Source: Myxococcaceae bacterium JPH2 (GTDB lineage Bacteria > Myxococcota > Myxococcia > Myxococcales > Myxococcaceae). Taken from it: a DNA stretch of 64,000 bases. Under the pieces are notes generated by a model that saw nothing but the letters and a program-made list of their open reading frames with translations, was not told where the DNA came from and searched no databases. Position numbers and translations under genes: made by a program. The stretch covers positions 434,001 through 498,000 of the forward strand of contig JAEMGR010000005.1 of NCBI GenBank assembly GCA_016458225.1, in the 5' to 3' direction. Below are positions 1 through 64,000 of the stretch, in pieces (position 1 is the stretch's first letter; the number at the start of each line of letters is the position of its first letter).

Positions 1-317
1 CCGACAACGACCCCACCTCCGTGGAGCTGGCCCAGGAGAACTGCGTCGACAACGGCACCCCGGACATCGACGTGTCCGGCCGCGAGCTGACCCAGGTCTC
101 CGGCACCTTCGACCTGGTGCTCGCCAACATCCTGGCCAACACGCTCATCGAGCTGGCGCCCCTCATCGTCGCCAAGGCCCACGGGCGGCTCATCCTGGCC
201 GGAGTGCTGGCCCACCAGCGCCAGGACGTGGAGGACGCCTACCGCAAGCTGGGCTGCACCGTGCTCGAGGGCGCGCAGCAGGGCGAGTGGGTGCGCATCG
301 ACTTGGACAAGCGCTGA
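1..317 (+). CDS. prmA: Ribosomal protein L11 methyltransferase, C-terminal part
   Basis: The gene is cut by the left edge; only about the last 105 codons remain, read in the frame whose first full codon is at position 3. PrmA transfers methyl groups from SAM to ribosomal protein L11. Visible signs are DNDP followed by an Ala/Asn-rich helix (SAM acidic loop), then LVLANILANTLIEL, matching the family's (D)LxxANILA substrate-site motif that follows the SAM fold, a strand ending in LILAGVL, and a C-terminal GEWVRIDL. Most of the Rossmann domain, including motif I, lies outside the window. In many genomes prmA sits beside rsmE; here rsmE follows about 2.3 kb downstream on the same strand, with three genes inserted. 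The family assignment is firm for such a short piece. Confidence 0.88.
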   Translation, partial: DNDPTSVELAQENCVDNGTPDIDVSGRELTQVSGTFDLVLANILANTLIELAPLIVAKAHGRLILAGVLAHQRQDVEDAYRKLGCTVLEGAQQGEWVRIDLDKR

Positions 318-371
318 GCGCCATCCGCCCTTGGAACCTGGGGGGCGGGGCGCGCTAGCCTCCGCTCCCGC

Positions 372-1436
372 GTGGCGACGCCCCCCTCCTCCCAGCCTCC
401 GCAGCCCTCGACCGAGGTGCGCTCCCAGCTCGTGGGACCGCTGCTCGCGCACCTGCGCGCGGCCGGACATGAGCCGGGAGCGCTGGTGCGTGAGTTCGGC
501 CTGCCGCTCGACGCCCAGGCCCTGCCCGAAGTCCGCCTGCCCCTGCCCACCCTGCGCGCCCTGCTGGAGGCCGCCGAGCGCCTCAGCGGTGATGCCTTCC
601 TCGGGCTGCACGTGGCGCAGGGGCTACCCCGAGGCACCTACGGCCTCGTCGAGTACATCGCCCGGGCCTGCTCCACGCTGCGCGACACGTTCCGCGCGCT
701 GGCTCGCTACATGGCGCTGCTCGACCCGGCGTGGGCCTCGGCCTTCCGCGACCTGGGGCCCGAGGGCGGCACGTTCACCTATGGCATCCCCGGCGAGCCG
801 CTCGCCTACGGGCGCCACGCCAGCGAGTTCGGGCTCGCGCTCTTCGTGCACACCGGACGTCAGCTCACCGAGCAGCCCTGGCGGCCCCGCGCTGTCGCCT
901 TCGCGCATCCCGCGCCGGTGGACCTCACGCCGCTCGTGGAGCACTTCGGCGTGACGCCGACCTTCGGCGCCGGCCACAACGCGCTCACCCTGGACGCCGC
1001 CACGCTGGACCTGCGCGTGACCGGAGGAGATCCAGCCCTGCTCTCGGTCCTGGAGCGCGCGGCCACCGTCCCCCCGCCACCGCCCGCCCCCGAGCCCTCG
1101 CGCGGCGACTTCGCGGTCCGCGTGCGCGAGGCCATCCGGGCCACCCTCCAGGACGGCGCGCCCCAGATGGCCGAGGTGGCGCGGGGCCTCCACGTGAGCG
1201 CGCGCACGCTGCAGCGACGGCTGGCGGAGCAGGACACCACGTTCCAGGACGAGGTCGACGCGGTGCGCAACACGCTCGCGCGCCAGTACCTGGCGGATCC
1301 GCACCTGGGGGTGAGCGAGGTGGCGTTCCTCTTGGGGTTCGCGGAGCTGAGCACGTTCGACCGCGCGTTCAAGCGGTGGACGGGCAAGACGCCGAGGGCG
1401 TGGCGGGACGGGGCGGGCTCGGACGTGGCCCCCTGA
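372..1436 (+). CDS. AraC family transcriptional regulator (OruR/ArgR-like, arabinose-binding-type N domain)
   Basis: A 354-aa DNA-binding regulator starting at GTG. Residues 20 to 205 look like the N-terminal ligand-sensing domain of the OruR/ORF6N group: LVGPLLAHLRAAGHEP at the start, then LRALLEAAERLSGDAFLGLHVAQ and YGLVEYIARACSTLRDTF. A Pro-rich linker near residue 240 leads to an AraC-type double helix-turn-helix at about 255 to 345, with LHVSARTLQRRLAEQDTTFQDEV as the first recognition helix region and VAFLLGFAELSTFDRAFKRWTG as the second. The intact GFxExSxFxRAFKRWxGxTP signature shows a functional HTH. The gene stands 55 bp after prmA on the same strand. Its target and ligand are not visible; the Mpo1-like genes just downstream are only positional candidates. 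Confidence 0.9.
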   Translation: MATPPSSQPPQPSTEVRSQLVGPLLAHLRAAGHEPGALVREFGLPLDAQALPEVRLPLPTLRALLEAAERLSGDAFLGLHVAQGLPRGTYGLVEYIARACSTLRDTFRALARYMALLDPAWASAFRDLGPEGGTFTYGIPGEPLAYGRHASEFGLALFVHTGRQLTEQPWRPRAVAFAHPAPVDLTPLVEHFGVTPTFGAGHNALTLDAATLDLRVTGGDPALLSVLERAATVPPPPPAPEPSRGDFAVRVREAIRATLQDGAPQMAEVARGLHVSARTLQRRLAEQDTTFQDEVDAVRNTLARQYLADPHLGVSEVAFLLGFAELSTFDRAFKRWTGKTPRAWRDGAGSDVAP

Positions 1437-1505
1437 AGTTGGCGTCCGGGGCCAGGAGTTTGGCGCGCCGGGCCAGGAAACCCGCGCGGACATCTCCTAG
1501 CTTAG

Positions 1506-1522
1506 AGAGTCGAAACGACTCT
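1506..1522. promoter_or_regulatory. Perfect 7-bp inverted repeat ahead of the first DUF962 gene
   Basis: AGAGTCG, a 3-nt AAA loop, then CGACTCT, followed by TTTCCTT and a start codon 15 nt on. It could end transcription from the araC-type gene (hairpin plus a short pyrimidine run) or act as an operator or 5' leader structure for the DUF962 gene. The sequence does not decide between these. Confidence 0.35.
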
Positions 1523-1537
1523 TTCCTTGGAGACCCC

Positions 1538-2020
1538 ATGCTCAAGCCCCAGGTGGTCGCGCTCTTCGACGAGTACGCGTCCGCGCACCAGCACCCGACG
1601 AACCGGCTGACGCACAAGATTGCCATCCCCGTCATCGTGCTGCACATCGTGGCGATGCTCGACTGGGTGAAGCTTTTGGCCGTGCCAGTGCTGCCCGGCG
1701 GAATGCTGACGCTGGGGATGGTGGCGTGGGCGCTCGTGACGCTGTGGTACCTGCGCGCGGACGTGAAGCTGGGGCTGGCGGTGTCGCTCTACTTGGCGCT
1801 GTGCATTCCGCTGGGCCGCATGATGCCGATGTGGTCCGTGGTGGCCATCGCGGTGGGCGGCTGGGCCATCCAGTTCGCGGGCCACGCGGTGTGGGAGAAG
1901 AAGTCCCCGTCGTTCTTCACCAACCTGGTGCACGCGCTGGTGGGCCCGCTGTTCTTCGTGGCCCTGCTCACCGGGGACTACGCCCTGAAGTCGGAGACCA
2001 CCGCGCCCGCTCGGGCGTGA
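1538..2020 (+). CDS. DUF962 / Mpo1-like membrane protein, first of a tandem pair
   Basis: A 160-aa membrane protein. I chose the ATG that begins MLKPQVVALFDEYASAHQHP, because the same frame upstream overlaps the araC-type gene without domain content. The family signature is present: YASAHQHPTNRLTHKI near the N terminus, three to four hydrophobic segments, GHAVWEKKSPSF near residue 120, and NLVHALVGPLFFVA at the end. Eukaryotic Mpo1 of this family is an ER Fe(II)-dependent dioxygenase that shortens 2-hydroxy fatty acids; bacterial members are largely uncharacterised. The conserved histidines (residues around 17 and 26, and the GH of GHAVWEKK) are kept, so activity is plausible but inferred. 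A paralogue of the same family starts 19 bp after the stop, so the two probably form one transcript. Confidence 0.8.
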   Translation: MLKPQVVALFDEYASAHQHPTNRLTHKIAIPVIVLHIVAMLDWVKLLAVPVLPGGMLTLGMVAWALVTLWYLRADVKLGLAVSLYLALCIPLGRMMPMWSVVAIAVGGWAIQFAGHAVWEKKSPSFFTNLVHALVGPLFFVALLTGDYALKSETTAPARA

Positions 2021-2039
2021 GGCGCCCCTGGACCTCGCC

Positions 2040-2552
2040 ATGACCTTCGCTGACAAGCTGCGCGCCTGGATGCCCCTGCACGAGAACGGCGTGAGCCGCG
2101 CCGCGCACTTCGTGGGCACGTATCTGTTCATCTTTTCGCTGTGCGTTCCGCTCGCGTGGGTGACTCTGCCGGGCGGCCTGGGCCTCACGGCCGCGCACGC
2201 GCTCGTGGCGGCGGTGGTGCTCTACGCGCTGACGCTGGAGTGGACCGCGGGCCTGCTCATGGCGCCGCTGCTGGTGCCCACGCTCCTGGCCGCCCTCGCG
2301 GTGGCGAGCCTGCCCACGGGCGTGGCGGCGGGCGTGGCCCTGGGCGTGATGGTGGCGCGCTTCGCGCTGGTGGTGGGCGCGCACGTCGTCTTCGAGAAGA
2401 AGACGCATGGCCTGTCCCTGGGCGGCCCGCTGCTGTTCTTCATCGAGCCCGTGTACCTGCTGACGCTCGTCCTCTTCGGAATGGGCTTCAAGCGCGAGCT
2501 GCACGCGCGGGCCACCTCGGTCGGGAGCGCCGCGCCCAGCGTCGCCGTGTAG
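2040..2552 (+). CDS. DUF962 / Mpo1-like membrane protein, second of a tandem pair
   Basis: A 170-aa protein related to its upstream neighbour but clearly diverged. It keeps a His-containing N terminus (MPLHENGVSRAAHFVGTYLF), four hydrophobic segments between residues 25 and 160, the motif GAHVVFEKKTHGL at about 117, and an EPVYLLTLVLFGMGF end. The His and GxH...FEKK pattern match the Mpo1 family metal-binding design, and PLLFFIEPVYL is the variant ending seen in the YGL010w-like subset. The two genes may be a duplicated pair with different substrates or a heteromer; both ideas are inference. The start follows the previous stop by 19 bp. No clear terminator lies between it and rsmE, 103 bp downstream. 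Confidence 0.75.
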   Translation: MTFADKLRAWMPLHENGVSRAAHFVGTYLFIFSLCVPLAWVTLPGGLGLTAAHALVAAVVLYALTLEWTAGLLMAPLLVPTLLAALAVASLPTGVAAGVALGVMVARFALVVGAHVVFEKKTHGLSLGGPLLFFIEPVYLLTLVLFGMGFKRELHARATSVGSAAPSVAV

Positions 2553-2655
2553 TTCCCGTGTCGTTCCGAGGCGGTTCCGGGGACGCGCCGCGACGGGAGG
2601 CTGGCGCGCGGCGGCGTCCTGCTGAATCCTGCGGCCCTTCCAGGAGCCCGCCGCC

Positions 2656-3390
2656 GTGGTCCGCCTCTTCGTCCCGCTGCCTCAGCCCATCCCCTCCGAG
2701 GTGACGCTCACCACCGAGCGCCGCCACTACCTCGTCCACGTCCTGCGGCTGGAAGCGGGCGACGCGCTGGAGGTGTTCGATGGGCAGGGCCGCGCCTGCG
2801 ACGCGCGCGTGGTGGAGCTGACGCCGGAGCACGTGCGGCTCTCGCTCGGCGAGGCCCGCGTGACGCCGCCCCGGCGCGAGGTGGCCGTGGTGCAGGGGTT
2901 GCCCAAGGGCGACAAGCTCGAGTGGGTGCTCCAGAAGGGCACCGAGCTGGGCGCCTCCGCGTTCTGGCCCGTGGACACCGCGCGCAGCGTGGTGAAGCTG
3001 GAGCCCAAGCGGGCCATGGAGCGCACGGGCCGCTGGATGAAGATTGTCGAGGAGGCCGCGCGCCAGTGCCGTCGCAATGACGTGCCGCCCGTCCACACGC
3101 CTCGGCCGCTGTCCGAGGCCGTGCAGGCGCTCACGCCGGGCACCGTGGTGTTGGTGCTGGATGAAGAAGAGTCCGCGGTTCCCCTGGGCGAGGCCTTCCG
3201 CGCCGCCGGCCCGGGCACGCCCGTGGCGCTGGTGGTGGGGCCCGAGGGAGGGCTTGCTCGCGAGGAGGTGTCCGCGCTGTGGGCGCTCGGCGCTCGGCCC
3301 GTCACGCTGGGAGCGCGCATCCTGCGCACGGAGACCGCCGCGCTGGCCGCCTTGGCGGTGATGATGCACCTGGACGGCGAACTCGGATGA
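2656..3390 (+). CDS. rsmE: 16S rRNA (uracil-1498-N3)-methyltransferase
   Basis: A 244-aa enzyme that methylates N3 of U1498 in 16S rRNA in the cytoplasm. It opens at GTG with MVRLFVPLP. The first 75 residues form the PUA-like RNA-binding part (RRHYLVHVLRLEAGDALEVFDG). The rest is a SPOUT/trefoil-knot methyltransferase: QGLPKGDKLEWVLQKGTELG, EEAARQCRRNDVPPV, the SAM-binding VVGPEGGLAREEV, and the knot signature LGARILRTETAALAAL. All conserved blocks of the family are present and the length is typical. It is probably the end of the preceding run of genes; a small hairpin follows the stop codon. Confidence 0.95.
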   Translation: MVRLFVPLPQPIPSEVTLTTERRHYLVHVLRLEAGDALEVFDGQGRACDARVVELTPEHVRLSLGEARVTPPRREVAVVQGLPKGDKLEWVLQKGTELGASAFWPVDTARSVVKLEPKRAMERTGRWMKIVEEAARQCRRNDVPPVHTPRPLSEAVQALTPGTVVLVLDEEESAVPLGEAFRAAGPGTPVALVVGPEGGLAREEVSALWALGARPVTLGARILRTETAALAALAVMMHLDGELG

Positions 3391-3395
3391 CGGCC

Positions 3396-3414
3396 GAGGA
3401 GCCAAGCGCTCCTC
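3396..3414 (+). terminator. Candidate hairpin terminator after rsmE
   Basis: GAGGAGC, loop CAAGC, then GCTCCTC: a perfect 7-bp stem starting 6 nt after the rsmE stop. It is followed by a C-rich rather than a T-rich stretch, so it is a weak intrinsic terminator candidate only. Confidence 0.35.
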
Positions 3415-3499
3415 CCTCCCCGGTTCTCACGTCCGAGTTGGGATTCCTACGTTTCTCCCATCCGGGGCCGCGCGCGGTCCCACCACAGGAGAACCACTC

Positions 3500-3769
3500 A
3501 TGGGGATCATCGCGTTCATCATCATCGGTCTCATCGCGGGCCTCATTGCCCGAGCCATCCTCCCCGGGCGGCAGAGCATGGGGGTCATCGCCACCACCCT
3601 GCTGGGCATGGTCGGCTCGCTGGTGGGTGGGCTCATCGGCTCCCTCTTCGAGCGCAACGGGAAGCTCTTCGAGCTGAAGACCTCGGGCATCATCATGTCC
3701 ATCGTCGGAGCCATCATCGTGCTGCTCATCGTGCAGTCGGCAAGCAAGCACCGACGCGTCCACGCCTAG
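3500..3769 (+). CDS. GlsB/YeaQ/YmgE family stress-response membrane protein
   Basis: An 89-aa inner-membrane protein, also called transglycosylase-associated protein family. Three hydrophobic segments are visible: IIAFIIIGLIAGLIARAIL at the N terminus, then GVIATTLLGMVGSLVGGLIG around residue 30 to 50, and GIIMSIVGAIIVLLIV at about 63 to 80. The Gly-rich GMVGSLVGGLIG block and the PG(R/K)xxMGxxxT motif are diagnostic. The start is an ATG preceded by ACAGGAGAACC. Family members are often induced by stress, but the molecular role is unknown. It is flanked by candidate hairpin terminators on both sides and is likely a single-gene unit. Confidence 0.85.
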   Translation: MGIIAFIIIGLIAGLIARAILPGRQSMGVIATTLLGMVGSLVGGLIGSLFERNGKLFELKTSGIIMSIVGAIIVLLIVQSASKHRRVHA

Positions 3770-3784
3770 GGCGCGAGGGTGACG

Positions 3785-3834
3785 AGCCCCTGACGGTTCC
3801 CCGGGCGAGGGGCCTCGGGGGCTTGTACTTTTCT
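3785..3834 (+). terminator. Candidate intrinsic terminator after the GlsB-type gene
   Basis: Nested inverted repeats: AGCCCCTGA pairs with TCGGGGGCT over nine bases (one G-U pair), with an inner CCCC/GGGG arm, followed by TGTACTTTTCTT. A stem plus a short U-rich tail within 20 nt of the stop codon is a good fit for a rho-independent terminator. Confidence 0.5.
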
Positions 3835-3895
3835 TGCTCCCCGCGCTGGGACGGCCTTTCATGGCGGCCGCTGCCTGCATCGCCGGGAGGAAACG

Positions 3896-5494
3896 TTGTC
3901 CAAGTGCTTGAAGTGCGGAGCCACGCTGCCGCCCGAGGGAGATTGCACCGCTTGCGCCACGACGCTGCGTGACGCGCCCGTGCCGGCCGTCCCCAGCCTG
4001 CTCAACCGGGACATCCACATCGACCGCCGCTCGCCCGAGCGCGCCGCGACTCCCAACGCCGTGCCGGCCTTCTCCGACCTCGCGCGCAGCCCGGTGACGC
4101 CGCCCGGGATGACTCCCGCGGTCCGCCCGTCCGCGCCTCGCGCCGCGCCGCAGGCGCCCGCGCCCCGCGTCGCGGTGCCCCAGCAGCCGCCCGTTCCTCG
4201 CGTGGCCGCGCAGCCGCCCGCTCCGGGAAGCGTCCCGGCCCCGCCTCGCATGGCCGCCCCCGCCGCCCCGGGGAGTGTCCCCGCGCAGCCCGCCGCCCCG
4301 CGCATGGCCCCGCCCGCGCAGCCGCGCATGGCCGCGCCCCATCCCGCCGTTCCGAGCGGTGTTCCCGCGCAGCCCGGCGTTCCGGGTGGAGTCCCCGCGC
4401 AGCCCGCCGCTCCGCGCGTGGCCGTTCCTCCTCAGCAGCCCGCGATGGCTCGGCCGGCCGCCCCCGTGGCCCCACAGCAGCAGCCGGTGCCGCGCGCCGC
4501 CGCGCCCCAGATGGCCCCTCCGGCCCAGGCGCCCGTGGCCGCGCCGCGCGCCGTGGCGCCTCCGCCCGCCGTTGCTCCGATGGCACCGCCGCCGGCCGTC
4601 GCGCCGATGATGGCTCCGCCGGCCGTTGCCCCGGTCGCCCCGCCTCGGGCCGCTCCCGTGGCGATGTCCCACGCGCTGCCCGGTGTCGCCGCGCCGCGCG
4701 CGCCCGCCCCGGACTACGAGCTGCCCCTGACGGGCTCTCCGATGACGCCCGCCTACGGGACCCCGCCGGTGCACCGCGCCTCAGCACCCGCGCCGACCGA
4801 GACGGATCCGCTCTTCCTGGACGTGCTGGGTTCCACGCCAGCCCCGGATCTCTTGCCACAGATGGATGACCTCCCGATGGAGGCCCCTGCTCACGCCGAG
4901 CCTCCCGCGGTGGAGCTGGCGCCCGCCCCCATCTCCGAGCCGCCCGCCATCGCCCGTCCCCAGGGCCCGCTGCCGGGGGTCGCGCTGAAGCCGCGCGTGC
5001 CCACGACTCCGGGCGTCGAGGAAGTGCACGCTCGGCCGGCCTCCCTGTGGCGCCGGGTGCTGTCCTTCAGCGTGGACACCGCGGCGATTGGCGCCGTGGC
5101 GGCTGCCTACATCACGCTCGCGTCGTCGGTGGCGGGCGTGAAGGCGCCGCACCAGGCGGGCCTCACGGGGCTGGACGCGTTCGTCGCGTGGCTGCGCGCG
5201 CTGCACACCGTGCTCTTGCCGGGCATGGTGCTGATGCTCGTGCTGGCCACCGCCTACTGCGCGGTGGCGGCCATCTTGTGGAACGGGCGGACGCTCGGAC
5301 GGTTGCTGCTGGGGCTTCGGCTGGTGGACACGCACGGCCTGGCCCCCGCGCCGGGACGCGCCATTCTCCGTGCCATGCTGGCCAGCCTGTCCTTCTTCCT
5401 GTTCCTCGGCGGATTCTGGATGGCGCTGTTTGATCGCCGCGGACAGACGCTGCATGACAAGCTGACGTCCACCTTCGTCGTCCAACCGAGCTGA
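3896..5494 (+). CDS. RDD family membrane protein with N-terminal zinc ribbon and long Pro/Ala linker
   Basis: A 532-aa protein read from TTG, supported by GGGAGGAA five bases upstream and by the fact that the zinc ribbon starts at once: Cys4-X2-Cys7 and Cys17-X2-Cys20 form a double-knuckle site. Residues 30 to about 370 are low-complexity Pro/Ala/Val sequence with repeated AAPRMAPPA-like units. The C-terminal 150 residues are an RDD domain: ARPASLWRRVLSFSVDTAAIG, then hydrophobic segments, GRTLGRLLLGLRLVD, and the ending DRRGQTLHDKLTSTFVV. RDD proteins are integral membrane proteins of mostly unknown or transport-related function. The linker probably holds the zinc ribbon away from the membrane. 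The same long-linker design appears in the next gene and in the DnaJ-domain gene at 31018. Confidence 0.8.
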   Translation: MSKCLKCGATLPPEGDCTACATTLRDAPVPAVPSLLNRDIHIDRRSPERAATPNAVPAFSDLARSPVTPPGMTPAVRPSAPRAAPQAPAPRVAVPQQPPVPRVAAQPPAPGSVPAPPRMAAPAAPGSVPAQPAAPRMAPPAQPRMAAPHPAVPSGVPAQPGVPGGVPAQPAAPRVAVPPQQPAMARPAAPVAPQQQPVPRAAAPQMAPPAQAPVAAPRAVAPPPAVAPMAPPPAVAPMMAPPAVAPVAPPRAAPVAMSHALPGVAAPRAPAPDYELPLTGSPMTPAYGTPPVHRASAPAPTETDPLFLDVLGSTPAPDLLPQMDDLPMEAPAHAEPPAVELAPAPISEPPAIARPQGPLPGVALKPRVPTTPGVEEVHARPASLWRRVLSFSVDTAAIGAVAAAYITLASSVAGVKAPHQAGLTGLDAFVAWLRALHTVLLPGMVLMLVLATAYCAVAAILWNGRTLGRLLLGLRLVDTHGLAPAPGRAILRAMLASLSFFLFLGGFWMALFDRRGQTLHDKLTSTFVVQPS

Positions 5495-5560
5495 GCAACG
5501 ACTCGCTGAGTAACGACTCATTGTTCCTTGCGGCCGCGGCCGTAAGATGCCGCGCCCTTC

Positions 5561-8500
5561 ATGCCAGCCCGCCTCGCCCAGCTTCTCGTCTCGCGCACCC
5601 TGCTCACCCAAGAGAAGGCCGCGGAGGTCCTGCGTCAGCAACAGGCGCAAGGGGGCCATGTCGACACGGCGCTGCTGGAGCGCGGGATGGGCGAGCAGGA
5701 TGTGCTCGCGCTGCTCGGTGAGGTCTCGGGCGTCAAGCCGGTGAACCTGATCGACTTCGAGCCGAACCCGGACGTCGCGTCCTTCATCCCGCCGAAGATC
5801 GCCGAGCGGCTGTGCGTGGTGCCGCTGTCGCTGGATGGCAACACGCTGCACGTCGCCTGTGGCTATCCGGTGCCGAAGAAGGAGCTGGAGGAAGTCGGGT
5901 TCCTGCTCGGCAAGCCGCTGGAGCTGTGGGTCGCCATCGAGCTGCGCGTCCGCGAGTGGATCTCCGTCATCTACCGGCAGCCGCTCGCGCCTCGGTTCTC
6001 GCAGCTCTCCGCGATGGTGGATCCAGAGCGGCAGGGCATGCCGCCGCCTCCACCTCCCGAGGCACACGAGGACTCGCTCACCGTGGACATGGTGGAGCAG
6101 TTGGCGCGCTCGGTGGCGCAGGAGCCCGTGCCCACCGAGGCTCGCCCCGCGCCCGCCGCCGTCCCGCCGCCCGCGTTCGTGCGCGAGCCGCTGCGCCTCA
6201 ACAGCCCGCCGCCTCCGCCGCCGCCCGAGGCCAGCACGGTGCCGCCGCCCGCCTTCGTGCGAGCGCCGCTCCGGCTGAACATGCCGAGCGATGCCGCACC
6301 CGCGAAGCCGGCGACTCCGCCCGCCACGGGGACCGCGCCGTCGCAGCCCGCGCGCGCGCAGCAGGGACAGCCCGCCGCGAAGCCCGCGACCGCACCGACG
6401 GGGCCTTCGACCGCACCAGCACCGCAGGGCGCGCCTGGGCCGCAAGGACCTGCGTCCACGCAAGGCACGTCCTTGGCGCCCAGGGCGGCTTCCGCACCGG
6501 GCACGACCTCGTCGCAGGGGACTTCGTCCGCGCAGGCGTCGCCAGGCCCGATGGCCTCGCAGCAGGGCGCCTCGCACGGGACTTCCACCACGCAGGGGCA
6601 GAACGCAGCGGCTCCCGCGAAGGCTCCGCAGGCGGCTTCGTCCGCGCAGGCAAAGCCGAGCGCAGCACAGGGCGTCGCAGCGCCGGGAGGGGCACCTTCC
6701 GCCTCGCCCGCGCCGCAGCAGCCGCTGGCTCCGCCGAGCGGAACCACGGGGGCATCGCCTCAGGGGAACCGTCCTCCCGCGCCGCCCCAGGCTCCGCGCC
6801 CCGCCGAGCCCCCGCAGGTGTGGCCTCCGTCTCCAGCGCCCACCAGCCCCCCGACGATGCGCTTCGCGGCCATCGCGACGCCCGGTCGCAACGACCCTCC
6901 CGCGCCTCCGCCGCGCACCGAGCCGTCGTTCCTCGTCTTCAGCAACCCCGCTACCCCGAAGCCCGCGCGCGGGCCCGAGGGCGCCCCGTCGCGTCCCGCC
7001 GCGCAGCCGCCCTCCGGACAGGACGTCCCGGACTGGACGCTGGCTCAGGCGCGCGCCGCGCTGAAGGACGCGTCCAAGGACCGTGACAAGCTGATGGACG
7101 TGGCGCTGCGCTTCGGCCGCCGCACGTTCGACTACGTCTCCGCCTTCGCCGTCATGCGCGGCGCGGGCGTGGGCTGGGATGCCCGCGGTGAGGGCATGCT
7201 CGGCGAGCCGCTCCACCAGGTGTCCATCCCGCTCGACGCGAGCAGCGTCTTCCGCACCGTGGCCGTCACGCGCGGCAGCTACGCGGGCCCCCTGCCCCCG
7301 GACGCGCTCACCAAGCACTACCTGGAGCTCTTCGGTCGGCAGGCGCCGCGCACCGTGTTCCTGTACCCGGTCGAGGTGAAGGGCCGGCTGGTGGCCATCC
7401 TCTACGGCGACTGCGGACAGAAGCCCATCAGCCAGCGCCGCCTGTCCGACTACATCCTGTTCTGCCAGGACCTGCCCGCCGCCTTCCAGGAGCTCATCCT
7501 CTTCCGCAAGCAGCGCGTGTCCGAGCTGCGCGGCAACGAGCCCACCGACTTCTCCATCGACGAGGACGTGCCACCCGGCGCGAGCCTCCAGCCCGCTCCC
7601 GCGCCCGCCATGGCGGCCGGCCTGGGATGGAGCCCGTTCTTCGGACGCGGCGCCGCGGGCAACCTGGGCCGCGCCGCCACCGTGCCGCCTCGGGTGATGT
7701 CACAGGAGGAGCGCCCGCCTCCGGACTTCACGCCGCTGCTCCGTCGCCTCACCGGCCCGGACGCCGCCCAGCGCTCCAGCGCGATGGCGGAGCTGGCGCG
7801 CTCGCCCGAGGCCAGCGCTCGCGTGCTGGCCCAGCACTTCCCCGGTCCCACCGCGTGGAGCCGACTCCCCGTGGTCGAGTTGCCCGAGGCCGACGAGCTG
7901 GGCCCGATTCCCGGTGCCCTCTCCCGCCTGGGCCGCTCGGCCGCGCAGGCCCTGTCGCCGCTGCTGGACTCGAACGACGCGGACACGCGCTACTTCGCGC
8001 TGCTCACCGCGGGCAGCCTGCCCTTCGTCGAGCTGGTGGACGGCGTGCTGCGCGGCCTGTTCGACCTGGAGCCGGACATCTCCAGCGCCGCGCGCGTGGC
8101 CGCCGCCGCGCTCAAGCACCTGCCGCGCCTGGACGTGGCCCTGCGCGACCTGCGCCAGGAGCTGACGAATCGAGACCCACTGCGCCGCTCGCTGGCCGCG
8201 CGCGCGCTGGGCGCCCTGCATGACCGCGAGTCCATCGAGGGCCTCATCAACCTCACGGGCAGCGACGACGCCATGTGCGCGCAGGCCGCCGCCGAGGCCC
8301 TGCGCGAGGTGACGCGCGCCACGCTCGGACTCCAGCCGCGCCAGTGGACGGCGTGGTGGGCGGAGAACCGCAGCCGTCGCCGCGCGGACTGGCTCATCGC
8401 GGCGCTGCGACACCGCGAGCTGGACGTGCGCCTCGCCGCCATCGAGGAGCTGAGCCGCGCGCTCAACGACACGCTGGGCTTCTACGCGGACTCGCCCGAG

Positions 8501-8581
8501 GCCGAGCGCGAGCAGGCCGTGCGTCGCTGGGAAGCCGCCGCCGTGGACCTGGCCAACGCCCGCCGCCTGGGAATGCTCTGA
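5561..8581 (+). CDS. MshEN-domain protein with Pro/Ala linker, GAF-like region and C-terminal HEAT repeats
   Basis: A 1006-aa cytoplasmic protein without signal peptide or membrane segment. Residues 1 to 150 resemble the N-terminal domain of GspE/PilB-type ATPases (MshEN): LGQLLVSR-like start, LLTQEKAAEVLRQQQAQGG, and EVSGVKPVNLIDFEPNPDVASFIPPKIAERLCVVPL. In some relatives this domain binds cyclic di-GMP. Residues 165 to 485 are Pro/Ala/Gln-rich. Residues 487 to 660 look like a GAF-like sensor fold (FDYVSAFAVMRGAGVGWDARG, VYPVEVKGRLVAILYGD). From about 720, helical repeats of HEAT type follow (ALLTAGSLPFVELVDGVLRGL, RSLAARALGALHDRESIEGL). No ATPase Walker motifs are present, so it is not a secretion ATPase. 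A role as a regulator or scaffold is inference. It ends 22 bp before the histidine kinase gene. Confidence 0.75.
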   Translation: MPARLAQLLVSRTLLTQEKAAEVLRQQQAQGGHVDTALLERGMGEQDVLALLGEVSGVKPVNLIDFEPNPDVASFIPPKIAERLCVVPLSLDGNTLHVACGYPVPKKELEEVGFLLGKPLELWVAIELRVREWISVIYRQPLAPRFSQLSAMVDPERQGMPPPPPPEAHEDSLTVDMVEQLARSVAQEPVPTEARPAPAAVPPPAFVREPLRLNSPPPPPPPEASTVPPPAFVRAPLRLNMPSDAAPAKPATPPATGTAPSQPARAQQGQPAAKPATAPTGPSTAPAPQGAPGPQGPASTQGTSLAPRAASAPGTTSSQGTSSAQASPGPMASQQGASHGTSTTQGQNAAAPAKAPQAASSAQAKPSAAQGVAAPGGAPSASPAPQQPLAPPSGTTGASPQGNRPPAPPQAPRPAEPPQVWPPSPAPTSPPTMRFAAIATPGRNDPPAPPPRTEPSFLVFSNPATPKPARGPEGAPSRPAAQPPSGQDVPDWTLAQARAALKDASKDRDKLMDVALRFGRRTFDYVSAFAVMRGAGVGWDARGEGMLGEPLHQVSIPLDASSVFRTVAVTRGSYAGPLPPDALTKHYLELFGRQAPRTVFLYPVEVKGRLVAILYGDCGQKPISQRRLSDYILFCQDLPAAFQELILFRKQRVSELRGNEPTDFSIDEDVPPGASLQPAPAPAMAAGLGWSPFFGRGAAGNLGRAATVPPRVMSQEERPPPDFTPLLRRLTGPDAAQRSSAMAELARSPEASARVLAQHFPGPTAWSRLPVVELPEADELGPIPGALSRLGRSAAQALSPLLDSNDADTRYFALLTAGSLPFVELVDGVLRGLFDLEPDISSAARVAAAALKHLPRLDVALRDLRQELTNRDPLRRSLAARALGALHDRESIEGLINLTGSDDAMCAQAAAEALREVTRATLGLQPRQWTAWWAENRSRRRADWLIAALRHRELDVRLAAIEELSRALNDTLGFYADSPEAEREQAVRRWEAAAVDLANARRLGML

Positions 8582-8603
8582 CCCAAGGGGACGTCCGCAC
8601 GCC

Positions 8604-10129
8604 ATGACGAGCGCGATGTGGCTCAGTCTGGTGGCGTGCGCGGGGCTGGTGGCCCTCGCGGGGCTCTCGCTCGCGCGCGTGGGGCGCGGCGTCCTGGCCC
8701 TCCCGCTGTCGCTGCTGTGCATCTGCCTGTCGACGTGGGACTTCGCATCCTTTGCACTGGTGCGCTCGGGGGAGTCCGACTGGCGGCTGGTGGGCGCGCT
8801 CGCCGCGCTGATGATGCTGCCCAGCGCGCTCCACTTCATCCTCGCCTTCGTGGGCCGCCGCAAGCGCTCGGCCTGGGCCATGTACGGCGCCTACGCGGTG
8901 ATGGGGCTGGTGGGCTTCGCGCTGCTGGCGAGCCCGAGCACTCCGGCCCTGGCCGTGTGGCGCACCCCGTCTCGCCTCGCCCTGCTGATGGGCGCGCTGG
9001 CGCTGCCGGTGCTCGCCGCGGGCTTCTGGCTGCTGGGCGCGCACCTGCTCCGCGCTCGGCAGGCCGAGGAGCGGGCTCGCGCGGGGCTCGTGCTGTTGGG
9101 GCTCGCGCTGACCGTGGCCCTGCTGCTCACGGACTTCGCGGCGGACCTGGGCCTGCGCACGCCGAGGCTGGGAAGCCTGGGCACCCTGCTGGGCCTGCCG
9201 GTGATGGCCACGGTGGCGCTGCGCTTCCGACTCTTCGGCGAGGACGAGGGCGCCCGTGCCGCGCTGTCCGCGGGCGTGCTGGCGCTGCTGGGCGTGCTCG
9301 CCTACCTCGCGGTCTTCTGGCTCTTCGCCGGCGAGGCGGGCCCGTTGGTCATCGGCACCACCACCATCACCTTCGCGATGCTCGCGGCGGCTCGGCGCGG
9401 CGTCACCGCCTTCGTCACCCAGCGCGAGCGATGGGAGCGACTGGCCACGCTCGGGCGCTTCTCCGCGCAGATGGCCCATGACCTGCGCAACCCCATCGCC
9501 GCGATGAAGGGCGCCGCGCAGTACCTCAAGGAGGAGCACGCGCGCGGCCAACCCTGGGACGCGCACGGCGACTTCCTGGACCTGCTGCTGGAGCAGGTGG
9601 AGCGGCTGGACGGCGTGGTGGGCACGTACCAGCGGCTGGCGCGCGTGGAGCCGCTCATGCGCCCCCTGGACCTGCACCGACTGGTGGACAGCGTGCTGTC
9701 CCTCCAGGCCTTCGCCAACCCCGGGAAGGTGGTGCTGGTGCGCGCCCTGGCCCCGACGACGCATCCGCTCGCGGGAGACGAGGACCTGCTGACCCACGCG
9801 CTGGAGAACCTGGTGCGCAACGCGTTCGAGGCGATGCCCTCGGGCGGCACCCTCACCGTGCGCACCACCGTGGACGCGGGCGGCGTGACGCTCGCGGTGG
9901 AGGACACCGGCGAGGGCATGGACGCGCGCACGCGGGAGCGGGCCTTCGACGAGTTCTTCACCACCAAGGCCTCGGGCAGCGGCCTGGGCCTGGCCTTCGT
10001 GCGGCGCGTGGTGGAGGCGCACGGCGGCTCGGTGACGCTGACGAGCAACGAGGGGCGTGGCACGATTCTGAGCCTTCACCTGCCGACGTCCTCCGCGTCA
10101 CCGGCCCGGCAGCCCCACGGAGATGCCGC

Positions 10130-10133
<4 letters not shown>
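8604..10133 (+). CDS. Membrane-bound sensor histidine kinase (NtrB-like catalytic core)
   Basis: A 509-aa kinase. Residues 5 to 270 contain about seven hydrophobic segments, resembling the 7TM-histidine-kinase N terminus, with no large periplasmic domain. The HisKA block is [20 protein letters not shown], with the phosphorylated His at residue 292. The HATPase domain has all boxes: [15 protein letters not shown] (N box), [20 protein letters not shown] (G1), [20 protein letters not shown] (G2). The gene overlaps the response-regulator gene by GTGA, so the pair is translationally coupled and almost certainly cognate. The stimulus is not apparent; the fused membrane N terminus suggests a signal in or near the membrane. 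Confidence 0.93.
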
Positions 10134-11515
<1,382 letters not shown>

Positions 11516-11524
11516 GGCGAGGCG

Positions 11525-12889
11525 CTACGCGCACGCGGCGTCGAGCGCGTCCAGCTCCGCATGGAAGGCCGCGAGGAGCAACGCGGGCTCGGGCACACGC
11601 GACGCATCCGCCGCCACGCCCACCGTCACCTGCCCCGCGTAGCTGAAGAGACTCACGCCCAACCCCACGTGGCCCGCCTGCGGCACCCAGAACGTCAGGC
11701 CCTCCAAGCGGGTGCCCGCCAGCGACACGGGCTCTCTGGGGCCGGGCACGTTGGTGGCCACCAGCGAGGCCTTCGTCCCCATGACATCCACCACCCACCG
11801 CTCCACCGCGGCCGGCGTGTGCCCGAGGAACTCCAGCGCGCCGAAGGTGAGCACCGCCTCGGGAGACCGCTTGAGGGCCTCCATGCGACGGGCCAGCTCG
11901 CGCACGCGCCGCCGGGGCTCCTCGATGTGCACGGGCAGGCGCAGGAAGACGACGCCGAAGCGATTGCCCAGCGCTCGCGGCACGGGCTCGTCCAAGGGAC
12001 GCAGGTTCACCGGCACCAGCACGTGCACGTCCTCGGCGGGAGCGTCGCGCGATTCCAGATAGCGCCGCAGCGCGCCGGCCAGCGCCGCCAGGAGCACGTC
12101 GTTCACCGTGCCCTCCAGCGCGCGCCCCAGCGCCTTCACCCGAGCCAGCGGGATGGGCGCGGACCACGCGGCGCGCTTCTCCTCACCGAGCGGCCCCCGC
12201 AGCGGCGAGGGCGGATCCGCCGGCATCACCAGGAGCTTGCCCAGCGCCGCGGCGCCCAGCGCGCCCTCGCGCATCAGGTCTCCGGCGAGGATGGGCTCCT
12301 GCACCCACTGCACGCCCTTGCGCAGCGCCGCGCGCGCCGTCCCCGCCACGTTCATCGCGCCGAGCGCCAGGCGCATCCACCCCGGCGTCTCCGCGCGCCG
12401 AGGCTCTGGGACAGGCACGTCCACCTCGGCCCCATCCGTGAGCGACAGCAGCACCCGCGCCAGCGCGATGCCATCCGCCATGCAGTGGTGCAGCCGGGCC
12501 AGCAGCACATCGCCCCCGTTCGCGCCCTCCACCACGTGCAGGTGCCACAGCGGCCGGGAGCGCTCCAGCGGCACGCTCATCCAGTGCCCCACCAGCGCCT
12601 CCAGCGCGGCGCGGTCACCGGGCGCGGCCACCTCCACGGAGGTCACATGGGCGTCCAGGTCCAGGTCGTCCACGTCCACCCAGTGCGGTGCACCGGGGCG
12701 CCCGGTCTCCACGCGCTGGCGGAAGCGTGGGTAGCGCTCGACCAACCGCTCGCGCACGGCGTCTCGCAGGCGATGCCGGTCCAGCCGCCCCTCGAACCAG
12801 AGCACCGCGGTGATCATCATCAGGTTGGCGGGCTCCTCCATCTGGAGCCACGCCGCGTCCGCGCTCGCCATCCGCTCTCGGGCCGACAT
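11525..12889 (-). CDS. Wax ester synthase/diacylglycerol acyltransferase-like enzyme (WS/DGAT)
   Basis: A 454-aa acyltransferase. I start it at the ATG giving MSARERMASADAAWLQME, preceded by GAGAAGGACGCC; the family usually starts only a few residues before the (S)xxDAxWLxxE motif. The catalytic HHxxxDG motif is HHCMADG at residues 134 to 140. Other family blocks are PLWHLHVVEG just before it, GTVNDVLLAALAGALRRYL, the PLD-like NLRP segment VPVNLRPLDE, and ATNVPGPREPVSLAG. These enzymes move acyl groups from acyl-CoA to long-chain alcohols or diacylglycerol to make storage lipids. It is the last gene of a four-gene minus-strand run, 51 bp after the PRMT-like gene, and ends 9 bp from the convergent response-regulator gene. 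Substrate class cannot be told from sequence. Confidence 0.88.
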   Translation of the reverse strand: MSARERMASADAAWLQMEEPANLMMITAVLWFEGRLDRHRLRDAVRERLVERYPRFRQRVETGRPGAPHWVDVDDLDLDAHVTSVEVAAPGDRAALEALVGHWMSVPLERSRPLWHLHVVEGANGGDVLLARLHHCMADGIALARVLLSLTDGAEVDVPVPEPRRAETPGWMRLALGAMNVAGTARAALRKGVQWVQEPILAGDLMREGALGAAALGKLLVMPADPPSPLRGPLGEEKRAAWSAPIPLARVKALGRALEGTVNDVLLAALAGALRRYLESRDAPAEDVHVLVPVNLRPLDEPVPRALGNRFGVVFLRLPVHIEEPRRRVRELARRMEALKRSPEAVLTFGALEFLGHTPAAVERWVVDVMGTKASLVATNVPGPREPVSLAGTRLEGLTFWVPQAGHVGLGVSLFSYAGQVTVGVAADASRVPEPALLLAAFHAELDALDAACA

Positions 12890-12940
12890 GGCGTCCTTCT
12901 CGCCCGCAACCGGCCCGCGGAGCAAGGTCCGCGCGGAGGT

Positions 12941-13939
12941 TCAAAGAAACCGCCAGCGCCACGTGCGGACATCCGACGGGTCTGGCAGCTCCAGCTCGAA
13001 GGAGAGCATCTCGAAGCGCTCGTACTCGCGCGGGTCCACGCGCAGGAGCGTCATGCCCGTGTGGTTGCGCCCGCGCAGCGGCGACACCGTGAAGGACAGC
13101 TCCGCGTCGAAGGCCACTTTGTAGAAGAGGCACAGGCCATCCACGCGCCCGCTCTCCACCACGGGCCGCTCGTAGCGCACGACGCTGGGCAGGCCGTCCA
13201 CGGCCATGGTCTCCAGGTCGAAGGCGAAGGACGGCTCGGGCTCGCACAGGAGGTGCTCCACCTCGTACGAGCGCACCAGCCGCGTGAAGTACGAGGGGCT
13301 CATCGCCTCGCGCAGCGACTGCAGGCAGCGGTAGTCCACGCTGGGGAAGCGCTGGCTCCAGATGAACGGGATGCAGGCCTCGTCGCGAAGCTGCACCGGC
13401 TCCACGAACACCTCGAAGCGATTGGGCAGGATGCGCCCACCTGGCCGCAGCAGGCGCGAGCGCAGGTCGAGCATCCGCGGCACCATGCCCGCGTCGAACA
13501 GCGCATCCCCCAGCAGCTCGTGCAGGAGCACGTCCGCGCGCTCCTGCGACTGGAAGCGACGGGGCGGCTCGCGCACGAAGTCGATGTGGTCCAGCCCGTT
13601 GCGCCGCGCCACCCACTGCGTGGTGTCCAGGAGCCGCGAGTCATCCACCGCGTACAGCTTGCGCGGGTGGCGCGAGGCGGCCAGGAACGTGCGCAGGCCC
13701 GTGCCCGTGCACACGTCCACCACCACCTGTCCGGTGCGCACGTAGCGCTCGATGGCCAGGCGCCACACCTCCACGCGCTCGGGGTCCGCGAGCATCGAGT
13801 CCTGGGGCGCGGGGCTCGACAGGTTGAAGCTCTCCGGAACGACGTTGCGCCGCTGGAGCTGAGACACCAGGGGCAGGTGGCTCAGCCGCGAGCGAAAATC
13901 CAGCAGTGCCTGGCGTGGCAGATCGAGCAGGTTCGGCAT
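12941..13939 (-). CDS. PRMT-like SAM-dependent methyltransferase
   Basis: A 332-aa protein starting MPNLLDLPRQALLDF. The Rossmann part has motif I VVDVCTGTG (residues 73 to 81), then KLYAVDDS for the ribose-binding acid. What follows resembles the protein arginine methyltransferase fold rather than a generic methyltransferase: ADVLLHELLGDALFDAGM corresponds to the double-E loop, then LLRPGGRILPNRFEVFVEPVQL leads into a beta-barrel-like C-terminal half ending in FTVSPLRGRNHTGMTLL, which aligns with the THW-loop area. Glu141 matches the first glutamate, but the second position is Ala150, so classical arginine methylation is doubtful. PRMT-like proteins are uncommon in bacteria. Substrate unknown. 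It lies between the ABC ATPase and WS/DGAT genes on the same strand. Confidence 0.7.
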   Translation of the reverse strand: MPNLLDLPRQALLDFRSRLSHLPLVSQLQRRNVVPESFNLSSPAPQDSMLADPERVEVWRLAIERYVRTGQVVVDVCTGTGLRTFLAASRHPRKLYAVDDSRLLDTTQWVARRNGLDHIDFVREPPRRFQSQERADVLLHELLGDALFDAGMVPRMLDLRSRLLRPGGRILPNRFEVFVEPVQLRDEACIPFIWSQRFPSVDYRCLQSLREAMSPSYFTRLVRSYEVEHLLCEPEPSFAFDLETMAVDGLPSVVRYERPVVESGRVDGLCLFYKVAFDAELSFTVSPLRGRNHTGMTLLRVDPREYERFEMLSFELELPDPSDVRTWRWRFL

Positions 13940-14096
13940 GACGTACCCCGAGGGCCGTGCTGGGCCCGCAGCTCGCGGGACGGGAGTCACCGCGCTTCCT
14001 CTCGACGATTCCGCACGATGCGGGCGCGATGGGTCCACTGCGTTCACGCCTCGCGCGCGGGGACTGTCCCGACGTGAACAGGCCCGCCCGGAACGT

Positions 14097-14891
14097 TCAG
14101 TGGGAAGCAGTCGAGTCCGCGGGGGCGTGCCGCGCGCGGCGCTCCAACCAGTCATGCAGGAAGGCGCGCACCGCGGGGTGACGGGACTGGCGGAACACGT
14201 CCGGCGGAGCGTGCTCCACGATGCGGCCTTCGTGCAGCAAGGCCAGGTGGTCCCCCACCTCGAAAGCGGTGGCCACATCCGGCGTGATGACGAGCGAGGT
14301 GGCGTGGAGCTGCTGCTTCGCCATGACCATGACGTCCACCACCGAGCGCGTCTTGAGCGGATCCAACCCCGCGGTGGGGTCGTCGTAGAGCAGCACCGAC
14401 GGCTCCAGCACCATGGCGCGAGCGAACGCCGCGCGCTTGAGCATGCCGCCCGACAGCTCCCCCGGGTACTGGTCCGCCGCGGCCTCCAGGTCCACCATCA
14501 CCAGCGCGCGCCGCACGCGCTCGCGCACCTGACGCTCGGGCAGACGCGCCCGCTCGCGCAGCGGGAAGGCGACGTTGTCGAAGACGGTGAGCGAGTCGAA
14601 CAGCGCCCCGCCCTGGAAGAGGATGCCCAGCTTGCGCCGCACCCGGTCCAGGTCCACCACGCCCAGTCGAGACAGGTCCTCGCCCGCCACGCGCACGGTG
14701 CCCCGGTCCGGCTGGAGCAGCCCGTCGATGAGCTTCATCAACACCGTCTTACCGGAACCGGACACCCCGAGGAGTACACAGGTGGTGCCCTCGGGAACGA
14801 CGAGGCTCACGCCCGCGAGCACCGACTGGTCACCAAACGACTTGTGCACATCCAGGAGCTCGATCGCCGGCCGTCGTCCGGGCTCGCCCAT
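14097..14891 (-). CDS. ABC transporter ATP-binding protein, MlaF/Ttg2A-like
   Basis: A 264-aa ATPase starting MGEPGRRPAIELLDVHKSFG; an in-frame start 12 codons earlier is possible. It has Walker A GVSGSGKT, a Q-loop GILFQGGALFDSLTVFDNV, the signature LSGGMLKRAAFARAM, Walker B VLLYDDPTAGLDP and the switch His region SLVITPDVATA. FQGGALFDSLTVFDNVAFPLRE and the DPTAGLDPL sequence are typical of the MlaF/YrbF group, which drives phospholipid or hydrophobic-compound movement at the cell envelope. In most such proteins the switch residue is His in SxxVTHD; here the Walker-B-following loop reads VITPD, lacking that His. No MlaE permease or MlaD gene is adjacent, so its membrane partner must be encoded elsewhere. 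Confidence 0.85.
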   Translation of the reverse strand: MGEPGRRPAIELLDVHKSFGDQSVLAGVSLVVPEGTTCVLLGVSGSGKTVLMKLIDGLLQPDRGTVRVAGEDLSRLGVVDLDRVRRKLGILFQGGALFDSLTVFDNVAFPLRERARLPERQVRERVRRALVMVDLEAAADQYPGELSGGMLKRAAFARAMVLEPSVLLYDDPTAGLDPLKTRSVVDVMVMAKQQLHATSLVITPDVATAFEVGDHLALLHEGRIVEHAPPDVFRQSRHPAVRAFLHDWLERRARHAPADSTASH

Positions 14892-15016
14892 CGCGCATCC
14901 CCCCGTATGGCCCGGCAGCCTTCGCACGCGCCGGTGCCGGGGGAGCAGTGTGCCGCGCGTCGCGTCCGCGCGGCAGTGGTCCGAGGGGCTCGCTCCGTGT
15001 CAGCCAGACACCATCG

Positions 15017-18000
15017 TCAGCGCGAGCGCACCATCATCCCGAACGCACGCAGGCGATCCCTCGCGCGCAGGAGCTTGGCCATGGGAATGGAGAACACCGC
15101 GCGCACGCGCTCGGGGTCCCCGCACCACGCGCCGCCGTTGAGCACCACGCGCGTGTGCGTGTAGACGATGCGCGGCAGGTTCTCCGGCGTGAGGCGCTCC
15201 CCGTCCACCTCGCGCCCCAGCCACGCCGTCACGCGCGGCGCGAGGAACAGGCCGCCCACCTCGGCGGACTCAGCGAGCCCTGAGTCCGGCAGCACCTCCG
15301 CCAGCAGCGCGCGCTTCTCCGCCAGCTCGCGGCGCATCTTCCCCAGGAAGTCGCGCAGGGCGCGGTGTCGCGCCGCGTACAGGAGCTGTCCCTCGGGGCT
15401 GCGCGCATAGGCCGCGTAGAGGTACGCCGCCGCGCGCGCGGTGGGCAGGTGCAGCGCACCCGGTCCGCTGTCGCGCAGCGCTTGAGCGAGCGCCCGGTCC
15501 CTCGTGGCCAGCCAGCCCACGCGCAGCCCGCCCGCGGCGAACTCCTTGGACAGTCCGCCCAGGATGACCGTGCGCGCGCCCACGCCCGGCACCGCGCCCT
15601 CCAACGTGACGGGGCTGTGCACCGTCTCGGCGGTGGGGTTGGTGAGGTGCACCAGGCCGAAGATTTCGTCGGACACCAGCAGGCACCGCTGCTCCACCAC
15701 GTACGTGGCCAGGGCCACCAGCTCCTGATGCGTCAGGTACGTGCCCGCGGGGTTGGAGGGCTGGGACACCACCACCGCATCGGGAGAACCCGCGCCCCGG
15801 CGCGCGAGCAGCGAGGCGAGCGTCCCCAGCTCCACCTCGCATCCCGCCGCGACAAACGTGGGCGGCAGGACGCCGTAGCAAGGCGTGGCCAGGAACACGC
15901 GGGGCGCGCGACCCAACCGCTGGCGCAGCGCCACACCGAGGTGATGCACGAGCGGCCACACGCCCGGAGCCAGCACCAGCTCATCCGGCGAATAGCGCGC
16001 GCCGCGCGTCTCCAAGAGGAACGACGTGAGCGCCTCGGCCAGGCCCGTCTGCGTGCCCGCGGCGGGCGGAGCGACACTGGCCGCGACGAGCCCCTCCACC
16101 AGCGGCGGCGGCAACGGGCCCTCGTTCTCGCCGTAGTCCAGCCGCACCAGCTCCGGATCCTCCTCGCGGAAGATGCGGGGCAGGAAGGCGGGGAACGTGG
16201 ACAGGTGCGCGATGCGCTTCGAGCGCGGCAGCGGCACCTCGGGCTTCGGGCGCGGCGCGGGCGGCGCGGGCTCGGCGAAGGCGAGGCGGAAGGCGAGCAG
16301 CTCCGCGAAGGTGCGCTCGTAGAACCACTGCGCCAGCGTGCTGATGCGCGAGTACGTCACCTCCGCGGCCACCTCCAGGTCGGCGCGCAGGGGCTCGGGC
16401 ACGGGCAACAGCAGCGTCAGCTCCAGGTCCGGCCACACTGCGTTCTTGATGAGGCCATAGAGGACCACCAGGTTGGGCGCGGGCACCTCGCGGGCGAGGA
16501 ACTCGAACAGCGTGCGCGGCTCCACGCCGCCGGTGATGTTGAAGAAGGCGCTCTCGTCCAGCACCACCCAGATGCCACGCCGCGCGGCCTCCGCGACGAT
16601 GTCGCGCAGCACGGCCAGGTTGGTGCGCTCGCCGGGCTCCACCGTGAGGAACACCGCCTTCACGTCGAACGCGGTCAGCAAACGCTGAATTTCTCCCAGC
16701 GACGTGTGCGTCACCGTGGCGCGCACGCCCGCCTTGTCCAGCGCGCGGGCGTAGAGCGGGTGCAGGCTGCGAGACACGAGCACCTCGTCGCCCGGATCGC
16801 ACATGGACAAGAGGAGCGAGTACACCGCCTGCTCACGCTCGGGCGCGACGAACAGCGCGTCCTCGGCCAGTCGGAGGCCGAAGTAGCGATCCAGGTAGCG
16901 CGACACCAGGCGGCGGAACGGCGCGTCGCCCGCCTCGTGCGCGTACGGCAGCTCCGGCGTTCGCGCCAACCGCCCCGCCAGCGACGCCGCGAACCCGAGC
17001 TGCTCGGCGGACGCCGCCCCCAGGTCCAGCTCCTCCTGGAGCGAGGCGATGTCCAGCTTCCGCAAGGACGCACGCAGCGCCAGCGTCTCGCGAGGAAGGG
17101 CGAGGTTCGCCTCCCAGACGGCCACCTCGTGCCAGATGGGATTGCCCGCCTGCAGCCACCCGAGCGCGGTGGCGGCGCGCAGCGGCTCGGGGCTGTGGGC
17201 CTCCATGAAGAACTCGAACTCGCGTCCGGTGCGCTGCTCCAGCGCCACCAGCGGGCGGATGTCCGTGTCCGCCGCCTGCATCACCCGGCGCGCCACGCTC
17301 ACATGGGTGGCGAAGCCTCGGCGCGTGAACATGCGCTCGATGATGGCGCGGCCCGGCCGGCCCGCGAGGTTCAGCAGCAGCCGGCCACCCGGCGCCAGTC
17401 GCTCCGGCGCCTCGTCCAACAGGCGCGCGATGAGGCCCAGGCCGAAGTGGTCCTCGTAGACGTTCTGGAGCGTGCAGTAATTGGAGAGGTCGTAGAGCGC
17501 CTGCTCATCCGCCTGGGACAGCTCCAGCTCCGCGGGGAGTCCCTCGCCGCGCAGCACCTGCGGGATGCATCCGACGATGAAGTCCCACGAGGGCGTCTCG
17601 GGCAGGCCACGCAACAGGTCGCTCTCGCCAAAGGACAGGCGCGACACGAGCTGCTCATCACCGTTGAGCCACGCGTTGCACAACCCGACCACCGGCGCGT
17701 GCGGGTTGAGGTCCATGCCATGGATGCGAGAGAGCCCGGTGAACTTCGCCAGCGCCAGGCAGATCCACCCCGAGCCCGAGCCCACCTCCACCAGCCGCTT
17801 TCCCGCGTACTCGTCCAGCGGCACCTTCAAGAGCCCTTCGAGGAAGGTGAAGGCCCACGCCTCGGGCGCGAAGATGGAGGGCAACAGGAACAGCTCCAGC
17901 CGCTCCTGCGACGCGCCCACCGCCACCACCACCTGCTCCAGGCGCAGCGGGGCGTTCTCGGGCTTGCCTCGTGCCAGCTCCGCCAGCGCGCGCAGCTCCG

Positions 18001-18097
18001 TCAGGGCCTGGCCGCGCCGCTCGGGTTGGCGCAGGTCCTCGGCGAGGGCTCGCAGCTGTTGGAAGGCTTCGCGGGGGGTCGCGGGATAGGTCGCCAT
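15017..18097 (-). CDS. Plant-type methionine S-methyltransferase (methyltransferase plus two aminotransferase-like domains)
   Basis: A 1026-aa protein. It should methylate L-methionine with SAM to S-methylmethionine. The start MATYPATPREAFQQL follows common codon use, though the Shine-Dalgarno is weak. Residues 60 to 330 are the methyltransferase: motif I VEVGSGSGWICLALA (103 to 117), DLNPHAP, IVGCIPQVLRGEG, then LYDLSNYCTLQNVYEDHFG, RPGRAIIERMF, VMQAADTDIRPLVALE and FEFFMEAH. These blocks match plant MMT as I remember it, including the IVGCIPQ and EDHFGLGLIAR signatures. Residues 380 to 650 are a degenerate aminotransferase-like domain (VVLYGLIKNAVWPDLE). Residues 690 to 1026 form a second type I aminotransferase fold with LDYGENEG, VVSQPSNPAGTYL, VSDEIFGLVH and the PLP-lysine motif LSKEFAAGGLRVGW (Lys851, Arg859). 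Full-length architecture and length equal the plant enzyme, far longer than the bacterial MmtN type. Physiological role here is unknown. Confidence 0.82.
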   Translation of the reverse strand: MATYPATPREAFQQLRALAEDLRQPERRGQALTELRALAELARGKPENAPLRLEQVVVAVGASQERLELFLLPSIFAPEAWAFTFLEGLLKVPLDEYAGKRLVEVGSGSGWICLALAKFTGLSRIHGMDLNPHAPVVGLCNAWLNGDEQLVSRLSFGESDLLRGLPETPSWDFIVGCIPQVLRGEGLPAELELSQADEQALYDLSNYCTLQNVYEDHFGLGLIARLLDEAPERLAPGGRLLLNLAGRPGRAIIERMFTRRGFATHVSVARRVMQAADTDIRPLVALEQRTGREFEFFMEAHSPEPLRAATALGWLQAGNPIWHEVAVWEANLALPRETLALRASLRKLDIASLQEELDLGAASAEQLGFAASLAGRLARTPELPYAHEAGDAPFRRLVSRYLDRYFGLRLAEDALFVAPEREQAVYSLLLSMCDPGDEVLVSRSLHPLYARALDKAGVRATVTHTSLGEIQRLLTAFDVKAVFLTVEPGERTNLAVLRDIVAEAARRGIWVVLDESAFFNITGGVEPRTLFEFLAREVPAPNLVVLYGLIKNAVWPDLELTLLLPVPEPLRADLEVAAEVTYSRISTLAQWFYERTFAELLAFRLAFAEPAPPAPRPKPEVPLPRSKRIAHLSTFPAFLPRIFREEDPELVRLDYGENEGPLPPPLVEGLVAASVAPPAAGTQTGLAEALTSFLLETRGARYSPDELVLAPGVWPLVHHLGVALRQRLGRAPRVFLATPCYGVLPPTFVAAGCEVELGTLASLLARRGAGSPDAVVVSQPSNPAGTYLTHQELVALATYVVEQRCLLVSDEIFGLVHLTNPTAETVHSPVTLEGAVPGVGARTVILGGLSKEFAAGGLRVGWLATRDRALAQALRDSGPGALHLPTARAAAYLYAAYARSPEGQLLYAARHRALRDFLGKMRRELAEKRALLAEVLPDSGLAESAEVGGLFLAPRVTAWLGREVDGERLTPENLPRIVYTHTRVVLNGGAWCGDPERVRAVFSIPMAKLLRARDRLRAFGMMVRSR

Positions 18098-18107
18098 GGC
18101 GCGGCGG

Positions 18108-18136
18108 ACTGTCCCGATCGCCCCGCTCCCTGTCAA
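18108..18136 (-). promoter_or_regulatory. Candidate promoter for the methionine S-methyltransferase gene
   Basis: On the minus strand TTGACA (18136 to 18131) is a perfect sigma-70 -35 box, followed after 17 bp by GACAGT, a poor -10. The -10 would end only 10 bp before the ATG, implying an almost leaderless mRNA, consistent with the weak ribosome-binding site. The -10 mismatch keeps this tentative. Confidence 0.25.
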
Positions 18137-18193
18137 CGATGCCCTCACGGGCACCCTACCCAAGGATTCCGGGCGGCCGCGTCATTACCTCGT

Positions 18194-18215
18194 GCCACCG
18201 GTCCGCGCCGGTGGC
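18194..18215. promoter_or_regulatory. Perfect 8-bp inverted repeat in a divergent intergenic region
   Basis: GCCACCGG, a 6-nt loop TCCGCG, and CCGGTGGC. It lies between the divergent MMT gene and the small gene at 18302, about 100 bp from each start. It may be an operator for either gene or an RNA hairpin in the leader of the plus-strand gene. Confidence 0.35.
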
Positions 18216-18301
18216 GCGCTGCGACGTACCCACGCGGATGGAGTGATGCATCGATGTCAGTCATGCCTGTGGACGGACCCCGTAGTGGAGAGGGGGCACT
18301 G

Positions 18302-18718
18302 ATGGAGATGGCCTTGTGGATGCCAGGAGAGAAAGGCGCACCCCGCCTGGGCGCCGCGGATACGCGCTCGACGTGGGTGGCCAAGGACCCCGCGCGTCTG
18401 CGCTGGGAGGCGCAGCCGTGGAAGCGCCAGCTTCGCCATCCGGCGGAGTATGAGCACCCGGTCGCGCGCCAGGCGCTGGTGGAGGCGCTGGTGACGGATG
18501 GGCACGGGGTGGACGCCGAGGTGGCGCGCTTCGCCGGCGTGTTGGAGGACCGCTTCTACGTCAGCATCGCGCAGGTGGTGCGCTTCGCGGACGGGCTGAC
18601 GCGGCGGCTCGCGTTGGCGCGCACGGATGACGAGGTGCTTCAACTGGCGCACCTGCGCCGCAACGCCGAGGATCTGGCGGAGCGGATGATTGAATGGGCC
18701 AACGCGGGTCGCCTCTAG
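18302..18718 (+). CDS. Conserved-looking small protein of unknown function
   Basis: A 138-aa soluble, charged protein: MEMALWMPGEKGAPRLG at the start, then TRSTWVAKDPARLRWE, an Ala/Glu-rich helical middle (EHPVARQALVEALVTDGHG) and a helical C terminus with RRLALARTDDEVLQLAHLRR. The start ATG is chosen because GAGAGGGGG lies 4 to 12 nt upstream; an upstream in-frame ATG at 18254 would add 16 residues but has no good ribosome-binding site. Codon use fits a real gene. No domain, signal peptide or membrane segment is recognised. It is divergent from MMT and 37 bp before the next gene. Confidence 0.6.
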   Translation: MEMALWMPGEKGAPRLGAADTRSTWVAKDPARLRWEAQPWKRQLRHPAEYEHPVARQALVEALVTDGHGVDAEVARFAGVLEDRFYVSIAQVVRFADGLTRRLALARTDDEVLQLAHLRRNAEDLAERMIEWANAGRL

Positions 18719-18755
18719 CGCGCGCGTCCCAGGCCCCGTCGCGAGGAGGAGTGCG

Positions 18756-19337
18756 TTGAGCCAGTCCCACCGTCCGAGTCGCGTCTCCCGTCCCAAGCCT
18801 CTCCTCTCGCGCGCCGCTCGAACGCTGGCGCGCGGCGGAGTGTTGACCTTCGCGCTGGTCGCGGGACGCGCGAGCGCGCAGGACGCGACGCTCGCACCGG
18901 TCACCTCCGAGCCGAGCCTGCTGCGGCCCGCGGGAGCCTTCCTGGGAGGCGCGGCGGCGGGGGCGGTGCTGGGGCTGGGGCTCAAGGGGTGGACCACGCG
19001 GCAGGACTTCCCGTGGCACCGCATGCGCGGCTCGGCGCTGCTGCCGTCGTTGGGGTTGGGCCTGGGCGCGGGGCTGGGCACGTGGACGGTGGGCACGCTG
19101 CTGGATGGGCGAGGCAGCCTGCTGGCGGCGCTCGCGGGCGGCGTGCCGGGCACGGTGGCGGCCTTCGTCGGAGGCTCGCAGGACCGGGGCGCCACCTGGG
19201 TGCTGGTGGGCGCGCCCGTGGCCGTGCTGGGCGCGGTGGTGGCGTATGAGCTGACGACGCCGGACGCACTCGCGGTGGTGCCCACGTTGGCCCTGGACGC
19301 GAATGGCGGCGGCCTGACGTTGAGTGGCGCGTTCTAG
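18756..19337 (+). CDS. Exported Gly/Ala-rich hydrophobic protein of unknown function
   Basis: A 193-aa protein read from TTG, because GAGGAGGAG lies just upstream and this start gives a complete signal peptide: basic N region, LLSRAARTLARGGVLTFALVAG as the core, and ASAQ-DA as a signal peptidase I site near residue 42. The mature part has GGAAAGAVLGLGLKGW, a block of glycine-zipper-like segments (GLGLGAGLGTWTVGTLL) and VLVGAPVAVLGAVVAYEL near the end. It probably sits in or at a membrane. No family is recognised. It starts 37 bp after the preceding small gene and is followed by another exported protein, suggesting a small envelope-related run. Confidence 0.6.
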   Translation: MSQSHRPSRVSRPKPLLSRAARTLARGGVLTFALVAGRASAQDATLAPVTSEPSLLRPAGAFLGGAAAGAVLGLGLKGWTTRQDFPWHRMRGSALLPSLGLGLGAGLGTWTVGTLLDGRGSLLAALAGGVPGTVAAFVGGSQDRGATWVLVGAPVAVLGAVVAYELTTPDALAVVPTLALDANGGGLTLSGAF

Positions 19338-19384
19338 GCGCCGTTCACCTTGACAGGGGAGGACGTCTGCTCTCACGTCGGGGA

Positions 19385-20761
19385 ATGCTCGCGCTCGCCC
19401 TGGCCGCCTCCCTGGCCGCAGCCCCCGCTCCCCGCGTCGCCGCCTCGGCGAACACCGTCGTCCATGTGCCCCAGCTCGACCGGCTCCAGGGGCTGACCGC
19501 CTTCCTGGAGCGGGCGGGCACCTACTCGAGCCTGCTGCGTCCCTCGGCGTGGCGGCCGGAGCTGCACCCCTTCCTGGAGTTGGATCCCGCGCACCCGGAG
19601 GCGCTCGCCGCGCTGGGCATCGACGCCACGGGCCCCGCCACCGTGTCGATGCGGGGCGACGGTCGGGTGTCCTGCACGCACCTGAAGGACGCGAAGGCCT
19701 TCCAGGCCAAGGCCGCCGAGGTGCTGGCCCCCACGGGCGCGGTGAAGCCCGTCGTGGCCAAGGGCGTGACGACGGTGAGCCTGCCGCGTCCGCAGGGCGG
19801 CAGCGTGGGCTACGCCCTGAAGGGCGACGAGGCCTGCGCCTTCGGTGGATCCGACGAGCGCGGCGCGCTGCTGAAGGAAGCCGTGCGACTGGTGGGCCGC
19901 GCGCCCGCGACCAACGCGCGCATGAGCAAGGTGCCGGGCGTGCTGTATCTGCAGACGCCCGAGGGCGTGCTCGGCCTGGATGGGACCGCGAACTCGCTCC
20001 AGGTGGACGGCACCGCGTCCACGCTGCCGCTGCCGCCCTTCCAGGCGCTGGCCGCGAGCCCCTATGGCGCGGTGAAGCCCGAGGGCCTCCTCGTCGCGCG
20101 CGCGCAGATTGCCCCGGCGGGAGTGGCGCAGGCATTGGGCGCGGTGCGCACCGCGGTGCAGTCCGTGTGTCCGGAGTGCCCGGCGGACGGAGTGAAGGCC
20201 GTGGCCGCGGCGGTGGCCCGGCAGCTCACGGGCGCGGTGCTGCTGGATTTGGACGCGGTGCAGGTGCGCGGCTCGCTGCGCTCCGCCACGGGGCGCTTCT
20301 TCGCCGGACGTCAGGCCCTGGCCGCCGAGGTGAAGGACGCGGCGGCGGCGAAGGCCGCCTTGGAGCCGGTGGGCCGGTTCCCCGGCGCGAAGCCGCTGGC
20401 GGATGGCTGGGCGCTCGCGGTGAAGGGGGGCACGTTGGTGCTGCGCCTCAAGGGCAATCATCTCGTGATGGGCAACGACGAGGCGGTGACGCAGGCCCTG
20501 CTGGGGGTGGTGCCCGCCGAGCCCACCGCGCAGCAGCACGCGGTGGAGTTCGCGGTGGACCCCAAGCGCCTGGCGCGCGGCCTGTCGCAGGTGTCGCTCC
20601 TGGACGTCATGGGGGATGACAGCCTCGCGGCGATGTTCGCGGCCAGCTCGGAGCTGGGGCCGCTGCTCGCGCGAAGTGAGCGCCTCACCGGCTGGCTCGA
20701 CAGCGCGGCGGGCGGAGGCCACCGCTTCGCGATGACGTGGGCCCTGCCGCCCGCGCAGTAG
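19385..20761 (+). CDS. Large exported protein of unknown function
   Basis: A 458-aa protein with an N-terminal signal sequence (MLALALAASLAAAPAPRVA) and no later membrane segment, so likely periplasmic or secreted. It has repeated alpha/beta blocks typical of a substrate-binding or beta-propeller-free scaffold: VVHVPQLDRLQGLTAFLERAG, FLELDPAHPEALAALGID, VSMRGDGRVSC and later LRLKGNHLVMGNDEAVTQAL. Two cysteines in VCPECP form a CxxC pair near residue 260. LxxLGIDxxGPxxxxM-like segments recall uncharacterised delta-proteobacterial proteins with a DUF3352-like fold, but I cannot assign it. It ends 18 bp before the convergent site-2 protease gene. Confidence 0.65.
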   Translation: MLALALAASLAAAPAPRVAASANTVVHVPQLDRLQGLTAFLERAGTYSSLLRPSAWRPELHPFLELDPAHPEALAALGIDATGPATVSMRGDGRVSCTHLKDAKAFQAKAAEVLAPTGAVKPVVAKGVTTVSLPRPQGGSVGYALKGDEACAFGGSDERGALLKEAVRLVGRAPATNARMSKVPGVLYLQTPEGVLGLDGTANSLQVDGTASTLPLPPFQALAASPYGAVKPEGLLVARAQIAPAGVAQALGAVRTAVQSVCPECPADGVKAVAAAVARQLTGAVLLDLDAVQVRGSLRSATGRFFAGRQALAAEVKDAAAAKAALEPVGRFPGAKPLADGWALAVKGGTLVLRLKGNHLVMGNDEAVTQALLGVVPAEPTAQQHAVEFAVDPKRLARGLSQVSLLDVMGDDSLAAMFAASSELGPLLARSERLTGWLDSAAGGGHRFAMTWALPPAQ

Positions 20762-20779
20762 TCGCCGAGCGTCTCGGAC

Positions 20780-21940
20780 TCAGGCGGGCCGCTCCTGACG
20801 CCAGCGCGGCCCTCGGCGCTCCTCGCGCTCCGTCCGCGACGCGTGCAAGGCCAGCGTCTGCTGCACGTCCGTGACGTCCACCGTCCCCGCCAGACGCCCG
20901 TCCTCCTCCACCACCGCGAGCTGCGGCACCTCGGCCTCGGCCATGCGCCGCACCGCCGTCCAGCCGTCGTCCGCGAGCGACACCGTCACCGCGGGCGACT
21001 GCATCACCTCGCGCGTGGTGCGGCGTCCGCGCGCGTCCTCGGGCACGGCGCCGATCGCCTCCACCGTCACCCGCCCCACCGGGCGCCCATCCTCCGTCAC
21101 CGGAAGCATCGGCACGCGCTCGCGCCGCAGCGCCCACTGCGCATCCCACAGCGAGTCCGCCACATCCACGCTCACGCGCCGGGGCGACATGAGCTGCGCC
21201 ACGGGGATGCCCTCCAGCGTCACCTTCATCCGCACCTGCCGCGCCTCACCCTCGGCGCCCATGAAGATGAAGAAGGCGATGACGACGAGCAGCGGGTTGA
21301 GCTGCACGAGCCCCCACAGGCCCATCAGCACCGCGAACCCGCGTCCCAGTCCCGCGGCCACGCGCGTGGCGCGCAGCGGGCCCCACCGGCTGGTGAGCAC
21401 CGCGCGCACGATGCGCCCCCCATCCATGGGAAACGCCGGCAGCAGGTTGAACAGCCCCAGGAAGAGGTTGAGGGTGCCCAGGTAGAAGCAGGCGAACTGG
21501 AGGTTGAACGAGCGCAGGTCGCGCAAGAGCCACGTCGCGCCGCCGAGCACCGCGGCGAGCCCCAGGCTCGTCAGCGGCCCCATCAGCGCCATCCAGGCCT
21601 CGTCACGCGGACGCGGCGGCGCCTCGGACAGCTCGGACACGCCGCCCACCATCATCAGCGTGATGCCGCGCACCCGCCCGCCATGGCGGAGCGCATAGAC
21701 GGTGTGCGCCAGCTCGTGAATCAGCACGGAAGCGAACAGGCCCACCGCCACGAGCAGGCCCCAGAGAAAGGGCGAGCCCGCCAGGCGCTCGGGAGGCACG
21801 TGCGCCACCTCCGCCGCGCGCCGGAACGCGCCGCCGAACAGGAAGGCCATCAGGGGCAGGATGAGCAACAGGGAGATGTGCGCGCGGATGGGGATGCCGC
21901 GGAACGACGCGAATTGAAGTCCCCCGCGAGTGGCTGGCAT
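20780..21940 (-). CDS. Site-2 protease family zinc metalloprotease with C-terminal CBS domains
   Basis: A 386-aa intramembrane protease of peptidase family M50. The ATG is preceded by CCGGAGGAGGGCCG. Residues 1 to 235 hold four to six membrane segments with the zinc motif HELAH at 75 to 79 and the third ligand in NLLPAFPMDGG (Asp173). Residues 250 to 370 are two CBS repeats (VAQLMSPRRVSVDVADSLWDA, MLPVTEDGRPVGRVT, VMQSPAVTVSLADDGWTAVRR, LAVVEEDGRLAGTVDVTDV), which may bind adenine nucleotides and tune activity. This M50B arrangement resembles SpoIVFB/Rip3-type proteases. These enzymes cut membrane-embedded substrates such as anti-sigma factors. No such substrate gene is adjacent. Confidence 0.92.
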   Translation of the reverse strand: MPATRGGLQFASFRGIPIRAHISLLLILPLMAFLFGGAFRRAAEVAHVPPERLAGSPFLWGLLVAVGLFASVLIHELAHTVYALRHGGRVRGITLMMVGGVSELSEAPPRPRDEAWMALMGPLTSLGLAAVLGGATWLLRDLRSFNLQFACFYLGTLNLFLGLFNLLPAFPMDGGRIVRAVLTSRWGPLRATRVAAGLGRGFAVLMGLWGLVQLNPLLVVIAFFIFMGAEGEARQVRMKVTLEGIPVAQLMSPRRVSVDVADSLWDAQWALRRERVPMLPVTEDGRPVGRVTVEAIGAVPEDARGRRTTREVMQSPAVTVSLADDGWTAVRRMAEAEVPQLAVVEEDGRLAGTVDVTDVQQTLALHASRTEREERRGPRWRQERPA

Positions 21941-22111
21941 CGGCCCTCCTCCGGAGCATTCTGGCTCGGAGCATCCTGGTGGCACGCGCGGGCCACTGGA
22001 GGCACAGGCCCGGTCCGGAGTCTCAAGCTCCGTCCCACCGGCGACGCGCGCACGGGACAAGAAGGAGCCCGGTCGTCCGCTCGCCTCGGGCCAGGAGGGC
22101 ACCCGAGCGCT

Positions 22112-22324
22112 TCACGGCAGGCCGCGCACGGCCTGCAGCCCGCTCGGCTGCGTGCTCACGCCGAGCAGCGCGTAGAGCGGGCAGTAGCCCAGCACGCCCG
22201 TGAGCAGCGGCACCAACCCCACGAGGCCCCACGGCGTGCGCGGTCCGGCCACCACCAGCGCCAACATCACCAACCCCTCCAGGACGCGCAGCGAACGGTC
22301 GACAGTGCTCTCGTTGCAGATCAT
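22112..22324 (-). CDS. DUF2892 small membrane protein
   Basis: A 70-aa protein starting MICNESTVDRSLRVLEG, with GAGGAGAGGAGA upstream of the ATG. The (C)NExxxDRxxRxxxG start, one long hydrophobic stretch LVMLALVVAG, a short GLVGLVPLLTGVLGYCPLYALLG and the family's characteristic GxCPLYxxLG ending are all visible. DUF2892 proteins are small inner-membrane proteins of unknown function, sometimes fused to rhodanese domains (YgaP). It lies 171 bp upstream in transcription order of the site-2 protease gene on the same strand. Confidence 0.85.
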   Translation of the reverse strand: MICNESTVDRSLRVLEGLVMLALVVAGPRTPWGLVGLVPLLTGVLGYCPLYALLGVSTQPSGLQAVRGLP

Positions 22325-22632
22325 GACGGCTCTCCTCTCCTCGCGATGGGTGGCGGCGGTGGGTGTCACTTCCGCGAGGTGAGGCTGACGAGGAGCAGCG
22401 CCGCACCGTGCCTGCCCCTTGTGCATCACGTGCGCCAACGAACGTTTCGCGGAGTTCCGAGGGGTTGCGCTCCGAGCCCCTCGCGCCCATTTCCCAATTC
22501 CGAGCAGCAGCGGGCCGGCGGTGTCCGCCTGCGGGCAGTCCTCCCGCAGACACCCGGTCGCCCCCGCGTACCGGGCGGCGCCGGAGGTTCAACGGCAGTG
22601 CGCTCGCGGCACCGCGAGCAGCGGAGAAAGCA
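22325..22632. other. 308-bp divergent intergenic region with two hairpins
   Basis: No gene is supported between the divergent DUF2892 and Coq4 genes. Two perfect inverted repeats are present: CGAGGGG/CCCCTCG at 22458-22464 and 22477-22483, and CTGCGGG/CCCGCAG at 22529-22535 and 22543-22549 with a 7-nt loop. Both would lie in the Coq4 leader if transcription starts near the middle of the region. No sigma-70 promoter with two good boxes was found. The ribosome-binding site GGAGAAAG lies just before the Coq4 ATG. Confidence 0.4.
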
Positions 22633-23304
22633 ATGCACAATCCCATCCAGTGGGCGAAGGCGGCCTGGCAGGCCACGCATGCGGTGCGCGACCCCACGCT
22701 GTTGACGAACATCCTGGAGCTGGCCCCCGTGCTGGTGCCACCCGAGTCACTCCAGTCCCTGGCCCGCAACCTCCAGCGCCACCCCACCGTGGCGCGCGCC
22801 TTCTGCGAGCGTCCGCGCGTGGGGCGCCTGGACCTGACCTGGATGGGAGCGCTCCCGCTCGGCACGTTGGGCCGCAGCTACTCGGACCACCTGCGCGTGA
22901 ACGGGCTGGACCCCGCCGCGCTGCCGCGCCTGGATGCCCCCACGGACGCGCTCTACGTCCGCGCCCACCTCTTGGAGACGCATGACGTGTGGCACGTGCT
23001 CACGGGGTTCTCCGCAGACGTGGCCGGCGAGCTGGGGGTGCAGGCCTTCAGCCTCGCGCAGATTGGCAGCCCGTTCGCGCTCGCGGTGCTCACGGGTGGA
23101 CTGGCCAACACCCTGCTCTACGCCTTCGCCGAGCGCGACGCGCGCCTTCGCGCCCTGGTGCGCGGCTGGCTCCTGGGCCAGCGCGCGCAGCCCGTGTTCG
23201 GCGCGGCCTGGGGACAGCTCTGGGAGGTGTCCGTCACAGAGCTGCGCGCGCGCTACGCCATCGACGTGGAGGCGGTGGACCGGCTGCTCTCCAAGCCGAA
23301 CTAG
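22633..23304 (+). CDS. Coq4 family protein
   Basis: A 223-aa soluble protein, the usual Coq4 length. The diagnostic metal site HDxxHx11E is complete: ETHDVWHVLTGFSADVAGE, with the two His, Asp and Glu in place. Other family blocks are RPRVGRLDLTWMGALPLGTLG (near residue 60), LGRSYSDHL, and QAFSLAQIGSPFALAVLTGG. In eukaryotes and some bacteria Coq4 acts in ubiquinone biosynthesis, with recent work linking it to the C1 step of ring modification. No other quinone gene lies in the window, and myxobacteria generally use menaquinone, so the role here is open. Its TAG stop overlaps the convergent PPK2 stop in the sequence CTAG. Confidence 0.88.
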   Translation: MHNPIQWAKAAWQATHAVRDPTLLTNILELAPVLVPPESLQSLARNLQRHPTVARAFCERPRVGRLDLTWMGALPLGTLGRSYSDHLRVNGLDPAALPRLDAPTDALYVRAHLLETHDVWHVLTGFSADVAGELGVQAFSLAQIGSPFALAVLTGGLANTLLYAFAERDARLRALVRGWLLGQRAQPVFGAAWGQLWEVSVTELRARYAIDVEAVDRLLSKPN

Positions 23305-24128
23305 CGCTTCTTGCGCCAGGCCTTCAGCTCCGCCTTCTTGCGCGCGCCCACCTCGTCCAGGCGCTCCTGCCACGCCTTGCGGTACGGCCGGAGCGCCTCC
23401 GCCACCCGCCGCGCCACCACGAGGTTGCGGTACCACTTCGAGTCCGACGGCACGAGCGTCCACGGCGCCCACGGCGTGGAGGTCTCCGCGAAGACATCCT
23501 GGTACGCCTGCGAGTAGTCGTCCCAGTGCCGCCGGTCATCCCAGTCGCCGGCGCTGATCTTCCACGCCTTGCGCGGCTCCTTCTCCCGGTCCAGGAGGCG
23601 CTGCTCCTGCTCCTCGCGGCTGATGTGGAGGAAGAACTTGAGGACGATGGTGCCGTGCTCGGCCAGCATCTCCTCGAAGTCGCGGATGTGACCGTAGCGC
23701 GCCTTCCACAGCGGCTTGGGCGCCAGCTTGTGCACGCGCACCGCCAACACGTCCTCGTAGTGGGAGCGGTTGAAGATGGCGAACTCACCCAGGCGCGGGG
23801 TGTGCTTGTGAACACGCCAGAGGAAGTCGTGCGCATTCTCCTCGGGCGTGGGGACGCCAAAGGACGTGACGGCGACGCCGCGCGGGTTCAGGTCCCCCAC
23901 CACGTGCTTGATGGTGCCGTCCTTGCCCGCCGTGTCGCGCCCCTGCAGGACGATGAGCACCGAGTTCAGCCGGGCCCCCCATTGAAGGTCCTGAAGGTCG
24001 AAGAGCTCCGCGCCCAGCGCCTCGAACTCCTCCTTCGCGGACTCGCGCTTCACCTTCTTGTCCGGCGAGGTGGCGAGCTTGTCCAGCACGACCTTCTTGC
24101 CCTGCTTCGCGAGGGTGATGACGCTCAT
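23301..24128 (-). CDS. PPK2 family polyphosphate kinase / phosphotransferase
   Basis: A 275-aa enzyme that moves phosphate between polyphosphate and nucleotides. It has Walker [17 protein letters not shown], then [20 protein letters not shown], the family motif [11 protein letters not shown], and [18 protein letters not shown] in the lid region, followed by [16 protein letters not shown] and a conserved [11 protein letters not shown]. The single-domain length and GVPTxEE/HDFLWR motifs place it in PPK2 class I (short form). Whether ADP, GDP or AMP is preferred cannot be told by eye. It is transcribed toward Coq4, and both stop codons share CTAG. Its start faces the acyl-CoA carboxylase gene divergently. 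Confidence 0.93.
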
Positions 24129-24294
24129 GAACGGCCTCCCAGCGCCAATCTACCCACCCGGCCGGCCCCGCGCCCCGGGGCAGGACGGCCCTCCCCCCCA
24201 GGCCATGCCGCACCGCGCCGCTTTGGACACGCGGGGGGCACGCGAGGGTTCGGGACACGCGCGGGCCGCGCGCCGGTGTGGTAGACGGCGCCCC

Positions 24295-25857
<1,563 letters not shown>

Positions 25858-25984
25858 TCCCGCTGTAATCCCCAAGCGCCCGGGGGACCCCCTCCTCCGG
25901 ACGCAGGGCAGGCAGGCGCGCGCCGTCCGGGAAATTCTCGGGCGGCGCGTGGGCTTTCAGGGAGCTACCCAAGGAGCTGCCCGC

Positions 25985-26581
25985 GTGACCCTGCGCCGCC
26001 TCGTTTTCTTCGTGTCCGACGTCGAAGGCCCTCTCCCCGCCCTGCACCCGACGATTCAGCGCGTCTGTGATGCGTTGGACGTCGCTCCGCCCGAGGCCCA
26101 TTGGGTGCCCCACCGGCCGGACGGGCTGGCGGACGCGGGCTGGCACGTGGCCGAGGTGCCGCTGCCCAGCGGCAAGGGCCCCTCTCCCGAGGAGCACCTG
26201 GACGCGATCGCCAAGGGGCTGGCCCAGGAGTGTCGCGAGCGGACGCTCGGCATCTACGTGGACCGCGAGCACAGCTACGCGCGCGCCTGTCTCGCCGTCC
26301 CCGGCTACCCGCCGCGCGCATCCGAGGGTGAGTACCTGGATGTCGTGCGCCAGGGCGCGCGCTGGCTCGGCGTGGAGACGCCCACGCTCTCGCATCTGTT
26401 CACTGGCGACGCGGCGCGCAATCTCCTGGCGGCGGCCGTGGACTTCGGCTCGGGGGGCGCGGCGACCCAGCCGATGCTGCCCGCACCCGCTCCCGCTCCG
26501 GACGAGGATGACCTGTTCGTCGAGGGGAAGCTCGCGCAGGCGCGGGCCTACATGGAGCAGTACCGCGGCATGCGGAAGTAG
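25985..26581 (+). CDS. Uncharacterised protein in the acyl-CoA carboxylase locus
   Basis: A 198-aa soluble protein starting at GTG, with AAGGAG eight nt upstream. The N-terminal half is alpha/beta (LRRLVFFVSDVEGPLPALHP, DGLADAGWHVAEVPLPSGKGP, GIYVDREHSYARACLAVPG). Near residues 155 to 175 comes a Pro/Ala linker with GGAATQPMLPAPAPAPDEDD, and it ends in a short charged helix EGKLAQARAYMEQYRG. No family was recognised. The placement between the carboxyltransferase and the biotin carboxylase genes, with gaps of 127 and 38 bp, suggests a link to that complex. The linker plus short terminal helix would suit a docking or assembly factor, but this is inference. Confidence 0.6.
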   Translation: MTLRRLVFFVSDVEGPLPALHPTIQRVCDALDVAPPEAHWVPHRPDGLADAGWHVAEVPLPSGKGPSPEEHLDAIAKGLAQECRERTLGIYVDREHSYARACLAVPGYPPRASEGEYLDVVRQGARWLGVETPTLSHLFTGDAARNLLAAAVDFGSGGAATQPMLPAPAPAPDEDDLFVEGKLAQARAYMEQYRGMRK

Positions 26582-26619
26582 GGTCGGCAAACCCGGGCGC
26601 CCGTGCTAGAGGGGCGCCC

Positions 26620-28134
26620 ATGCCCAAGATCCGCAAAGTGCTCGTCGCCAACCGCGGCGAGATCGCCATCCGGGTAATGCGCACCTGCAAGGAGCTCGGC
26701 ATCTCCACGGTGGCCGTCTACTCCGAGGCGGACCGCTCCGCGCTCCACGTCCGCACCGCCGACCAGGCGTACTTCGTCGGCCCCCCGCCCTCGCGTGAGA
26801 GCTACCTCGTGCAGGAGCGCATCCTCGAGGTCGCGAAGAAGTCCGGCGCGGACGCCATCCACCCCGGCTACGGCTTCCTCTCCGAGAACGCGTCCTTCGT
26901 GCGCGCCTGCGAGAAGGCCGGCATCACCTTCATCGGTCCGCCGGCCTCCGCCATGGACGCCATGGGCGAGAAGACTCGCGCCCGCGCCAACATGATCAAG
27001 GCCGGCGTGCCCGTGGTGCCCGGCTCCACCGAGCCCTTCGCCACCGAGGGCGAGGCCCGCGACTACGCCCAGAAGATTGGCTTCCCCATCATGCTCAAGG
27101 CCGCCGGCGGCGGTGGCGGCAAGGGCATGCGTCGCGTGGAGAGCCTCCAGGAGTTCGAGTCCGCGTGGCGCTCGGCCAAGAGCGAGGCGCTCAACGCCTT
27201 CGGCAACGACGCCGTCTACATCGAGAAGTACCTGGAGAAGCCACACCATGTGGAGATCCAGGTGTTCGCGGACCAGTACGGCAACACCATCCACCTGAAC
27301 GAGCGCGAGTGCTCGGCGCAGCGCCGGCACCAGAAGGTGGTGGAGGAGACGCCCAGCCCCATCCTCACCCCGGAGCTGCGGGCGAAGATGGGCGAGGTGG
27401 CGGTGAAGGCGGCCAAGGCCGTCAACTACGTGGGCGCCGGGACGGTGGAGTTCCTGGTGGACGTGCACCGCAACTTCTACTTCCTGGAGATGAACACCCG
27501 CCTCCAGGTGGAGCACCCGGTGACGGAGTGGGTCACGGGCCTGGACCTCGTCGCCCTGCAGATCCGCGCCGCCGAGGGCGAGAAGCTGCCGCTGCTGGAG
27601 GCCCCCACGCCCAACGGGCACTCCATCGAGGTGCGCGTCTACGCCGAGGACCCCTCGCGCAACTTCATGCCCAGCCCCGGGAAGATTACCTACCTGCGCG
27701 TGCCGGGCGGACCGAACGTGCGCGATGACTCGGGCGTGTTCCCGGGCTTCACGGTGCCCAACTTCTACGACCCGATGATCTCCAAGCTGTCCGTGTGGGC
27801 GCCCACGCGGGCCGAGGCGATCGCCCGGGCGCAGCGCGCGCTGAGCGAGTACGTGGTGAAGGGCATCACCACCAACATCCGCTACCTGAAGGCGCTCCTG
27901 GCGCACCCGGAGTTCGTGGGCGGCGACTACGACACCAGCTTCCTCACGCGCAACCACGACGCGCTGATGGGCGTGGAGGATCCGCGCCTGAGCGAGGTGG
28001 CGCTGCTGGCCAGCGCCGTCTACGCGTACAACCGCGACCAGAAGCGCGCCAAGACGCTGCCGAGCGCCCAGGGCTCGGGCTCCGGCACGGGCGGCGTCAG
28101 CCCGTGGCGGCAGGCGCTGCGCAACCGTCGCTAG
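26620..28134 (+). CDS. Biotin carboxylase subunit of acyl-CoA carboxylase
   Basis: A 504-aa ATP-grasp enzyme that carboxylates the biotin of the carrier protein using ATP and bicarbonate. N-terminal block MPKIRKVLVANRGEIAIRVMRT, IHPGYGFLSENA, then KTRARANMIKAGVPVVPGS, the Gly-rich ATP loop MLKAAGGGGGKGMRRV, QVFADQYGNTIHLNERECS, RRHQKVVEETPSP and the catalytic segment FLEMNTRLQVEHPVTEWVTG are all present. A C-terminal tail after about residue 450 includes GSGSGTGGVSPWRQALR. Unlike the fused alpha subunit of mitochondrial PCC, it lacks a biotinyl domain, which is encoded by the next gene 33 bp on. AccC and PccA-type naming depends on the substrate of the carboxyltransferase. Confidence 0.95.
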   Translation: MPKIRKVLVANRGEIAIRVMRTCKELGISTVAVYSEADRSALHVRTADQAYFVGPPPSRESYLVQERILEVAKKSGADAIHPGYGFLSENASFVRACEKAGITFIGPPASAMDAMGEKTRARANMIKAGVPVVPGSTEPFATEGEARDYAQKIGFPIMLKAAGGGGGKGMRRVESLQEFESAWRSAKSEALNAFGNDAVYIEKYLEKPHHVEIQVFADQYGNTIHLNERECSAQRRHQKVVEETPSPILTPELRAKMGEVAVKAAKAVNYVGAGTVEFLVDVHRNFYFLEMNTRLQVEHPVTEWVTGLDLVALQIRAAEGEKLPLLEAPTPNGHSIEVRVYAEDPSRNFMPSPGKITYLRVPGGPNVRDDSGVFPGFTVPNFYDPMISKLSVWAPTRAEAIARAQRALSEYVVKGITTNIRYLKALLAHPEFVGGDYDTSFLTRNHDALMGVEDPRLSEVALLASAVYAYNRDQKRAKTLPSAQGSGSGTGGVSPWRQALRNRR

Positions 28135-28167
28135 GCCGCATCCCCCTTCCCTCTCGGAAAACCTTCC

Positions 28168-28677
28168 ATGCGTTACTTCACGAAGCAGCAGGGCCAGAAG
28201 GAAGCGGTGCCGGTCGACCTGGAGTCGCTGGGGAACGACCGCTACCGGCTCACCGTCAATGGCAAGACGTTCCAGGTGGACGCGCTGGCGCTGGAGCACG
28301 GCACCATGTCCATGCTGGTGGACGGGCAGTCGTACAGCGTCGAGTTCGAGGAGAACGGCGACGAGGTGGGCGTGCTGGTGCGCGGGCAGGTGACGCGCGT
28401 GGACGTGGCGGACGAGCGCCGGCTGCGGCTGCGCGCGGCCACCGCGGGCTTCTCCGTGGAGGGCAAGCAGCTCATCACCGCGCCCATGCCGGGCAAGGTG
28501 GTGAAGGTGCTGGTGAAGGTGGGCGACGAGGTGAAGGAGGGCCAGGGGCTCGTGGTCGTCGAGGCCATGAAGATGGAGAACGAGCTCAAGAGCCCCAAGG
28601 CGGGCAAGGTGACGGAGCTGTTCGCCAAGGAAGGCACCGCCGTGGAGAACAACGCCAAGCTCGTCGTCGTGGAGTAG
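28168..28677 (+). CDS. Biotin carboxyl carrier protein of acyl-CoA carboxylase
   Basis: A 169-aa protein. Its last 70 residues are a biotinyl domain with TAPMPGKVVKVLVKVGDEVKEGQ and the biotin attachment motif VEAMKMENEL, Lys135 being the modified residue. The first 100 residues are an extra beta-rich part (VNGKTFQVDALALEHGTMSM, DGQSYSVEFEENGDEVGVLVRGQ) similar to the BT or linker region found in 3-methylcrotonyl- or propionyl-CoA carboxylase alpha subunits, so gene and domain split match a divided alpha subunit. It follows the biotin carboxylase by 33 bp and precedes the DUF1877 gene by 16 bp, indicating one transcript. Confidence 0.93.
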   Translation: MRYFTKQQGQKEAVPVDLESLGNDRYRLTVNGKTFQVDALALEHGTMSMLVDGQSYSVEFEENGDEVGVLVRGQVTRVDVADERRLRLRAATAGFSVEGKQLITAPMPGKVVKVLVKVGDEVKEGQGLVVVEAMKMENELKSPKAGKVTELFAKEGTAVENNAKLVVVE

Positions 28678-28693
28678 TCAGGAGGTCATCGGG

Positions 28694-29215
28694 ATGGAGA
28701 TGCTCTGCACCCTGCGCAGCGCCACGGACGCGCAGCGACAGGCGCTGCTCACTGCCCCCGGGCGGCTGGAGGCCTTCCTCGATGACGAGGAGGACTTCGG
28801 CGATGCGCGCGGCGCCACCTTCCTCGAGCTGGACATCGGCGAGGCGTGGCACGGGCTCCAGTACCTGCTGACGGGTACGCCGTGGGAGGGCACCGCGCCC
28901 CTCGACTTCCTGGTGCGCGGCGGCGAGGACGTGGGAGACATCCCCTCGGACGAGGGCACGGCGCGCATCCTCGCGCCGGCCCAGGTGAAGCACCTGGCGG
29001 ACGCGCTGAAGACCTTGAGCCCCGCCACGCTGCGCCAGCGCTTCGACCCGGAGGCGCTGCAGGCCCAGGACATCTACCCGGGCACCTGGGACGAGGAGAC
29101 GCTGGAGGACGGCGTGGATCCGCTGGAGGAGCTGCTGTCCTACTTCGACGAGCTGCGGAAGTTCGCCGCGGCCGTGGCCCGGCGCGGGGACGCGCTGCTC
29201 GTGCACATCGGCTGA
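28694..29215 (+). CDS. DUF1877 (YfbM-like) family protein
   Basis: A 173-aa soluble protein, typical for the family. The start ATG lies 6 nt after CAGGAGGTC. Diagnostic segments are FLELDIGEAWHGLQYLLTGTPWEG (residues 36 to 60, the family's K/AWHGLHxLLTG motif), GEDVGDIPSDEGTARILAPAQV and WDEETLEDGVDPLEELLSYFDELR near the C terminus. No biochemical activity is known for the family; YfbM-like proteins are often near toxin/immunity loci in other genomes, but no such context is visible here. The 16-bp gap after the biotin carrier gene suggests co-transcription with the carboxylase genes; a functional link is unproven. Confidence 0.85.
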   Translation: MEMLCTLRSATDAQRQALLTAPGRLEAFLDDEEDFGDARGATFLELDIGEAWHGLQYLLTGTPWEGTAPLDFLVRGGEDVGDIPSDEGTARILAPAQVKHLADALKTLSPATLRQRFDPEALQAQDIYPGTWDEETLEDGVDPLEELLSYFDELRKFAAAVARRGDALLVHIG

Positions 29216-29229
29216 CGTTCCGCGCGGGC

Positions 29230-30006
29230 TCAGCCGAGCAGCACGTCTCGGCCGAGCTTCAGCACCAGCGCCACCACCACGCCGAGCACCACGCGGCGCA
29301 CCAGCCGGTCGCCGCCCTTCACGGCCAGGTGCGCGCCCATCCACGCGCCAGAGAACTGCGCGGCGGCCATGGGCAGCGCCACGCGCCACAGCACCACGCC
29401 CTTCAGCGCGAACAACGTCATCGAGGCCAGGTTGGAGGCGAAGTTGACCACCTTCGCGTCCGCCGAGGCCCGGGCCAGCGAGTGCCCCAAGAGCGACGAG
29501 AACGCGACGATGAGGAACGTCCCGACGCCGGGGCCGAAGAACCCGTCGTAGGTCCCCATCACGAGCGCGATGAGCGCGCCCACCGCCTGGGCGCGAGCGC
29601 GCGGCGTGGGCTCGGGGTGCTCCGCCCCTGAGGGCTGCTTGCGGAAGGCGAGGAAGAGGGCCACCGCGATGAGCAGCACGAGCACCAGGGGCTTGAGCAC
29701 CTCGGGCTTCACCAGGAGCAACAGCCCCGCGCCCATGAGCGCGCCCAGCAAGCTGGAGGGAAACGTCACCTGCGCCAGCTTCCCGTCCACCAGCCCGGCG
29801 CGCGCGAAGCGCACCAGGGCCGCGAACGAGCCGAACACGGACTGGCCCTTGTTGGTGCCAAAGGCCATGTGCACCGGCAGGCCCGCGGTCAGCAGCGCTG
29901 GCAAGGTGATGAGCCCGCCGCCTCCCGCGATGGCATCCACGAGTCCAGCGCACAGCGCGGCCAGGCACAGCAGGAGGAGCTTCAGCGCGCTGATGTCCAC
30001 ATCCAC
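29230..30006 (-). CDS. TauE/SafE family sulfite exporter-like permease
   Basis: A 258-aa membrane protein of seven to eight transmembrane segments. I choose the GTG start six nt after GGAGGTGG, which gives a short N terminus before the first segment (ALKLLLLCLAALCAGLVDAIAGGGG). Signature sequences are DAIAGGGGLITLPALL and GTNKGQSVFGSFAALVRFARAG in the first half, and the repeat GTYDGFFGPGVGTFLIVAFS in the second half. Family members export sulfite, sulfoacetate or other organic anions; the substrate here is unknown. It is convergent with the DUF1877 gene (14 bp apart) and divergent from the cysteine-rich protein gene. Confidence 0.9.
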   Translation of the reverse strand: MDVDISALKLLLLCLAALCAGLVDAIAGGGGLITLPALLTAGLPVHMAFGTNKGQSVFGSFAALVRFARAGLVDGKLAQVTFPSSLLGALMGAGLLLLVKPEVLKPLVLVLLIAVALFLAFRKQPSGAEHPEPTPRARAQAVGALIALVMGTYDGFFGPGVGTFLIVAFSSLLGHSLARASADAKVVNFASNLASMTLFALKGVVLWRVALPMAAAQFSGAWMGAHLAVKGGDRLVRRVVLGVVVALVLKLGRDVLLG

Positions 30007-30112
30007 CGGGGTCCACCTCCACCACGCAGGCGGCGGCCCGAGTATCACGCCCGGCCTCCAGCGTCCTGGTCGGTTGCTTGCGCCCGAGCACGCCTTGGGC
30101 GTCAATGCCCCC

Positions 30113-30925
30113 ATGCTCTCCACCCTGGTCACCGTGCTGGCGCTGACGCTGGCCGCGCCCCCGACGCCGCCCGACCCCTCGCAGGCCACCTGCCGCTCGT
30201 TGGATGGACATGTGTCATGCGGCTATGGGTGCAAGTCGGACGGACAGCGGGTGCGCTGCGCTCGCACGCAGCAGGGCCGCTGCCAGGTGTTGGATGGACA
30301 GGTCGTGTGCTTCGACCCGCCGGCCTACGCGGTGAAGGCCTACGGAGCCGCGCTGCCCGAGCCCGAGTGCAAGACCATCGACGGCGTGGTGGCGTGCGGC
30401 TACGGCTGCGCCACCGAGTTCGGCAAGGTGAAGTGCGCGAGCACACCCGTGGGCCTCTGCAAGGCGCGCAACGGCGACATCACCTGCTTTGATCCGCCCG
30501 CCGCCGTCTTCGCCGTCTACGGCAAGGAGGCGCCCAAGGCCGAGTGCCGCAGCAACGGCATGCAGTCCGCGTGTGGCTACAACTGCGTCTCCGCGCCCGA
30601 GGGCGTGCGCTGCGCGAAGACCCCCGCGGGCGTGTGCAAGGCCCAGAACGGCACGGTCACCTGCTTCGACCCGACGCCCGCGGCGCTGTGTGCCTGGGGC
30701 AAGGCCATCCCCGCGCCCACGTGTCGGATCAGCGAGAGCGGCCCGGTGTGCGGCTACACGTGCACGGTGGCCTTCTCGAAGGTGGCATGCGCGGCGACGC
30801 CAGCGGGGGTCTGCAAGGTTTTCGACAGTGAGGTGTACTGCTTTGATCCGCCCGCGGAGCCGCAGGGCGACCCCGCATGCCTTGCCGTGGTGGGCATGGC
30901 CGCGCTGGAGGGCGCCGCGCCCTGA
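30113..30925 (+). CDS. Exported cysteine-rich protein with four six-cysteine repeats
   Basis: A 270-aa protein with an N-terminal signal sequence (MLSTLVTVLALTLAAPPTPP). It then repeats a 59-aa unit four times. Each unit has the exact spacing C-X8-C-X3-C-X8-C-X7-C-X8-C and the consensus C...(D)G...CGYGC......V.CA.TP.G.C......V.CFDP. All 24 repeat cysteines are kept; the linker of unit 3 adds one extra. The units are joined by AY/WGKAxPxPx linkers. Cysteines this regular imply six-Cys disulfide modules folding outside the cytoplasm. No function is known to me. It starts 107 bp from the divergent TauE/SafE permease. A similar CGYxC...CAxTPxG pattern may occur in other bacterial proteins, but I cannot verify this here. 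Confidence 0.75.
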   Translation: MLSTLVTVLALTLAAPPTPPDPSQATCRSLDGHVSCGYGCKSDGQRVRCARTQQGRCQVLDGQVVCFDPPAYAVKAYGAALPEPECKTIDGVVACGYGCATEFGKVKCASTPVGLCKARNGDITCFDPPAAVFAVYGKEAPKAECRSNGMQSACGYNCVSAPEGVRCAKTPAGVCKAQNGTVTCFDPTPAALCAWGKAIPAPTCRISESGPVCGYTCTVAFSKVACAATPAGVCKVFDSEVYCFDPPAEPQGDPACLAVVGMAALEGAAP

Positions 30926-31017
30926 CCGAGGGTGAGGCAATCTGGCCCCACAGCCGCTTTGAGCCGCAGGACGGGAGCGATAGGTTTCGATGACTCGACA
31001 CGGGAGTGGAGCCGCGC

Positions 31018-33837
31018 ATGGCGGAGGGTGAGGTCCGGCAGTACTGGGTCCGAAACGATCGGGGCACCGTCTGGGGGCCCCTGACCCCGCCCACCATCGA
31101 GTTGCTCGTCGACAGCGGCTCCATCAAGGGCACGCTCCAGGTCTCCGAGGACGGGCTCAACTTCGCCTTCCCGTGGCGCTTCCCGGATGTCCGAGACGTC
31201 TTCCCGCGAGAGATGTGGGGAGACGCGGGCGCGGCCACCGCCCAGGCCACCAGCACCGCCCGCGCTGTCGCGCCCATCGGGCACACCCCGGTTCCCACCA
31301 GCGCTGGAGCCATGGCGTCGGGAATGGGCGCCATGCCGATGGCGGGCCCCGGTGCCGCCCCGGTCGCGGCGCCGATGACAGGTCCCGCGGGTGCGCCCAT
31401 GGCGGGGCCCGGCGCGCGTCCCGGTGCCATGCCGATGACGGGCCCCGGCGCGGGTCCCGGCGCCATGCCGATGGCGGGCCCAGGTGCCGCACCAGTCGCG
31501 GGTCCTGGCTCGATTCCGATGGCGGGCCCGGGTGCGGCTCCCGTCGCGGGTCCCGGCGCTGCGCCCATGGCAGGCCCCGGCACGGCGGCGAGACCTGGCG
31601 CTGCCCCCGGTGCTCCCCGAGGCGCCGCGCCAGTCGCGGGCCCCGGCGTCACGCGCCCCGCTTCCGGTCCCCTGCCCCCCAACGCGGCCCGGGCTGGCGC
31701 GCCCGGAACAGCGCCCCGCCCGCCACATCCCGCCGTCGCGGCCACCCGCGCTCCGACCGCTCCCGTCCCCCCCACCGCGGCGGCCCGTCCGCCCGCGCCA
31801 GCGAGTCCTCCCGTCGCGCCCCCAGCGGCCGCGAATCCGCCCGTCCCCACCGCGACCGCGCGCCCGCCCGCGCCCGCGAGCAGCCCCACGGTCGCGCCCG
31901 CGGAGCCCCCGGCCGTCGTTCCCGACAGCGAGTCCCCCCTCGCGCCGCCTTCACAAGGACGGCTCGAGCAGCACTCGCCCATTCGCCTCTACGGACGCAT
32001 TGGCGCGGGCGAGCACACGGGCCTGCTCACGCTCACGCTGGCGGACCGCACGCAGCTCATCCACTTCCGCAAGGGCAACCCCGAGTTCGTCGACTCGTCG
32101 CATGCGGATGACGCGCTGGGCACCTCGCTCATGGGCGCGAAGCTCATCACCGGGGAGCAGCTTCATCAGGCGGACGCGGCTCGCGATCGCTTCGGTGGAG
32201 ACCTGCTGACCGCGCTCTTTGGTCTGGGCCTGTTGCAGCCCGCGACGGCGTTCACGCACCTCACGCAGCGCGCGCAGCTCCTCCTCACGAGGGCCCTCCG
32301 CGCCGAGGCGGGAACCTTCACCTTCGAGCCCAAGGAGCTGCCCGGCGCCAAGGCGATGCCGCTCGGCAACCGGTGGGCCGTGCTGAGCGATGCCGTGCGG
32401 AGGCTTCCACCTGCGGACCTCAAGCGCCGGCTGGCCGCCGTGATGCAGCTCCCCATCATGAAGTCGGGGGGAATCGTCGCCGCCACCGACCTGCGCTTGA
32501 CGCCGCACGAGGTCCGAGCCCTGTCCGTCATCGACGGCGTGCGCTCCGTGGCGCAGCTCCTCACCGACTTCCCGCAGGACGCGGACCACCTGCTGCGGCT
32601 CGCGTTCCTCCTGAAGGAGCTGGACGCGGTCTCGTTCGCCGCGCCGAACCGGACGCCCGCGGTCGCGGACGCCACGGCGGCCCAGCCCTCCACGGCAGGA
32701 GTCGCGAGCCCAGGCCCCCAGCCCGCCGCGAGCCCCGGCACGACACGTCCCGGCACAGGTCCAGGCGCGGCAAGCCCCTCCACGAACCAGGGCGCCGCCC
32801 CCACCGCGGGCCCAGGCGTCGCGAGGCCCGCAGCGGGTCCCACCGCCGGACCAGGAGCAGCCCCCACCGCGGGTCCAGGCGCCCGTCCCGCAGCAGCGGC
32901 GCCAGGAGCCGCGCGTCCCACAGCAGGTCCCGGAGCCGCCCCCGCCGCGGGCCCAGGCGCCGCACGCCCCGCCGCAGGTCCAGGTGCCACGCCCGGTGCC
33001 GCTCGCCCCGCGACCGCTCCAGCCGCAGCCCCCACCGCCGGCCCAGGCGCCGCGCGTCCCGGCACGCCTCCAAGCGCCCCGGCGCGCCCTGCCCCGCCCG
33101 TGGTCACCAGCCCCAGTGCCCCCGCCCCAGCCGCAGCGGCGGCCTCAGGACCGGGCGCCGAGGAGATCCCCGCGCTGCGCCAGCTCGCCACGGCGATGAA
33201 GCAGCAGAACCACTTCCAGCGGCTCGGGCTGTCCGAGCAGACCGAGGCGGGACCGGTGAAGCTGGCGTACTTCCGGCTCGCCAAGCAGTACCACCCGGAC
33301 ACCCTGCCGCAGGGCGCGCCGCCCGAGCTGGAGAAGCTCAAGGCCGAGGTCTTCGCGTACATCGGCGACGCCTACCGGACGCTCAGCGACGACAAGAGCC
33401 GCGCCAACTACCTCGAGGAACTCAAGAGCGGCGGCGCCGGCAACGAGGTGGACGTCCAGTCCATCCTCATGGCCGAGGAGCTCTTCCAGAAGTCCTGCAT
33501 CCTCGTCAAGGCCCGCAAGTTCCCCGAGGCCGTGAAGATGCTGGACGAGGCCATCAAGCTCAACGCCGAGGAGGCCGAGTTCTACGCCTGGCGCGGCTAC
33601 GCCCGGTTCTTCACCGCGGCGGACAAGAAGGCCGCCCAGCCCGAGGCTTTCCGGGAAATCCAGAACGCCATCAAGCGCAATGAGCGGTGCGCCCCCGCCC
33701 ACTACTTCCTGGGCGTCATCGCCAAGCTCTGTGGGGACGCCACGAGTGCCCTCAAGCACTTCAAGCGAACGGTCGAGCTGCAGCCCGACCACATCGACGC
33801 GATGCGGGAGATCCGCATGGCGACCCAAAAGAAGTAG
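31018..33837 (+). CDS. GYF-like / DUF4388 / DnaJ / TPR multidomain protein with Pro/Ala/Gly linkers
   Basis: A 939-aa cytoplasmic protein. Residues 5 to 70 resemble a GYF_2 domain ([20 protein letters not shown]). Residues 75 to 305 are a Gly/Pro/Ala linker of repeated [12 protein letters not shown]-like units. Residues 314 to about 545 are a DUF4388 (PATAN-type) domain: [40 protein letters not shown]. After a second linker comes a J domain at 729 to 800 with the HPD motif at 759 to 761 ([11 protein letters not shown]), then TPR-like helices to the end ([20 protein letters not shown]). The HPD motif suggests it recruits and stimulates a DnaK-type chaperone. DUF4388 proteins are common in social myxobacteria and linked to signalling. 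An upstream in-frame GTG at 31006 is possible, but the ATG has a better fit. Confidence 0.8.
31320..31640 (+). repeat. Imperfect tandem DNA repeats encoding a Gly/Ala/Pro linker
   Basis: About 320 bp of degenerate repeats with a unit near 18 to 30 bp, built on GGCCCCGGTGCC and GCGGGTCCCGGC words. They encode GPGAAPxAGPGA strings inside the DnaJ-domain protein. A second similar block lies around 32700-33070 in the other linker of the same gene. Such blocks are prone to slippage and length variation between strains. Confidence 0.6.
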
Positions 33838-33904
33838 GGTGCGCCCCCTTTCGCCGGAGCGAGCCCCCTTGCTCGCCGCCGGCCCGAACCTCAAGGAGTC
33901 AGAC

Positions 33905-34195
33905 GTGTCCCTTACCGGGAAGCAGCGGCGCCAACTGCGCGCCATCGGCCATCACCTGGAGCCGGTGGTCCTCGTCGGCCAGTCCGGCGTCACCGAGGGC
34001 GTCATCGCCGCCGTCGAGCAGGCGCTGAACGACCACGAACTCATCAAGGTGAAGATCAACGAGGGCCCCGAGACGCGCCACGAGGCCGCCGCGCGCATCT
34101 CCGAGGGAACTCACTCGGAGCTGGCGCAGTTGCTGGGCCGCACCGCGCTCTTCTTCAAGAAGCGCGAGAAGAAGTCCAAGTTCGAGGACCTCTGA
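33905..34195 (+). CDS. yhbY: YhbY-type ribosome assembly RNA-binding protein
   Basis: A 96-aa CRM-domain (CRS1-YhbY) protein, starting at GTG preceded by AAGGAGTCAGAC. It has LTGKQRRQLRAIGHHLEPVVLVGQSGVTEGVI, where GQSG corresponds to the GxxG RNA-binding loop, then EQALNDHELIKVKI and LLGRTALFFKKREKKSKFEDL. YhbY associates with pre-50S subunits in E. coli. Length and both motifs are standard. It follows the DnaJ-domain gene by 67 bp and ends 12 bp before the convergent outer-membrane protein gene. Confidence 0.92.
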   Translation: MSLTGKQRRQLRAIGHHLEPVVLVGQSGVTEGVIAAVEQALNDHELIKVKINEGPETRHEAAARISEGTHSELAQLLGRTALFFKKREKKSKFEDL

Positions 34196-34207
34196 GCCCG
34201 CCGAGCC

Positions 34208-35176
34208 TCACCGTCGGCTCGGCATCAGGTCCGAGCTGAACGAGAACCCAGCGAGCAGGTAGGGCATCGCATCGGCGCGGTTGGGGTGCTGGAGATACCA
34301 ACCCGCGATGACGAGGAGCGTGGGCCGGTTGAACGAAGAGTTCTCCCGGGTGTGGAACGAATAAGCCACGAGCGGGCCCACGCGCATGTGGCTGTTTCCC
34401 TCGAAGTTGGCGGGCAGGGAGGCGTCCTCGCCGTAGCGCGGCCACACCGCGCTGAAGCGCGCCCCCACCGTCCACTCTCCGCCCAGGAAGAGCAGGTCCG
34501 TGTCATTGGCGAGCACCCAGCCCTTGCCCGGCACCAGGGTGTCGAGCGTGGCGTCGTAGAAGGTGCCGCCCTCGCCTTGCTTCAGGTTGACGTTCCAGTA
34601 CTCGACGGCCAGCTTCGAGCGCAGCGCCACGGACTTCACCTTCGCCTGCAGCGTGGGCTCGAAGAGGAGGTGGTGTCCGGAGGTGCTGTACGCGCCGTCG
34701 CGGCCCGCGTCGCGCACGTCATCCGAGAAGTCATGGAAGGGCCCCGGATAGGACTGGAGGAAGCCCATCGTTCCGAAGAAACGGACGTACTCGTAGCCGG
34801 CGCGCAGGTTGAGCACCGTCAGGGGTTGAAGCTCCAGCATCGGGCCCACCTTCACGTAGGCGGGGCTCGCCTTGAGGCTCGCGGCGGCGCTGGCGAAGGT
34901 GTCTCGAAACAACAGCTCCGAACTGTCAAACAGTCGGCGCTGATAGACGAGCCGGTTCTGCGTCTCCAAGCCCAGCGGGTTGTAGCGAACCACCGTGAGG
35001 CTGGAGAGGAACAGGCGGGTCTGAGGAGGGAGCAACAGCGGCTCGGGCATCGGGCTCGCGGGCTCGGCGGCGGCCGGCGGCTCGGAGACAGGCGCCTCGG
35101 GCTCGGTGGCGCCCGCGACACTCCCCCACGACAGCGACAACGCCAATAGACAAGACAACGGGCTCGGAACCTTCAT
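34208..35176 (-). CDS. Outer-membrane beta-barrel candidate of unknown function
   Basis: A 322-aa exported protein. The start MKVPSPLSCLLALSLSWGSVAGA is chosen as a signal peptide with GGGAG upstream. A short Pro/Glu linker (APVSEPPAAAEPASPMPEP) follows, then many alternating hydrophobic strands such as RLFLSSLTVVRYNPLG, LNLRAGYEYVRFFG, SKLAVEYWNVNL, DLLFLGGEWTVGARF and LLVIAGWYLQHP. The strand pattern and the final YLLAGFSFSSDL suggest an outer-membrane barrel of perhaps 12 strands. No family name is offered. It is convergent with yhbY and divergent from a small lipoprotein gene 190 bp away. Confidence 0.65.
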   Translation of the reverse strand: MKVPSPLSCLLALSLSWGSVAGATEPEAPVSEPPAAAEPASPMPEPLLLPPQTRLFLSSLTVVRYNPLGLETQNRLVYQRRLFDSSELLFRDTFASAAASLKASPAYVKVGPMLELQPLTVLNLRAGYEYVRFFGTMGFLQSYPGPFHDFSDDVRDAGRDGAYSTSGHHLLFEPTLQAKVKSVALRSKLAVEYWNVNLKQGEGGTFYDATLDTLVPGKGWVLANDTDLLFLGGEWTVGARFSAVWPRYGEDASLPANFEGNSHMRVGPLVAYSFHTRENSSFNRPTLLVIAGWYLQHPNRADAMPYLLAGFSFSSDLMPSRR

Positions 35177-35365
35177 GCAGGAGTCTCCCGGGACGCGCAG
35201 CAACGGATCCACCGAGCGTACGCTGAATCCCCGAGAGAAAACTCCGTCCCCACTGCGACTGCGTGCGTCATGGCGCAGCCAGCGCTGCCGCTCCCACTGA
35301 ATCAGCTACCCAATCCCAACCCCGGTGTTATGTCCGTTCCGCTTCTCAACCCAAAGAAGGAATGG

Positions 35366-35761
35366 ATGAAGGCAAACTTGAACAGGGCGATTTGGGCATG
35401 TCTTGGATTGCTGGCGGGTGGCTGTGTCCCCAGAATCGAGTACGCCAAGACCACCTCCATCACGGCCCCGGCGCGCGAGGCGACCTGCCAGTTCGACATC
35501 ATCACGACCCGCCCGGACCGGCCCTTCGACGAGTTGGGCGTCATCGACCTCCCCGCGCGCTCGAATCCAACGAGTCTGCCGAGCTCCGTCACGGAGTTCC
35601 GCGCCGTGGCGCAGCCGCATGTCTGCGCCGCGGGCGGGGATGGCGTCATCACCGAGGTGAATGGCTTTGGGCAGTACATCCGCGGCACGGTCATCCACTA
35701 CCGTACCGCGGCACAGCCCGCGCCGACGCCCGCGCCCTCGGCTCAGTCGACCACGCTCTGA
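35366..35761 (+). CDS. Small lipoprotein of unknown function
   Basis: A 131-aa protein. The ATG preceded by AGAAGGAATGG gives a lipoprotein signal: MKANLNRAIWACLGLLAGGC, with lipobox LAGGC and Cys20 as the lipidated residue. The mature part has PAREATCQFDIITTRPDRPF, two more cysteines, and a Pro/Ala tail (AAQPAPTPAPSAQS). Positions of acidic residues do not mark it for inner-membrane retention, so the outer membrane is likely. No family is recognised. It is convergent with the beta-helix gene, 12 bp away, and its codon usage is somewhat less GC-biased than its neighbours. Confidence 0.7.
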   Translation: MKANLNRAIWACLGLLAGGCVPRIEYAKTTSITAPAREATCQFDIITTRPDRPFDELGVIDLPARSNPTSLPSSVTEFRAVAQPHVCAAGGDGVITEVNGFGQYIRGTVIHYRTAAQPAPTPAPSAQSTTL

Positions 35762-35773
35762 GCCGCAGACGCG

Positions 35774-38266
35774 TTACTCACAGGGGTTGCCGTTCAGCGT
35801 GCAATTGAATGGCAATCCCAGTCCCACGGTGGTGAAGCCGAAGTCCTTGCTCGCCCCGGCCTTGATGGTCGTGTTGAAGCTCACCGGGAGGAACGTGTAG
35901 TGGTTCCCGCTCTGGGTCATGGTGCAGGAGAACGGGCCCTGCGCCGTCGTCCCAGGCGGCAGGTCCATCTCCAGACGCCACCCTGTGACGGAGGCCGTGC
36001 CCAGGTTCTCCACGGTGTAACGGCCCGTGTAGCCATTGGCCCACGATGACGTGGAGGCAAAGTGCGCGACCAGCGTGGACGCGGCCGCCGCGGTCGTCAC
36101 GCTGACGCTCGCGCTCGCCGGAGACACGTTGCCCGCGGCATCCCGAGCGGTGGCAGTGAAGACATACGTCGTGGCGGGGAGCAGGCCCATCAGCGTGACA
36201 CCCGTGCCGCTGGGGGAAGCGAGCACCGCGCCGCCCGCGCTGACGGCGTAGCCGGTGACCGCCACGTTGTCCGTCGAGGCATCCCACGCCAGGGTGACCT
36301 GCGAAGAGGTCACCGCGGTCGCGTGAAGCGAAGTGGGGGCGGTGGGGGGCGTCGTATCGGGCGGAGGCGGCGTGCCTGCGCTGAGCAGGAAGAGAGAGTC
36401 CTCCGAGTCGGTACGCGTCGCGTCCACGCCATGTCCGCCGGAGTAGTCCGCCGTCTCATGGTGAGCCCAATCCGCGATGGGCGTCCCGGCGATGTCCAGG
36501 TGCTGGTAGCCCGAGCCCGACCAGCCGAATTGATAGACGCGCGCGGTCTCGGAATAGAAGTCCGTGTACGGCGCGGAGTCCGAGCCCAATTGCTTGCGCA
36601 GGCTGTTGTGAAAGAAGACGTTCTGGGGACCCGTCGCCCCAGACCACTTCACGGCCTTCTTGCCCGCGCCCCACCAGATGGGGAACCAGTTGGAGTCATC
36701 CGGACCGCCACCGCCCTCCTCGCCGCAGTTCGCGGTGCAGTTGCCCGAGCGGTGCGCATAGGGCACCGCGCTCGTGTTGCGCTCGAAGAGGTTCCGGCGC
36801 TCCCAGCCGCCGTGCAGGTTCAGGTCCGAGTCGAAGTCATTGCCAATCACGACGTTGTCCGAGGCGGACCACTGGAACGTGAAGTGGCGCAGGTTGCGCG
36901 AGCTGTTGCCCACATAGAGCGAATCCCAGACACGCGAGCCGCGGAAGTAGCCATTGCCTCCCTTGCCCTTGTTCCACGCGCCATCGAGCACGTTGTCCAC
37001 GACCTGGAGGTTCTTGGCCTCCTCCGTGACGATGGGGTGCGAGCCGGTCATCTCCGTGCGGATGCCTCGGACCCAGCAGTCCACGGCCCACTTGAACACG
37101 AGCCCATTCATCGCATACGCGGGCGCCAGGTTGCCGTAGTTGTGCAAGGCATCCGCGCGCGTGAAGCCGGGCACCTCCTGCGTGAGGTACAGGCTCTCGA
37201 AGCCCACGCCCACGACAGGGTCCACCAGCGGCGACGCCTTGGAGTCATACACCGTGCCGTCGATGGCCGCCGAGCCATCCGAGGTGGACGTCACCGGGAC
37301 GTCGTACTCCAGGGGCTTGTCCACGGTGAGCGTCTTGTTCGCCGTGTCCACGGCCACGATGCGGAAGATTTGCTGCCGCATGTGCAGGTTGGACAGCGCG
37401 TAGTCGGTGGGGAGCGCCTGCTGCTCCGCATAGAACGCCACGGTATTGGCGGCGCGGATGTTGACGTACTGCCCCACCGCCAGCGTGGACGCATTCGCGG
37501 CCAGGTACACCACGGTGTCGCCCGTGCGCGCGGCAAAGCCAGTCTCACCGGGCTTGGCCCGCAGCTTCACGCCCGCCTTCCAGTGGACGTTCACCGTGCC
37601 TTCGAAGAGGTCCTTCCGATTGGCGGGCGCGGAGGCGTAATCACTCGCATAGGCTGAGTGGACGCCGCGCGACTGCACCCGGAACAGGCCGCGTCCCGGC
37701 CACAGCCAGCCGCCCTTGCCCTGCCCGTACGTCATTCCATCCTCGTCCCAATCACCGCCGTCCGAGGTCAGCGTGTCGTAGCGGGTGTCCGCGTCGGGGC
37801 GGAAGACGAGCTTCGTGCCCGTGGCGGGGTCGGAGCCGGCGCCACGGATGATGAGATAGTCCGCGTCCACCGCAAGCTGCTTGGACACATCGAGCTGCCC
37901 CGCGGGCAAGGACAGCAATGACAGCTTCGTGTACGAGGCGCTCGGCGAGCAGCTCGTGCGCAGCATGTCGATGGCGGCTTGCAGGCCCGCGGTGTCATCG
38001 AGCCCGTCGTTGGGCACCACGCCGTAGGTCGTCGCCAGCTCGGCCGGGGTCACCTGACAGGCGGCATCCGGGTTGATGTCCGCGGGACCGGGCAGGTTCT
38101 GCCCGCCGCGATAACCCGCCTTGGACCAATCCGGCAGACCCGCCAGCGGGGCCCTCCGATTGACGGAGGAGACATCCAGCGATTCAGCCGCCAGGGCGGA
38201 CACGGAACCGAACAGGGCGAGCGAGGGGAGCGCCAGCCAGAACACACCAACTCTGTGAAAGAACAC
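35774..38266 (-). CDS. Secreted right-handed beta-helix protein with Fn3 and CBM2-like domains
   Basis: An 830-aa exported protein starting at GTG seven nt after GGAG, with signal peptide FFHRVGVFWLALPSLALFGS and cleavage near ALAA-ES. The first 600 residues form a right-handed parallel beta-helix: NDGLDDTAGLQAAIDML is the pectate-lyase-3 opening, and repeated short turns such as NLQVVDNVLDGAWNKG, NVVIGNDFDSDLNLHG and LFERNTSAVPYAHRS follow. A fibronectin type III domain (TPPTAPTSLHATAVTSSQVT; LLPATTYVFTATARDAAGN) and a C-terminal family 2 carbohydrate-binding module (GRYTVENLGTASVTGWRLEM, ASKDFGFTTVG) complete it. CBM2 normally binds cellulose or chitin-like polymers, so a secreted polysaccharide lyase or hydrolase is likely. 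The CBM has few aromatic binding residues left, so binding may be weak. Confidence 0.82.
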   Translation of the reverse strand: MFFHRVGVFWLALPSLALFGSVSALAAESLDVSSVNRRAPLAGLPDWSKAGYRGGQNLPGPADINPDAACQVTPAELATTYGVVPNDGLDDTAGLQAAIDMLRTSCSPSASYTKLSLLSLPAGQLDVSKQLAVDADYLIIRGAGSDPATGTKLVFRPDADTRYDTLTSDGGDWDEDGMTYGQGKGGWLWPGRGLFRVQSRGVHSAYASDYASAPANRKDLFEGTVNVHWKAGVKLRAKPGETGFAARTGDTVVYLAANASTLAVGQYVNIRAANTVAFYAEQQALPTDYALSNLHMRQQIFRIVAVDTANKTLTVDKPLEYDVPVTSTSDGSAAIDGTVYDSKASPLVDPVVGVGFESLYLTQEVPGFTRADALHNYGNLAPAYAMNGLVFKWAVDCWVRGIRTEMTGSHPIVTEEAKNLQVVDNVLDGAWNKGKGGNGYFRGSRVWDSLYVGNSSRNLRHFTFQWSASDNVVIGNDFDSDLNLHGGWERRNLFERNTSAVPYAHRSGNCTANCGEEGGGGPDDSNWFPIWWGAGKKAVKWSGATGPQNVFFHNSLRKQLGSDSAPYTDFYSETARVYQFGWSGSGYQHLDIAGTPIADWAHHETADYSGGHGVDATRTDSEDSLFLLSAGTPPPPDTTPPTAPTSLHATAVTSSQVTLAWDASTDNVAVTGYAVSAGGAVLASPSGTGVTLMGLLPATTYVFTATARDAAGNVSPASASVSVTTAAAASTLVAHFASTSSWANGYTGRYTVENLGTASVTGWRLEMDLPPGTTAQGPFSCTMTQSGNHYTFLPVSFNTTIKAGASKDFGFTTVGLGLPFNCTLNGNPCE

Positions 38267-38289
38267 GAACAGCTCCAGGAGTCATCGTC

Positions 38290-38317
38290 TTGGCGGAAAG
38301 ACAGGGGAGACCGCCAA
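38290..38317. promoter_or_regulatory. Perfect 7-bp inverted repeat, candidate operator
   Basis: TTGGCGG and CCGCCAA separated by 14 bp, a spacing of about two helical turns between half-site centres. It lies 24 bp upstream of the beta-helix gene and about 130 bp from the divergent reductase-like gene, next to an AT-rich AAAACAAACTTAA tract, suiting regulation of the secreted enzyme. Confidence 0.4.
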
Positions 38318-38448
38318 AACAAACTTAACGATGCCAACGGCGGCCTCGCCACGCTTCGTGGGGTGGGCGGGCCGCGCCGTGACCTCTTGGATTTGCTGTG
38401 GGACGAAGGCGCTCTCAGGCAAAAAGGGGCCCCAGAACCGGAGGAATC

Positions 38449-39030
38449 TTGAGACAGCTCACCTACTTCGTCGCCAGCTCGTTGGATGGATTCATCGCCT
38501 CGCCCCAGGGGGCGTTCGACTTCTTCTCCGCGGCCCCGGACTACTTCGACGCCCTCGTGGCCGAGTATCCGGAGGCACTGCCCGCCGGCTACCGCGCGTA
38601 CCGCGGGCTCACTGGCCCAGGTCGGCACTTCGACACGGTGCTCGAGGGACGGCGCTCGTACCAGGTGGGCCTGGACGCCGGGGTCACCAATGCCTATCCC
38701 CACCTGGCGCACTACGTGTTCACCCGCTCCGGGGAGAAGAGCCCCGACCCCACGGTGACGTTCGCTCGGGATGCGCTCGCCACGGTGCGGGAGCTGAAGA
38801 AGCAGCCCGGGCTGGGCCTCTGGCTGGTGGGTGGAGGCGCGCTCGCCGCCGAGCTGCTTCCGGAGATTGACGTGTTCATCATCAAGCTCAATCCCGTCAT
38901 CGTGGGCTCGGGAATCCGGCTGGTGGACTCGGGCTTCGCGCCGCACGCGCTGCACCTGAAGGAGACGCGCGCGCTCCCCAGCGGGGTCGTCTTCCTCACC
39001 TACGTTCCGGCAGCCCCGCGACCGAGCTGA
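38449..39030 (+). CDS. Dihydrofolate reductase-family protein (RibD C-terminal-like)
   Basis: A 193-aa soluble protein read from TTG, with CGGAGGAAT just upstream. The family start YFVASSLDGFIASPQGAFDFF is typical, followed by FDTVLEGRRSYQVGLDAG, HYVFTRSGEKSPDP, LWLVGGGALAAELLPEIDVFIIKLNPVIVGSGIRL. These are the conserved blocks of stand-alone bacterial RibD_C/DHFR-like proteins, which bind NADPH; real substrates are usually unknown. It stands alone between the divergent beta-helix gene and the acyltransferase gene, 60 bp further on. Confidence 0.88.
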   Translation: MRQLTYFVASSLDGFIASPQGAFDFFSAAPDYFDALVAEYPEALPAGYRAYRGLTGPGRHFDTVLEGRRSYQVGLDAGVTNAYPHLAHYVFTRSGEKSPDPTVTFARDALATVRELKKQPGLGLWLVGGGALAAELLPEIDVFIIKLNPVIVGSGIRLVDSGFAPHALHLKETRALPSGVVFLTYVPAAPRPS

Positions 39031-39090
39031 CCCTTCACCGAGGCGCCTCGGATTCCCTGGCGCCAGAGTTGGGGCAGACTGGCCAGCACG

Positions 39091-40281
39091 GTGACATCCT
39101 CGTCCACGGCCCGTCCCTCGCTGCATGCGCTCACGGGGCTGCGCTTCTTCGCGGCCCTCCACGTGGTGGCGTTCCACGTCGTCCCTCGCGAGGGCCTGCC
39201 ATCGTGGGCCATCTCGCTGCTCGACGGCGGCCCCTCCAGCGTCACCCTGTTCTTCATCCTCTCGGGGTTCGTGCTGGCCTACAGCCACCTGGGCGCAGCG
39301 GACACGGGCCGAGTGTCCCGCCGCGACTTCTGGGCCGCACGCTTCGCGCGCATCTATCCGGTGTATCTCCTGGGGCTGGTGCTCGCCGCGCCGCCCTTCT
39401 TCCTCGCGGTGCTCCGGCAGGAAGGGGGCGCCTCGACGCAGGCGCTGCAACGGCTCGCGAGCGTGGGCACCGCGGTCTTCACGCTCACCCAGGCCTGGGC
39501 GCCGTCGCTCGCGTGCCAGTGGAACTGCCCCGGCTGGTCCCTCTCCGTCGAGGCCGTCTTCTACGCCCTCTTCCCCCTGCTCGCGCTGCCCGTCGCCCGA
39601 GCCCGGCCGCTGGGACTCGCCGCGCTCGCGCTCGCCACGGTGCTCGTGGGCGTGCTCACCGCTTCCGCCGCATGGGGCTTGGATGGCTGGCTCGCCGCGC
39701 ACCCCGACAGCCTGCTCGGCGCCTCGGAGACGTGGCGGCACGTGGGCGCGTACCACCCCGTGCCACGGCTCGCGCAGTTCCTGTTGGGCGTGGTGATGGG
39801 GCGCGGCTTCGCGCTGAGGCAGGCCCACGGCCAGGCGCGCCCCGTGCCCGCGGGACTCCCGTTCGCCACCGTGGCCCTGGCCCTCGGCGTGATGCTGCCG
39901 CCCTGGACCGAGGCCACGCTCCCCCTGCGTGACGCGCTCCTCACGCCCCTGTTCGCGGGGCTCATCTGGGCACTTGCGCACGGGGCCGGTCCGCTCGCCC
40001 GGTTCCTGGAGCACCCCGTGACGGTGCGCCTGGGCGAGGCCAGCTTCGCGCTCTACATCCTCCACATTCCGCTGGCCTATTACGCGCGCGTGGCGGACCG
40101 GCTGGTGGGCCTGGGCATCGAGCGGGCCTCCCCCCCACTCTTCTGCGCGCTGTCGGTGGCGGCCACCCTGGTCGTCTCGCTCGCGGTCTTCCTGAAGGTG
40201 GAGGAGCCAGCCCGCCGCTGGCTCCGAGCCCGCCTCACGCCCCCGCGCCCGAGCGCCTCCGTCGCGCCTGGGACCGGCTGA
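39091..40281 (+). CDS. Acyltransferase 3 family membrane protein (OafA/YrhL-like)
   Basis: A 396-aa membrane protein starting at GTG. It has about ten hydrophobic segments. The family signature HALTGLRFFAALHVVAFHVV contains the conserved Arg and His pair; FFILSGFVLAYSH, RRDFWAARFARIYPVYLLG and NCPGWSLSVEAVFYALFPLL are equally typical. It probably transfers acetyl or other acyl groups to sugars of surface polysaccharide or lipids. FARIYPVYLL and WSLSVEAVFYALFP are both well preserved. No extra SGNH domain is present. The DoxX gene follows 86 bp later on the same strand. Confidence 0.93.
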   Translation: MTSSSTARPSLHALTGLRFFAALHVVAFHVVPREGLPSWAISLLDGGPSSVTLFFILSGFVLAYSHLGAADTGRVSRRDFWAARFARIYPVYLLGLVLAAPPFFLAVLRQEGGASTQALQRLASVGTAVFTLTQAWAPSLACQWNCPGWSLSVEAVFYALFPLLALPVARARPLGLAALALATVLVGVLTASAAWGLDGWLAAHPDSLLGASETWRHVGAYHPVPRLAQFLLGVVMGRGFALRQAHGQARPVPAGLPFATVALALGVMLPPWTEATLPLRDALLTPLFAGLIWALAHGAGPLARFLEHPVTVRLGEASFALYILHIPLAYYARVADRLVGLGIERASPPLFCALSVAATLVVSLAVFLKVEEPARRWLRARLTPPRPSASVAPGTG

Positions 40282-40367
40282 TGGCAAGAAGTGAATCCGG
40301 CGTGTCGATTTCTTCCGTACTCATTCGACGTCTCCCCGGAGCCTCACCCCTTCCTCGGAGCAAGCCC

Positions 40368-40802
40368 ATGACGCAGTCCGCCGCCCCCTCCTCGACGTCC
40401 CTGGACACCGCCGCGCCCTCTCGCGGTCGCGGCCTGAACATCACCCTCTGGGTGCTCCAGGTCTTGTTCGCGGTGCTGTTCATCTTCGCCGGGAGCGGAA
40501 AGCTGCGGACCACGCCGGAGGTGGTGGAGAACTTCGACAAGATTGGCCTGGGGCAGTGGTTCCGCTACCTCACCGGCACGCTGGAGATGGCGGGCGGCCT
40601 CGGGCTGCTCATCCCTCGCCTGTCGGGACTGGCCGCGCTGGGGCTCTCGGGCGTCATGGTGGGCGCGGTGCTCACGCACCTGCTGGTGCTCCCGCCGGCC
40701 ATCTTCGCGCTGGGCCCCGCGGTGTTCTGCCTCCTGCTCGACTTCATCGCCTGGGGACGCTGGCCCCAGACGAAGGCCCTGTTCGGCGGCACGAAGCGCT
40801 GA
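40368..40802 (+). CDS. DoxX family membrane protein
   Basis: A 144-aa inner-membrane protein. The start MTQSAAPSSTS is preceded by CGGAGCAAGCCC; an upstream in-frame start overlapping the acyltransferase stop would add only basic sequence. Four hydrophobic segments are visible: ITLWVLQVLFAVLFIFAGSGKL, GTLEMAGGLGLLIPRL, AALGLSGVMVGAVLTHLLVL and ALGPAVFCLLLDFIAWGRW. The FAGSGKL and EMAGGLGLL motifs are family marks. DoxX proteins are thiosulfate:quinone oxidoreductase subunits or, more often, uncharacterised. It is convergent with the YdeI-like gene, 14 bp away. Confidence 0.88.
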   Translation: MTQSAAPSSTSLDTAAPSRGRGLNITLWVLQVLFAVLFIFAGSGKLRTTPEVVENFDKIGLGQWFRYLTGTLEMAGGLGLLIPRLSGLAALGLSGVMVGAVLTHLLVLPPAIFALGPAVFCLLLDFIAWGRWPQTKALFGGTKR

Positions 40803-40816
40803 CCCCGGCCCGCGCG

Positions 40817-41461
40817 CTACGGGTGGATCTTCTCGTGGCGCGCCAGCATCTCGACCAGCCGAGCGATGCGCCGCTGCCGCGTCTCGTCCGTCGTCGCGGT
40901 GTTCACGCGGTGGAGCACCGAGTACCGGTTCGCCGCGTCCAGCGCGGCGAAGAACTTCTCCGCGCGCGGATTCGCCGCGAGGGCGGCTTGAAGCTCGGGG
41001 GACACCACCGCCTTGCTCGCTGAGGCATAGGCCGCGTCCCACCGTCCATCCTTCCGGGCTCGCTCGACCTCGGCGAGCCCCGAGGGCTTCATCTCCCCGG
41101 ACGCGATGAGCGCCAGCGCCTTGTCCCGGTTGATTTGCGACCACATGCTCTTCGGCCCGCGTGGCGTGAACCGCTGGAGCCACGCCGTCGCGTCGTGCGC
41201 GCGCTTCTGCCCGTCAATCCACCCCCACGCCAGCGCCACCTGGAGCGCCTGGGCATAGTCGATGGACGCCAGCCCGGAGCCCTTCTTTCCCAGCTTCAAC
41301 CAGACGCCCTTCGAGGAGTCATGGTGCGCGGCCAGCCAGGTGGACCAGTCATCGGGCGTCGCGAAGCCGATGATGGGCAGCTCCGCCTTCGCCGTCGCAC
41401 TCCCCTTCGCCTTCGCCTGGGTGGATTCCTTCGGGGCCGTCTTCTTCGCCGCGCGTGTCAT
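40817..41461 (-). CDS. YdeI/OmpD-associated family protein
   Basis: A 214-aa soluble protein. I take MTRAAKKTAPKESTQAKAKG as the start, with an Ala/Lys-rich tail preceding the domain; an ATG four codons earlier is also possible. The YdeI domain follows: FATPDDWSTWLAAHHDSSKGVWLKLGKKGSG, then YAQALQVALAWGWIDGQKRAHDATAWLQRFTPRGPKSMWSQINRDKA, and AEVERARKDGRWDAAY and PELQAALAANPRAEKFFAALDAANR at the end. The GWIDGQ and W.QRF.PR.P.S.WS..N blocks are diagnostic. The biochemical role is unknown, though members are linked to stress resistance and peptide or acid tolerance. Confidence 0.9.
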   Translation of the reverse strand: MTRAAKKTAPKESTQAKAKGSATAKAELPIIGFATPDDWSTWLAAHHDSSKGVWLKLGKKGSGLASIDYAQALQVALAWGWIDGQKRAHDATAWLQRFTPRGPKSMWSQINRDKALALIASGEMKPSGLAEVERARKDGRWDAAYASASKAVVSPELQAALAANPRAEKFFAALDAANRYSVLHRVNTATTDETRQRRIARLVEMLARHEKIHP

Positions 41462-41997
41462 GGCTGCTCTCATCCTGGGCTGCGAGGTCAAGTCCGCATA
41501 TCGCCGCACGTATTGCCCGGGTGCATCTTGGAAGAACGCGACACGACTCGAACTCGGGACGCGGAATGCGTTGCGACGTTCGAGGGATCCGTCTTAGTTA
41601 GAGCGCATGTGGTGCGCCGTAATTTCTCCCCTTTTTCAATGCCAGATGGCGCCTGCCTCGGACCGCAGAGAGGCCGAGCAGGAAGCCGAACGTTCCCATC
41701 GGGTCCGCCCGGTGCTCGCACGTCGGCGCTCATGTTGCGACGAGATCTGAACCCCCAGGCATCCCGTCGGCGGTGACGCAGTCCCCGGTGTAATGGAACG
41801 CGAGGAAGCGCGTCTTTTGCGCCGGTCCTGAAGCAATCCCCCTTGTCCAGAACCCCAAGGCCCCACGAAAGCGCGCGCTTTCGCATGGCCCCGCCATGAG
41901 TCCCGGCTCGTGGCGCGATTCGTGACGGCCGCAGGAAGGCTCGCGAGCGCGAGCACACCCTCTCTGCGCGCGCGCCGTCACGCAACAGGAGTCACAC
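41462..41997. other. 536-bp intergenic region without a supported gene
   Basis: Separates the YdeI-like gene from the RND efflux operon. It holds no convincing reading frame on either strand. Three inverted repeats stand out: CTGCCTCGG/CCGAGCAG near 41653-41681 (one bulge), the perfect palindrome at 41866-41883, and CATGGC/GCCATG at 41884-41898. GC content dips around 41590-41640 (CGTAATTTCTCCCCTTTTTCAATG). The efflux operon's promoter and operator should lie here. Confidence 0.5.
41866..41898. promoter_or_regulatory. Two adjacent palindromes upstream of the RND efflux operon
   Basis: CGAAAGCGCGCGCTTTCG is a perfect 18-bp palindrome without spacer. It is followed directly by CATGGC-CCC-GCCATG, an inverted repeat with a 3-bp centre. 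They lie 100 to 132 bp before the adaptor start. A spacer-free 18-bp palindrome is typical of a TetR- or LuxR-type dimer operator, which fits efflux control. No regulator gene is adjacent. Confidence 0.4.
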
Positions 41998-43179
41998 ATG
42001 CTGTCGAAACACACGATGGTGGGAGCGGCCCTCGCGGTCCCCCTGGTGGTTGGAGGAATCGTCCTCGCGAGCAACGAGGGCACCGGGCAGGCAACCGCCA
42101 CGGCCGCCAAGCCCCCGCCGCCCGAGGTCGTCGTGGCCGAGGTCGTGACCCGCTCGCTGGCGGAGAACGCCGAGTTCACCGGAGCGCTGGCCGCCGTGCA
42201 GAGCGTGGAGCTGCGCCCGCGCGTGGGCGGCTACATCGAGGCGGTCCGCTTCACCGAGGGCGGCATCGTCAAGTCCGGACAGGTCCTCTTCGAGCTGGAC
42301 TCGCGCGTCGCCGAGGCCGCCCTCGCCCGCGCCCAGGCGGACCTGCACCAGGCCGAGGAGGCACGCACCCTGGCGGAGCGCCGCTTCGAGCGGGCCGAGC
42401 ACCTGGTGGGCCAGCAGGCCCTCGCCCAGGGTGACTTCGACGTCTTCGCCGCCGAGAAGGCCCAGAGCGGCGCGCGGGTGGAGGCGGCCAAGGCCGCCGT
42501 GCGCGCGGCGGAAATCGAAGTGCACGACACGCGGGTGCGCGCCCCCATCAGCGGTCGGGTCGGTCACGCCATCGTGACGCAGGGCAACCTGGTGAGCGGC
42601 GGCAACGCCAACGCCACGCTCCTGACGACCATCGTCTCGGTGGATCCGCTCTACGTCTACTTCGACGTGGACGAGCCCACCTACCTTCGCTTCGCGGGCG
42701 CCGCGGGGCGCCGGGCCGATGGCCGCGTGGCCCCCGCGCCGGTGCGCGTGGCGCTGACGGGCGAGGACGGCTTCCCTCATGAGGCCCGGCTCGACTTCCT
42801 GGACAACCGCGTGGACTCCAAGAACGGCACCGCGCGCGCCCGGGCGGTGCTCCCCAACCCGGACGGGAAGCTGACCGCGGGCCTCTTCGCCCGCGTGCGG
42901 CTGGAGACGACCACCGCGCAGCCCACCCTGCTCATCCAGGAGCAGGCGGTGGGGACCGACCAGCAGGGCCGCTTCGTCTACGTGGTCCGCCCGGACCAGT
43001 CCGTGGAGCAGCGGCGCGTGGAGCTGGGCGCGACCGAGAGCGGCCTGCGCGTGGTGCGCAAGGGCCTGTCGCCGCGTGAGCGCATCATCCTGAAGGGCTT
43101 CGCCCGGCCGGGAATGACCGTGACGCCCAAGATGGTCGCCATGGCCGAGACGCCGAGCACCGAGGGTCGTCAGCCATGA
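41998..43179 (+). CDS. RND efflux periplasmic adaptor (membrane fusion protein)
   Basis: A 393-aa HlyD/AcrA-type adaptor. The ATG follows CAGGAG at six nt. An N-terminal hydrophobic anchor (MVGAALAVPLVVGGIVLAS) without lipobox Cys suggests a cleaved signal or membrane anchor. The lipoyl halves are FTGALAAVQSVELRPRVGGYIEAV and HDTRVRAPISGRVGHAIVTQGNLVSGG; between them lies an alpha-hairpin with repeated AxxALARAxADLxxAEEAR. The beta-barrel and membrane-proximal parts follow (VDSKNGTARARAVLPNPDGKLTAG). It links the inner-membrane pump to an outer-membrane channel, which is not encoded nearby. Its stop overlaps the pump start (ATGA), so the two are coupled. Confidence 0.95.
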   Translation: MLSKHTMVGAALAVPLVVGGIVLASNEGTGQATATAAKPPPPEVVVAEVVTRSLAENAEFTGALAAVQSVELRPRVGGYIEAVRFTEGGIVKSGQVLFELDSRVAEAALARAQADLHQAEEARTLAERRFERAEHLVGQQALAQGDFDVFAAEKAQSGARVEAAKAAVRAAEIEVHDTRVRAPISGRVGHAIVTQGNLVSGGNANATLLTTIVSVDPLYVYFDVDEPTYLRFAGAAGRRADGRVAPAPVRVALTGEDGFPHEARLDFLDNRVDSKNGTARARAVLPNPDGKLTAGLFARVRLETTTAQPTLLIQEQAVGTDQQGRFVYVVRPDQSVEQRRVELGATESGLRVVRKGLSPRERIILKGFARPGMTVTPKMVAMAETPSTEGRQP

Positions 43180-46100
43180 AGTTCGCCCACTTCTTCGTAG
43201 ACCGGCCCATCTTCGCGGCCGTGTTGTCCGTGCTGCTGCTCATCGGCGGCGGCCTGTCCCTCACCCAGCTTCCGCTGAGTGAGTACCCCGCCGTCGCGCC
43301 GCCCACCGTGGTGGTGCGCGCGGCCTACCCCGGCGCCAACCCTGGCGTCATCTCCGAGACGGTGGCCGCGCCGCTGGAGCAGGAGATCAACGGCGTCGAG
43401 GGCATGCTCTACATGTCCTCCCAGGCCACCAGCGACGGCCGCGTGTCCGTGACCGTCACCTTCGCGCAGGGCGTGGACGCGGACCTCGCGCAGGTGCAGG
43501 TGCAGAACCGCGTGGCCCGCGCGCAGCCTCGCCTGCCGGTCGAGGTGCAGCGACTGGGGCTCACGACCGAGAAGACGAGCCCGGACATCCTCATGGTGGT
43601 GCACCTCGTGTCGCCGGAGGGGAAGCTGGAGCCGCTGTACCTCTCCAACTACGCGGTGCTCCAGGTGCGCGACGTCCTCCAGCGCATCCCGGGCGTGGGC
43701 AGCGTGGCGGTGTGGGGCGCCGGCGAGTACAGCATGCGCGTCTGGCTGGACCCTCAGAAGCTCGCCGCGCGCAAGCTCACGGCCAACGACGTGGTCAACG
43801 CCATCCGCGAGCAGAACGTGCAGGTGGCCGCCGGCGTGCTGGGACAGCAGCCGGACGCAAGCGCGCCCTTCCAGGTGACGGTCACCACGCAGGGCCGCCT
43901 CACCGACGAGGAGCAGTTCCGCGACGTCGTGGTGCGGGTGGGCGCGGACGGCCAGGTGACGCGCGTGCGCGACGTGGCCCGCGTGGAGCTGGGCGCCAGC
44001 AGCTACGCCTTGCACAGCCAGTTGGACGGCAAGCCCGCGGTGGCCATCGGCATCCTCCAGGCCTCGGGCTCCAACGCGCTCGAGGTCTCCGCGGCGGTGC
44101 GCGCGAAGGTCGCCGAGCTGAGCCAGTCCTTCCCCACCGGCATGGAGTACCAGATCGCCTACGACCCGACCCTCTTCGTGCGCGCCTCCATCAAGAACGT
44201 GGTGGGCACGCTGCTGGAGGCGGTGTTCCTGGTGGTGCTGGTGGTGGTGCTCTTCCTCCAGACGTGGCGCGCCTCCATCATCCCGCTGGCGGCGGTGCCC
44301 GTGTCGCTGGTGGGCACGGCGGCGGCGATGCACATGCTGGGCTTCTCGCTCAACACGCTGTCGCTCTTCGGGTTGGTGCTCTCCATCGGCATCGTGGTGG
44401 ATGACGCCATCGTGGTGGTGGAGAACGTCGAGCGACACATCGAGCTGGGGGCCACGCCGAAGGAGGCCGCGCGCCGCGCCATGACGGAGGTGACGGGCCC
44501 CATCATCGCCATCACGTCCGTGCTGACGGCCGTGTTCGTCCCCACCGCGTTCCTGGGCGGCCTCACCGGCCAGTTCTACCGGCAGTTCGCGCTGACCATC
44601 GCCATCTCCACCCTGCTGTCCGCCTTCAACTCGCTCACGCTCAGCCCCGCGCTGGCGGGCGTGCTCTTGCGCGGCCACCACGACAAGAAGGACGTCCTCA
44701 CGCGGTTCATGTCGTGGGCGTTCGGAGGCTGGCTGTTCCGGCCGTTCAACCGCTTCTTCGAGAAGGCCTCGTCCGGCTACGTGAGCACGGTGCGCAAGCT
44801 GGTGCGCATCAGCGCGCTCGTCCTCGCCGTCTACGCCGGCCTGCTCGTGCTCACGTGGGTGGGCTTCAACCGCGTGCCCACGGGCTTCGTGCCCATGCAG
44901 GACAAGTACTACCTGGTGGGCATCGCCCAGCTTCCTCCGGCGGCCTCGCTCGACCGGACGGACGCCGTGGTGAAGAAGATGTCCGAGATTGCCATGGCGG
45001 AGAAGGGCGTGGCCCACGTGGTGGCCTTCTCCGGCATGTCCATCAACGGCTTCGTCAGCGCCTCCAACTCGGCCGTCGTCTTCACGGTGTTGGACCCCTT
45101 CGAGCAGCGCACCACGAAGGACCTCTCCGCGTCCGCCATCGCGCACCGGCTGCAGGCCAAGTTCTTCACCATCCAGGACGGGTTCGCGGGCATGTTCGAG
45201 CCGCCGCCCGTGCCCGGCATGGGTGACCGCGCGGGCTTCAAGCTCCAACTGGAGGACCGCGCGGGCCTGGGCCCGGACGCGCTCTACGCCGCGAGCCAGT
45301 CGCTCGTGCAGGCCGCCTCCGCGCAGCCGGAGCTGATGGGGTTGATGTCCAGCTTCGAGGTCAACGTGCCCCAGTTCCGACTGGACGTGGACCGCGTGAA
45401 GGCGAAGACGCTGGGCGTGCCGCTGTCCGAGGTCTTCGACTCCCTGCAGATCCACCTGGGCTCGCTCTACGTGAACGACTTCAACCGCTTCGGTCGCACG
45501 TACCAGGTGAACGTCCAGGCGGACGCGCCCTTCCGCATGCAGCCGGAGGACATTGGCCGGCTCCAGGTGCGCAGCGTCCAGGGTGAGATGGTCCCGCTCG
45601 CCTCGCTGGTGAGGGTGGTGCCCGCCTTCGGTCCGGACCAGGTGCCGCGCTACAACGGCTACCCCTCGGCGGACCTCATCGGCATGGCGCGTCCGGGCGT
45701 CAGCTCGGGTCAGGCCGTGGCGGCCATGGAGCGCATCGCGACGCAGACGCTGCCCGCGGGCGTGGGCTTCGAGTGGACGGACCTCACGTTCCAGGAGAAG
45801 CGCGCGGGCAAGGAGGGGCTCTTCGTCTTCCCGCTCGCCATCCTGCTGGCCTTCCTCATCCTCGCGGCCCAGTACAACAGCTGGTCGCTGCCGCTGGCCG
45901 TGCTCCTCACCGTGCCGCTCGCGCTTCTCAGCGCGCTGGTGGGCGTGTGGTGGGTGGGGGGAGACAACAACATCTTCACCCAGATTGGTCTGGTGGTGCT
46001 GGTGGGCCTCGCGGCGAAGAACGCCATCCTCATCGTCGAGTTCGCTCGCGCCCAGGAGGATGAAGGCGTGGACGTGGTCCAGGCGGCGCTGGAGGCGTGC

Positions 46101-46361
46101 CGGTTGCGCCTGCGGCCCATCCTGATGACGTCCATCGCGTTCATCATGGGCGTGGTGCCGCTGGCTCGGGCCACGGGCGCTGGCGCGGAGATGCGGCAGG
46201 CCATGGGTGTGGCGGTGCTCGCCGGAATGCTGGGCGTGACGCTGTTCGGCCTCGTGCTGACGCCCATCTTCTACATCGTCATCCGCAAGCTGTCGGCGAG
46301 CCGGCCCGAGGAGCGGACCGAAGCGCTCGCGCCGGCGGTGCCCCAGGCCGAAGGCCACTGA
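43176..46361 (+). CDS. RND multidrug efflux pump, HAE-1 (AcrB-like) family
   Basis: A 1061-aa pump, standard length. It starts MKFAHFFVDRPIFAAVLSVLLL, the common HAE-1 opening. The proton-relay TM4 motif is GIVVDDAIVVVENVERH with Asp409 and Asp410; the partner Lys-bearing TM10 motif is LVVLVGLAAKNAILIVEFA. Periplasmic porter and docking loops lie in both halves, including GVEGMLYMSSQATSDGRVSV and FPTGMEYQIAYDPT. Residues match the AcrB/MexF type that expels hydrophobic drugs, rather than heavy-metal (CzcA) pumps. It overlaps the adaptor gene by 4 bp. No outer-membrane factor follows; the next gene is unrelated. Confidence 0.96.
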   Translation: MKFAHFFVDRPIFAAVLSVLLLIGGGLSLTQLPLSEYPAVAPPTVVVRAAYPGANPGVISETVAAPLEQEINGVEGMLYMSSQATSDGRVSVTVTFAQGVDADLAQVQVQNRVARAQPRLPVEVQRLGLTTEKTSPDILMVVHLVSPEGKLEPLYLSNYAVLQVRDVLQRIPGVGSVAVWGAGEYSMRVWLDPQKLAARKLTANDVVNAIREQNVQVAAGVLGQQPDASAPFQVTVTTQGRLTDEEQFRDVVVRVGADGQVTRVRDVARVELGASSYALHSQLDGKPAVAIGILQASGSNALEVSAAVRAKVAELSQSFPTGMEYQIAYDPTLFVRASIKNVVGTLLEAVFLVVLVVVLFLQTWRASIIPLAAVPVSLVGTAAAMHMLGFSLNTLSLFGLVLSIGIVVDDAIVVVENVERHIELGATPKEAARRAMTEVTGPIIAITSVLTAVFVPTAFLGGLTGQFYRQFALTIAISTLLSAFNSLTLSPALAGVLLRGHHDKKDVLTRFMSWAFGGWLFRPFNRFFEKASSGYVSTVRKLVRISALVLAVYAGLLVLTWVGFNRVPTGFVPMQDKYYLVGIAQLPPAASLDRTDAVVKKMSEIAMAEKGVAHVVAFSGMSINGFVSASNSAVVFTVLDPFEQRTTKDLSASAIAHRLQAKFFTIQDGFAGMFEPPPVPGMGDRAGFKLQLEDRAGLGPDALYAASQSLVQAASAQPELMGLMSSFEVNVPQFRLDVDRVKAKTLGVPLSEVFDSLQIHLGSLYVNDFNRFGRTYQVNVQADAPFRMQPEDIGRLQVRSVQGEMVPLASLVRVVPAFGPDQVPRYNGYPSADLIGMARPGVSSGQAVAAMERIATQTLPAGVGFEWTDLTFQEKRAGKEGLFVFPLAILLAFLILAAQYNSWSLPLAVLLTVPLALLSALVGVWWVGGDNNIFTQIGLVVLVGLAAKNAILIVEFARAQEDEGVDVVQAALEACRLRLRPILMTSIAFIMGVVPLARATGAGAEMRQAMGVAVLAGMLGVTLFGLVLTPIFYIVIRKLSASRPEERTEALAPAVPQAEGH

Positions 46362-46515
46362 GTCATCCCACCGGACGACGCGCCCACTGCCCCGCGGGGC
46401 ATGGGGGTGTCGTCCGGTGATGCATTTCCCCCGGGCAACACTCGACCCGAGGGCAGATTGTGCCTTCCCCGCGCGTGGCCGAGATTGCCTCGCCAGTGAC
46501 TCGCGGGGACGGCAC

Positions 46516-47031
46516 ATGCGGACGATGATGGCTCGCACGGCGTGGCGCGCGCTCGCGGCGGTGCACCTGCTGCTCGCGGTGGGAACGGTGCTCCACGTGC
46601 GGCCCTTCCCGCCCGGCTCGCTCGCGGAGGGCTTCCTCCAGGCGCACGCGCAATGGAGCGGCGTGAGCGCACGCTACGGCCTCTTCGCCCCGACGGTACG
46701 CCCCACGGTGCGCGTCTCCTTCGACGTGGGGCTCGGGCCAGGGCGCCGCGTGCGCGACGACCTCCCCTTCGCCAGCGACGTGGTGAACCAGCGCGTGCAC
46801 TCGCCGCGGAGCACCGTCGCGCTGCGCGACGTGCAAGAGGACCTCGCGCGGGACTGGGCCACGGTCATGTTCCGCCGCCACCCGGACGCGCGCAGCGTCA
46901 ACGTGATGGTGGATGAGCTGTACCTGCCGGCCATGGAGGACTACCGCGTGGGCAGCCGGCCCATGTGGGCGGTGGCCTACCGCGCGGAAGTCCCGCGCCG
47001 CGACTCGCAGCCCCGAGCGGACGCGCCATGA
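46516..47031 (+). CDS. Small exported or membrane-anchored protein coupled to an HTTM gene
   Basis: A 171-aa protein starting MRTMMARTAWRALAAVHLLLAVG, with a single hydrophobic N-terminal segment as anchor or signal. The rest is alpha/beta: HAQWSGVSARYGLFAPTV, TVRVSFDVGLGPGRRVRDDL and ATVMFRRHPDARSVNVMVDE, WAVAYRAEV. Its stop overlaps the ATG of the HTTM gene (ATGA), so the two are translationally coupled. In other bacteria HTTM proteins are often paired with a protein of similar size containing a TM helix and an SGVxxRYxxFAP-like motif; this one has SGVSARYGLFAP. It is likely a partner subunit. Confidence 0.7.
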   Translation: MRTMMARTAWRALAAVHLLLAVGTVLHVRPFPPGSLAEGFLQAHAQWSGVSARYGLFAPTVRPTVRVSFDVGLGPGRRVRDDLPFASDVVNQRVHSPRSTVALRDVQEDLARDWATVMFRRHPDARSVNVMVDELYLPAMEDYRVGSRPMWAVAYRAEVPRRDSQPRADAP

Positions 47032-47984
47032 CGGCCGCCCTCGACACGCGCGGGCTGGGCCGCAAGCTGGCGGCGTTCGTGACGGAGCCCGTGGCCCCGC
47101 ATCCCCTCGCCTTCTTCCGCGTCGGCGTGGCCCTGGTGCTGCTCGCACAAGGGTGGATGCAGGCGGACACGCTCGTGTCCCTCTTCGGGGACCAGGGCCT
47201 CCTGCCGTGGGGCCTCTCCGAGCCGCTCGCCTCGCCGTGGGTTCCCCGCGTGGGCGTCCTCACGCATGCGCTGCAGTCCGTGGGCGTCTCGCCCAGCCAG
47301 TGCGTCACCGGCGTGCTCGTCGTCTACGGCGTGGCGCTGGTGGGGCTGCTGCTCGGCTGGCGCACGCGGGCCAGCGCCGCGGTGGCCTGGGTCGTCCACG
47401 CCGTGCTGCTCAACAGCGGGGCCCTCTTCGAGCACGGGCTGGAGGTCTTCGCCCCGCTCAGCCTGTTCTATTGCGCGCTCATGCCCGTGGGCGCCGCGCT
47501 GTCCCTGGACAAGCTGGCGGGCCGCGCGTCCAGCGCGCCCTCGGCGGAGGCGACACTGTCGCTGCGCGTGCTCCAGCTCCACCTGTGCCTCGTGTACCTG
47601 TCCACCGGCGTGGAGAAGGCGCTGGCGCCGTCGTGGCAAGACGGCACCGCGCTGTGGGCGACGTGGATGCAGCCCCCGCTCGCGCGGTTCGACCTCGCGT
47701 GGCTCGCCTTCCACCCGGGGCTCGCGAAGGCCGCCACGTGGGGCGTGCTCGGCATCGAGCTGGGCTATGCGCCGTGCGTCTGGTGGAAGGCGACGCGAGC
47801 GCCGTGGGTGGTGCTCACGCTGGGGATGCACCTGGCCACGGGACTGGTGCTGGGCCTGTGGCTGCCCAGCCTCCTGTTGTCCGTGCTCACCTTCGCGGCG
47901 TTCGGCTACCTGCCCTTCACGCAGGCCCTGACAGCCCGCGTGCAGACCCGCGCGATGGCGGCCGCCTACCAGCGCGCGCCCTAG
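47028..47984 (+). CDS. HTTM domain membrane protein (vitamin K-dependent gamma-carboxylase-like)
   Basis: A 318-aa protein with about seven hydrophobic segments, starting MTAALDTRGLGRKLAAFVTEP at an ATG overlapping the upstream stop. The HTTM signatures are ALAFFRVGVALVLLAQ-like start (LAFFRVGVALVLL), VSLFGDQGLLPWGL, VVHAVLLNSGALFEHGLEVFAPLSLFYCAL and LQLHLCLVYLSTGVEKAL. HTTM is the transmembrane part of vitamin K-dependent gamma-glutamyl carboxylases; bacterial stand-alone versions have unknown function, and no gamma-carboxylase C-terminal lumenal domain is present here. Convergent with an oxidoreductase gene; the two stop codons overlap in CTAG. Confidence 0.85.
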   Translation: MTAALDTRGLGRKLAAFVTEPVAPHPLAFFRVGVALVLLAQGWMQADTLVSLFGDQGLLPWGLSEPLASPWVPRVGVLTHALQSVGVSPSQCVTGVLVVYGVALVGLLLGWRTRASAAVAWVVHAVLLNSGALFEHGLEVFAPLSLFYCALMPVGAALSLDKLAGRASSAPSAEATLSLRVLQLHLCLVYLSTGVEKALAPSWQDGTALWATWMQPPLARFDLAWLAFHPGLAKAATWGVLGIELGYAPCVWWKATRAPWVVLTLGMHLATGLVLGLWLPSLLLSVLTFAAFGYLPFTQALTARVQTRAMAAAYQRAP

Positions 47985-49078
47985 CCGTTCCAGACCTGAC
48001 GCTGCCCCGTGTCCGAGGAACGCTGGATGGCGTCCAGCAAGCGGTAGCGGTTCACCGCGTCCGTGAAGTCCGGCGCGGTGCGCGTGCCCTCCGCGAGGTC
48101 GCGCGCGAAGCCCGCGTACACGTGCGCCATGCGGTGCGCCTCCGGGTCCAGCGCGCCCAGCGGCAACCAGGAGTAGCGCTCCGGGATGGGCAGCGGCTCG
48201 AGCGCCTGGCCATCGCCGCGCGCCGCGAGCAGTTGGTAGTCGTCCGTCACGACGAGGTCTCCCTCGGTGCCGGTGAGCGTCCACCGGATGGAGCCGCCGT
48301 TGCGCTTGCCCGCCTCGAAGTGGGCGGACAACACCGCCCCATTTCGCAGCGTGCCGCTGAGCAGCACCTGGTCCGGCGTGCTCACCGGGAGCACCTCGCC
48401 CGTCTCGATGATGGTCGTGTGGTCGAACTGGCGCGCGACCACCGCGGAGAACTCACGCGGCTCGCCCACGGCGTGGAGCACCATGTCCAGGTAGTGGGCC
48501 GTGAAGATGGTCAGCGCGCTGGCGCCGTTGGCCACGTCGGCGGTGTAGGCCACGTTGGCGGCGCGCCGCGCGCCCAAGGGCGGCATGGCCGCGTGCAGCG
48601 TCACCGAGCGCAGCTTGCCCAGATACCCTTCCGCCAAGAGGTCCTTGAGGTAGCGCACGCTCGGCGCCAACCGCCGCTGCAACCCGATGGCGTGACGGAC
48701 GCCGGCCTTCTCCGCCAGGGCATGCAGCGCGGTGGTCTGCGCGAGCGAGGCGCCCAGCGGCCACTCGCAGAAGACGTGCTTGCCCGCGTGGATGGCCGCG
48801 CGCACCCACCGGTCATGCTCCGGCGTCTTCACCGAGACCACCACCAGGTCCACGTCCGGGTGCGTGACGAGCGCCTCCGCGCCCTCGAACGCGTGCGGCA
48901 CCCCGAAGCGCCGCGCCGTCTCCTCCGCGCTCGCCTTGCGCGTCGTGCTCACCGCGGTCAGCTCGAACTGCGGCAATGCCTGGAGCGCCGGCAGGTGCGC
49001 GTACATCGCCCACCCTCCGCTCGAACTGGCGCCAATGACTCCCACCCGAATCCGGCCCTGCGTGCGTGTCCCGCTCAT
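47981..49078 (-). CDS. Gfo/Idh/MocA family oxidoreductase, Gal80/GFOR-like
   Basis: A 365-aa NAD(P)-dependent enzyme. The start MSGTRTQGRIRVGVIGASS is preceded by CGGGAGGGCAC; two upstream in-frame ATGs are less well placed. The Rossmann part has VGVIGASSSGGWAMYAHLPALQALPQFELTAVST, then VTHPDVDLVVVSVKTPEHDRW and HVFCEWPLGASLAQT. In most of the family the catalytic motif is CEKP; here it is CEWP, as in Gal80-like and some glucose-fructose oxidoreductase-like proteins, so the usual lysine is absent. The C-terminal part has NGGSIRWTLTGTEGDLVVTD. Likely a sugar-related dehydrogenase or a binding protein that lost activity; substrate unknown. Confidence 0.85.
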   Translation of the reverse strand: MSGTRTQGRIRVGVIGASSSGGWAMYAHLPALQALPQFELTAVSTTRKASAEETARRFGVPHAFEGAEALVTHPDVDLVVVSVKTPEHDRWVRAAIHAGKHVFCEWPLGASLAQTTALHALAEKAGVRHAIGLQRRLAPSVRYLKDLLAEGYLGKLRSVTLHAAMPPLGARRAANVAYTADVANGASALTIFTAHYLDMVLHAVGEPREFSAVVARQFDHTTIIETGEVLPVSTPDQVLLSGTLRNGAVLSAHFEAGKRNGGSIRWTLTGTEGDLVVTDDYQLLAARGDGQALEPLPIPERYSWLPLGALDPEAHRMAHVYAGFARDLAEGTRTAPDFTDAVNRYRLLDAIQRSSDTGQRQVWNG

Positions 49079-49197
49079 GTGCCCTCCCGACATGCGCTCC
49101 GCGAGCCCAGGCCCGAAGCGGAGGCCACCTCCTGATAGAGAGGTCACCTCCGGATTTCAAGCCAAAGTCGAAGAAGACGACGCGCCGTCGAGGGGGC

Positions 49198-51165
49198 TCA
49201 GGGGCGGGGGGCCGCGGCCAGCTCGGACTGCGCGCCGTTGCGGAACGCGTAGCTGGCCGCCTGGTAGTACGCGATGGTCTCGTCCAGCAGGGCGTCATCC
49301 GAGCTGCGCGGGGTGAGCGCGTTCGTCTTGGGGTCGTAGCGGAACTGCGTCTCCTGGCGCACGGGCTTGAGCACGGCGAAGTTGCCGCGCTCCAGCAGCG
49401 CGAGCTTCTGGTACGTGCCCATCAAGGCGCCCGCCACGGCGGGGTCGATGCGGCGCACGTCCCGGCCGAAGAAGCGGCTCGGGTAGCTCCAGTTGAGGAG
49501 CCCCAGCAGCGTGGGCGCGTAGTCCACCTGGCTCGTCAGCGTGGTGATGTGGCCGGGGGCCACCTGACCACCGGGCGCGTAAATCATGAGCGGGATGGCG
49601 TAGCGCTGGATGGGCAGCTCGCTGCTGCCGGCGGAGCTGGCGCAGTGGTCCGCGACGATGACGAAGACGGTGTTCTTGAACCACGGCCGGGTGGACGCCT
49701 CACGCAGGAACTTGCCCACCGCGTAGTCGGTGTACTTCACCGCGCCAGCGCGGCCGGACGCCTTGGGCGGCAGGTCGATGCGGCCCTCGGGGTACGCGTA
49801 CGGCCGGTGGTTCGACGTGGTCATCACGAAGTGGAAGAACGGCTTCTTCGCGGCGTCCGCGGCATCGGCCTCGCGCAGCACCCAGCGGAAGAGGTCCTCG
49901 TCGCAGGCGCCCCACGCGGTGGAGAACGTGACGTCCTCCTTCGCCACGGCGGTGCGGTCCACCACGCGGTAGCCGTTCTCGCCGAAGAAGTAGTTCATGT
50001 TGTCGAAGTAGCCGTAGCCCCCGTAGACGAAGGCCGTGTCGTAGCCCCGCGTCCGGAACACGCTGCCCAGCGTGAAGAGGTGCTCGTTGCCCGGGCGCTT
50101 GAGGATGGAGCGGCCCGGCGTGGGCGGCAGCGCCAGCGTGAGCGCCTCCATGCCTCGGTCCGTGCGGTTGCCCGTGGCGTAGAAGCGGTCGAAGACGAGG
50201 CTCTGCTGCGCGATGCGATCCAACTCCGGCGTCAGCTTGGAGCGCGCGTTGTAGGCGCCCACGAACTCGGCGCTCAGGCTCTCCACGGTGATTTGGATGA
50301 CATTGGGCCTGAGCTCGGTGCCCGCGTTGCGCACCTCGTGCAGCGCATCGCGCGCGCCCGATGACGGCACGGACACCGTGGGGTCCTCGGCCAGCTCCGA
50401 GTGCAGCCGACGGAAGGCGTCGTCCACGGGCAGCGTCAGGTAGAACTGGTCGTACTCCAGCTCGTTGTTGCGGAAGGCGGAGAAGATGGCCCACACGCCG
50501 TTCTTCGCCAGCTCGCGGTTGTAGTTGTTGGCGAAGCTGGGCAGCAGGTTCGAGTCCAGCCCCAGGCCCACCACCGCCGCCACCGCCAGCCACACGCCGC
50601 CCGCGCGCAGGCGCTCACGCCAGGACTCCGCTGGAGCCTCCAGCCACACCCCCACCGCCCCGGAGCGGGCCACGGCCAGCGTGCCCAGCGCCGCCAACAC
50701 CCCGAGCCCGGTCAGCGCGGCCGGGATGGGGTAGGACTCGCGGATGTTGGCGATGACCTCGTTCGTGTAGACGAGGTAGTCCACCGCGATGAAGTTGAAG
50801 CGCACGCCGAACTCGTCCCAGAACAGCCACTCCGCCGCCGCGATGAACAGCAGCGCGAAGAGCGAGACGAACACGCCCGCGTGCGCGAGCACCCGCGCCG
50901 CTCGCCCCTGAAGCAGCCCCTTGGGCAGCAGCGTGGACACCACCACGCCGGGCAGCGCGAACAGCACGCCCGCGCCCACGTCGAACAGCAGGCCCCAGAA
51001 CAGCGACGCGACCAGGCTCGAGTCCAACGAGACCTGCCGCGCCGACTTCACCCACAACGCGATGCGCGTGAGCTGCGCCACGACGACGAACAGCAGGACG
51101 AACAACGCGGCATAGCCATGGCGTCGGGCGAGGAGTCGGCGTGCGAGCAGGGAGGGCTTCATCAT
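49198..51165 (-). CDS. LTA synthase family protein (membrane phosphoglycerol transferase/sulfatase fold)
   Basis: A 655-aa membrane enzyme. I start it at the first of two adjacent ATGs giving MMKPSLLARR; the Shine-Dalgarno is weak. Residues 15 to 190 hold five hydrophobic segments. The C-terminal extracellular domain has the LtaS-type metal and nucleophile residues: ITVESLSAEFVGAYN (Glu), FYATGNRTDRGMEAL with the catalytic Thr in NRTDRG, then FHFVMTTSNHRPYAYPEG, and VIVADHCASSAGSSELP with the Asp-His pair. These enzymes transfer phosphoglycerol or phosphoethanolamine head groups to glycans or lipids. Gram-negatives lack lipoteichoic acid, so a role in periplasmic glucan or lipid decoration is more likely. 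Substrate inferred only. Confidence 0.9.
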   Translation of the reverse strand: MMKPSLLARRLLARRHGYAALFVLLFVVVAQLTRIALWVKSARQVSLDSSLVASLFWGLLFDVGAGVLFALPGVVVSTLLPKGLLQGRAARVLAHAGVFVSLFALLFIAAAEWLFWDEFGVRFNFIAVDYLVYTNEVIANIRESYPIPAALTGLGVLAALGTLAVARSGAVGVWLEAPAESWRERLRAGGVWLAVAAVVGLGLDSNLLPSFANNYNRELAKNGVWAIFSAFRNNELEYDQFYLTLPVDDAFRRLHSELAEDPTVSVPSSGARDALHEVRNAGTELRPNVIQITVESLSAEFVGAYNARSKLTPELDRIAQQSLVFDRFYATGNRTDRGMEALTLALPPTPGRSILKRPGNEHLFTLGSVFRTRGYDTAFVYGGYGYFDNMNYFFGENGYRVVDRTAVAKEDVTFSTAWGACDEDLFRWVLREADAADAAKKPFFHFVMTTSNHRPYAYPEGRIDLPPKASGRAGAVKYTDYAVGKFLREASTRPWFKNTVFVIVADHCASSAGSSELPIQRYAIPLMIYAPGGQVAPGHITTLTSQVDYAPTLLGLLNWSYPSRFFGRDVRRIDPAVAGALMGTYQKLALLERGNFAVLKPVRQETQFRYDPKTNALTPRSSDDALLDETIAYYQAASYAFRNGAQSELAAAPRP

Positions 51166-51288
51166 GGGCGGGGCCTGGATGGGGCGGGGCGCCTCGGCCG
51201 CGGCGGCCCCTCCGTATTGCAAACCACAACACCGCTCGGAGGGCCAGTTGCCCCTGTGGGCCCCCTCCCCCGCTCGGGCCTCCCCGCC

Positions 51289-52332
51289 TCAGGGCGCGCG
51301 CACGTCGCGCCACCAGGGCGTGAGCCCCTCGACGCGGCTGGGCTCGATGACCTCGCCCAGCCGGGGGGTGAGCAGCCGCGCCCCTTGCGCCTCGGCCAGC
51401 CGGACGAGCGTCTCCGCCGGCTCATCCCAGGCGTGCAAGGCGAGGTCGAACGTGCCCCAGTGCACCGGCAGCAGCGCGCCGCCGCCCAGCATGGCGTGGG
51501 CCTTCAGCGCGTTCTCCGGGCCCAGGTGGATGGAGCCCCAGCTCGGATGGAACGCGCCGACCTCCAGCATCACCAGGTCGAAGGGCCCGTGCTTGCGGCC
51601 AATCTCCTCGAACTCGGGGGTCAGCCCGGTGTCCCCACTGAAGAAGACGCGGCGGCGCGCGGTGGTCAGCACCCACGACGCCCAGAGGGTCTGGTTGCGC
51701 CTCCCCACCCCGCGCCCGGAGAAGTGCTGCGCGGGCGTCGCGGTGAAGCGCACCGGCCCTACCGTGGCCTCCTCGCCCCAGTCCAGCTCGGTGATGCGCT
51801 CGGGCGCGACACCGAACGCCTCCAGGTGCGCGCCCACGCCCAGCGCGGTGATGAACGGCACGCCCATCGCCGCCAGCTCGTGGATGGTGGAGCGGCACAG
51901 GTGGTCATAGTGGTCGTGCGACACCAGCACCGCGTCCAGCGGCGGCAGCGACGCGAGCGACACGGGCGCGGCGTGGAAGCGCTTGGGCCCCACGAAGGAC
52001 ATGGGCGAGGCCCGCTCGCCCCACACCGGATCCGTGAGGATCCGCGCCCCGTCCAGCTCCAGGAGCAGCGTGCTGTGGCCCAGCCACGTCACGCGGAAGC
52101 CCGTCTCCACCGGGCGCGCCCACGACTCGCGAGGGTCCAACACCGGCAGCGGGCCCGGGGGCGTGCGCTGCGCGCCGCCAAAGAAGAACTCCCCCACCAG
52201 CGGCAACGGATTGCCCTGGACCACCGGGACCGCGGGGGCCGTGTTGCGAAACCGCCCGTCGGCGAACTGGCGGGAGGCCTGCACCCGCTCCAGTCGCGCA
52301 CCCTGCACACGTCCACTCCGAGAAGAACCCAT
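51289..52332 (-). CDS. Metallo-beta-lactamase fold hydrolase (NAPE-PLD/UlaG-like)
   Basis: A 347-aa protein. It has RVTWLGHSTLLLELDGARILTDPVWG, then AVLVSHDHYDHLCRSTI with the HxHxDH zinc site, TPAQHFSGRG (third ligand His), FFSGDTGLTPEFEEIG (bridging Asp) and LPVHWGTFDLALHAWDEP (last His). The FxGPKRF, HYDHL and WASW...FSGDTG blocks and the length match the group of bacterial proteins similar to N-acyl phosphatidylethanolamine phospholipase D and the RomA family. A lipid phosphodiesterase role is possible. The N-terminal 50 residues have VPVVQGNPLPLVGEFFFGG, common in this group, with no signal peptide. It lies 123 bp upstream of the LtaS-like gene start on the same strand. Confidence 0.88.
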   Translation of the reverse strand: MGSSRSGRVQGARLERVQASRQFADGRFRNTAPAVPVVQGNPLPLVGEFFFGGAQRTPPGPLPVLDPRESWARPVETGFRVTWLGHSTLLLELDGARILTDPVWGERASPMSFVGPKRFHAAPVSLASLPPLDAVLVSHDHYDHLCRSTIHELAAMGVPFITALGVGAHLEAFGVAPERITELDWGEEATVGPVRFTATPAQHFSGRGVGRRNQTLWASWVLTTARRRVFFSGDTGLTPEFEEIGRKHGPFDLVMLEVGAFHPSWGSIHLGPENALKAHAMLGGGALLPVHWGTFDLALHAWDEPAETLVRLAEAQGARLLTPRLGEVIEPSRVEGLTPWWRDVRAP

Positions 52333-52415
52333 CCCGGCTATCTAATGGGCCCTCTGCTCCGGGGAAAGGCCACCACGCCCGGCGACCCGGCCGGCCTGTC
52401 GGGCGCCAACGCGAA

Positions 52416-52465
52416 CGCCCCGCGAGGGACCGCTCCTGAGCCCAGGAGATGGTCCGCGCGGGGCG
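52416..52465 (-). terminator. 50-bp near-perfect hairpin after the LysM/SLT gene
   Basis: Stem segments CGCCCCGCG/CGCGGGGCG (9 bp), GGACC/GGTCC (5 bp) and CTCCTG/CAGGAG (6 bp) are separated by 1-2-nt bulges and capped by a 4-nt AGCC loop. It begins 24 nt after the stop codon on the minus strand. It lacks a U-tract, but the stability suggests a terminator or an mRNA 3' protecting structure. Confidence 0.6.
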
Positions 52466-52489
52466 CGCGAGGAAGCGAAGCCGCGGAGC

Positions 52490-53107
52490 TCAGTAGCCCA
52501 CGTAGGCGCCGCCCGTGCGCATCGCCTTGATGCCCGGCACGTTCGAGACCGAGCCGTAGCGCGCGATGGAGTACCGGACGCCCGCGATGATGTTGTCCAC
52601 CGGGTTGCGGATGTTGTTGTGGCCCGGCAGCTTGTACGAGTCGAACGTCGGCTGGATGGTCTGCATCAGGCCGATGGAGGGCGTGCCCTTCTTCGCGTTC
52701 GAGTCCCAGTTGTTCTGCGCGTTCGGGTTGCCACTCGACTCGTGCTGGATGATGGCCGCGATGTCCTGCGGGTTCATCTTGTCGGCCGGCACGCCCGCGG
52801 CGGTGAGGATCTTCGTCGCCTCCTTGATCCAATCGCCCACCTGGCCCTTCGGGACGTCGCCCACCGGAGCACCGCTCTGGGTGCCCTGCGTGCCCTTCGT
52901 CCCGCCCGTGCCCTTGTCGCCCTTCAGGCCCTGGTTGCCGCCAACGAACTCATCCTTGCTGCCAGGGATGTTGAGCTTCTTGCCGGCGTAGATGAGGTCC
53001 GCGTTCTTGATCTGCGGATTGGCCTTCATCAGCGCGGCCACGCTCGTATGGTTACGCTTCGCAATTCCGCTCAGCGTGTCCCCAGACTTGATGCGGTAGT
53101 TGCTCAT
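52490..53107 (-). CDS. LysM domain protein with lytic transglycosylase-like (SLT) domain
   Basis: A 205-aa protein. Residues 1 to 48 are a LysM peptidoglycan-binding domain ([42 protein letters not shown]). A Gly/Lys/Thr linker with repeated KGTxGT follows (residues 55 to 85), then a transglycosylase-like domain: [23 protein letters not shown] with the catalytic Glu in [26 protein letters not shown], and [15 protein letters not shown]. No signal peptide, so export must use another route, such as a phage-like, type VI or other non-classical path. The closest look-alikes by eye are phage and phage-tail associated SLT domains. It starts after GGTTCTCC/GGAGAACC and stands 79 bp after the catalase stop. 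Confidence 0.88.
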
Positions 53108-53186
53108 AAGAAGGTTCTCCTGGAAAGCCAGACACCGTTGAGAGGGTTATCGCTGGCACCCGCAAGGAGTTGCGCTCGCCTTTTCT

Positions 53187-55307
53187 CTAATTTTGGTGGG
53201 CCGAGAGTGGGAAGAGGCCGGGATCGGCACGATTCCAGTGTCTGTGTTTTGCGATGGCGTCACTGAACGCACGCACGAAGGCCTTGGCCTCTCCGGAGGC
53301 GGCGTCCGTTACCACGCCAGGCGCCATGGGATTGACCCCGCAGGCGCGCAGCAGCTCCACGCCCTCCTTCGCCACGCCCAGCGCCTTGCCATGGCGGTAC
53401 GCCTCCCAGACGAAGTGCCGGGCCCGCGCGTCTTGTGACAGCGCCGTCACGCTCGCGCTCCCGCCGGGGATGAAGACGGCGTCGTACTCGACGGAGGCCG
53501 TGGTCATGGCGCTCACGTCCACCGCCAAGGGCTTGCCGCCCGCGTCCTTCACGGAGCCCAGGTGGCCCGCAATGACTCGCAGCGTCGCGCCCTGGGACTC
53601 CAATGCCTTGCGCAATCCCTGGAGCGCCGCGGCATCCACCCCCGGCGCCACCAACGCCGCGACGCGCCGCGTCTTGATGCTGTCCTTCACCGTATTCTCC
53701 AAGCTCAGCGCCGGTGATACGGCATTGGCCGAAACGGAGGGCACCACCGCGGGCGCTGGGGCAGGCAATCCCAGTCCCTCGGCGACCCGCGCCGCGAGCA
53801 CGCCATCAATCTTCGCGAAGTGGCCCAGCACACGCTCGTGAACTTCTCGTGTCGCCACCTTGCCCAGCTCGAAACGACACGCATCAATCAGATGCGCCTG
53901 TTCTGTTTCGGACAGACTTCGGAAGAAGAGTCCCGCCTGGCTGTAATGATCCGCGAAGGACTCCCCACGGACGCGGGCCTTGAGGCCGCCCACGTGCTCG
54001 GCGTGGGGGACGTAGCCGCCCTGCGCCGAGGAGGCGAGGACAGGGCAGCCGCCGCCCAGCGAGTTGGGGTGGTAGTTGGCCCGCCCCGCGTTGCTGAGGC
54101 GCCGCCCGAAGCCGTCCTGCTGGTGGTTGTGCACCGGCACCAGGGGACGATTGATGGGCAGGTCCGCGAAGTTGGGGCCGCCCAGGCGCGTCAGCTGCGT
54201 GTCCAGGTACGAGAAGAGGCGGGCCTGCATGAGCGGGTCATCGGTGAAGTCGATGCCCGGCACGACGTTCGCCACGCAGAACGCCACCTGCTCCGTCTCG
54301 GAGAAGAAGTTCGTCGGGTTGCGGTTCAGCGTCAGCTTGCCGATGCGCTCCACCGGCACCAGCTCCTCCGGCACCAGCTTGGTGGGGTCCAACAGCTCGA
54401 TGCCCAGGCGCTCCGCGGCGGCCTCTTCAATGACCTGCACGCCCAGCTCGAACTCCGGGAAGTGGCCGGCCTCGATGGCCTCCCACAAGTCGCGGCGGTG
54501 GAAGTCGGGGTCCCTGCCCGCCAGCGTCTGGCACTCGTCCCACACGAGCGAGTGCGCGCCGAGCACGGGCTTCCAGTGGAACTTCACGAAGCGGGACACG
54601 CCCCGCGCGTTGATGAGGCGGAAGGTGTGGACGCCGAAGCCCTCCATCATCCGGTAGCTGCGCGGCAGGGCCCGGTCGGACATCGTCCACATCACCATGT
54701 GCATGGTCTCGGGCACGAGCGACACGAAGTCCCAGAACGAGTCGTGCGCGGTGGCCGCCTGGGGCATCTCGTGGTGCGGCTCCGCCTTGGCCGCGTGGAT
54801 GACGTCCGGGAACTTGATGCCGTCCTGGATGAAGAAGACGGGCATGTTGTTGCCCACCAGGTCGAAGTTGCCCTCGTCCGTGTAGAACTTCACCGCGAAG
54901 CCGCGCACATCCCGCACCGTGTCCGCCGAGCCCCGCGAGCCCACCACCGTGGAGAAGCGCACGAACACGGGCGTCCGCACGGAAGGGTCCTGGAGGAAGC
55001 GCGCCCGCGTCAGCTCGGCCTGTGAGGCGTAGACCTGGAAGTAGCCGTGCGCGCCCGCGCCCCGCGCGTGCACCACGCGCTCGGGGATGCGCTCATGGTC
55101 GAAGCGCGTGACCTTCTCTCGCAGGTGGAAGTCCTCGAGGAGCGTCGGGCCGCGCGTGCCCACGCGCAGCGAGTCATCTGTGTTCACCACGCCCAGGCCC
55201 TGGTCCGTGGTCAGCCGTTGCCCCGCTGGCTCGGAGCGGTCCTTCGCGAGCGCCTCTTCCTTGCTGCCTTCGTGGACTCGCACTCCGTCCGACTTGCCCC
55301 TGGCCAT
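53187..55307 (-). CDS. katE: Large-subunit catalase with C-terminal class I amidotransferase-like domain
   Basis: A 706-aa cytoplasmic monofunctional haem catalase (HPII type). I start it at MARGKSDGVRVHEGSKEEAL, with AGGAGGCGCGGA upstream. The haem catalase core has the active-site His80 in IPERVVHARGAGAHGYF, VRFSTVVGSRGSADTVRDVRGFAVKFYTDEG, the Asn of GNNMPVFFIQDGIKFPD and the proximal Tyr of LFSYLDTQLTRLGGPNF. From about residue 530 a flavodoxin/DJ-1-like domain follows (TRRVAALVAPGVDAAALQGL, DAVFIPGGSASVTAL), typical of large catalases. It decomposes hydrogen peroxide. The gene stands alone, divergent from the HAD gene and followed by the LysM gene. Confidence 0.95.
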   Translation of the reverse strand: MARGKSDGVRVHEGSKEEALAKDRSEPAGQRLTTDQGLGVVNTDDSLRVGTRGPTLLEDFHLREKVTRFDHERIPERVVHARGAGAHGYFQVYASQAELTRARFLQDPSVRTPVFVRFSTVVGSRGSADTVRDVRGFAVKFYTDEGNFDLVGNNMPVFFIQDGIKFPDVIHAAKAEPHHEMPQAATAHDSFWDFVSLVPETMHMVMWTMSDRALPRSYRMMEGFGVHTFRLINARGVSRFVKFHWKPVLGAHSLVWDECQTLAGRDPDFHRRDLWEAIEAGHFPEFELGVQVIEEAAAERLGIELLDPTKLVPEELVPVERIGKLTLNRNPTNFFSETEQVAFCVANVVPGIDFTDDPLMQARLFSYLDTQLTRLGGPNFADLPINRPLVPVHNHQQDGFGRRLSNAGRANYHPNSLGGGCPVLASSAQGGYVPHAEHVGGLKARVRGESFADHYSQAGLFFRSLSETEQAHLIDACRFELGKVATREVHERVLGHFAKIDGVLAARVAEGLGLPAPAPAVVPSVSANAVSPALSLENTVKDSIKTRRVAALVAPGVDAAALQGLRKALESQGATLRVIAGHLGSVKDAGGKPLAVDVSAMTTASVEYDAVFIPGGSASVTALSQDARARHFVWEAYRHGKALGVAKEGVELLRACGVNPMAPGVVTDAASGEAKAFVRAFSDAIAKHRHWNRADPGLFPLSAHQN

Positions 55308-55434
55308 TCCGCGCCTCCTGTCTCGAGGAGGGCGCAGCCTAGGAGGCACCGAGCGGCTCGCGGCCGTGCTCCCGCGGACAAGCTTCCGCTGGGTGACAGT
55401 GACACCCCGGAGGACCTCCGGCGAGGATGCGCGC

Positions 55435-56208
55435 ATGAAGACCGAACCCGTCGCCCAGACGCTGGAGCGCATCCGCGCCGAGCTCCTCCACACCCCCGGC
55501 GGCGTGCTCGCGTTCGACGCGGACGGCACGCTGTGGAGCGGAGACGTGGGGGACGACCTCTTCCTCGCGCTGCTGGAGCACGGCGACCTCCAGCCCGAGG
55601 TGCACGACGCCCTGGAGCACCTGCGCATCACGCACGGCGTGGACAAGGCCCCGGATGACCGCGAGCTGGCCCGTCGCCTCTTCGCCGCCCACGAGGCCGG
55701 CCGCTTCCCCGAGCACGAGCTGTACGCCATGGAGGCGTGGCTGTTCGCGGGCTGGCGCGCGGAGGACGTGCGCGCGTTCGCGCGGGACGTCGTCTCGCGC
55801 GTGCGCCTGGAGACGCGGCTGCATCCGGAGACGCGGCGCGTGGTGACGTGGGCACAAGCCGAGGGCGTGGATTGCTACATCGTCAGCGCCTCGCCGCGCG
55901 CGATGGTGGAGGCGGCGGTCCAGGCGACGCTGGGCCTCTCACCGGAGCGCGTGCTGGCGTGCACGCCTCGGGAAGCTGCGGGCCGGCTGTTGCCCTCGGT
56001 GGAGGAGCCCATCCCCTACGGGCCGGGCAAGGTGCGCTGCCTTCGCACGCGCACGACCCAGCCTCTTCATGCGGCCTTCGGGGACAACGTGTTCGACCTG
56101 GAGATGCTGGCCGCCGCGCGTGTCCCGGTCGCCATCCGGCCCAAGCCCCGCCTTCAGGCTCGCGCGGAGGAGCTGCCCGCGATGGTGCAGCTCCTCCCGG
56201 AGGCGTGA
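55435..56208 (+). CDS. HAD superfamily phosphatase (SerB-like)
   Basis: A 257-aa hydrolase starting MKTEPVAQTLERIRAELLH. Motif I is LAFDADGTLWSGDVGDDLF, with the nucleophile Asp and general acid Asp two residues on. Motif II is CYIVSASPRAMVEAAV (Ser), motif III lies near GPGKVRCLR (Lys) and motif IV is AAFGDNVFDLEMLAAARVPVAI. A helical cap (residues 40 to 115) with FPEHELYAMEAWLFAGWRAED fits the HAD-IB/PSPase-like group. It dephosphorylates a small metabolite; phosphoserine is possible, but the cap lacks obvious serine-specific residues, so the substrate is open. It starts divergently from the catalase gene and converges on the cytochrome gene. Confidence 0.88.
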   Translation: MKTEPVAQTLERIRAELLHTPGGVLAFDADGTLWSGDVGDDLFLALLEHGDLQPEVHDALEHLRITHGVDKAPDDRELARRLFAAHEAGRFPEHELYAMEAWLFAGWRAEDVRAFARDVVSRVRLETRLHPETRRVVTWAQAEGVDCYIVSASPRAMVEAAVQATLGLSPERVLACTPREAAGRLLPSVEEPIPYGPGKVRCLRTRTTQPLHAAFGDNVFDLEMLAAARVPVAIRPKPRLQARAEELPAMVQLLPEA

Positions 56209-56221
56209 CGCGAAGCCCGCG

Positions 56222-57454
56222 CTACTTGCAGGGCTTCGGGGACATCGAGTCGATCCAGTCCGCGATGAGCTTGGAGCCCTCCTCGTGGCGCAGGCTGCGG
56301 CCAATCTGCGGCATCATCTTCCCGGACTCCGTGGTGTCCATCCGGTACCAGAGGATGGACGTGGCGTGGTCACCGGGGACGATGTCGAACTCGCCACCGA
56401 CGCCGCTGCCCGCCGAGCCCGGGCGCTTGCACTCGCCCAGGTTGAACAGGTCCGGGTTGTCGATGTTGAGGAACAGCCGGCTGGTGATGCCGGCCGTGCC
56501 CTGCGGGTTGTGGCAGTGCGCGCAGTTGATGTCCAAGTACGTGCGGGCGCGCGTGCTCAGGTCCGCCTGCGCGGAGTCGAACGGATCCGGCGCGTGCGGC
56601 ACATCCGCCATCGCCGGCAGTCCCTCCAGCCGGCCGAGCTGCGCCAGGTGCTGGAGCTGGTTCACCTCCGTGCCCCCGTACGTGTTCGTCCGGTTGAGGT
56701 AGCGGGCCTTCACGCCGATGGGCAGCATCACCTGCTCACCCGCGGCGTTCTGGAGATGGTGGCAGGTGAGGCACTGGTTCCGGCTGGGCACCAAGTACGA
56801 GATCTTCTGCGTGGCGCCGTTCAGGTCGATGAACTCGACAGGCACCACGCGACCACCCGCCGCCATCCTGGCCTCCGTCTGGTCGGCGTTCCACAGGTAC
56901 GGGTACGCCTCCCAGCCCGAGGGCTGGTGGATGAGCACGCGCGTCTCCACGGCGCGCACGGCCTGCGTCGGCGCGCGCAGGTCCGCCGGATACGAGAACG
57001 TCTTGGTGATGAGCGTCCCCACCGGCAGGTCCAGCACGGCCTTCGCGTCGTAGCGAGCGGCCTTGCCCGGCGGCACGAAGAGCGTGCGGGACTTGAGCGC
57101 GTAGTCGGAGAACAGCGGCGCCGTCAGCGTGTACGGCACGTTCCCGGCGACGGGGACCATCCCCCCATCGCCCGGGCTCCCCGTGAACAGCCCCAGTTCG
57201 GCGAGCGTGTCGGGCATGACCCGATCCGGCTCTCCCGCGTCGGGGCCGCCCGCATCCGGGGAGCCCGCGTCGGGGCTCCCCGCATCCGGAGCGCCCGCGT
57301 CTGGCCCCCCCGCATCCGGTGCTCCCGCGTCGGGATTGCCCGCGTCGGGAACGGTGTCGATCTTCTTCTCGGACGGCGTACCTCCGCAGGCCGCCAGCGC
57401 GAGGGCCAGCAGCACCGCGGAGATGCGAGGAAACAGGGGGGACAGCGCGCGCAT
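56222..57454 (-). CDS. SO2930-family diheme c-type cytochrome lipoprotein
   Basis: A 410-aa exported lipoprotein: signal LSPLFPRISAVLLALALAAC with lipobox LAAC, then a (PDAG)n linker of eight units (residues 35 to 75). The rest has two haem-binding CxxCH motifs, CLTCHH (in VPSRNQCLTCHHLQNAAG) and CAHCHN (DINCAHCHNPQGTAG), and family blocks APLFSDYALKSRTLFVPPG, GWEAYPYLWNADQTEAR and ILWYRMDTTESGKMMPQIGRSL. This matches the SO2930/HNE_0200 family, which I recall occurs next to a partner beta-helix protein, as here. The ATG at 57454 is preferred over a TTG three codons upstream because GGAG is better spaced. Electron-transfer partner unknown. Confidence 0.9.
   Translation of the reverse strand: MRALSPLFPRISAVLLALALAACGGTPSEKKIDTVPDAGNPDAGAPDAGGPDAGAPDAGSPDAGSPDAGGPDAGEPDRVMPDTLAELGLFTGSPGDGGMVPVAGNVPYTLTAPLFSDYALKSRTLFVPPGKAARYDAKAVLDLPVGTLITKTFSYPADLRAPTQAVRAVETRVLIHQPSGWEAYPYLWNADQTEARMAAGGRVVPVEFIDLNGATQKISYLVPSRNQCLTCHHLQNAAGEQVMLPIGVKARYLNRTNTYGGTEVNQLQHLAQLGRLEGLPAMADVPHAPDPFDSAQADLSTRARTYLDINCAHCHNPQGTAGITSRLFLNIDNPDLFNLGECKRPGSAGSGVGGEFDIVPGDHATSILWYRMDTTESGKMMPQIGRSLRHEEGSKLIADWIDSMSPKPCK
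57232..57350 (-). repeat. Tandem 12-bp repeats encoding a (PDAG)n linker
   Basis: About ten units reading GCGTCGGG or GCATCCGG with variable third codons, on the minus strand encoding PDAG with Gly, Ala, Ser, Asn or Glu between. They separate the lipidated N terminus from the cytochrome domain. A shorter (T/V)DAG run occurs in the partner beta-helix lipoprotein at about 58840-58915. Confidence 0.7.
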
Positions 57455-57484
57455 GGTGTTCAAGCTCCGAGGTTGACGTGACGA

Positions 57485-59032
57485 CTAGAGGCTGCCCGTG
57501 ACGACCGGCGGGTTGAAGCCCGTGCAGCTGTACGGGCCCGTGCCCTGCGCGTAGTGCTTCGTGTAGCCCCAGGCCGTGGTCAGGTTCGGCGACGAGCCCG
57601 TCAGGTTCCCGGAGACCGCCTGGAGGTTGAAGTCCACCATGAAGCTCTTCGTGGACGGCGGCACGGCGTTCTTGCCCACGCAGAGGTTGATGGCGTTGGG
57701 GTGCGTCGGGTCACGCGGGGCCGGATCGATGCCGTCCCAGAGGACGTGCTCCACCTGCAGGATGCCCTGCGCCGCCGCCGCGTACTGGTACGCCGCGAAC
57801 ACGACCGCGCCAAACGGACGCTTCTCCTGGTCCGGCGCGCCGTTGTCCACCGAGTCACCGCTGCCGCCCTGGAACGTGTTGTCGTGGATGTAGATGTCGG
57901 ACGTGCCCCAGTTGCCGCCACCGGCGCTCCACTGCGCGGGGTCCGGCTCGATGGCCAGGCCGCTCAGCACCGCGACGTCCACGGTGTTGTTGTTCGACCA
58001 GGTGTTGCCGGAGAACTCCACGCGGCGCGACGCCAGGATGAACGTGCCCGTGCCCGCCGGCACCTGAGACACGGTGCTGCTGCTGGCCGTCACCGACGCG
58101 AAGTTGGGGCGGTTGTTGTCGAGGATCTTGTTGTTCTGGAAGCGGATGTCCGTGCCCACGATGGGGTTGCCGGGCAGGTCGAACACCACCAGGCCCGTGG
58201 TGTTGTCCTGGGCCAGGTTGCCGTGCACGAAGGCGAAGCGCGTGTTCTCGATTTCGATGCCCGCCACGTTCTGCAGCGCCTTGTTGTTGCGCACGATGGC
58301 GTACTCGGTCTGGCCCACGTAGATGCCGGCATCCGCGGCGTTGTAGGCCTCGCAGTCATCGATGGTCACGTACTTCGACTTCACCGGGTAGATGCCGTAC
58401 TTGCCGTTGCTCTCCTTGTTCTGCTGCGCCCACTCGGTGCGCACGCGCTGGATGAGCACGTCGGTGGAGTTCTCGATGCGCAGCGCGTCCTTCTTCGCGT
58501 TCCAGATGGCCACGTCGCGCACGGTGAACAGCTTGCCCACCACGTCCAGGCCGTTGGTGTTCGCCGCGGCGTTGGTGAAGACGAGCACCGTGCTGGCCGT
58601 GCCGCCCGTGGCCTCGCCCTTGGTGCCCTTGCCCGCGCCCGCGAACGTGATGCCGTCCTTGCGGATGGTGATGGCGTTGTCGAAGGTGTACGTGCCGGCC
58701 GCCAGCTGGATGGTGGCGCACTCCGTCAGCGAGTTCACGCGGTCCTGGATCTGCTGCTCCTGGCCCGGCGTGAAGTTGTACGTCTGGCCCTGCTTGCCAG
58801 CGCAGGAGAAGGTCCCGGTGACGCCGCCGTCCCACGGCGTGCCCGCGTCCACGATGACGCCCGCGTCCGTGCCCGCGTCGGTCTCCGTGCCCGCGTCCGT
58901 CCCGGCGTCCACCTTCGTGCCCGGCCCGGGCGGCTTGGGGTCATCTTCCTCGGAACATCCAGGCAGGGCCAACAGGCCCACCACGGTCAGCAGGGCGGCA
59001 CAAGAAGCGCGAGTCAACGACAGACGGTGCAT
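57485..59032 (-). CDS. Parallel beta-helix lipoprotein, partner of the diheme cytochrome
   Basis: A 515-aa exported lipoprotein starting MHRLSLTRASCAALLTVVGL after GGAGGAACGCC, with lipobox LPGC and Cys near residue 26. A (T/V)DAG linker follows (about residues 40 to 70). The rest is a right-handed beta-helix: AATIQLAAGTYTFDNAITIRKDGITFAGAG, DVLIQRVRTEWAQQNKESNGKYGIYPV, ADAGIYVGQTEYAIVRNN, NTTGLVVFDLPGN and ILDNNRPNFAS. NCATIxLxxGTY and GKYGIYPVxS...DCEAY...DAGIYVGQ are marks of the family that pairs with SO2930-type cytochromes. It is upstream of the cytochrome gene with a 30-bp gap, so they are probably one transcript. Its exact role is unknown. Confidence 0.88.
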   Translation of the reverse strand: MHRLSLTRASCAALLTVVGLLALPGCSEEDDPKPPGPGTKVDAGTDAGTETDAGTDAGVIVDAGTPWDGGVTGTFSCAGKQGQTYNFTPGQEQQIQDRVNSLTECATIQLAAGTYTFDNAITIRKDGITFAGAGKGTKGEATGGTASTVLVFTNAAANTNGLDVVGKLFTVRDVAIWNAKKDALRIENSTDVLIQRVRTEWAQQNKESNGKYGIYPVKSKYVTIDDCEAYNAADAGIYVGQTEYAIVRNNKALQNVAGIEIENTRFAFVHGNLAQDNTTGLVVFDLPGNPIVGTDIRFQNNKILDNNRPNFASVTASSSTVSQVPAGTGTFILASRRVEFSGNTWSNNNTVDVAVLSGLAIEPDPAQWSAGGGNWGTSDIYIHDNTFQGGSGDSVDNGAPDQEKRPFGAVVFAAYQYAAAAQGILQVEHVLWDGIDPAPRDPTHPNAINLCVGKNAVPPSTKSFMVDFNLQAVSGNLTGSSPNLTTAWGYTKHYAQGTGPYSCTGFNPPVVTGSL

Positions 59033-59319
59033 GGCGTTCCTCCGGAAACACCACCCACGGAGTCCTCGACAGGGCGAGGCGCGACGCGGAGCGGCGGGGA
59101 ATGAGCGGAATTGTGGGAGCGAAAGCTTGCGAATCACAAGCATAAGCGCCCGCCGACTGGGATTGACGCACTGCAACTTGTGACGTCAGGCGAAAACACT
59201 ACGCCGACGGTAATGATTGACGCGATGTATCAGATTTCTCGGCCCTCCCTTTGAGCCTGCGAGTGAGGGTCGAGCAGCACAACGGTTCAGGCCCTGGACC
59301 TGCTATCTGCCAGGGCACG

Positions 59320-60450
59320 ATGACTCGACCCGACAACACCCAGGCCCGACGCATCTTCGTGGGACTCATCCTCGCGGCGCTGTTGCTGGTGGGCGTGACG
59401 TTGTGGCCCTTCATCCGGCCCCTCTTCCTGGCCACCATCTTCGCGGCGCTCCTCTGGCGCGCGCAGGAGGGGCTGACGCGGCTGCTCCGCGGGCGGCGCA
59501 ACCTGGCGGCCACGCTGCTGTGCCTCGCCGTGGCGCTGGTCGTGGTGGGGCCGCTGGCGAGCCTGGTGGCCTACGTGGTGCGCGAAGGCGTGCAGGGCGC
59601 GCAGTCGGTGGCCTCGCTCGTGCGACAGGAAGGTCTGACGGGCGTGGTGGAGCGTGTGCCTCCCGCGCTCCAGCCATGGGCTCGCCGCGTGGTGGACAGC
59701 CTGCACCTGGAAGAGGCGCAGCTCAGCGAGGCGCTCAAGCAGGAGCTGAGCGAGCGCGGAGGACAGGCCGCGGAGGTGGTGGGCCGCGCCGTGTCCGCCA
59801 CGGGCTCGGTGCTCGTGCAGGGCGTGATGATGCTGGTGGCGCTCTTCTTCCTGCTGGTGGATGGCGGCCGACTGGTGACGTGGCTGGAGGACCTCTCACC
59901 GCTGGCCCCCGGTCAGACGGCGGATCTGCTCACCGAGTTCCGGGATGTGTCGCGCGCCATCATCGTCTCCACCGTGGCCACCTCGGGCGTGCAGGCGCTG
60001 CTCGCCTTCCTCTCCTTCGTGGTGGGAGGTGTCCCGAGCGCGGTCTTCTTCGGGCTGCTCACCTTCTTCACCGCGTTCATTCCGGCCGTGGGCGCGGGCG
60101 GCATGTGCCTGGTGGCCTCCGCCATCGTCTTCTTCGATGGGCGCCCCGTGACGGCGCTGCTCGTGGCGGTGTGGGGCGTGGCGGTGGTGGGCACGGTGGA
60201 CAACCTGGTGAAGCCGCTGCTCGCGCGCCGAGGGATGGACCTGCACCCGGCCCTCATCTTCTTCTCCATCCTCGGTGGCCTCTCCATCTTCGGAGGCGTG
60301 GGCCTCTTGCTGGGCCCGCTCGTCATGGCCACCTTCCTCGCGCTGCTGCGCATCTACCGCCGCGACTACGGCCGGCACGAGTCCACCCCCGCGAACGTCG
60401 CGCTCCCCACCCCCGCCGTCCCCGCGCCTCCGCGGCAAGACGTGGGCTGA
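59320..60450 (+). CDS. AI-2E family transporter (YdiK/PerM-like)
   Basis: A 376-aa membrane protein. The start ATG opens MTRPDNTQARRIFVGLIL; a weak AGGG lies upstream and an earlier in-frame start is less likely. Seven to eight hydrophobic segments: IFVGLILAALLLVGVTLWPF, LFLATIFAALLW, LAATLLCLAVALVVVGPL, VLVQGVMMLVALFFLLVDG, GVQALLAFLSFVVGGVP, GLLTFFTAFIPAVGAGG, and ILGGLSIFGGVGLLLGPLVMATFLALL. The motifs FFTAFIPAVGA, and ...DNLVKPLLARRG...FFSILGGLSIFGGVGLLLGP are typical of this family (formerly UPF0118). Some members export autoinducer-2 or sodium; most are uncharacterised. It ends 7 bp before the ceramidase-like gene on the other strand. Confidence 0.93.
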   Translation: MTRPDNTQARRIFVGLILAALLLVGVTLWPFIRPLFLATIFAALLWRAQEGLTRLLRGRRNLAATLLCLAVALVVVGPLASLVAYVVREGVQGAQSVASLVRQEGLTGVVERVPPALQPWARRVVDSLHLEEAQLSEALKQELSERGGQAAEVVGRAVSATGSVLVQGVMMLVALFFLLVDGGRLVTWLEDLSPLAPGQTADLLTEFRDVSRAIIVSTVATSGVQALLAFLSFVVGGVPSAVFFGLLTFFTAFIPAVGAGGMCLVASAIVFFDGRPVTALLVAVWGVAVVGTVDNLVKPLLARRGMDLHPALIFFSILGGLSIFGGVGLLLGPLVMATFLALLRIYRRDYGRHESTPANVALPTPAVPAPPRQDVG

Positions 60451-60457
60451 GCCCGGT

Positions 60458-61768
60458 TCAGCGCGTGAAGCCCGCGGCGTCGGCGGCGACCTGGGCCGCC
60501 ACGTTGAGTCGCTCCAGCAAGCCCGCGCCGAAGTACTGGCGCATGGACTCGCCTTCATGGGCACGCACCAGCTCGGGCGTGTCCACGTAGCCCACGTAGC
60601 CATTGGCGAGCGCCAGCACGTGCGTCGCGCCCGTCCGCTCGCGCAGCTCCACGCCCGCGCCCGTGGTGGGCTCGCCCGGCACCGTGACGAGCGACAGCGG
60701 CCCCAACCGCAGCGCATCCACCTCCGCCTCGCGAGGCGCCGAGGCACACAGCACGTTGTCCCCCGCCGAGCGCGTGAAGCCCGGCACCAGCCGCGTGGAG
60801 TCCGGGCGCGGCATGGCCGCGGACATCCGCGCCAGAGACAGCGTCACCGGCCCCTGCGCGGGCACCAACTCCGCGCGATCCGCCAGCGAGGACAACGCCC
60901 GCGCAAAGCCCTCCGCGCGCTCCACGCCCTGCCCCTCCGAGTACGCCACGGACGCATTGCCCACCGCGCCCTGGAGCAAGAGCGTCACGCCGCCCGAGGC
61001 CGTCTCGCGCAGCGCGCTGAGCCGGCCTGGATAGTCCGGATCCACCCGCTCGCGCTGCCGGGGAATCAGCGCGGGGTGCGCGGCGAACACGAGCAACTCC
61101 GCCACGGGCGCGCTGGCTCCACGCAGCACCACGCGCGTGAGCGCACCATCAGGCGCCTGACCTCCGGTGCGCGTGTAGACGAGCCCCGCGTCCTCGGCCT
61201 TGCCCACCTCCAGCGTGACGTCCGTCAGCGAGGCCGCCGCGCGCGCCACCGCCTCGCTCGCGCCCGCCACGGCGGACTCCACCGCGTCGCTTCGGTAGCG
61301 CCCCGTGCCCGAGACCTGCGCCACGAGCCGCGTGTCATATCCCCCAAAGGACGAGTGCGTGTGCGTGGCCATCACCAACACCTCGCCCACGCCCGACTCT
61401 CGCGCCCGCGCGCGCACCCGCTCCGTGACCTCCGGCGTGATGAACAGCAGCTCCAGCGACACGAGCCCCACGCGCACCCCGCCCGTCTCCAACACCACCG
61501 CGCGCGCGTGCAACGGCGGCTCGGCCACGTTCGCCTCGGCGCGCGGCGGGGGATAACCCGCCACCACCACCGGGAAGGGCGGCTGCAGCTCCACCTTCGC
61601 CGCGCCCGCGCGCAGCGGCCCTTCGCCACGGATCCGTGACAGGACAGTGGGCGCGTGCTCGACCCAGGGCCCGCACCAGTTCCACGACGCCAGCGCGTAC
61701 GCGGCGCCAGCGGTCAGCAAGGCGAAGGGAACCAGGGTGCGCCACGGGAGACGTCGTCCAGAAGACAT
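60458..61768 (-). CDS. Neutral/alkaline ceramidase N-terminal domain-like protein
   Basis: A 436-aa membrane-anchored or exported protein: a single hydrophobic segment near the N terminus ([18 protein letters not shown]), then a ceramidase-like domain. It has [24 protein letters not shown] (the GxA..D.TP/GY entry), [32 protein letters not shown] with the zinc-binding HTHS motif, [24 protein letters not shown] with a further His, [19 protein letters not shown] and [15 protein letters not shown] (PGE). The (A/G)HPxxxxxxxxxxxSADYPG-like and PGExT blocks match neutral ceramidases. The full enzyme also has a C-terminal domain, which is absent here (436 versus about 650 to 700 aa), so ceramide hydrolysis is plausible but not certain. 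Confidence 0.85.
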
Positions 61769-61844
61769 GCCCGGCCAGAGTAACCGCTTCCCACGCCTCC
61801 GCCGCTCCTACCTTTCCGGCCAGCGCCCTCACATGTGGCGTACG

Positions 61845-61864
61845 CGGTCCCATCAGGTGGACCG
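61845..61864. promoter_or_regulatory. Perfect 6-bp inverted repeat upstream of purF
   Basis: CGGTCC, an 8-bp spacer, GGACCG, centred about 80 bp before the purF start in the divergent region shared with the ceramidase-like gene. It could be an operator for either gene. It does not resemble the known PurR boxes I know of. Confidence 0.25.
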
Positions 61865-61932
61865 TGGAATACCCTTCGTCGTGGCGTGCGTTTTCGTTCC
61901 GCTTCCGGTCTGAAAGGGGTAAGGCACCGCGC

Positions 61933-63309
61933 ATGTGCGGCATCTTCGGAATCGTGGGTCACGCTGAGGCTTCCAACCTGACGTACCTGGGCCTGCACGC
62001 CCTCCAGCATCGAGGCCAGGAGTCCGCCGGCATCGTGGCGTCGGACGGCCATACCCTTCGCGCCCATCGACAGATGGGCCTGGTCGCGGACATCTTCACC
62101 GCACCCGTGCTCGCCGGCCTGCCTGGCCAGGCAGCCATCGGGCACACGCGCTACTCCACCGCGGGCGGCAGCCGGCTGGAGAACGCCCAGCCCCTCTTCG
62201 TCACGTACGCGGGCGGGCAGTTCTCCATCGCGCACAACGGCAACCTGGTGAACGCGCGCGAGCTGAAGGACGCGCTCGAGGCCGACGGCGCCATCTTCCA
62301 GTCGGACGCGGACACGGAGGTGGTCATGCACCTCCTCGCCCGCTCCAAGCAGCCGACCTTCGAGGCGAAGCTCGTGGAGGCCCTCAAGAAGGTGGAGGGC
62401 GCCTACAGCATCCTGCTGCTCACCGAGAGCAAGCTCATCGCCGCGCGCGACCCCTACGGCTTCCGGCCGCTGGTGCTGGGCAAGATGAAGGAAGGCGCCT
62501 TCGTGGTGGCCAGCGAGACGACCGCGCTGGACCTCATCGAGGCCGAGCTGGTGCGCGAGCTGGAGCCCGGCGAGCTGCTCGTCATCGAGAACGGCGTCAT
62601 GCGCACCAGCCAGCCGTTCGCGCGAGCGCCACGCCAGGCCCGCTGCATCTTCGAGCAGGTCTACTTCGCCAAGCCGGACTCCGTGCTCTTCGGCAAGAGC
62701 GTCTACGAGACGCGCAAGCGCCTGGGCATGCAGTTGGCCCGCGAGCAGCCCGCCCCCAGCGCGGACCTGGTCATCGCGGTGCCGGACTCGGGCGTGCCGG
62801 CCGCCATCGGCTTCTCCCAGATGAGCGGCATCCCCTACGACGTGGGCCTCATCCGCAGCCACTACGTGGGCCGCACCTTCATCGAGCCGCAGCAGTCCAT
62901 CCGTCACTTCGGCGTGAAGCTGAAGCTGTCCGCCGTGCGCAGCGTGCTCAAGGGCAAGCGCGTGGTGGTGGTGGATGACTCCATCGTGCGCGGCACCACC
63001 AGCCGGAAGATCGTCAAGATGCTCAAGGCCGCCGGCGCCGTGGAGGTGCATCTGCGCATCTCGTCGCCGCCCACGCAGTGGCCCTGCTACTACGGCATCG
63101 ACACGCCCAGCCGGCAGGAGCTCATCGCCTCCAGCCACACCACCGAGGAGATCGCCCGCTACGTGACGGCGGACTCGCTGGGCTACCTCTCGCTGGAAGG
63201 CCTGGGCACCGCGGTGGACGACCCCACGGGCTCCACCTTCTGCACGGCCTGCTTCTCGGGTCAGTACCTCACGGGCGGCTTCACGGCGGACGACAAGCTC
63301 AGCGCCTGA
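61933..63309 (+). CDS. purF: Amidophosphoribosyltransferase
   Basis: A 458-aa enzyme catalysing the first committed step of purine synthesis: PRPP plus glutamine to phosphoribosylamine. The start ATG is followed directly by Cys2, the glutaminase nucleophile ([10 protein letters not shown]), so unlike the Bacillus enzyme no long propeptide needs removal. The Ntn domain has [17 protein letters not shown] and [11 protein letters not shown]; the PRTase domain has [15 protein letters not shown] and the PRPP loop [18 protein letters not shown]. Four cysteines (238, 385, 437, 440) line up with the [4Fe-4S] ligands of the Bacillus-type enzyme, so this is the oxygen-sensitive Fe-S form. It precedes a sensor gene by 4 bp on the same strand. 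Confidence 0.97.
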
Positions 63310-63313
63310 CCCC

Positions 63314-64000
63314 ATGACCGCCTCGTCCGCGCGGCCCGAGTTCATCCAGGCGGAGCGACAGTTCGTCCGCTCCGTGCTCGCGGGACTCGTGCTGCTGGGG
63401 CTCGTGGCGGTCGCGGGTCCCCTGCTCAGCTACCGCAGCGACGTGGCCGAGGCGCGCGCGCAGTTCCAGCTGCGCGTCGCGCGCGAGGCCCGCGTCTACG
63501 CCGAGGCGCTCGGCCTTCACCTCAACCTGCTCCAGACGGAGCTGCAGCGCGTCTCCGCGAGCGTGGGGCCGGACCTTCAGCACCCCGGCGACCTGGGCAC
63601 CGAGGACCTGCTCGACCTCACCTCCCCCTCGGGCGGCCTGTTCCACGCGGGCCTCATGCTGCTGGACGGCGACGGCCGCGTCCGCTGGAGCGACCCCCCG
63701 CACATCACCGAGGAGTCCTCCTTCGCGGCGCGCCCCTGGTTCCGAGACGTGCTCGCGCGTCAGGTGCCCATCGTCGAGGCCATCGCGCCGGGCTCGTCGT
63801 CCTTCGTCGTCGCCGTTCCCATCACCCATGGCGGTCGCGCCGCGGGCGTGCTCGCGGGCCTGCTCGACACGAGCACCGCGCTGCCGGGCGGCCGGCCGCT
63901 GGGCGAGCACCTGGAGCTGCTCGTCCTCAACGCCGCGGGCGACCTGTTCCTCCCCGGCACGCCGCCGCGCTGGGCCACGCTCCCCCAAGCGGATGCCGAG
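63314..64000 (+). CDS. Cache-domain sensor protein, N-terminal part
   Basis: Reading frame open from ATG to the right edge, 229 codons without stop, so the gene is truncated by the window. It starts MTASSARPEFIQAERQFVRS, then a transmembrane segment [19 protein letters not shown] at residues 19 to 41. The following extracytoplasmic part resembles a double Cache domain: a long coiled helix (RSDVAEARAQFQLRVAREARVYAEALGL), then GLMLLDGDGRVRWSDPPH, FAARPWFRDVLARQVPIVE, SSFVVAVPITHGGRAAGVLAG and LELLVLNAAGDLFLPG. The DGDGRVxWSxP, RPWFRDVL and VPIxHGGRxAGVLxG blocks are Cache-type. The output domain (histidine kinase, chemoreceptor or cyclase) is outside the window. It follows purF by 4 bp. Confidence 0.75.
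   Translation, partial: MTASSARPEFIQAERQFVRSVLAGLVLLGLVAVAGPLLSYRSDVAEARAQFQLRVAREARVYAEALGLHLNLLQTELQRVSASVGPDLQHPGDLGTEDLLDLTSPSGGLFHAGLMLLDGDGRVRWSDPPHITEESSFAARPWFRDVLARQVPIVEAIAPGSSSFVVAVPITHGGRAAGVLAGLLDTSTALPGGRPLGEHLELLVLNAAGDLFLPGTPPRWATLPQADAE

Follow-up and report, generated by a model that had tools for sequence, protein, structure and literature searches.

The gene described here is a member of the already known Group III family of methionine S-methyltransferases (MMTs). On the evidence of its sequence, we consider it fairly probable that it encodes an enzyme forming S-methylmethionine (SMM), fused to a domain that is probably PLP-competent. The gene lies in a 64,000-nt stretch of DNA, referred to here as the window, from Myxococcaceae bacterium JPH2 (GCA_016458225.1, contig JAEMGR010000005.1, forward-strand positions 434,001 to 498,000). 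The features of the enzyme are as follows.

15017..18097, minus strand: full-length Group III methionine S-methyltransferase, 1026 aa, ATG at 18097, stop at 15017-15019
17108..18097, minus strand: N-terminal SAM-dependent methyltransferase (MT) half, residues 1-330, best PDB match MmtN 7vvv
16283..17011, minus strand: PLP1, truncated PLP fold-type I domain, approximately residues 363-605, large domain only
15023..16237, minus strand: PLP2, complete PLP fold-type I domain, residues 621-1025, with N782, D810, K851, R859 and R999 intact
15545..15547, minus strand: codon of K851, the predicted PLP Schiff-base lysine (GGLSKEFAAGGLRVGW)

An intact full-length dual-domain enzyme

The MMT gene is a single open frame without interruption on the reverse complement of 15017-18097, and its length is close to the roughly 1030 residues given in a first-pass annotation of the same DNA. 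The four motifs quoted there are all present in the translation (IVGCIPQ at residues 174-180, EDHFGLGLIAR at 215-225, MQAADTDI at 273-280 and FEFFM at 294-298), and the myxobacterium-like host that it proposed is borne out by an orthologue with 98% identity in Citreicoccus inhibens, which marks it as a myxobacterium resembling Citreicoccus. The AlphaFold2 model of the whole protein has a mean pLDDT of 86.7 and a pTM of 0.85, with a loop beside the active site (residues 180-218) falling below a pLDDT of 50. Since stop-free full-length orthologues occur in 60 of the 195 genomes of the phylum and the predicted fold is confident, the frame is not a chance product. A spurious GC-rich ORF was considered and rejected: long antisense ORFs are present, yet orthologues and a confident fold were obtained only for the MMT frame.

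The expected plant layout, a methyltransferase followed by a long aminotransferase-like part, is indeed present, but that part consists of two tandem PLP folds rather than one. Dual-domain MMTs are not new for bacteria: the statement that known bacterial enzymes are much shorter overlooked the plant-like 'Group III' MMTs of some Deltaproteobacteria and Oligoflexia (PMC9135737). These enzymes have no linked methionine or DMSP gene, and the role of bacterial plant-like MMTs has been called difficult to predict (PMC9135737).

The methyltransferase half

When the MT half was searched against PDB sequences with single-sequence phmmer, the sole match was MmtN (7vvv, E 1.2e-10). A profile built from eight bacterial homologues recovered the same structure with E 1.3e-21 over positions 76-334, the next best match reaching 7e-7. 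Both searches uphold the earlier placement of this half in the MmtN/MMT family. Its motifs (GxGxG at 106-110, D129, CIPQ at 177-180, EDHFGLGL at 215-222 and QAADTD at 274-279) are nearly invariant in 71 bacterial sequences, which are mostly close relatives from one family, with a few genomes fetched twice, and so do not represent 71 independent observations.

In MmtN, D69 and C121 contact SAM (PMC9135737). The former aligns with D129 of the window enzyme, kept in 69 of the 71 sequences (the other two have gaps there in truncated sequences), and the latter with C177, kept in 68 of 71; G106, G108 and G110 of the SAM-binding GxGxG are conserved across the whole set. Among the residues with which MmtN contacts methionine, E250 falls on E293, which is variable among homologues, and both E127 and R132 are located in a loop whose alignment is poor and uncertain. 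As described for MmtN, the N-terminal half would bind SAM and transfer its methyl group to the sulfur of methionine, yielding SMM and SAH, and SMM formation is the best-supported prediction for the reaction of this enzyme. Separately, weak MT-only matches in three genomes (G003, G022 and G032) were considered as short MMTs and rejected, as these sequences look like PrmC/HemK.

Two tandem PLP folds

Fold-type I enzymes bind PLP through a Schiff-base lysine and ring-binding Asn and Asp residues, and hold the substrate carboxylate with arginines, one at Lys+8 and one near the C terminus. The first of the two domains, PLP1, has a profile that matches aspartate aminotransferases (E 1e-6), and its domain model aligns with 2gb3 at a VIA Z of 20.6, with 228 residues at 3.1 Å. 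Its K551, within GLIKN, aligns with the SK-motif lysine of 1o4s and is present in 66 of the 71 sequences.

PLP2 is matched by Pfam Aminotran_1_2 (E 7e-26), and its profile finds aspartate/prephenate aminotransferases at 1e-28 and ACC synthase at 7e-25. Its predicted structure aligns with the prephenate aminotransferase 6f77 at a VIA Z of 40.5 (370 residues at 2.3 Å) and with ACC synthase at a Z of 36.7. None of the curated NCBIfam subfamilies reached its cut-off. The catalytic set is conserved across the same non-independent collection of bacterial MMTs, with K851, D810 and R859 in 71 of 71 and N782 and R999 in 70 of 71, and all five residues are invariant in eight diverse PLP2 domains down to 34% identity with that of the window MMT. 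Because the lysine and all the ring- and carboxylate-binding residues are present, PLP2 is most likely a PLP-binding domain with an amino acid as its substrate. That this amino acid would be SMM or methionine, processed by transamination, decarboxylation or elimination, is plausible but tentative, and we would not put it at even chances.

One homologue with a decayed MT half was recovered twice (L021:1483-4404, the same gene as L119:6067-8991 of genome G046). In this one draft genome the CIPQ-FGLGL stretch is deleted and QAADTD is lost, and PLP2 keeps LAKEFAAGG. The retention of the PLP2 lysine after loss of the MT motifs suggests that PLP2 has a use apart from methylation.

Relationship to the plant enzyme

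For comparison with plants we used a 1071-residue sequence that we take to be Arabidopsis MMT, called here the putative plant sequence. The window MMT aligns with it end to end at 25.6% identity (E 3e-86). Where bacteria have LSKEF, the plant enzyme presumably has LSLNLL, with Leu at the position of the PLP2 lysine, and it presumably also has SP for the bacterial NP and Lys for R859. Judged from this putative sequence, plant MMT seems to have lost PLP2 active-site residues that the window MMT keeps.

Among the bacterial sequences compared, L122 (G506:C332:16427-19537) comes nearest to the plant enzyme and is much closer to the putative plant sequence than is the window MMT. L122 and the putative plant sequence match end to end at 34% identity with 634 bits, and such a match to an independent bacterial protein argues that the putative sequence is sound. 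L122 has plant-side indels and an intact PLP2 lysine. In a full-length unrooted tree, it forms a pair (100/100) with the putative plant sequence, and every other sequence, including the window MMT, lies outside that pair. Being unrooted, the tree does not in itself demonstrate gene transfer. The description of the window enzyme as plant-type holds for its architecture, but in this tree the window enzyme lies on another branch than the putative plant sequence. In an MT tree with MmtN as outgroup, the MmtN branch was too long to root the others. As the PLP2 lysine is common to all bacterial branches, loss on the plant side is the simpler history.

These comparisons bear on the strongest competing account, which we place somewhat short of an even chance. 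In it the enzyme would be plant-like in function, making only SMM, with the C-terminal part an idle scaffold or regulatory region in which folding, or stability that depends on the cofactor, would account for the retained PLP residues. The architecture is the same as in plants, where MMT is active although the putative plant sequence is without the PLP2 lysine, and of the three parts of the protein conservation is highest in the MT half (61.7% identity between the window MMT and the divergent L058, against 55.7% for PLP1 and 51.5% for PLP2). On the other hand, the Lys, the Asp and both Arg residues are each retained by 70 or 71 of the 71 sequences, even though identity falls to 34-38% between distant PLP2 domains. 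L122 also keeps the PLP2 residues despite being nearest to plants, and L021 keeps the lysine despite its lost MT motifs. We continue to favour an SMM-forming enzyme with a probably PLP-competent second domain.

A more far-reaching history would make bacterial Group III MMTs bifunctional, with SMM being made by the first half and SMM or methionine processed by PLP2. The land-plant gene would then derive from a bacterium on the G506/L122 branch; the PLP activity would have been lost later, leaving SMM formation only. We regard this as speculative and rather unlikely as a whole. Plant MMT is reported to be missing from algae and to have arisen in the ancestor of land plants (PMC6284425). Our literature search, with most subscription journals outside its reach, found nothing on the contrast in the PLP site or on a bacterial source or transfer of plant MMT.

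Distribution and gene neighbourhood

The 60 genomes carry one copy each and belong mostly to two genera of the family of the window; named carriers include Myxococcus xanthus, Corallococcus, Pyxidicoccus and Citreicoccus. Divergent MMTs are sparse elsewhere (L058, L061, L062 and L063), and among the 184 genomes of the order of G506 an MMT was found in G506 only. A Myxococcus-type MMT locus with full synteny also occurs in an entry titled Comamonas sp. KCTC 72670 (L049, BNCN01000002.1), which is probably a mislabelled myxobacterial genome.

Two genes lie downstream of the MMT in the window.

14097..14927, minus strand: ABC transporter ATPase (Pfam ABC_tran, E 3e-29), not part of the enzyme
12941..13936, minus strand: class I methyltransferase, weakly PRMT/PrmA-like (weak Pfam matches below cut-off)

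The ATPase gene occupies the same position beside the MMT in some relatives and is missing in others, and no permease gene lies among its immediate neighbours in the window. The PRMT-like methyltransferase holds its position after the MMT in Myxococcus, Pyxidicoccus and Citreicoccus, whereas the ATPase gene does so in only part of this group. In Corallococcus the MMT sits elsewhere, and neither gene accompanies it. Other genes near the MMT in the window and in relatives include a wax ester synthase and a two-component system. In two members of another family, a gene for an HTTM-like membrane protein (named by eye) precedes the MMT; in L021, it lies 7 bp upstream of the MMT homologue on the same strand.

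No methionine, methionine-cycle, DMSP or NRPS gene is linked to the MMT in the window or in the neighbourhoods of its relatives, in agreement with the remark in the first-pass annotation that no DMSP gene was visible. An Rfam search gave no SAM/SAH riboswitch near the gene, and a promoter and terminator scan at the gene gave nothing informative. The neighbours thus lend no pathway support to a function for the MMT.

It is improbable that the MT half methylates another thioether or amino acid and is an MMT by descent only. The MmtN contacts to methionine are not clearly conserved in the group and a methionine-cycle gene is absent from the neighbourhood, but CIPQ, FGLGL, QAADTD and FEFF also occur in the putative plant sequence. 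Furthermore, bacteria with Group III enzymes are counted among SMM makers (PMC9135737). We also consider it improbable that SMM is a DMSP precursor and that myxobacteria with an MMT make DMSP: the Group III strain Pseudobacteriovorax antillogorgiicola made it, and removal of the amine could in principle be carried out by a PLP domain, but the other three of the four Group III strains assayed gave no DMSP (PMC9135737) and no DMSP gene lies in the MMT neighbourhood.

Possible fate of S-methylmethionine

If SMM is formed, its return to methionine by a plant-type homocysteine S-methyltransferase (HMT) is unlikely in the source genome. A search of the 9.0 Mb genome (assembly 99.6% complete), made with the PF02574 family only, found no stand-alone HMT/MmuM; the sole PF02574 protein is MetH (TIGR02082, 1167 bits against a cut-off of 1011). 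With the only homocysteine S-methyltransferase domain sitting in MetH, a plant-type SMM cycle is unlikely, and the proposal of SMM as a methyl store is disfavoured in so far as the store would be recycled as in plants.

Most other MMT genomes checked likewise have a single PF02574 match, located in an ORF as large as expected for MetH (1182-1474 codons). A second PF02574 protein occurs in two Corallococcus genomes, and the one examined falls below every curated HMT cut-off. In G113, of the same genus as the Corallococcus loci, the PF02574 protein that accompanies a MetH-size one (L125:1409-2785) most resembles homocysteine S-methyltransferase but scores below the curated cut-off, and is possibly an SMM-using enzyme in some Corallococcus. 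G196 carries an HMT-MTHFR fusion. A literature search on SMM in myxobacteria found nothing relevant.

Implications and comparison with known systems

The intact PLP site, missing in the putative plant sequence, offers a concrete test of the purpose of the C-terminal part. Because the MMT is single-copy in the genetically tractable Myxococcus xanthus, both deletion of the gene and mutation of K851 are practicable there. The G506 enzyme, in turn, bears on the origin of plant MMT.

Plant MMT (EC 2.1.1.12) and the bacterial Group III MMTs resemble the window MMT in carrying a long PLP-fold part behind the MT domain, in their length of approximately 1030-1090 aa and in their motifs. The window PLP2 keeps the catalytic Lys, Asn and Arg where the putative Arabidopsis sequence has Leu, Ser and Lys, and the window MMT is without an insert after N145 that the putative plant sequence has in common with L061, L062, L063 and L122. 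MmtN of Groups I and II (7vvv, Roseovarius indicus) has a homologous SAM-dependent methionine S-methyltransferase domain, with D69 and C121 conserved. MmtN is, however, a single domain of 305 aa; the window MMT has no clear match to its methionine-contacting residues and, in contrast to MmtN loci, no linked NRPS or DMSP genes. Compared with the aspartate and prephenate aminotransferases and ACC synthase of PLP fold-type I, PLP2 has the same fold and catalytic residues at approximately 20% identity, but in the window it is fused behind a truncated PLP1 and an MT domain.

Follow-up and report, generated by a model that had tools for sequence, protein, structure and literature searches.

A plant-like MMT from a myxobacterium with two aminotransferase-like domains and a proposed composite PLP site

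Class I/II aminotransferases are generally homodimers with two active sites. In dimeric aminotransferases, Tyr70 (AspAT numbering) of one subunit reaches the PLP phosphate held by the partner subunit, and the segment at about AspAT 296-297 is another that is lent across the interface to the partner's active site. In the glycine decarboxylase P-protein and in serine palmitoyltransferase pairs, a catalytic fold-type I domain is joined by a lysine-less partner of the same fold to form a composite site; these proteins belong to other families, carry out other reactions and are not known to have a fused methyltransferase. MmtN of Roseovarius indicus (PDB 7vvv), a protein of 305 residues, contains a methyltransferase domain homologous to that of the protein studied here but no aminotransferase domains. 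Bacterial plant-like MMTs with an aminotransferase domain are already known, and bacterial Group III MMTs are reported to show no link with DMSP, NRPS or Met-cycling genes, with DMSP made by one of four tested strains (PMC9135737).

We analyzed a window of 64,000 nucleotides (the whole stretch of DNA under study) from Myxococcaceae bacterium JPH2, which encodes a protein with the traits of Group III MMTs, namely an MmtN-homologous methyltransferase, a GxGxG motif and a C-terminal aminotransferase domain. Plant MMT, also of Group III (PMC9135737), has the same three-part layout. We consider it probable that the window protein is a three-part Group III MMT whose two aminotransferase-like domains form an intrachain pseudo-dimer around one composite PLP site. 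No statement on PLP, on the lysine or on a second aminotransferase-like domain in MMT was found in the literature searched, including the available portions of PMC9135737, PMC11464771 and PMC10585787 and, by term search, PMC9309667. Relative to the literature searched, three elements are apparently new: the completeness of the site, the presence of a second aminotransferase-like domain and the reading of the two domains as a pseudo-dimer with one site.

Domain layout and PLP-site residues

The coordinates of the gene, its domains and its key residues are given in Table 1; the list of open reading frames also holds an alternative longer reading of the MMT frame with a TTG start from 18163. The methyltransferase domain carries the GxGxG motif as EVGSGSGW at residues 104-111 and CIPQ at 177-180, and it matched MmtN 7vvv with an E-value of 5e-27 when searched as a 12-row profile (profile 76-340) and of 3.3e-10 as a single sequence. 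In the alignment of the two domains no Glu stands opposite the Met-binding Glu127 of MmtN, so that even methionine is a presumed methyl acceptor.

Table 1. Positions in the window of the MMT gene, its domains and selected residues
Feature	Position	Strand	Details or basis
MMT gene, 1026 aa	15017..18097	(-)	ATG 18095-18097, stop 15017-15019
SAM-dependent methyltransferase domain, residues 1-335	17093..18097	(-)	related to MmtN (PDB 7vvv)
Middle domain, residues 336-620, candidate active-site partner (large domain of a fold-type I aminotransferase, degenerate)	16238..17092	(-)	profile and predicted fold
Complete fold-type I aminotransferase domain, residues 621-1026	15020..16237	(-)	Pfam, PDB profile, predicted fold
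Tyr385, middle domain, AspAT Tyr70 equivalent	16943..16945	(-)	aligned to 1j32 and 1bjw
Lys551 (GLIKN), middle domain, opposite the catalytic Lys	16445..16447	(-)	kept in 9/19 bacterial lineages
Ser583-Arg584 (TYSR motif), about AspAT 296-297	16346..16351	(-)	by-eye alignment to 1j32 TSN
Tyr741, near AspAT Trp140 position (ring stacking)	15875..15877	(-)	mapped by motif
Asn782, Asn194 equivalent	15752..15754	(-)	PDB alignments
Asp810, Asp222 equivalent (PLP ring nitrogen)	15668..15670	(-)	PDB alignments
Lys851, AspAT Lys258 equivalent (Schiff-base lysine)	15545..15547	(-)	PDB alignments; codon read
Arg859, AspAT Arg266 equivalent (PLP phosphate)	15521..15523	(-)	PDB alignments
Arg999, Arg386 equivalent (substrate alpha-carboxylate)	15101..15103	(-)	PDB alignments

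The C-terminal domain resembles PLP enzymes far more closely than chance would allow. It is matched by Pfam Aminotran_1_2 (PF00155) with an E-value of 7.1e-26, and a 20-row profile of the domain gives full-length alignments to Pyrococcus and Rhizobium aminotransferases in the PDB (E-values 8e-42 to 1.1e-41). An AlphaFold2 model of the domain (mean pLDDT 88.8, pTM 0.86) found its best fold match in 6f77, with a Z-score of 40.8 over 370 residues and an rmsd of 2.3. The first-pass annotation had recognized a type I aminotransferase domain here; these searches bear out its identity, but they place its start at about residue 621 (nucleotide 16237) rather than at 16030. The motifs lie where that annotation had put them: in the 1026-residue minus-strand translation, PSNPAG occupies residues 780-785 and SDEIF residues 809-813, and Lys851 and Arg859 both fall within GGLSKEFAAGGLRVGW. 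The aminotransferase signature, which had been called full, is so with respect to its Lys, Asp, Asn and Arg ligands, but the classical Tyr225 is replaced by Phe813, a near-invariant Phe in the bacterial rows.

This fold and these PLP ligands are common to class I/II aminotransferases (1dju/1gd9, 6f77, 1j32) and ACC synthase (1m4n, 3piu), from which the window protein differs in having one intact and one degenerate domain per chain, and Phe in place of Tyr225. ACC synthase (3piu, Z-score 37.7; 1m4n, E-value 8.1e-33) is not favored as a specific relative, being no closer than general aminotransferases by fold or by profile. The conserved motifs are numbered as in AspAT (Lys258, Arg266, Asp222, Asn194, Arg386). 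G656, G712 and Y741 were assigned to first-shell positions by motif in the PDB profile alignment, and the list of AspAT first-shell residues was taken from PMC3823064.

Conservation across bacterial lineages

Loci were initially scanned with the pattern [SA]KEFAAGG and one other pattern. Because the lysine motif lies inside that pattern, we rejected the lysine count from these loci as evidence and instead searched whole genomes with the methyltransferase-domain profile alone, which introduces no lysine bias. Matches were obtained in 60 of 195 Myxococcota genomes, in 7 of 368 from the phylum of G197 (a Bdellovibrionota genome), in 7 of 46 from the phylum of G199, in 1 of 396 from the phylum of G201 (Longispora) and in 2 of 282 from the phylum of G196. 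Of the resulting 77 genomes, only G581 lacks the C-terminal domain, and an alignment of the fetched genes revealed that Lys851 is kept in all of the other 76. Since the 60 Myxococcota include many closely related genomes, the weight of this count rests on the divergent lineages, in which identity to the window's C-terminal domain drops to 19-37%. Eight divergent genomes (G553, G545, G325, G326, G582, G610, G611 and G1190) keep Lys851 and are absent from the loci of the lysine-pattern scan. The count by genomes is preferred to that from a 107-row alignment, which holds several genes twice.

We defined near-invariant columns as those at least 90% identical across 19 divergent bacterial lineages, with the decayed L057 left out. 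There are 43 such columns in the methyltransferase domain, six in the middle domain (Y385, G390, R395, P419, S583 and R584) and 25 in the C-terminal domain, and the last include all 11 mapped first-shell positions (G656, G712, Y741, N782, D810, F813, G848, S850, K851, R859 and R999). That the PLP site of the bacterial domain is still complete is thus well supported, both by the retention of Lys851 in genomes found without lysine bias and by the near-invariance of the mapped first-shell ligands.

Two copies have lost several of these residues and still keep Lys851 and Arg859. L057:5998-8919, the same gene as L012, carries N782D, Y385C and R999H, has lost GxGxG and CIPQ, and retains 22 of the 43 methyltransferase, four of the six middle-domain and 18 of the 25 C-terminal near-invariant residues; from its sequence it looks like a decaying or repurposed MMT copy. 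L061 carries N782D and F813L, and its SR is changed to GS.

Several relatives are unusual in other ways. In relatives from the phylum of G199, the MMT core is embedded in much longer proteins (L062:2667-7403, L063:3442-8172, L066:3299-8686, L117, L118 and L119), with sizes in that phylum of 1577-1800 aa, 1359 aa and 2449 aa, the last being L119, which extends beyond the core; no Pfam match was found in the N-terminal extensions of L062 and L066. The G581 protein (L120), from the same phylum, has 905 aa, a methyltransferase part that looks degenerate and no aminotransferase domain. The record that holds L044 bears the title Comamonas sp. KCTC 72670, but its MMT is 81% identical to the myxobacterial one, and the record looks like a mislabelled Myxococcus genome. 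L067, found by the lysine-pattern scan, was rejected as an MMT, its genome having no methyltransferase match. A search of a viral collection found no MMT relatives in viral contigs.

The middle domain as a candidate active-site partner

Residues 336-620 form a second aminotransferase-like domain that was absent from the first-pass annotation. Compared with the C-terminal domain by hhalign, it gave a probability of 98.3 in global and 97.5 in local mode, and its 18-row profile matched PDB aminotransferases with a best E-value of 3.2e-8. Modelled alone (pLDDT 85.0), it is matched by aminotransferase large domains with a Z-score of 21.7 over 228 residues. Of 20 bacterial rows, 19 have Tyr385 and 19 have Arg584, and the placement of Ser583-Arg584 agrees with the end points of the structural match; the alignments by which these cross-interface positions were chosen were read after their conservation had been seen. 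The equivalents of Arg266 and Asn194 are absent from the middle domain (hhalign and alignment), and neither the bacterial alignment nor the PDB profile alignment reveals a conserved Tyr at the position in the C-terminal domain that corresponds to Tyr70. This complementary degeneration is what a single composite site predicts. The PLP site had been thought to be confined to the last 330 residues; the conservation pattern instead indicates that part of it is supplied by the middle domain.

We infer from sequence that residues 336-620 contact residues 621-1026, the degenerate and the complete domain pairing within one chain around one site that would bind PLP and be catalytic. To this site the C-terminal domain would contribute Lys851 for the Schiff base, Asp810, Asn782, Arg859, Tyr741, Ser850, and Arg999 for the alpha-carboxylate, and the middle domain would contribute Tyr385 and Ser583-Arg584, reaching across. 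Lys551 fits less readily: it is present in Bdellovibrionota and presumably in the plant protein, and a dead middle site gives no explanation for it.

The best sequence and fold neighbors of the PLP half are general aspartate, prephenate and aromatic aminotransferases, as would be expected if it were an ordinary enzyme of this kind, with a substrate amino acid that has nothing to do with SMM, and fused by chance. We find this doubtful, because the fusion is strict. Strong middle-domain matches came from the same 60 Myxococcota and seven Bdellovibrionota genomes that have MMT (G553 being counted although its match appears as two pieces), and other matches were no better than 8.7e-12; among 193 Myxococcota and 368 Bdellovibrionota genomes there was no middle domain, alone or in a tandem aminotransferase, without the methyltransferase. 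Nor did a curated NCBIfam model fit the domain among the matches listed, the best of which, CobD TIGR01140, scored 72.7 bits against a curated cut-off of 290.55.

It is unlikely, and more so than an ordinary aminotransferase, that the C-terminal domain is a regulatory sensor, binding PLP, alone or carrying an amino acid, and tuning methyl transfer to Met or SMM levels without turnover. Such a role would suit a fusion inseparable from the methyltransferase, a domain that apparently persists in plants without the lysine and the finding that no NCBIfam model reaches its cut-off among the matches listed (25 of 52 families). However, Lys851, Ser850 and Arg999 are conserved along with the cross-domain Tyr and Arg, a pattern that resembles constraint by catalysis. 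That the two aminotransferase-like domains are structural remnants in bacteria as well, as they apparently are in plants, is highly improbable, for although the middle domain is plainly degenerate and L057 and L061 show erosion, Lys851 survives in every one of the 76 genomes despite 19-37% domain identity in divergent rows, and every mapped first-shell ligand is near-invariant.

Plant MMT, proposed function and genomic context

For comparison with plants we used a presumed, provisional sequence of Arabidopsis MMT; plant MMT was not found among the PDB matches of the profile and single-sequence searches, nor in searches of prokaryote and viral collections. The presumed plant protein aligns over its whole length with the bacterial rows. 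Compared with the Bdellovibrionota protein L060, it is 53% identical in the methyltransferase, 33% in the middle and 28% in the C-terminal domain, and its methyltransferase domain is 36% identical to that of the window protein. It presumably has no lysine, with SLNLLSGAIKLG replacing SKEFAAGGLRVG, and the plant string given in the first-pass annotation likewise has none; loss of the lysine in plants, which agrees with just these two presumed sequences, seems to have occurred.

The differences from the bacterial proteins are concentrated in the aminotransferase-like part. The presumed plant MMT keeps 39 of the 43 methyltransferase near-invariant residues, but two of six in the middle and 14 of 25 in the C-terminal domain (39/43 versus 16/31; Fisher exact p = 2.8e-4, a descriptive value, as columns are not independent). 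Its changes include K851L, R859K, N782S, Y741N, G656D, Y385F, S583G and R584H, Arg395 being changed as well, and it keeps D810, F813, S850, G712 and R999. By comparison, bacterial controls left out in turn (L060, L065, L113, L114 and L115) kept 23-25 of 25-26 C-terminal and six of 6-7 middle-domain residues, and the control L061 keeps 21 of 25 and four of six, respectively.

In an IQ-TREE phylogeny the presumed plant MMT falls inside a clade of Bdellovibrionota rows with support of 100/100, L115 lying outside the group of the plant and four other Bdellovibrionota rows (95/91); as many rows have an uneven sequence composition, the precise branching order should be taken loosely. This nesting suggests, on sequence grounds, that Bdellovibrionota may have been the source of the plant gene. 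Since all Bdellovibrionota rows in the clade keep the lysine, its absence from plants would be a derived loss. Land plants would then have retained the scaffold with the PLP site apparently dismantled, leaving the methyltransferase alone, and the large C-terminal part that the plant enzyme still carries would be explained as the shell of a lost activity.

Under the preferred reading of the two domains as an in-chain pseudo-dimer, the MmtN-like methyltransferase would make S-methylmethionine (SMM) from methionine and SAM. We guess that the PLP site would act on SMM (or methionine) by transamination or elimination, so that the protein makes and then uses SMM; SMM as the substrate is possible, at well below even odds. 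Stand-alone homocysteine S-methyltransferase would be the usual plant-style partner for recycling SMM. Among 20 MMT-bearing genomes, only one (G197, 359 aa) has a PF02574 match in a frame of stand-alone length, 16 have it in longer frames only and three lack it; in the window's own genome the match (G000:C34:70784-71659) is MetH, and there is no stand-alone homocysteine S-methyltransferase. The recycling partner is thus mostly missing, and a PLP site built into the MMT protein would be a natural destination for SMM, its substrate being a guess.

More tentatively, the bacterial MMTs may be self-contained two-step enzymes in which the composite PLP site uses SMM, either by transamination and decarboxylation towards DMSP or by an elimination that releases dimethyl sulfide. 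Land plants may have acquired the gene from a donor resembling Bdellovibrionota; taking the PLP site apart would then have let SMM become a stable transport and storage form. We regard this combined scenario as possible rather than likely.

Pfam searches of the Longispora locus and of the window found no gene neighbors tied to sulfur metabolism. In the window, an ABC-transporter ATPase (14097-14897, minus strand) lies directly downstream of MMT, and two genes downstream, at 12941-13939 on the same strand, is a protein arginine methyltransferase-like gene with a weak PRMT_C match below the cut-off.
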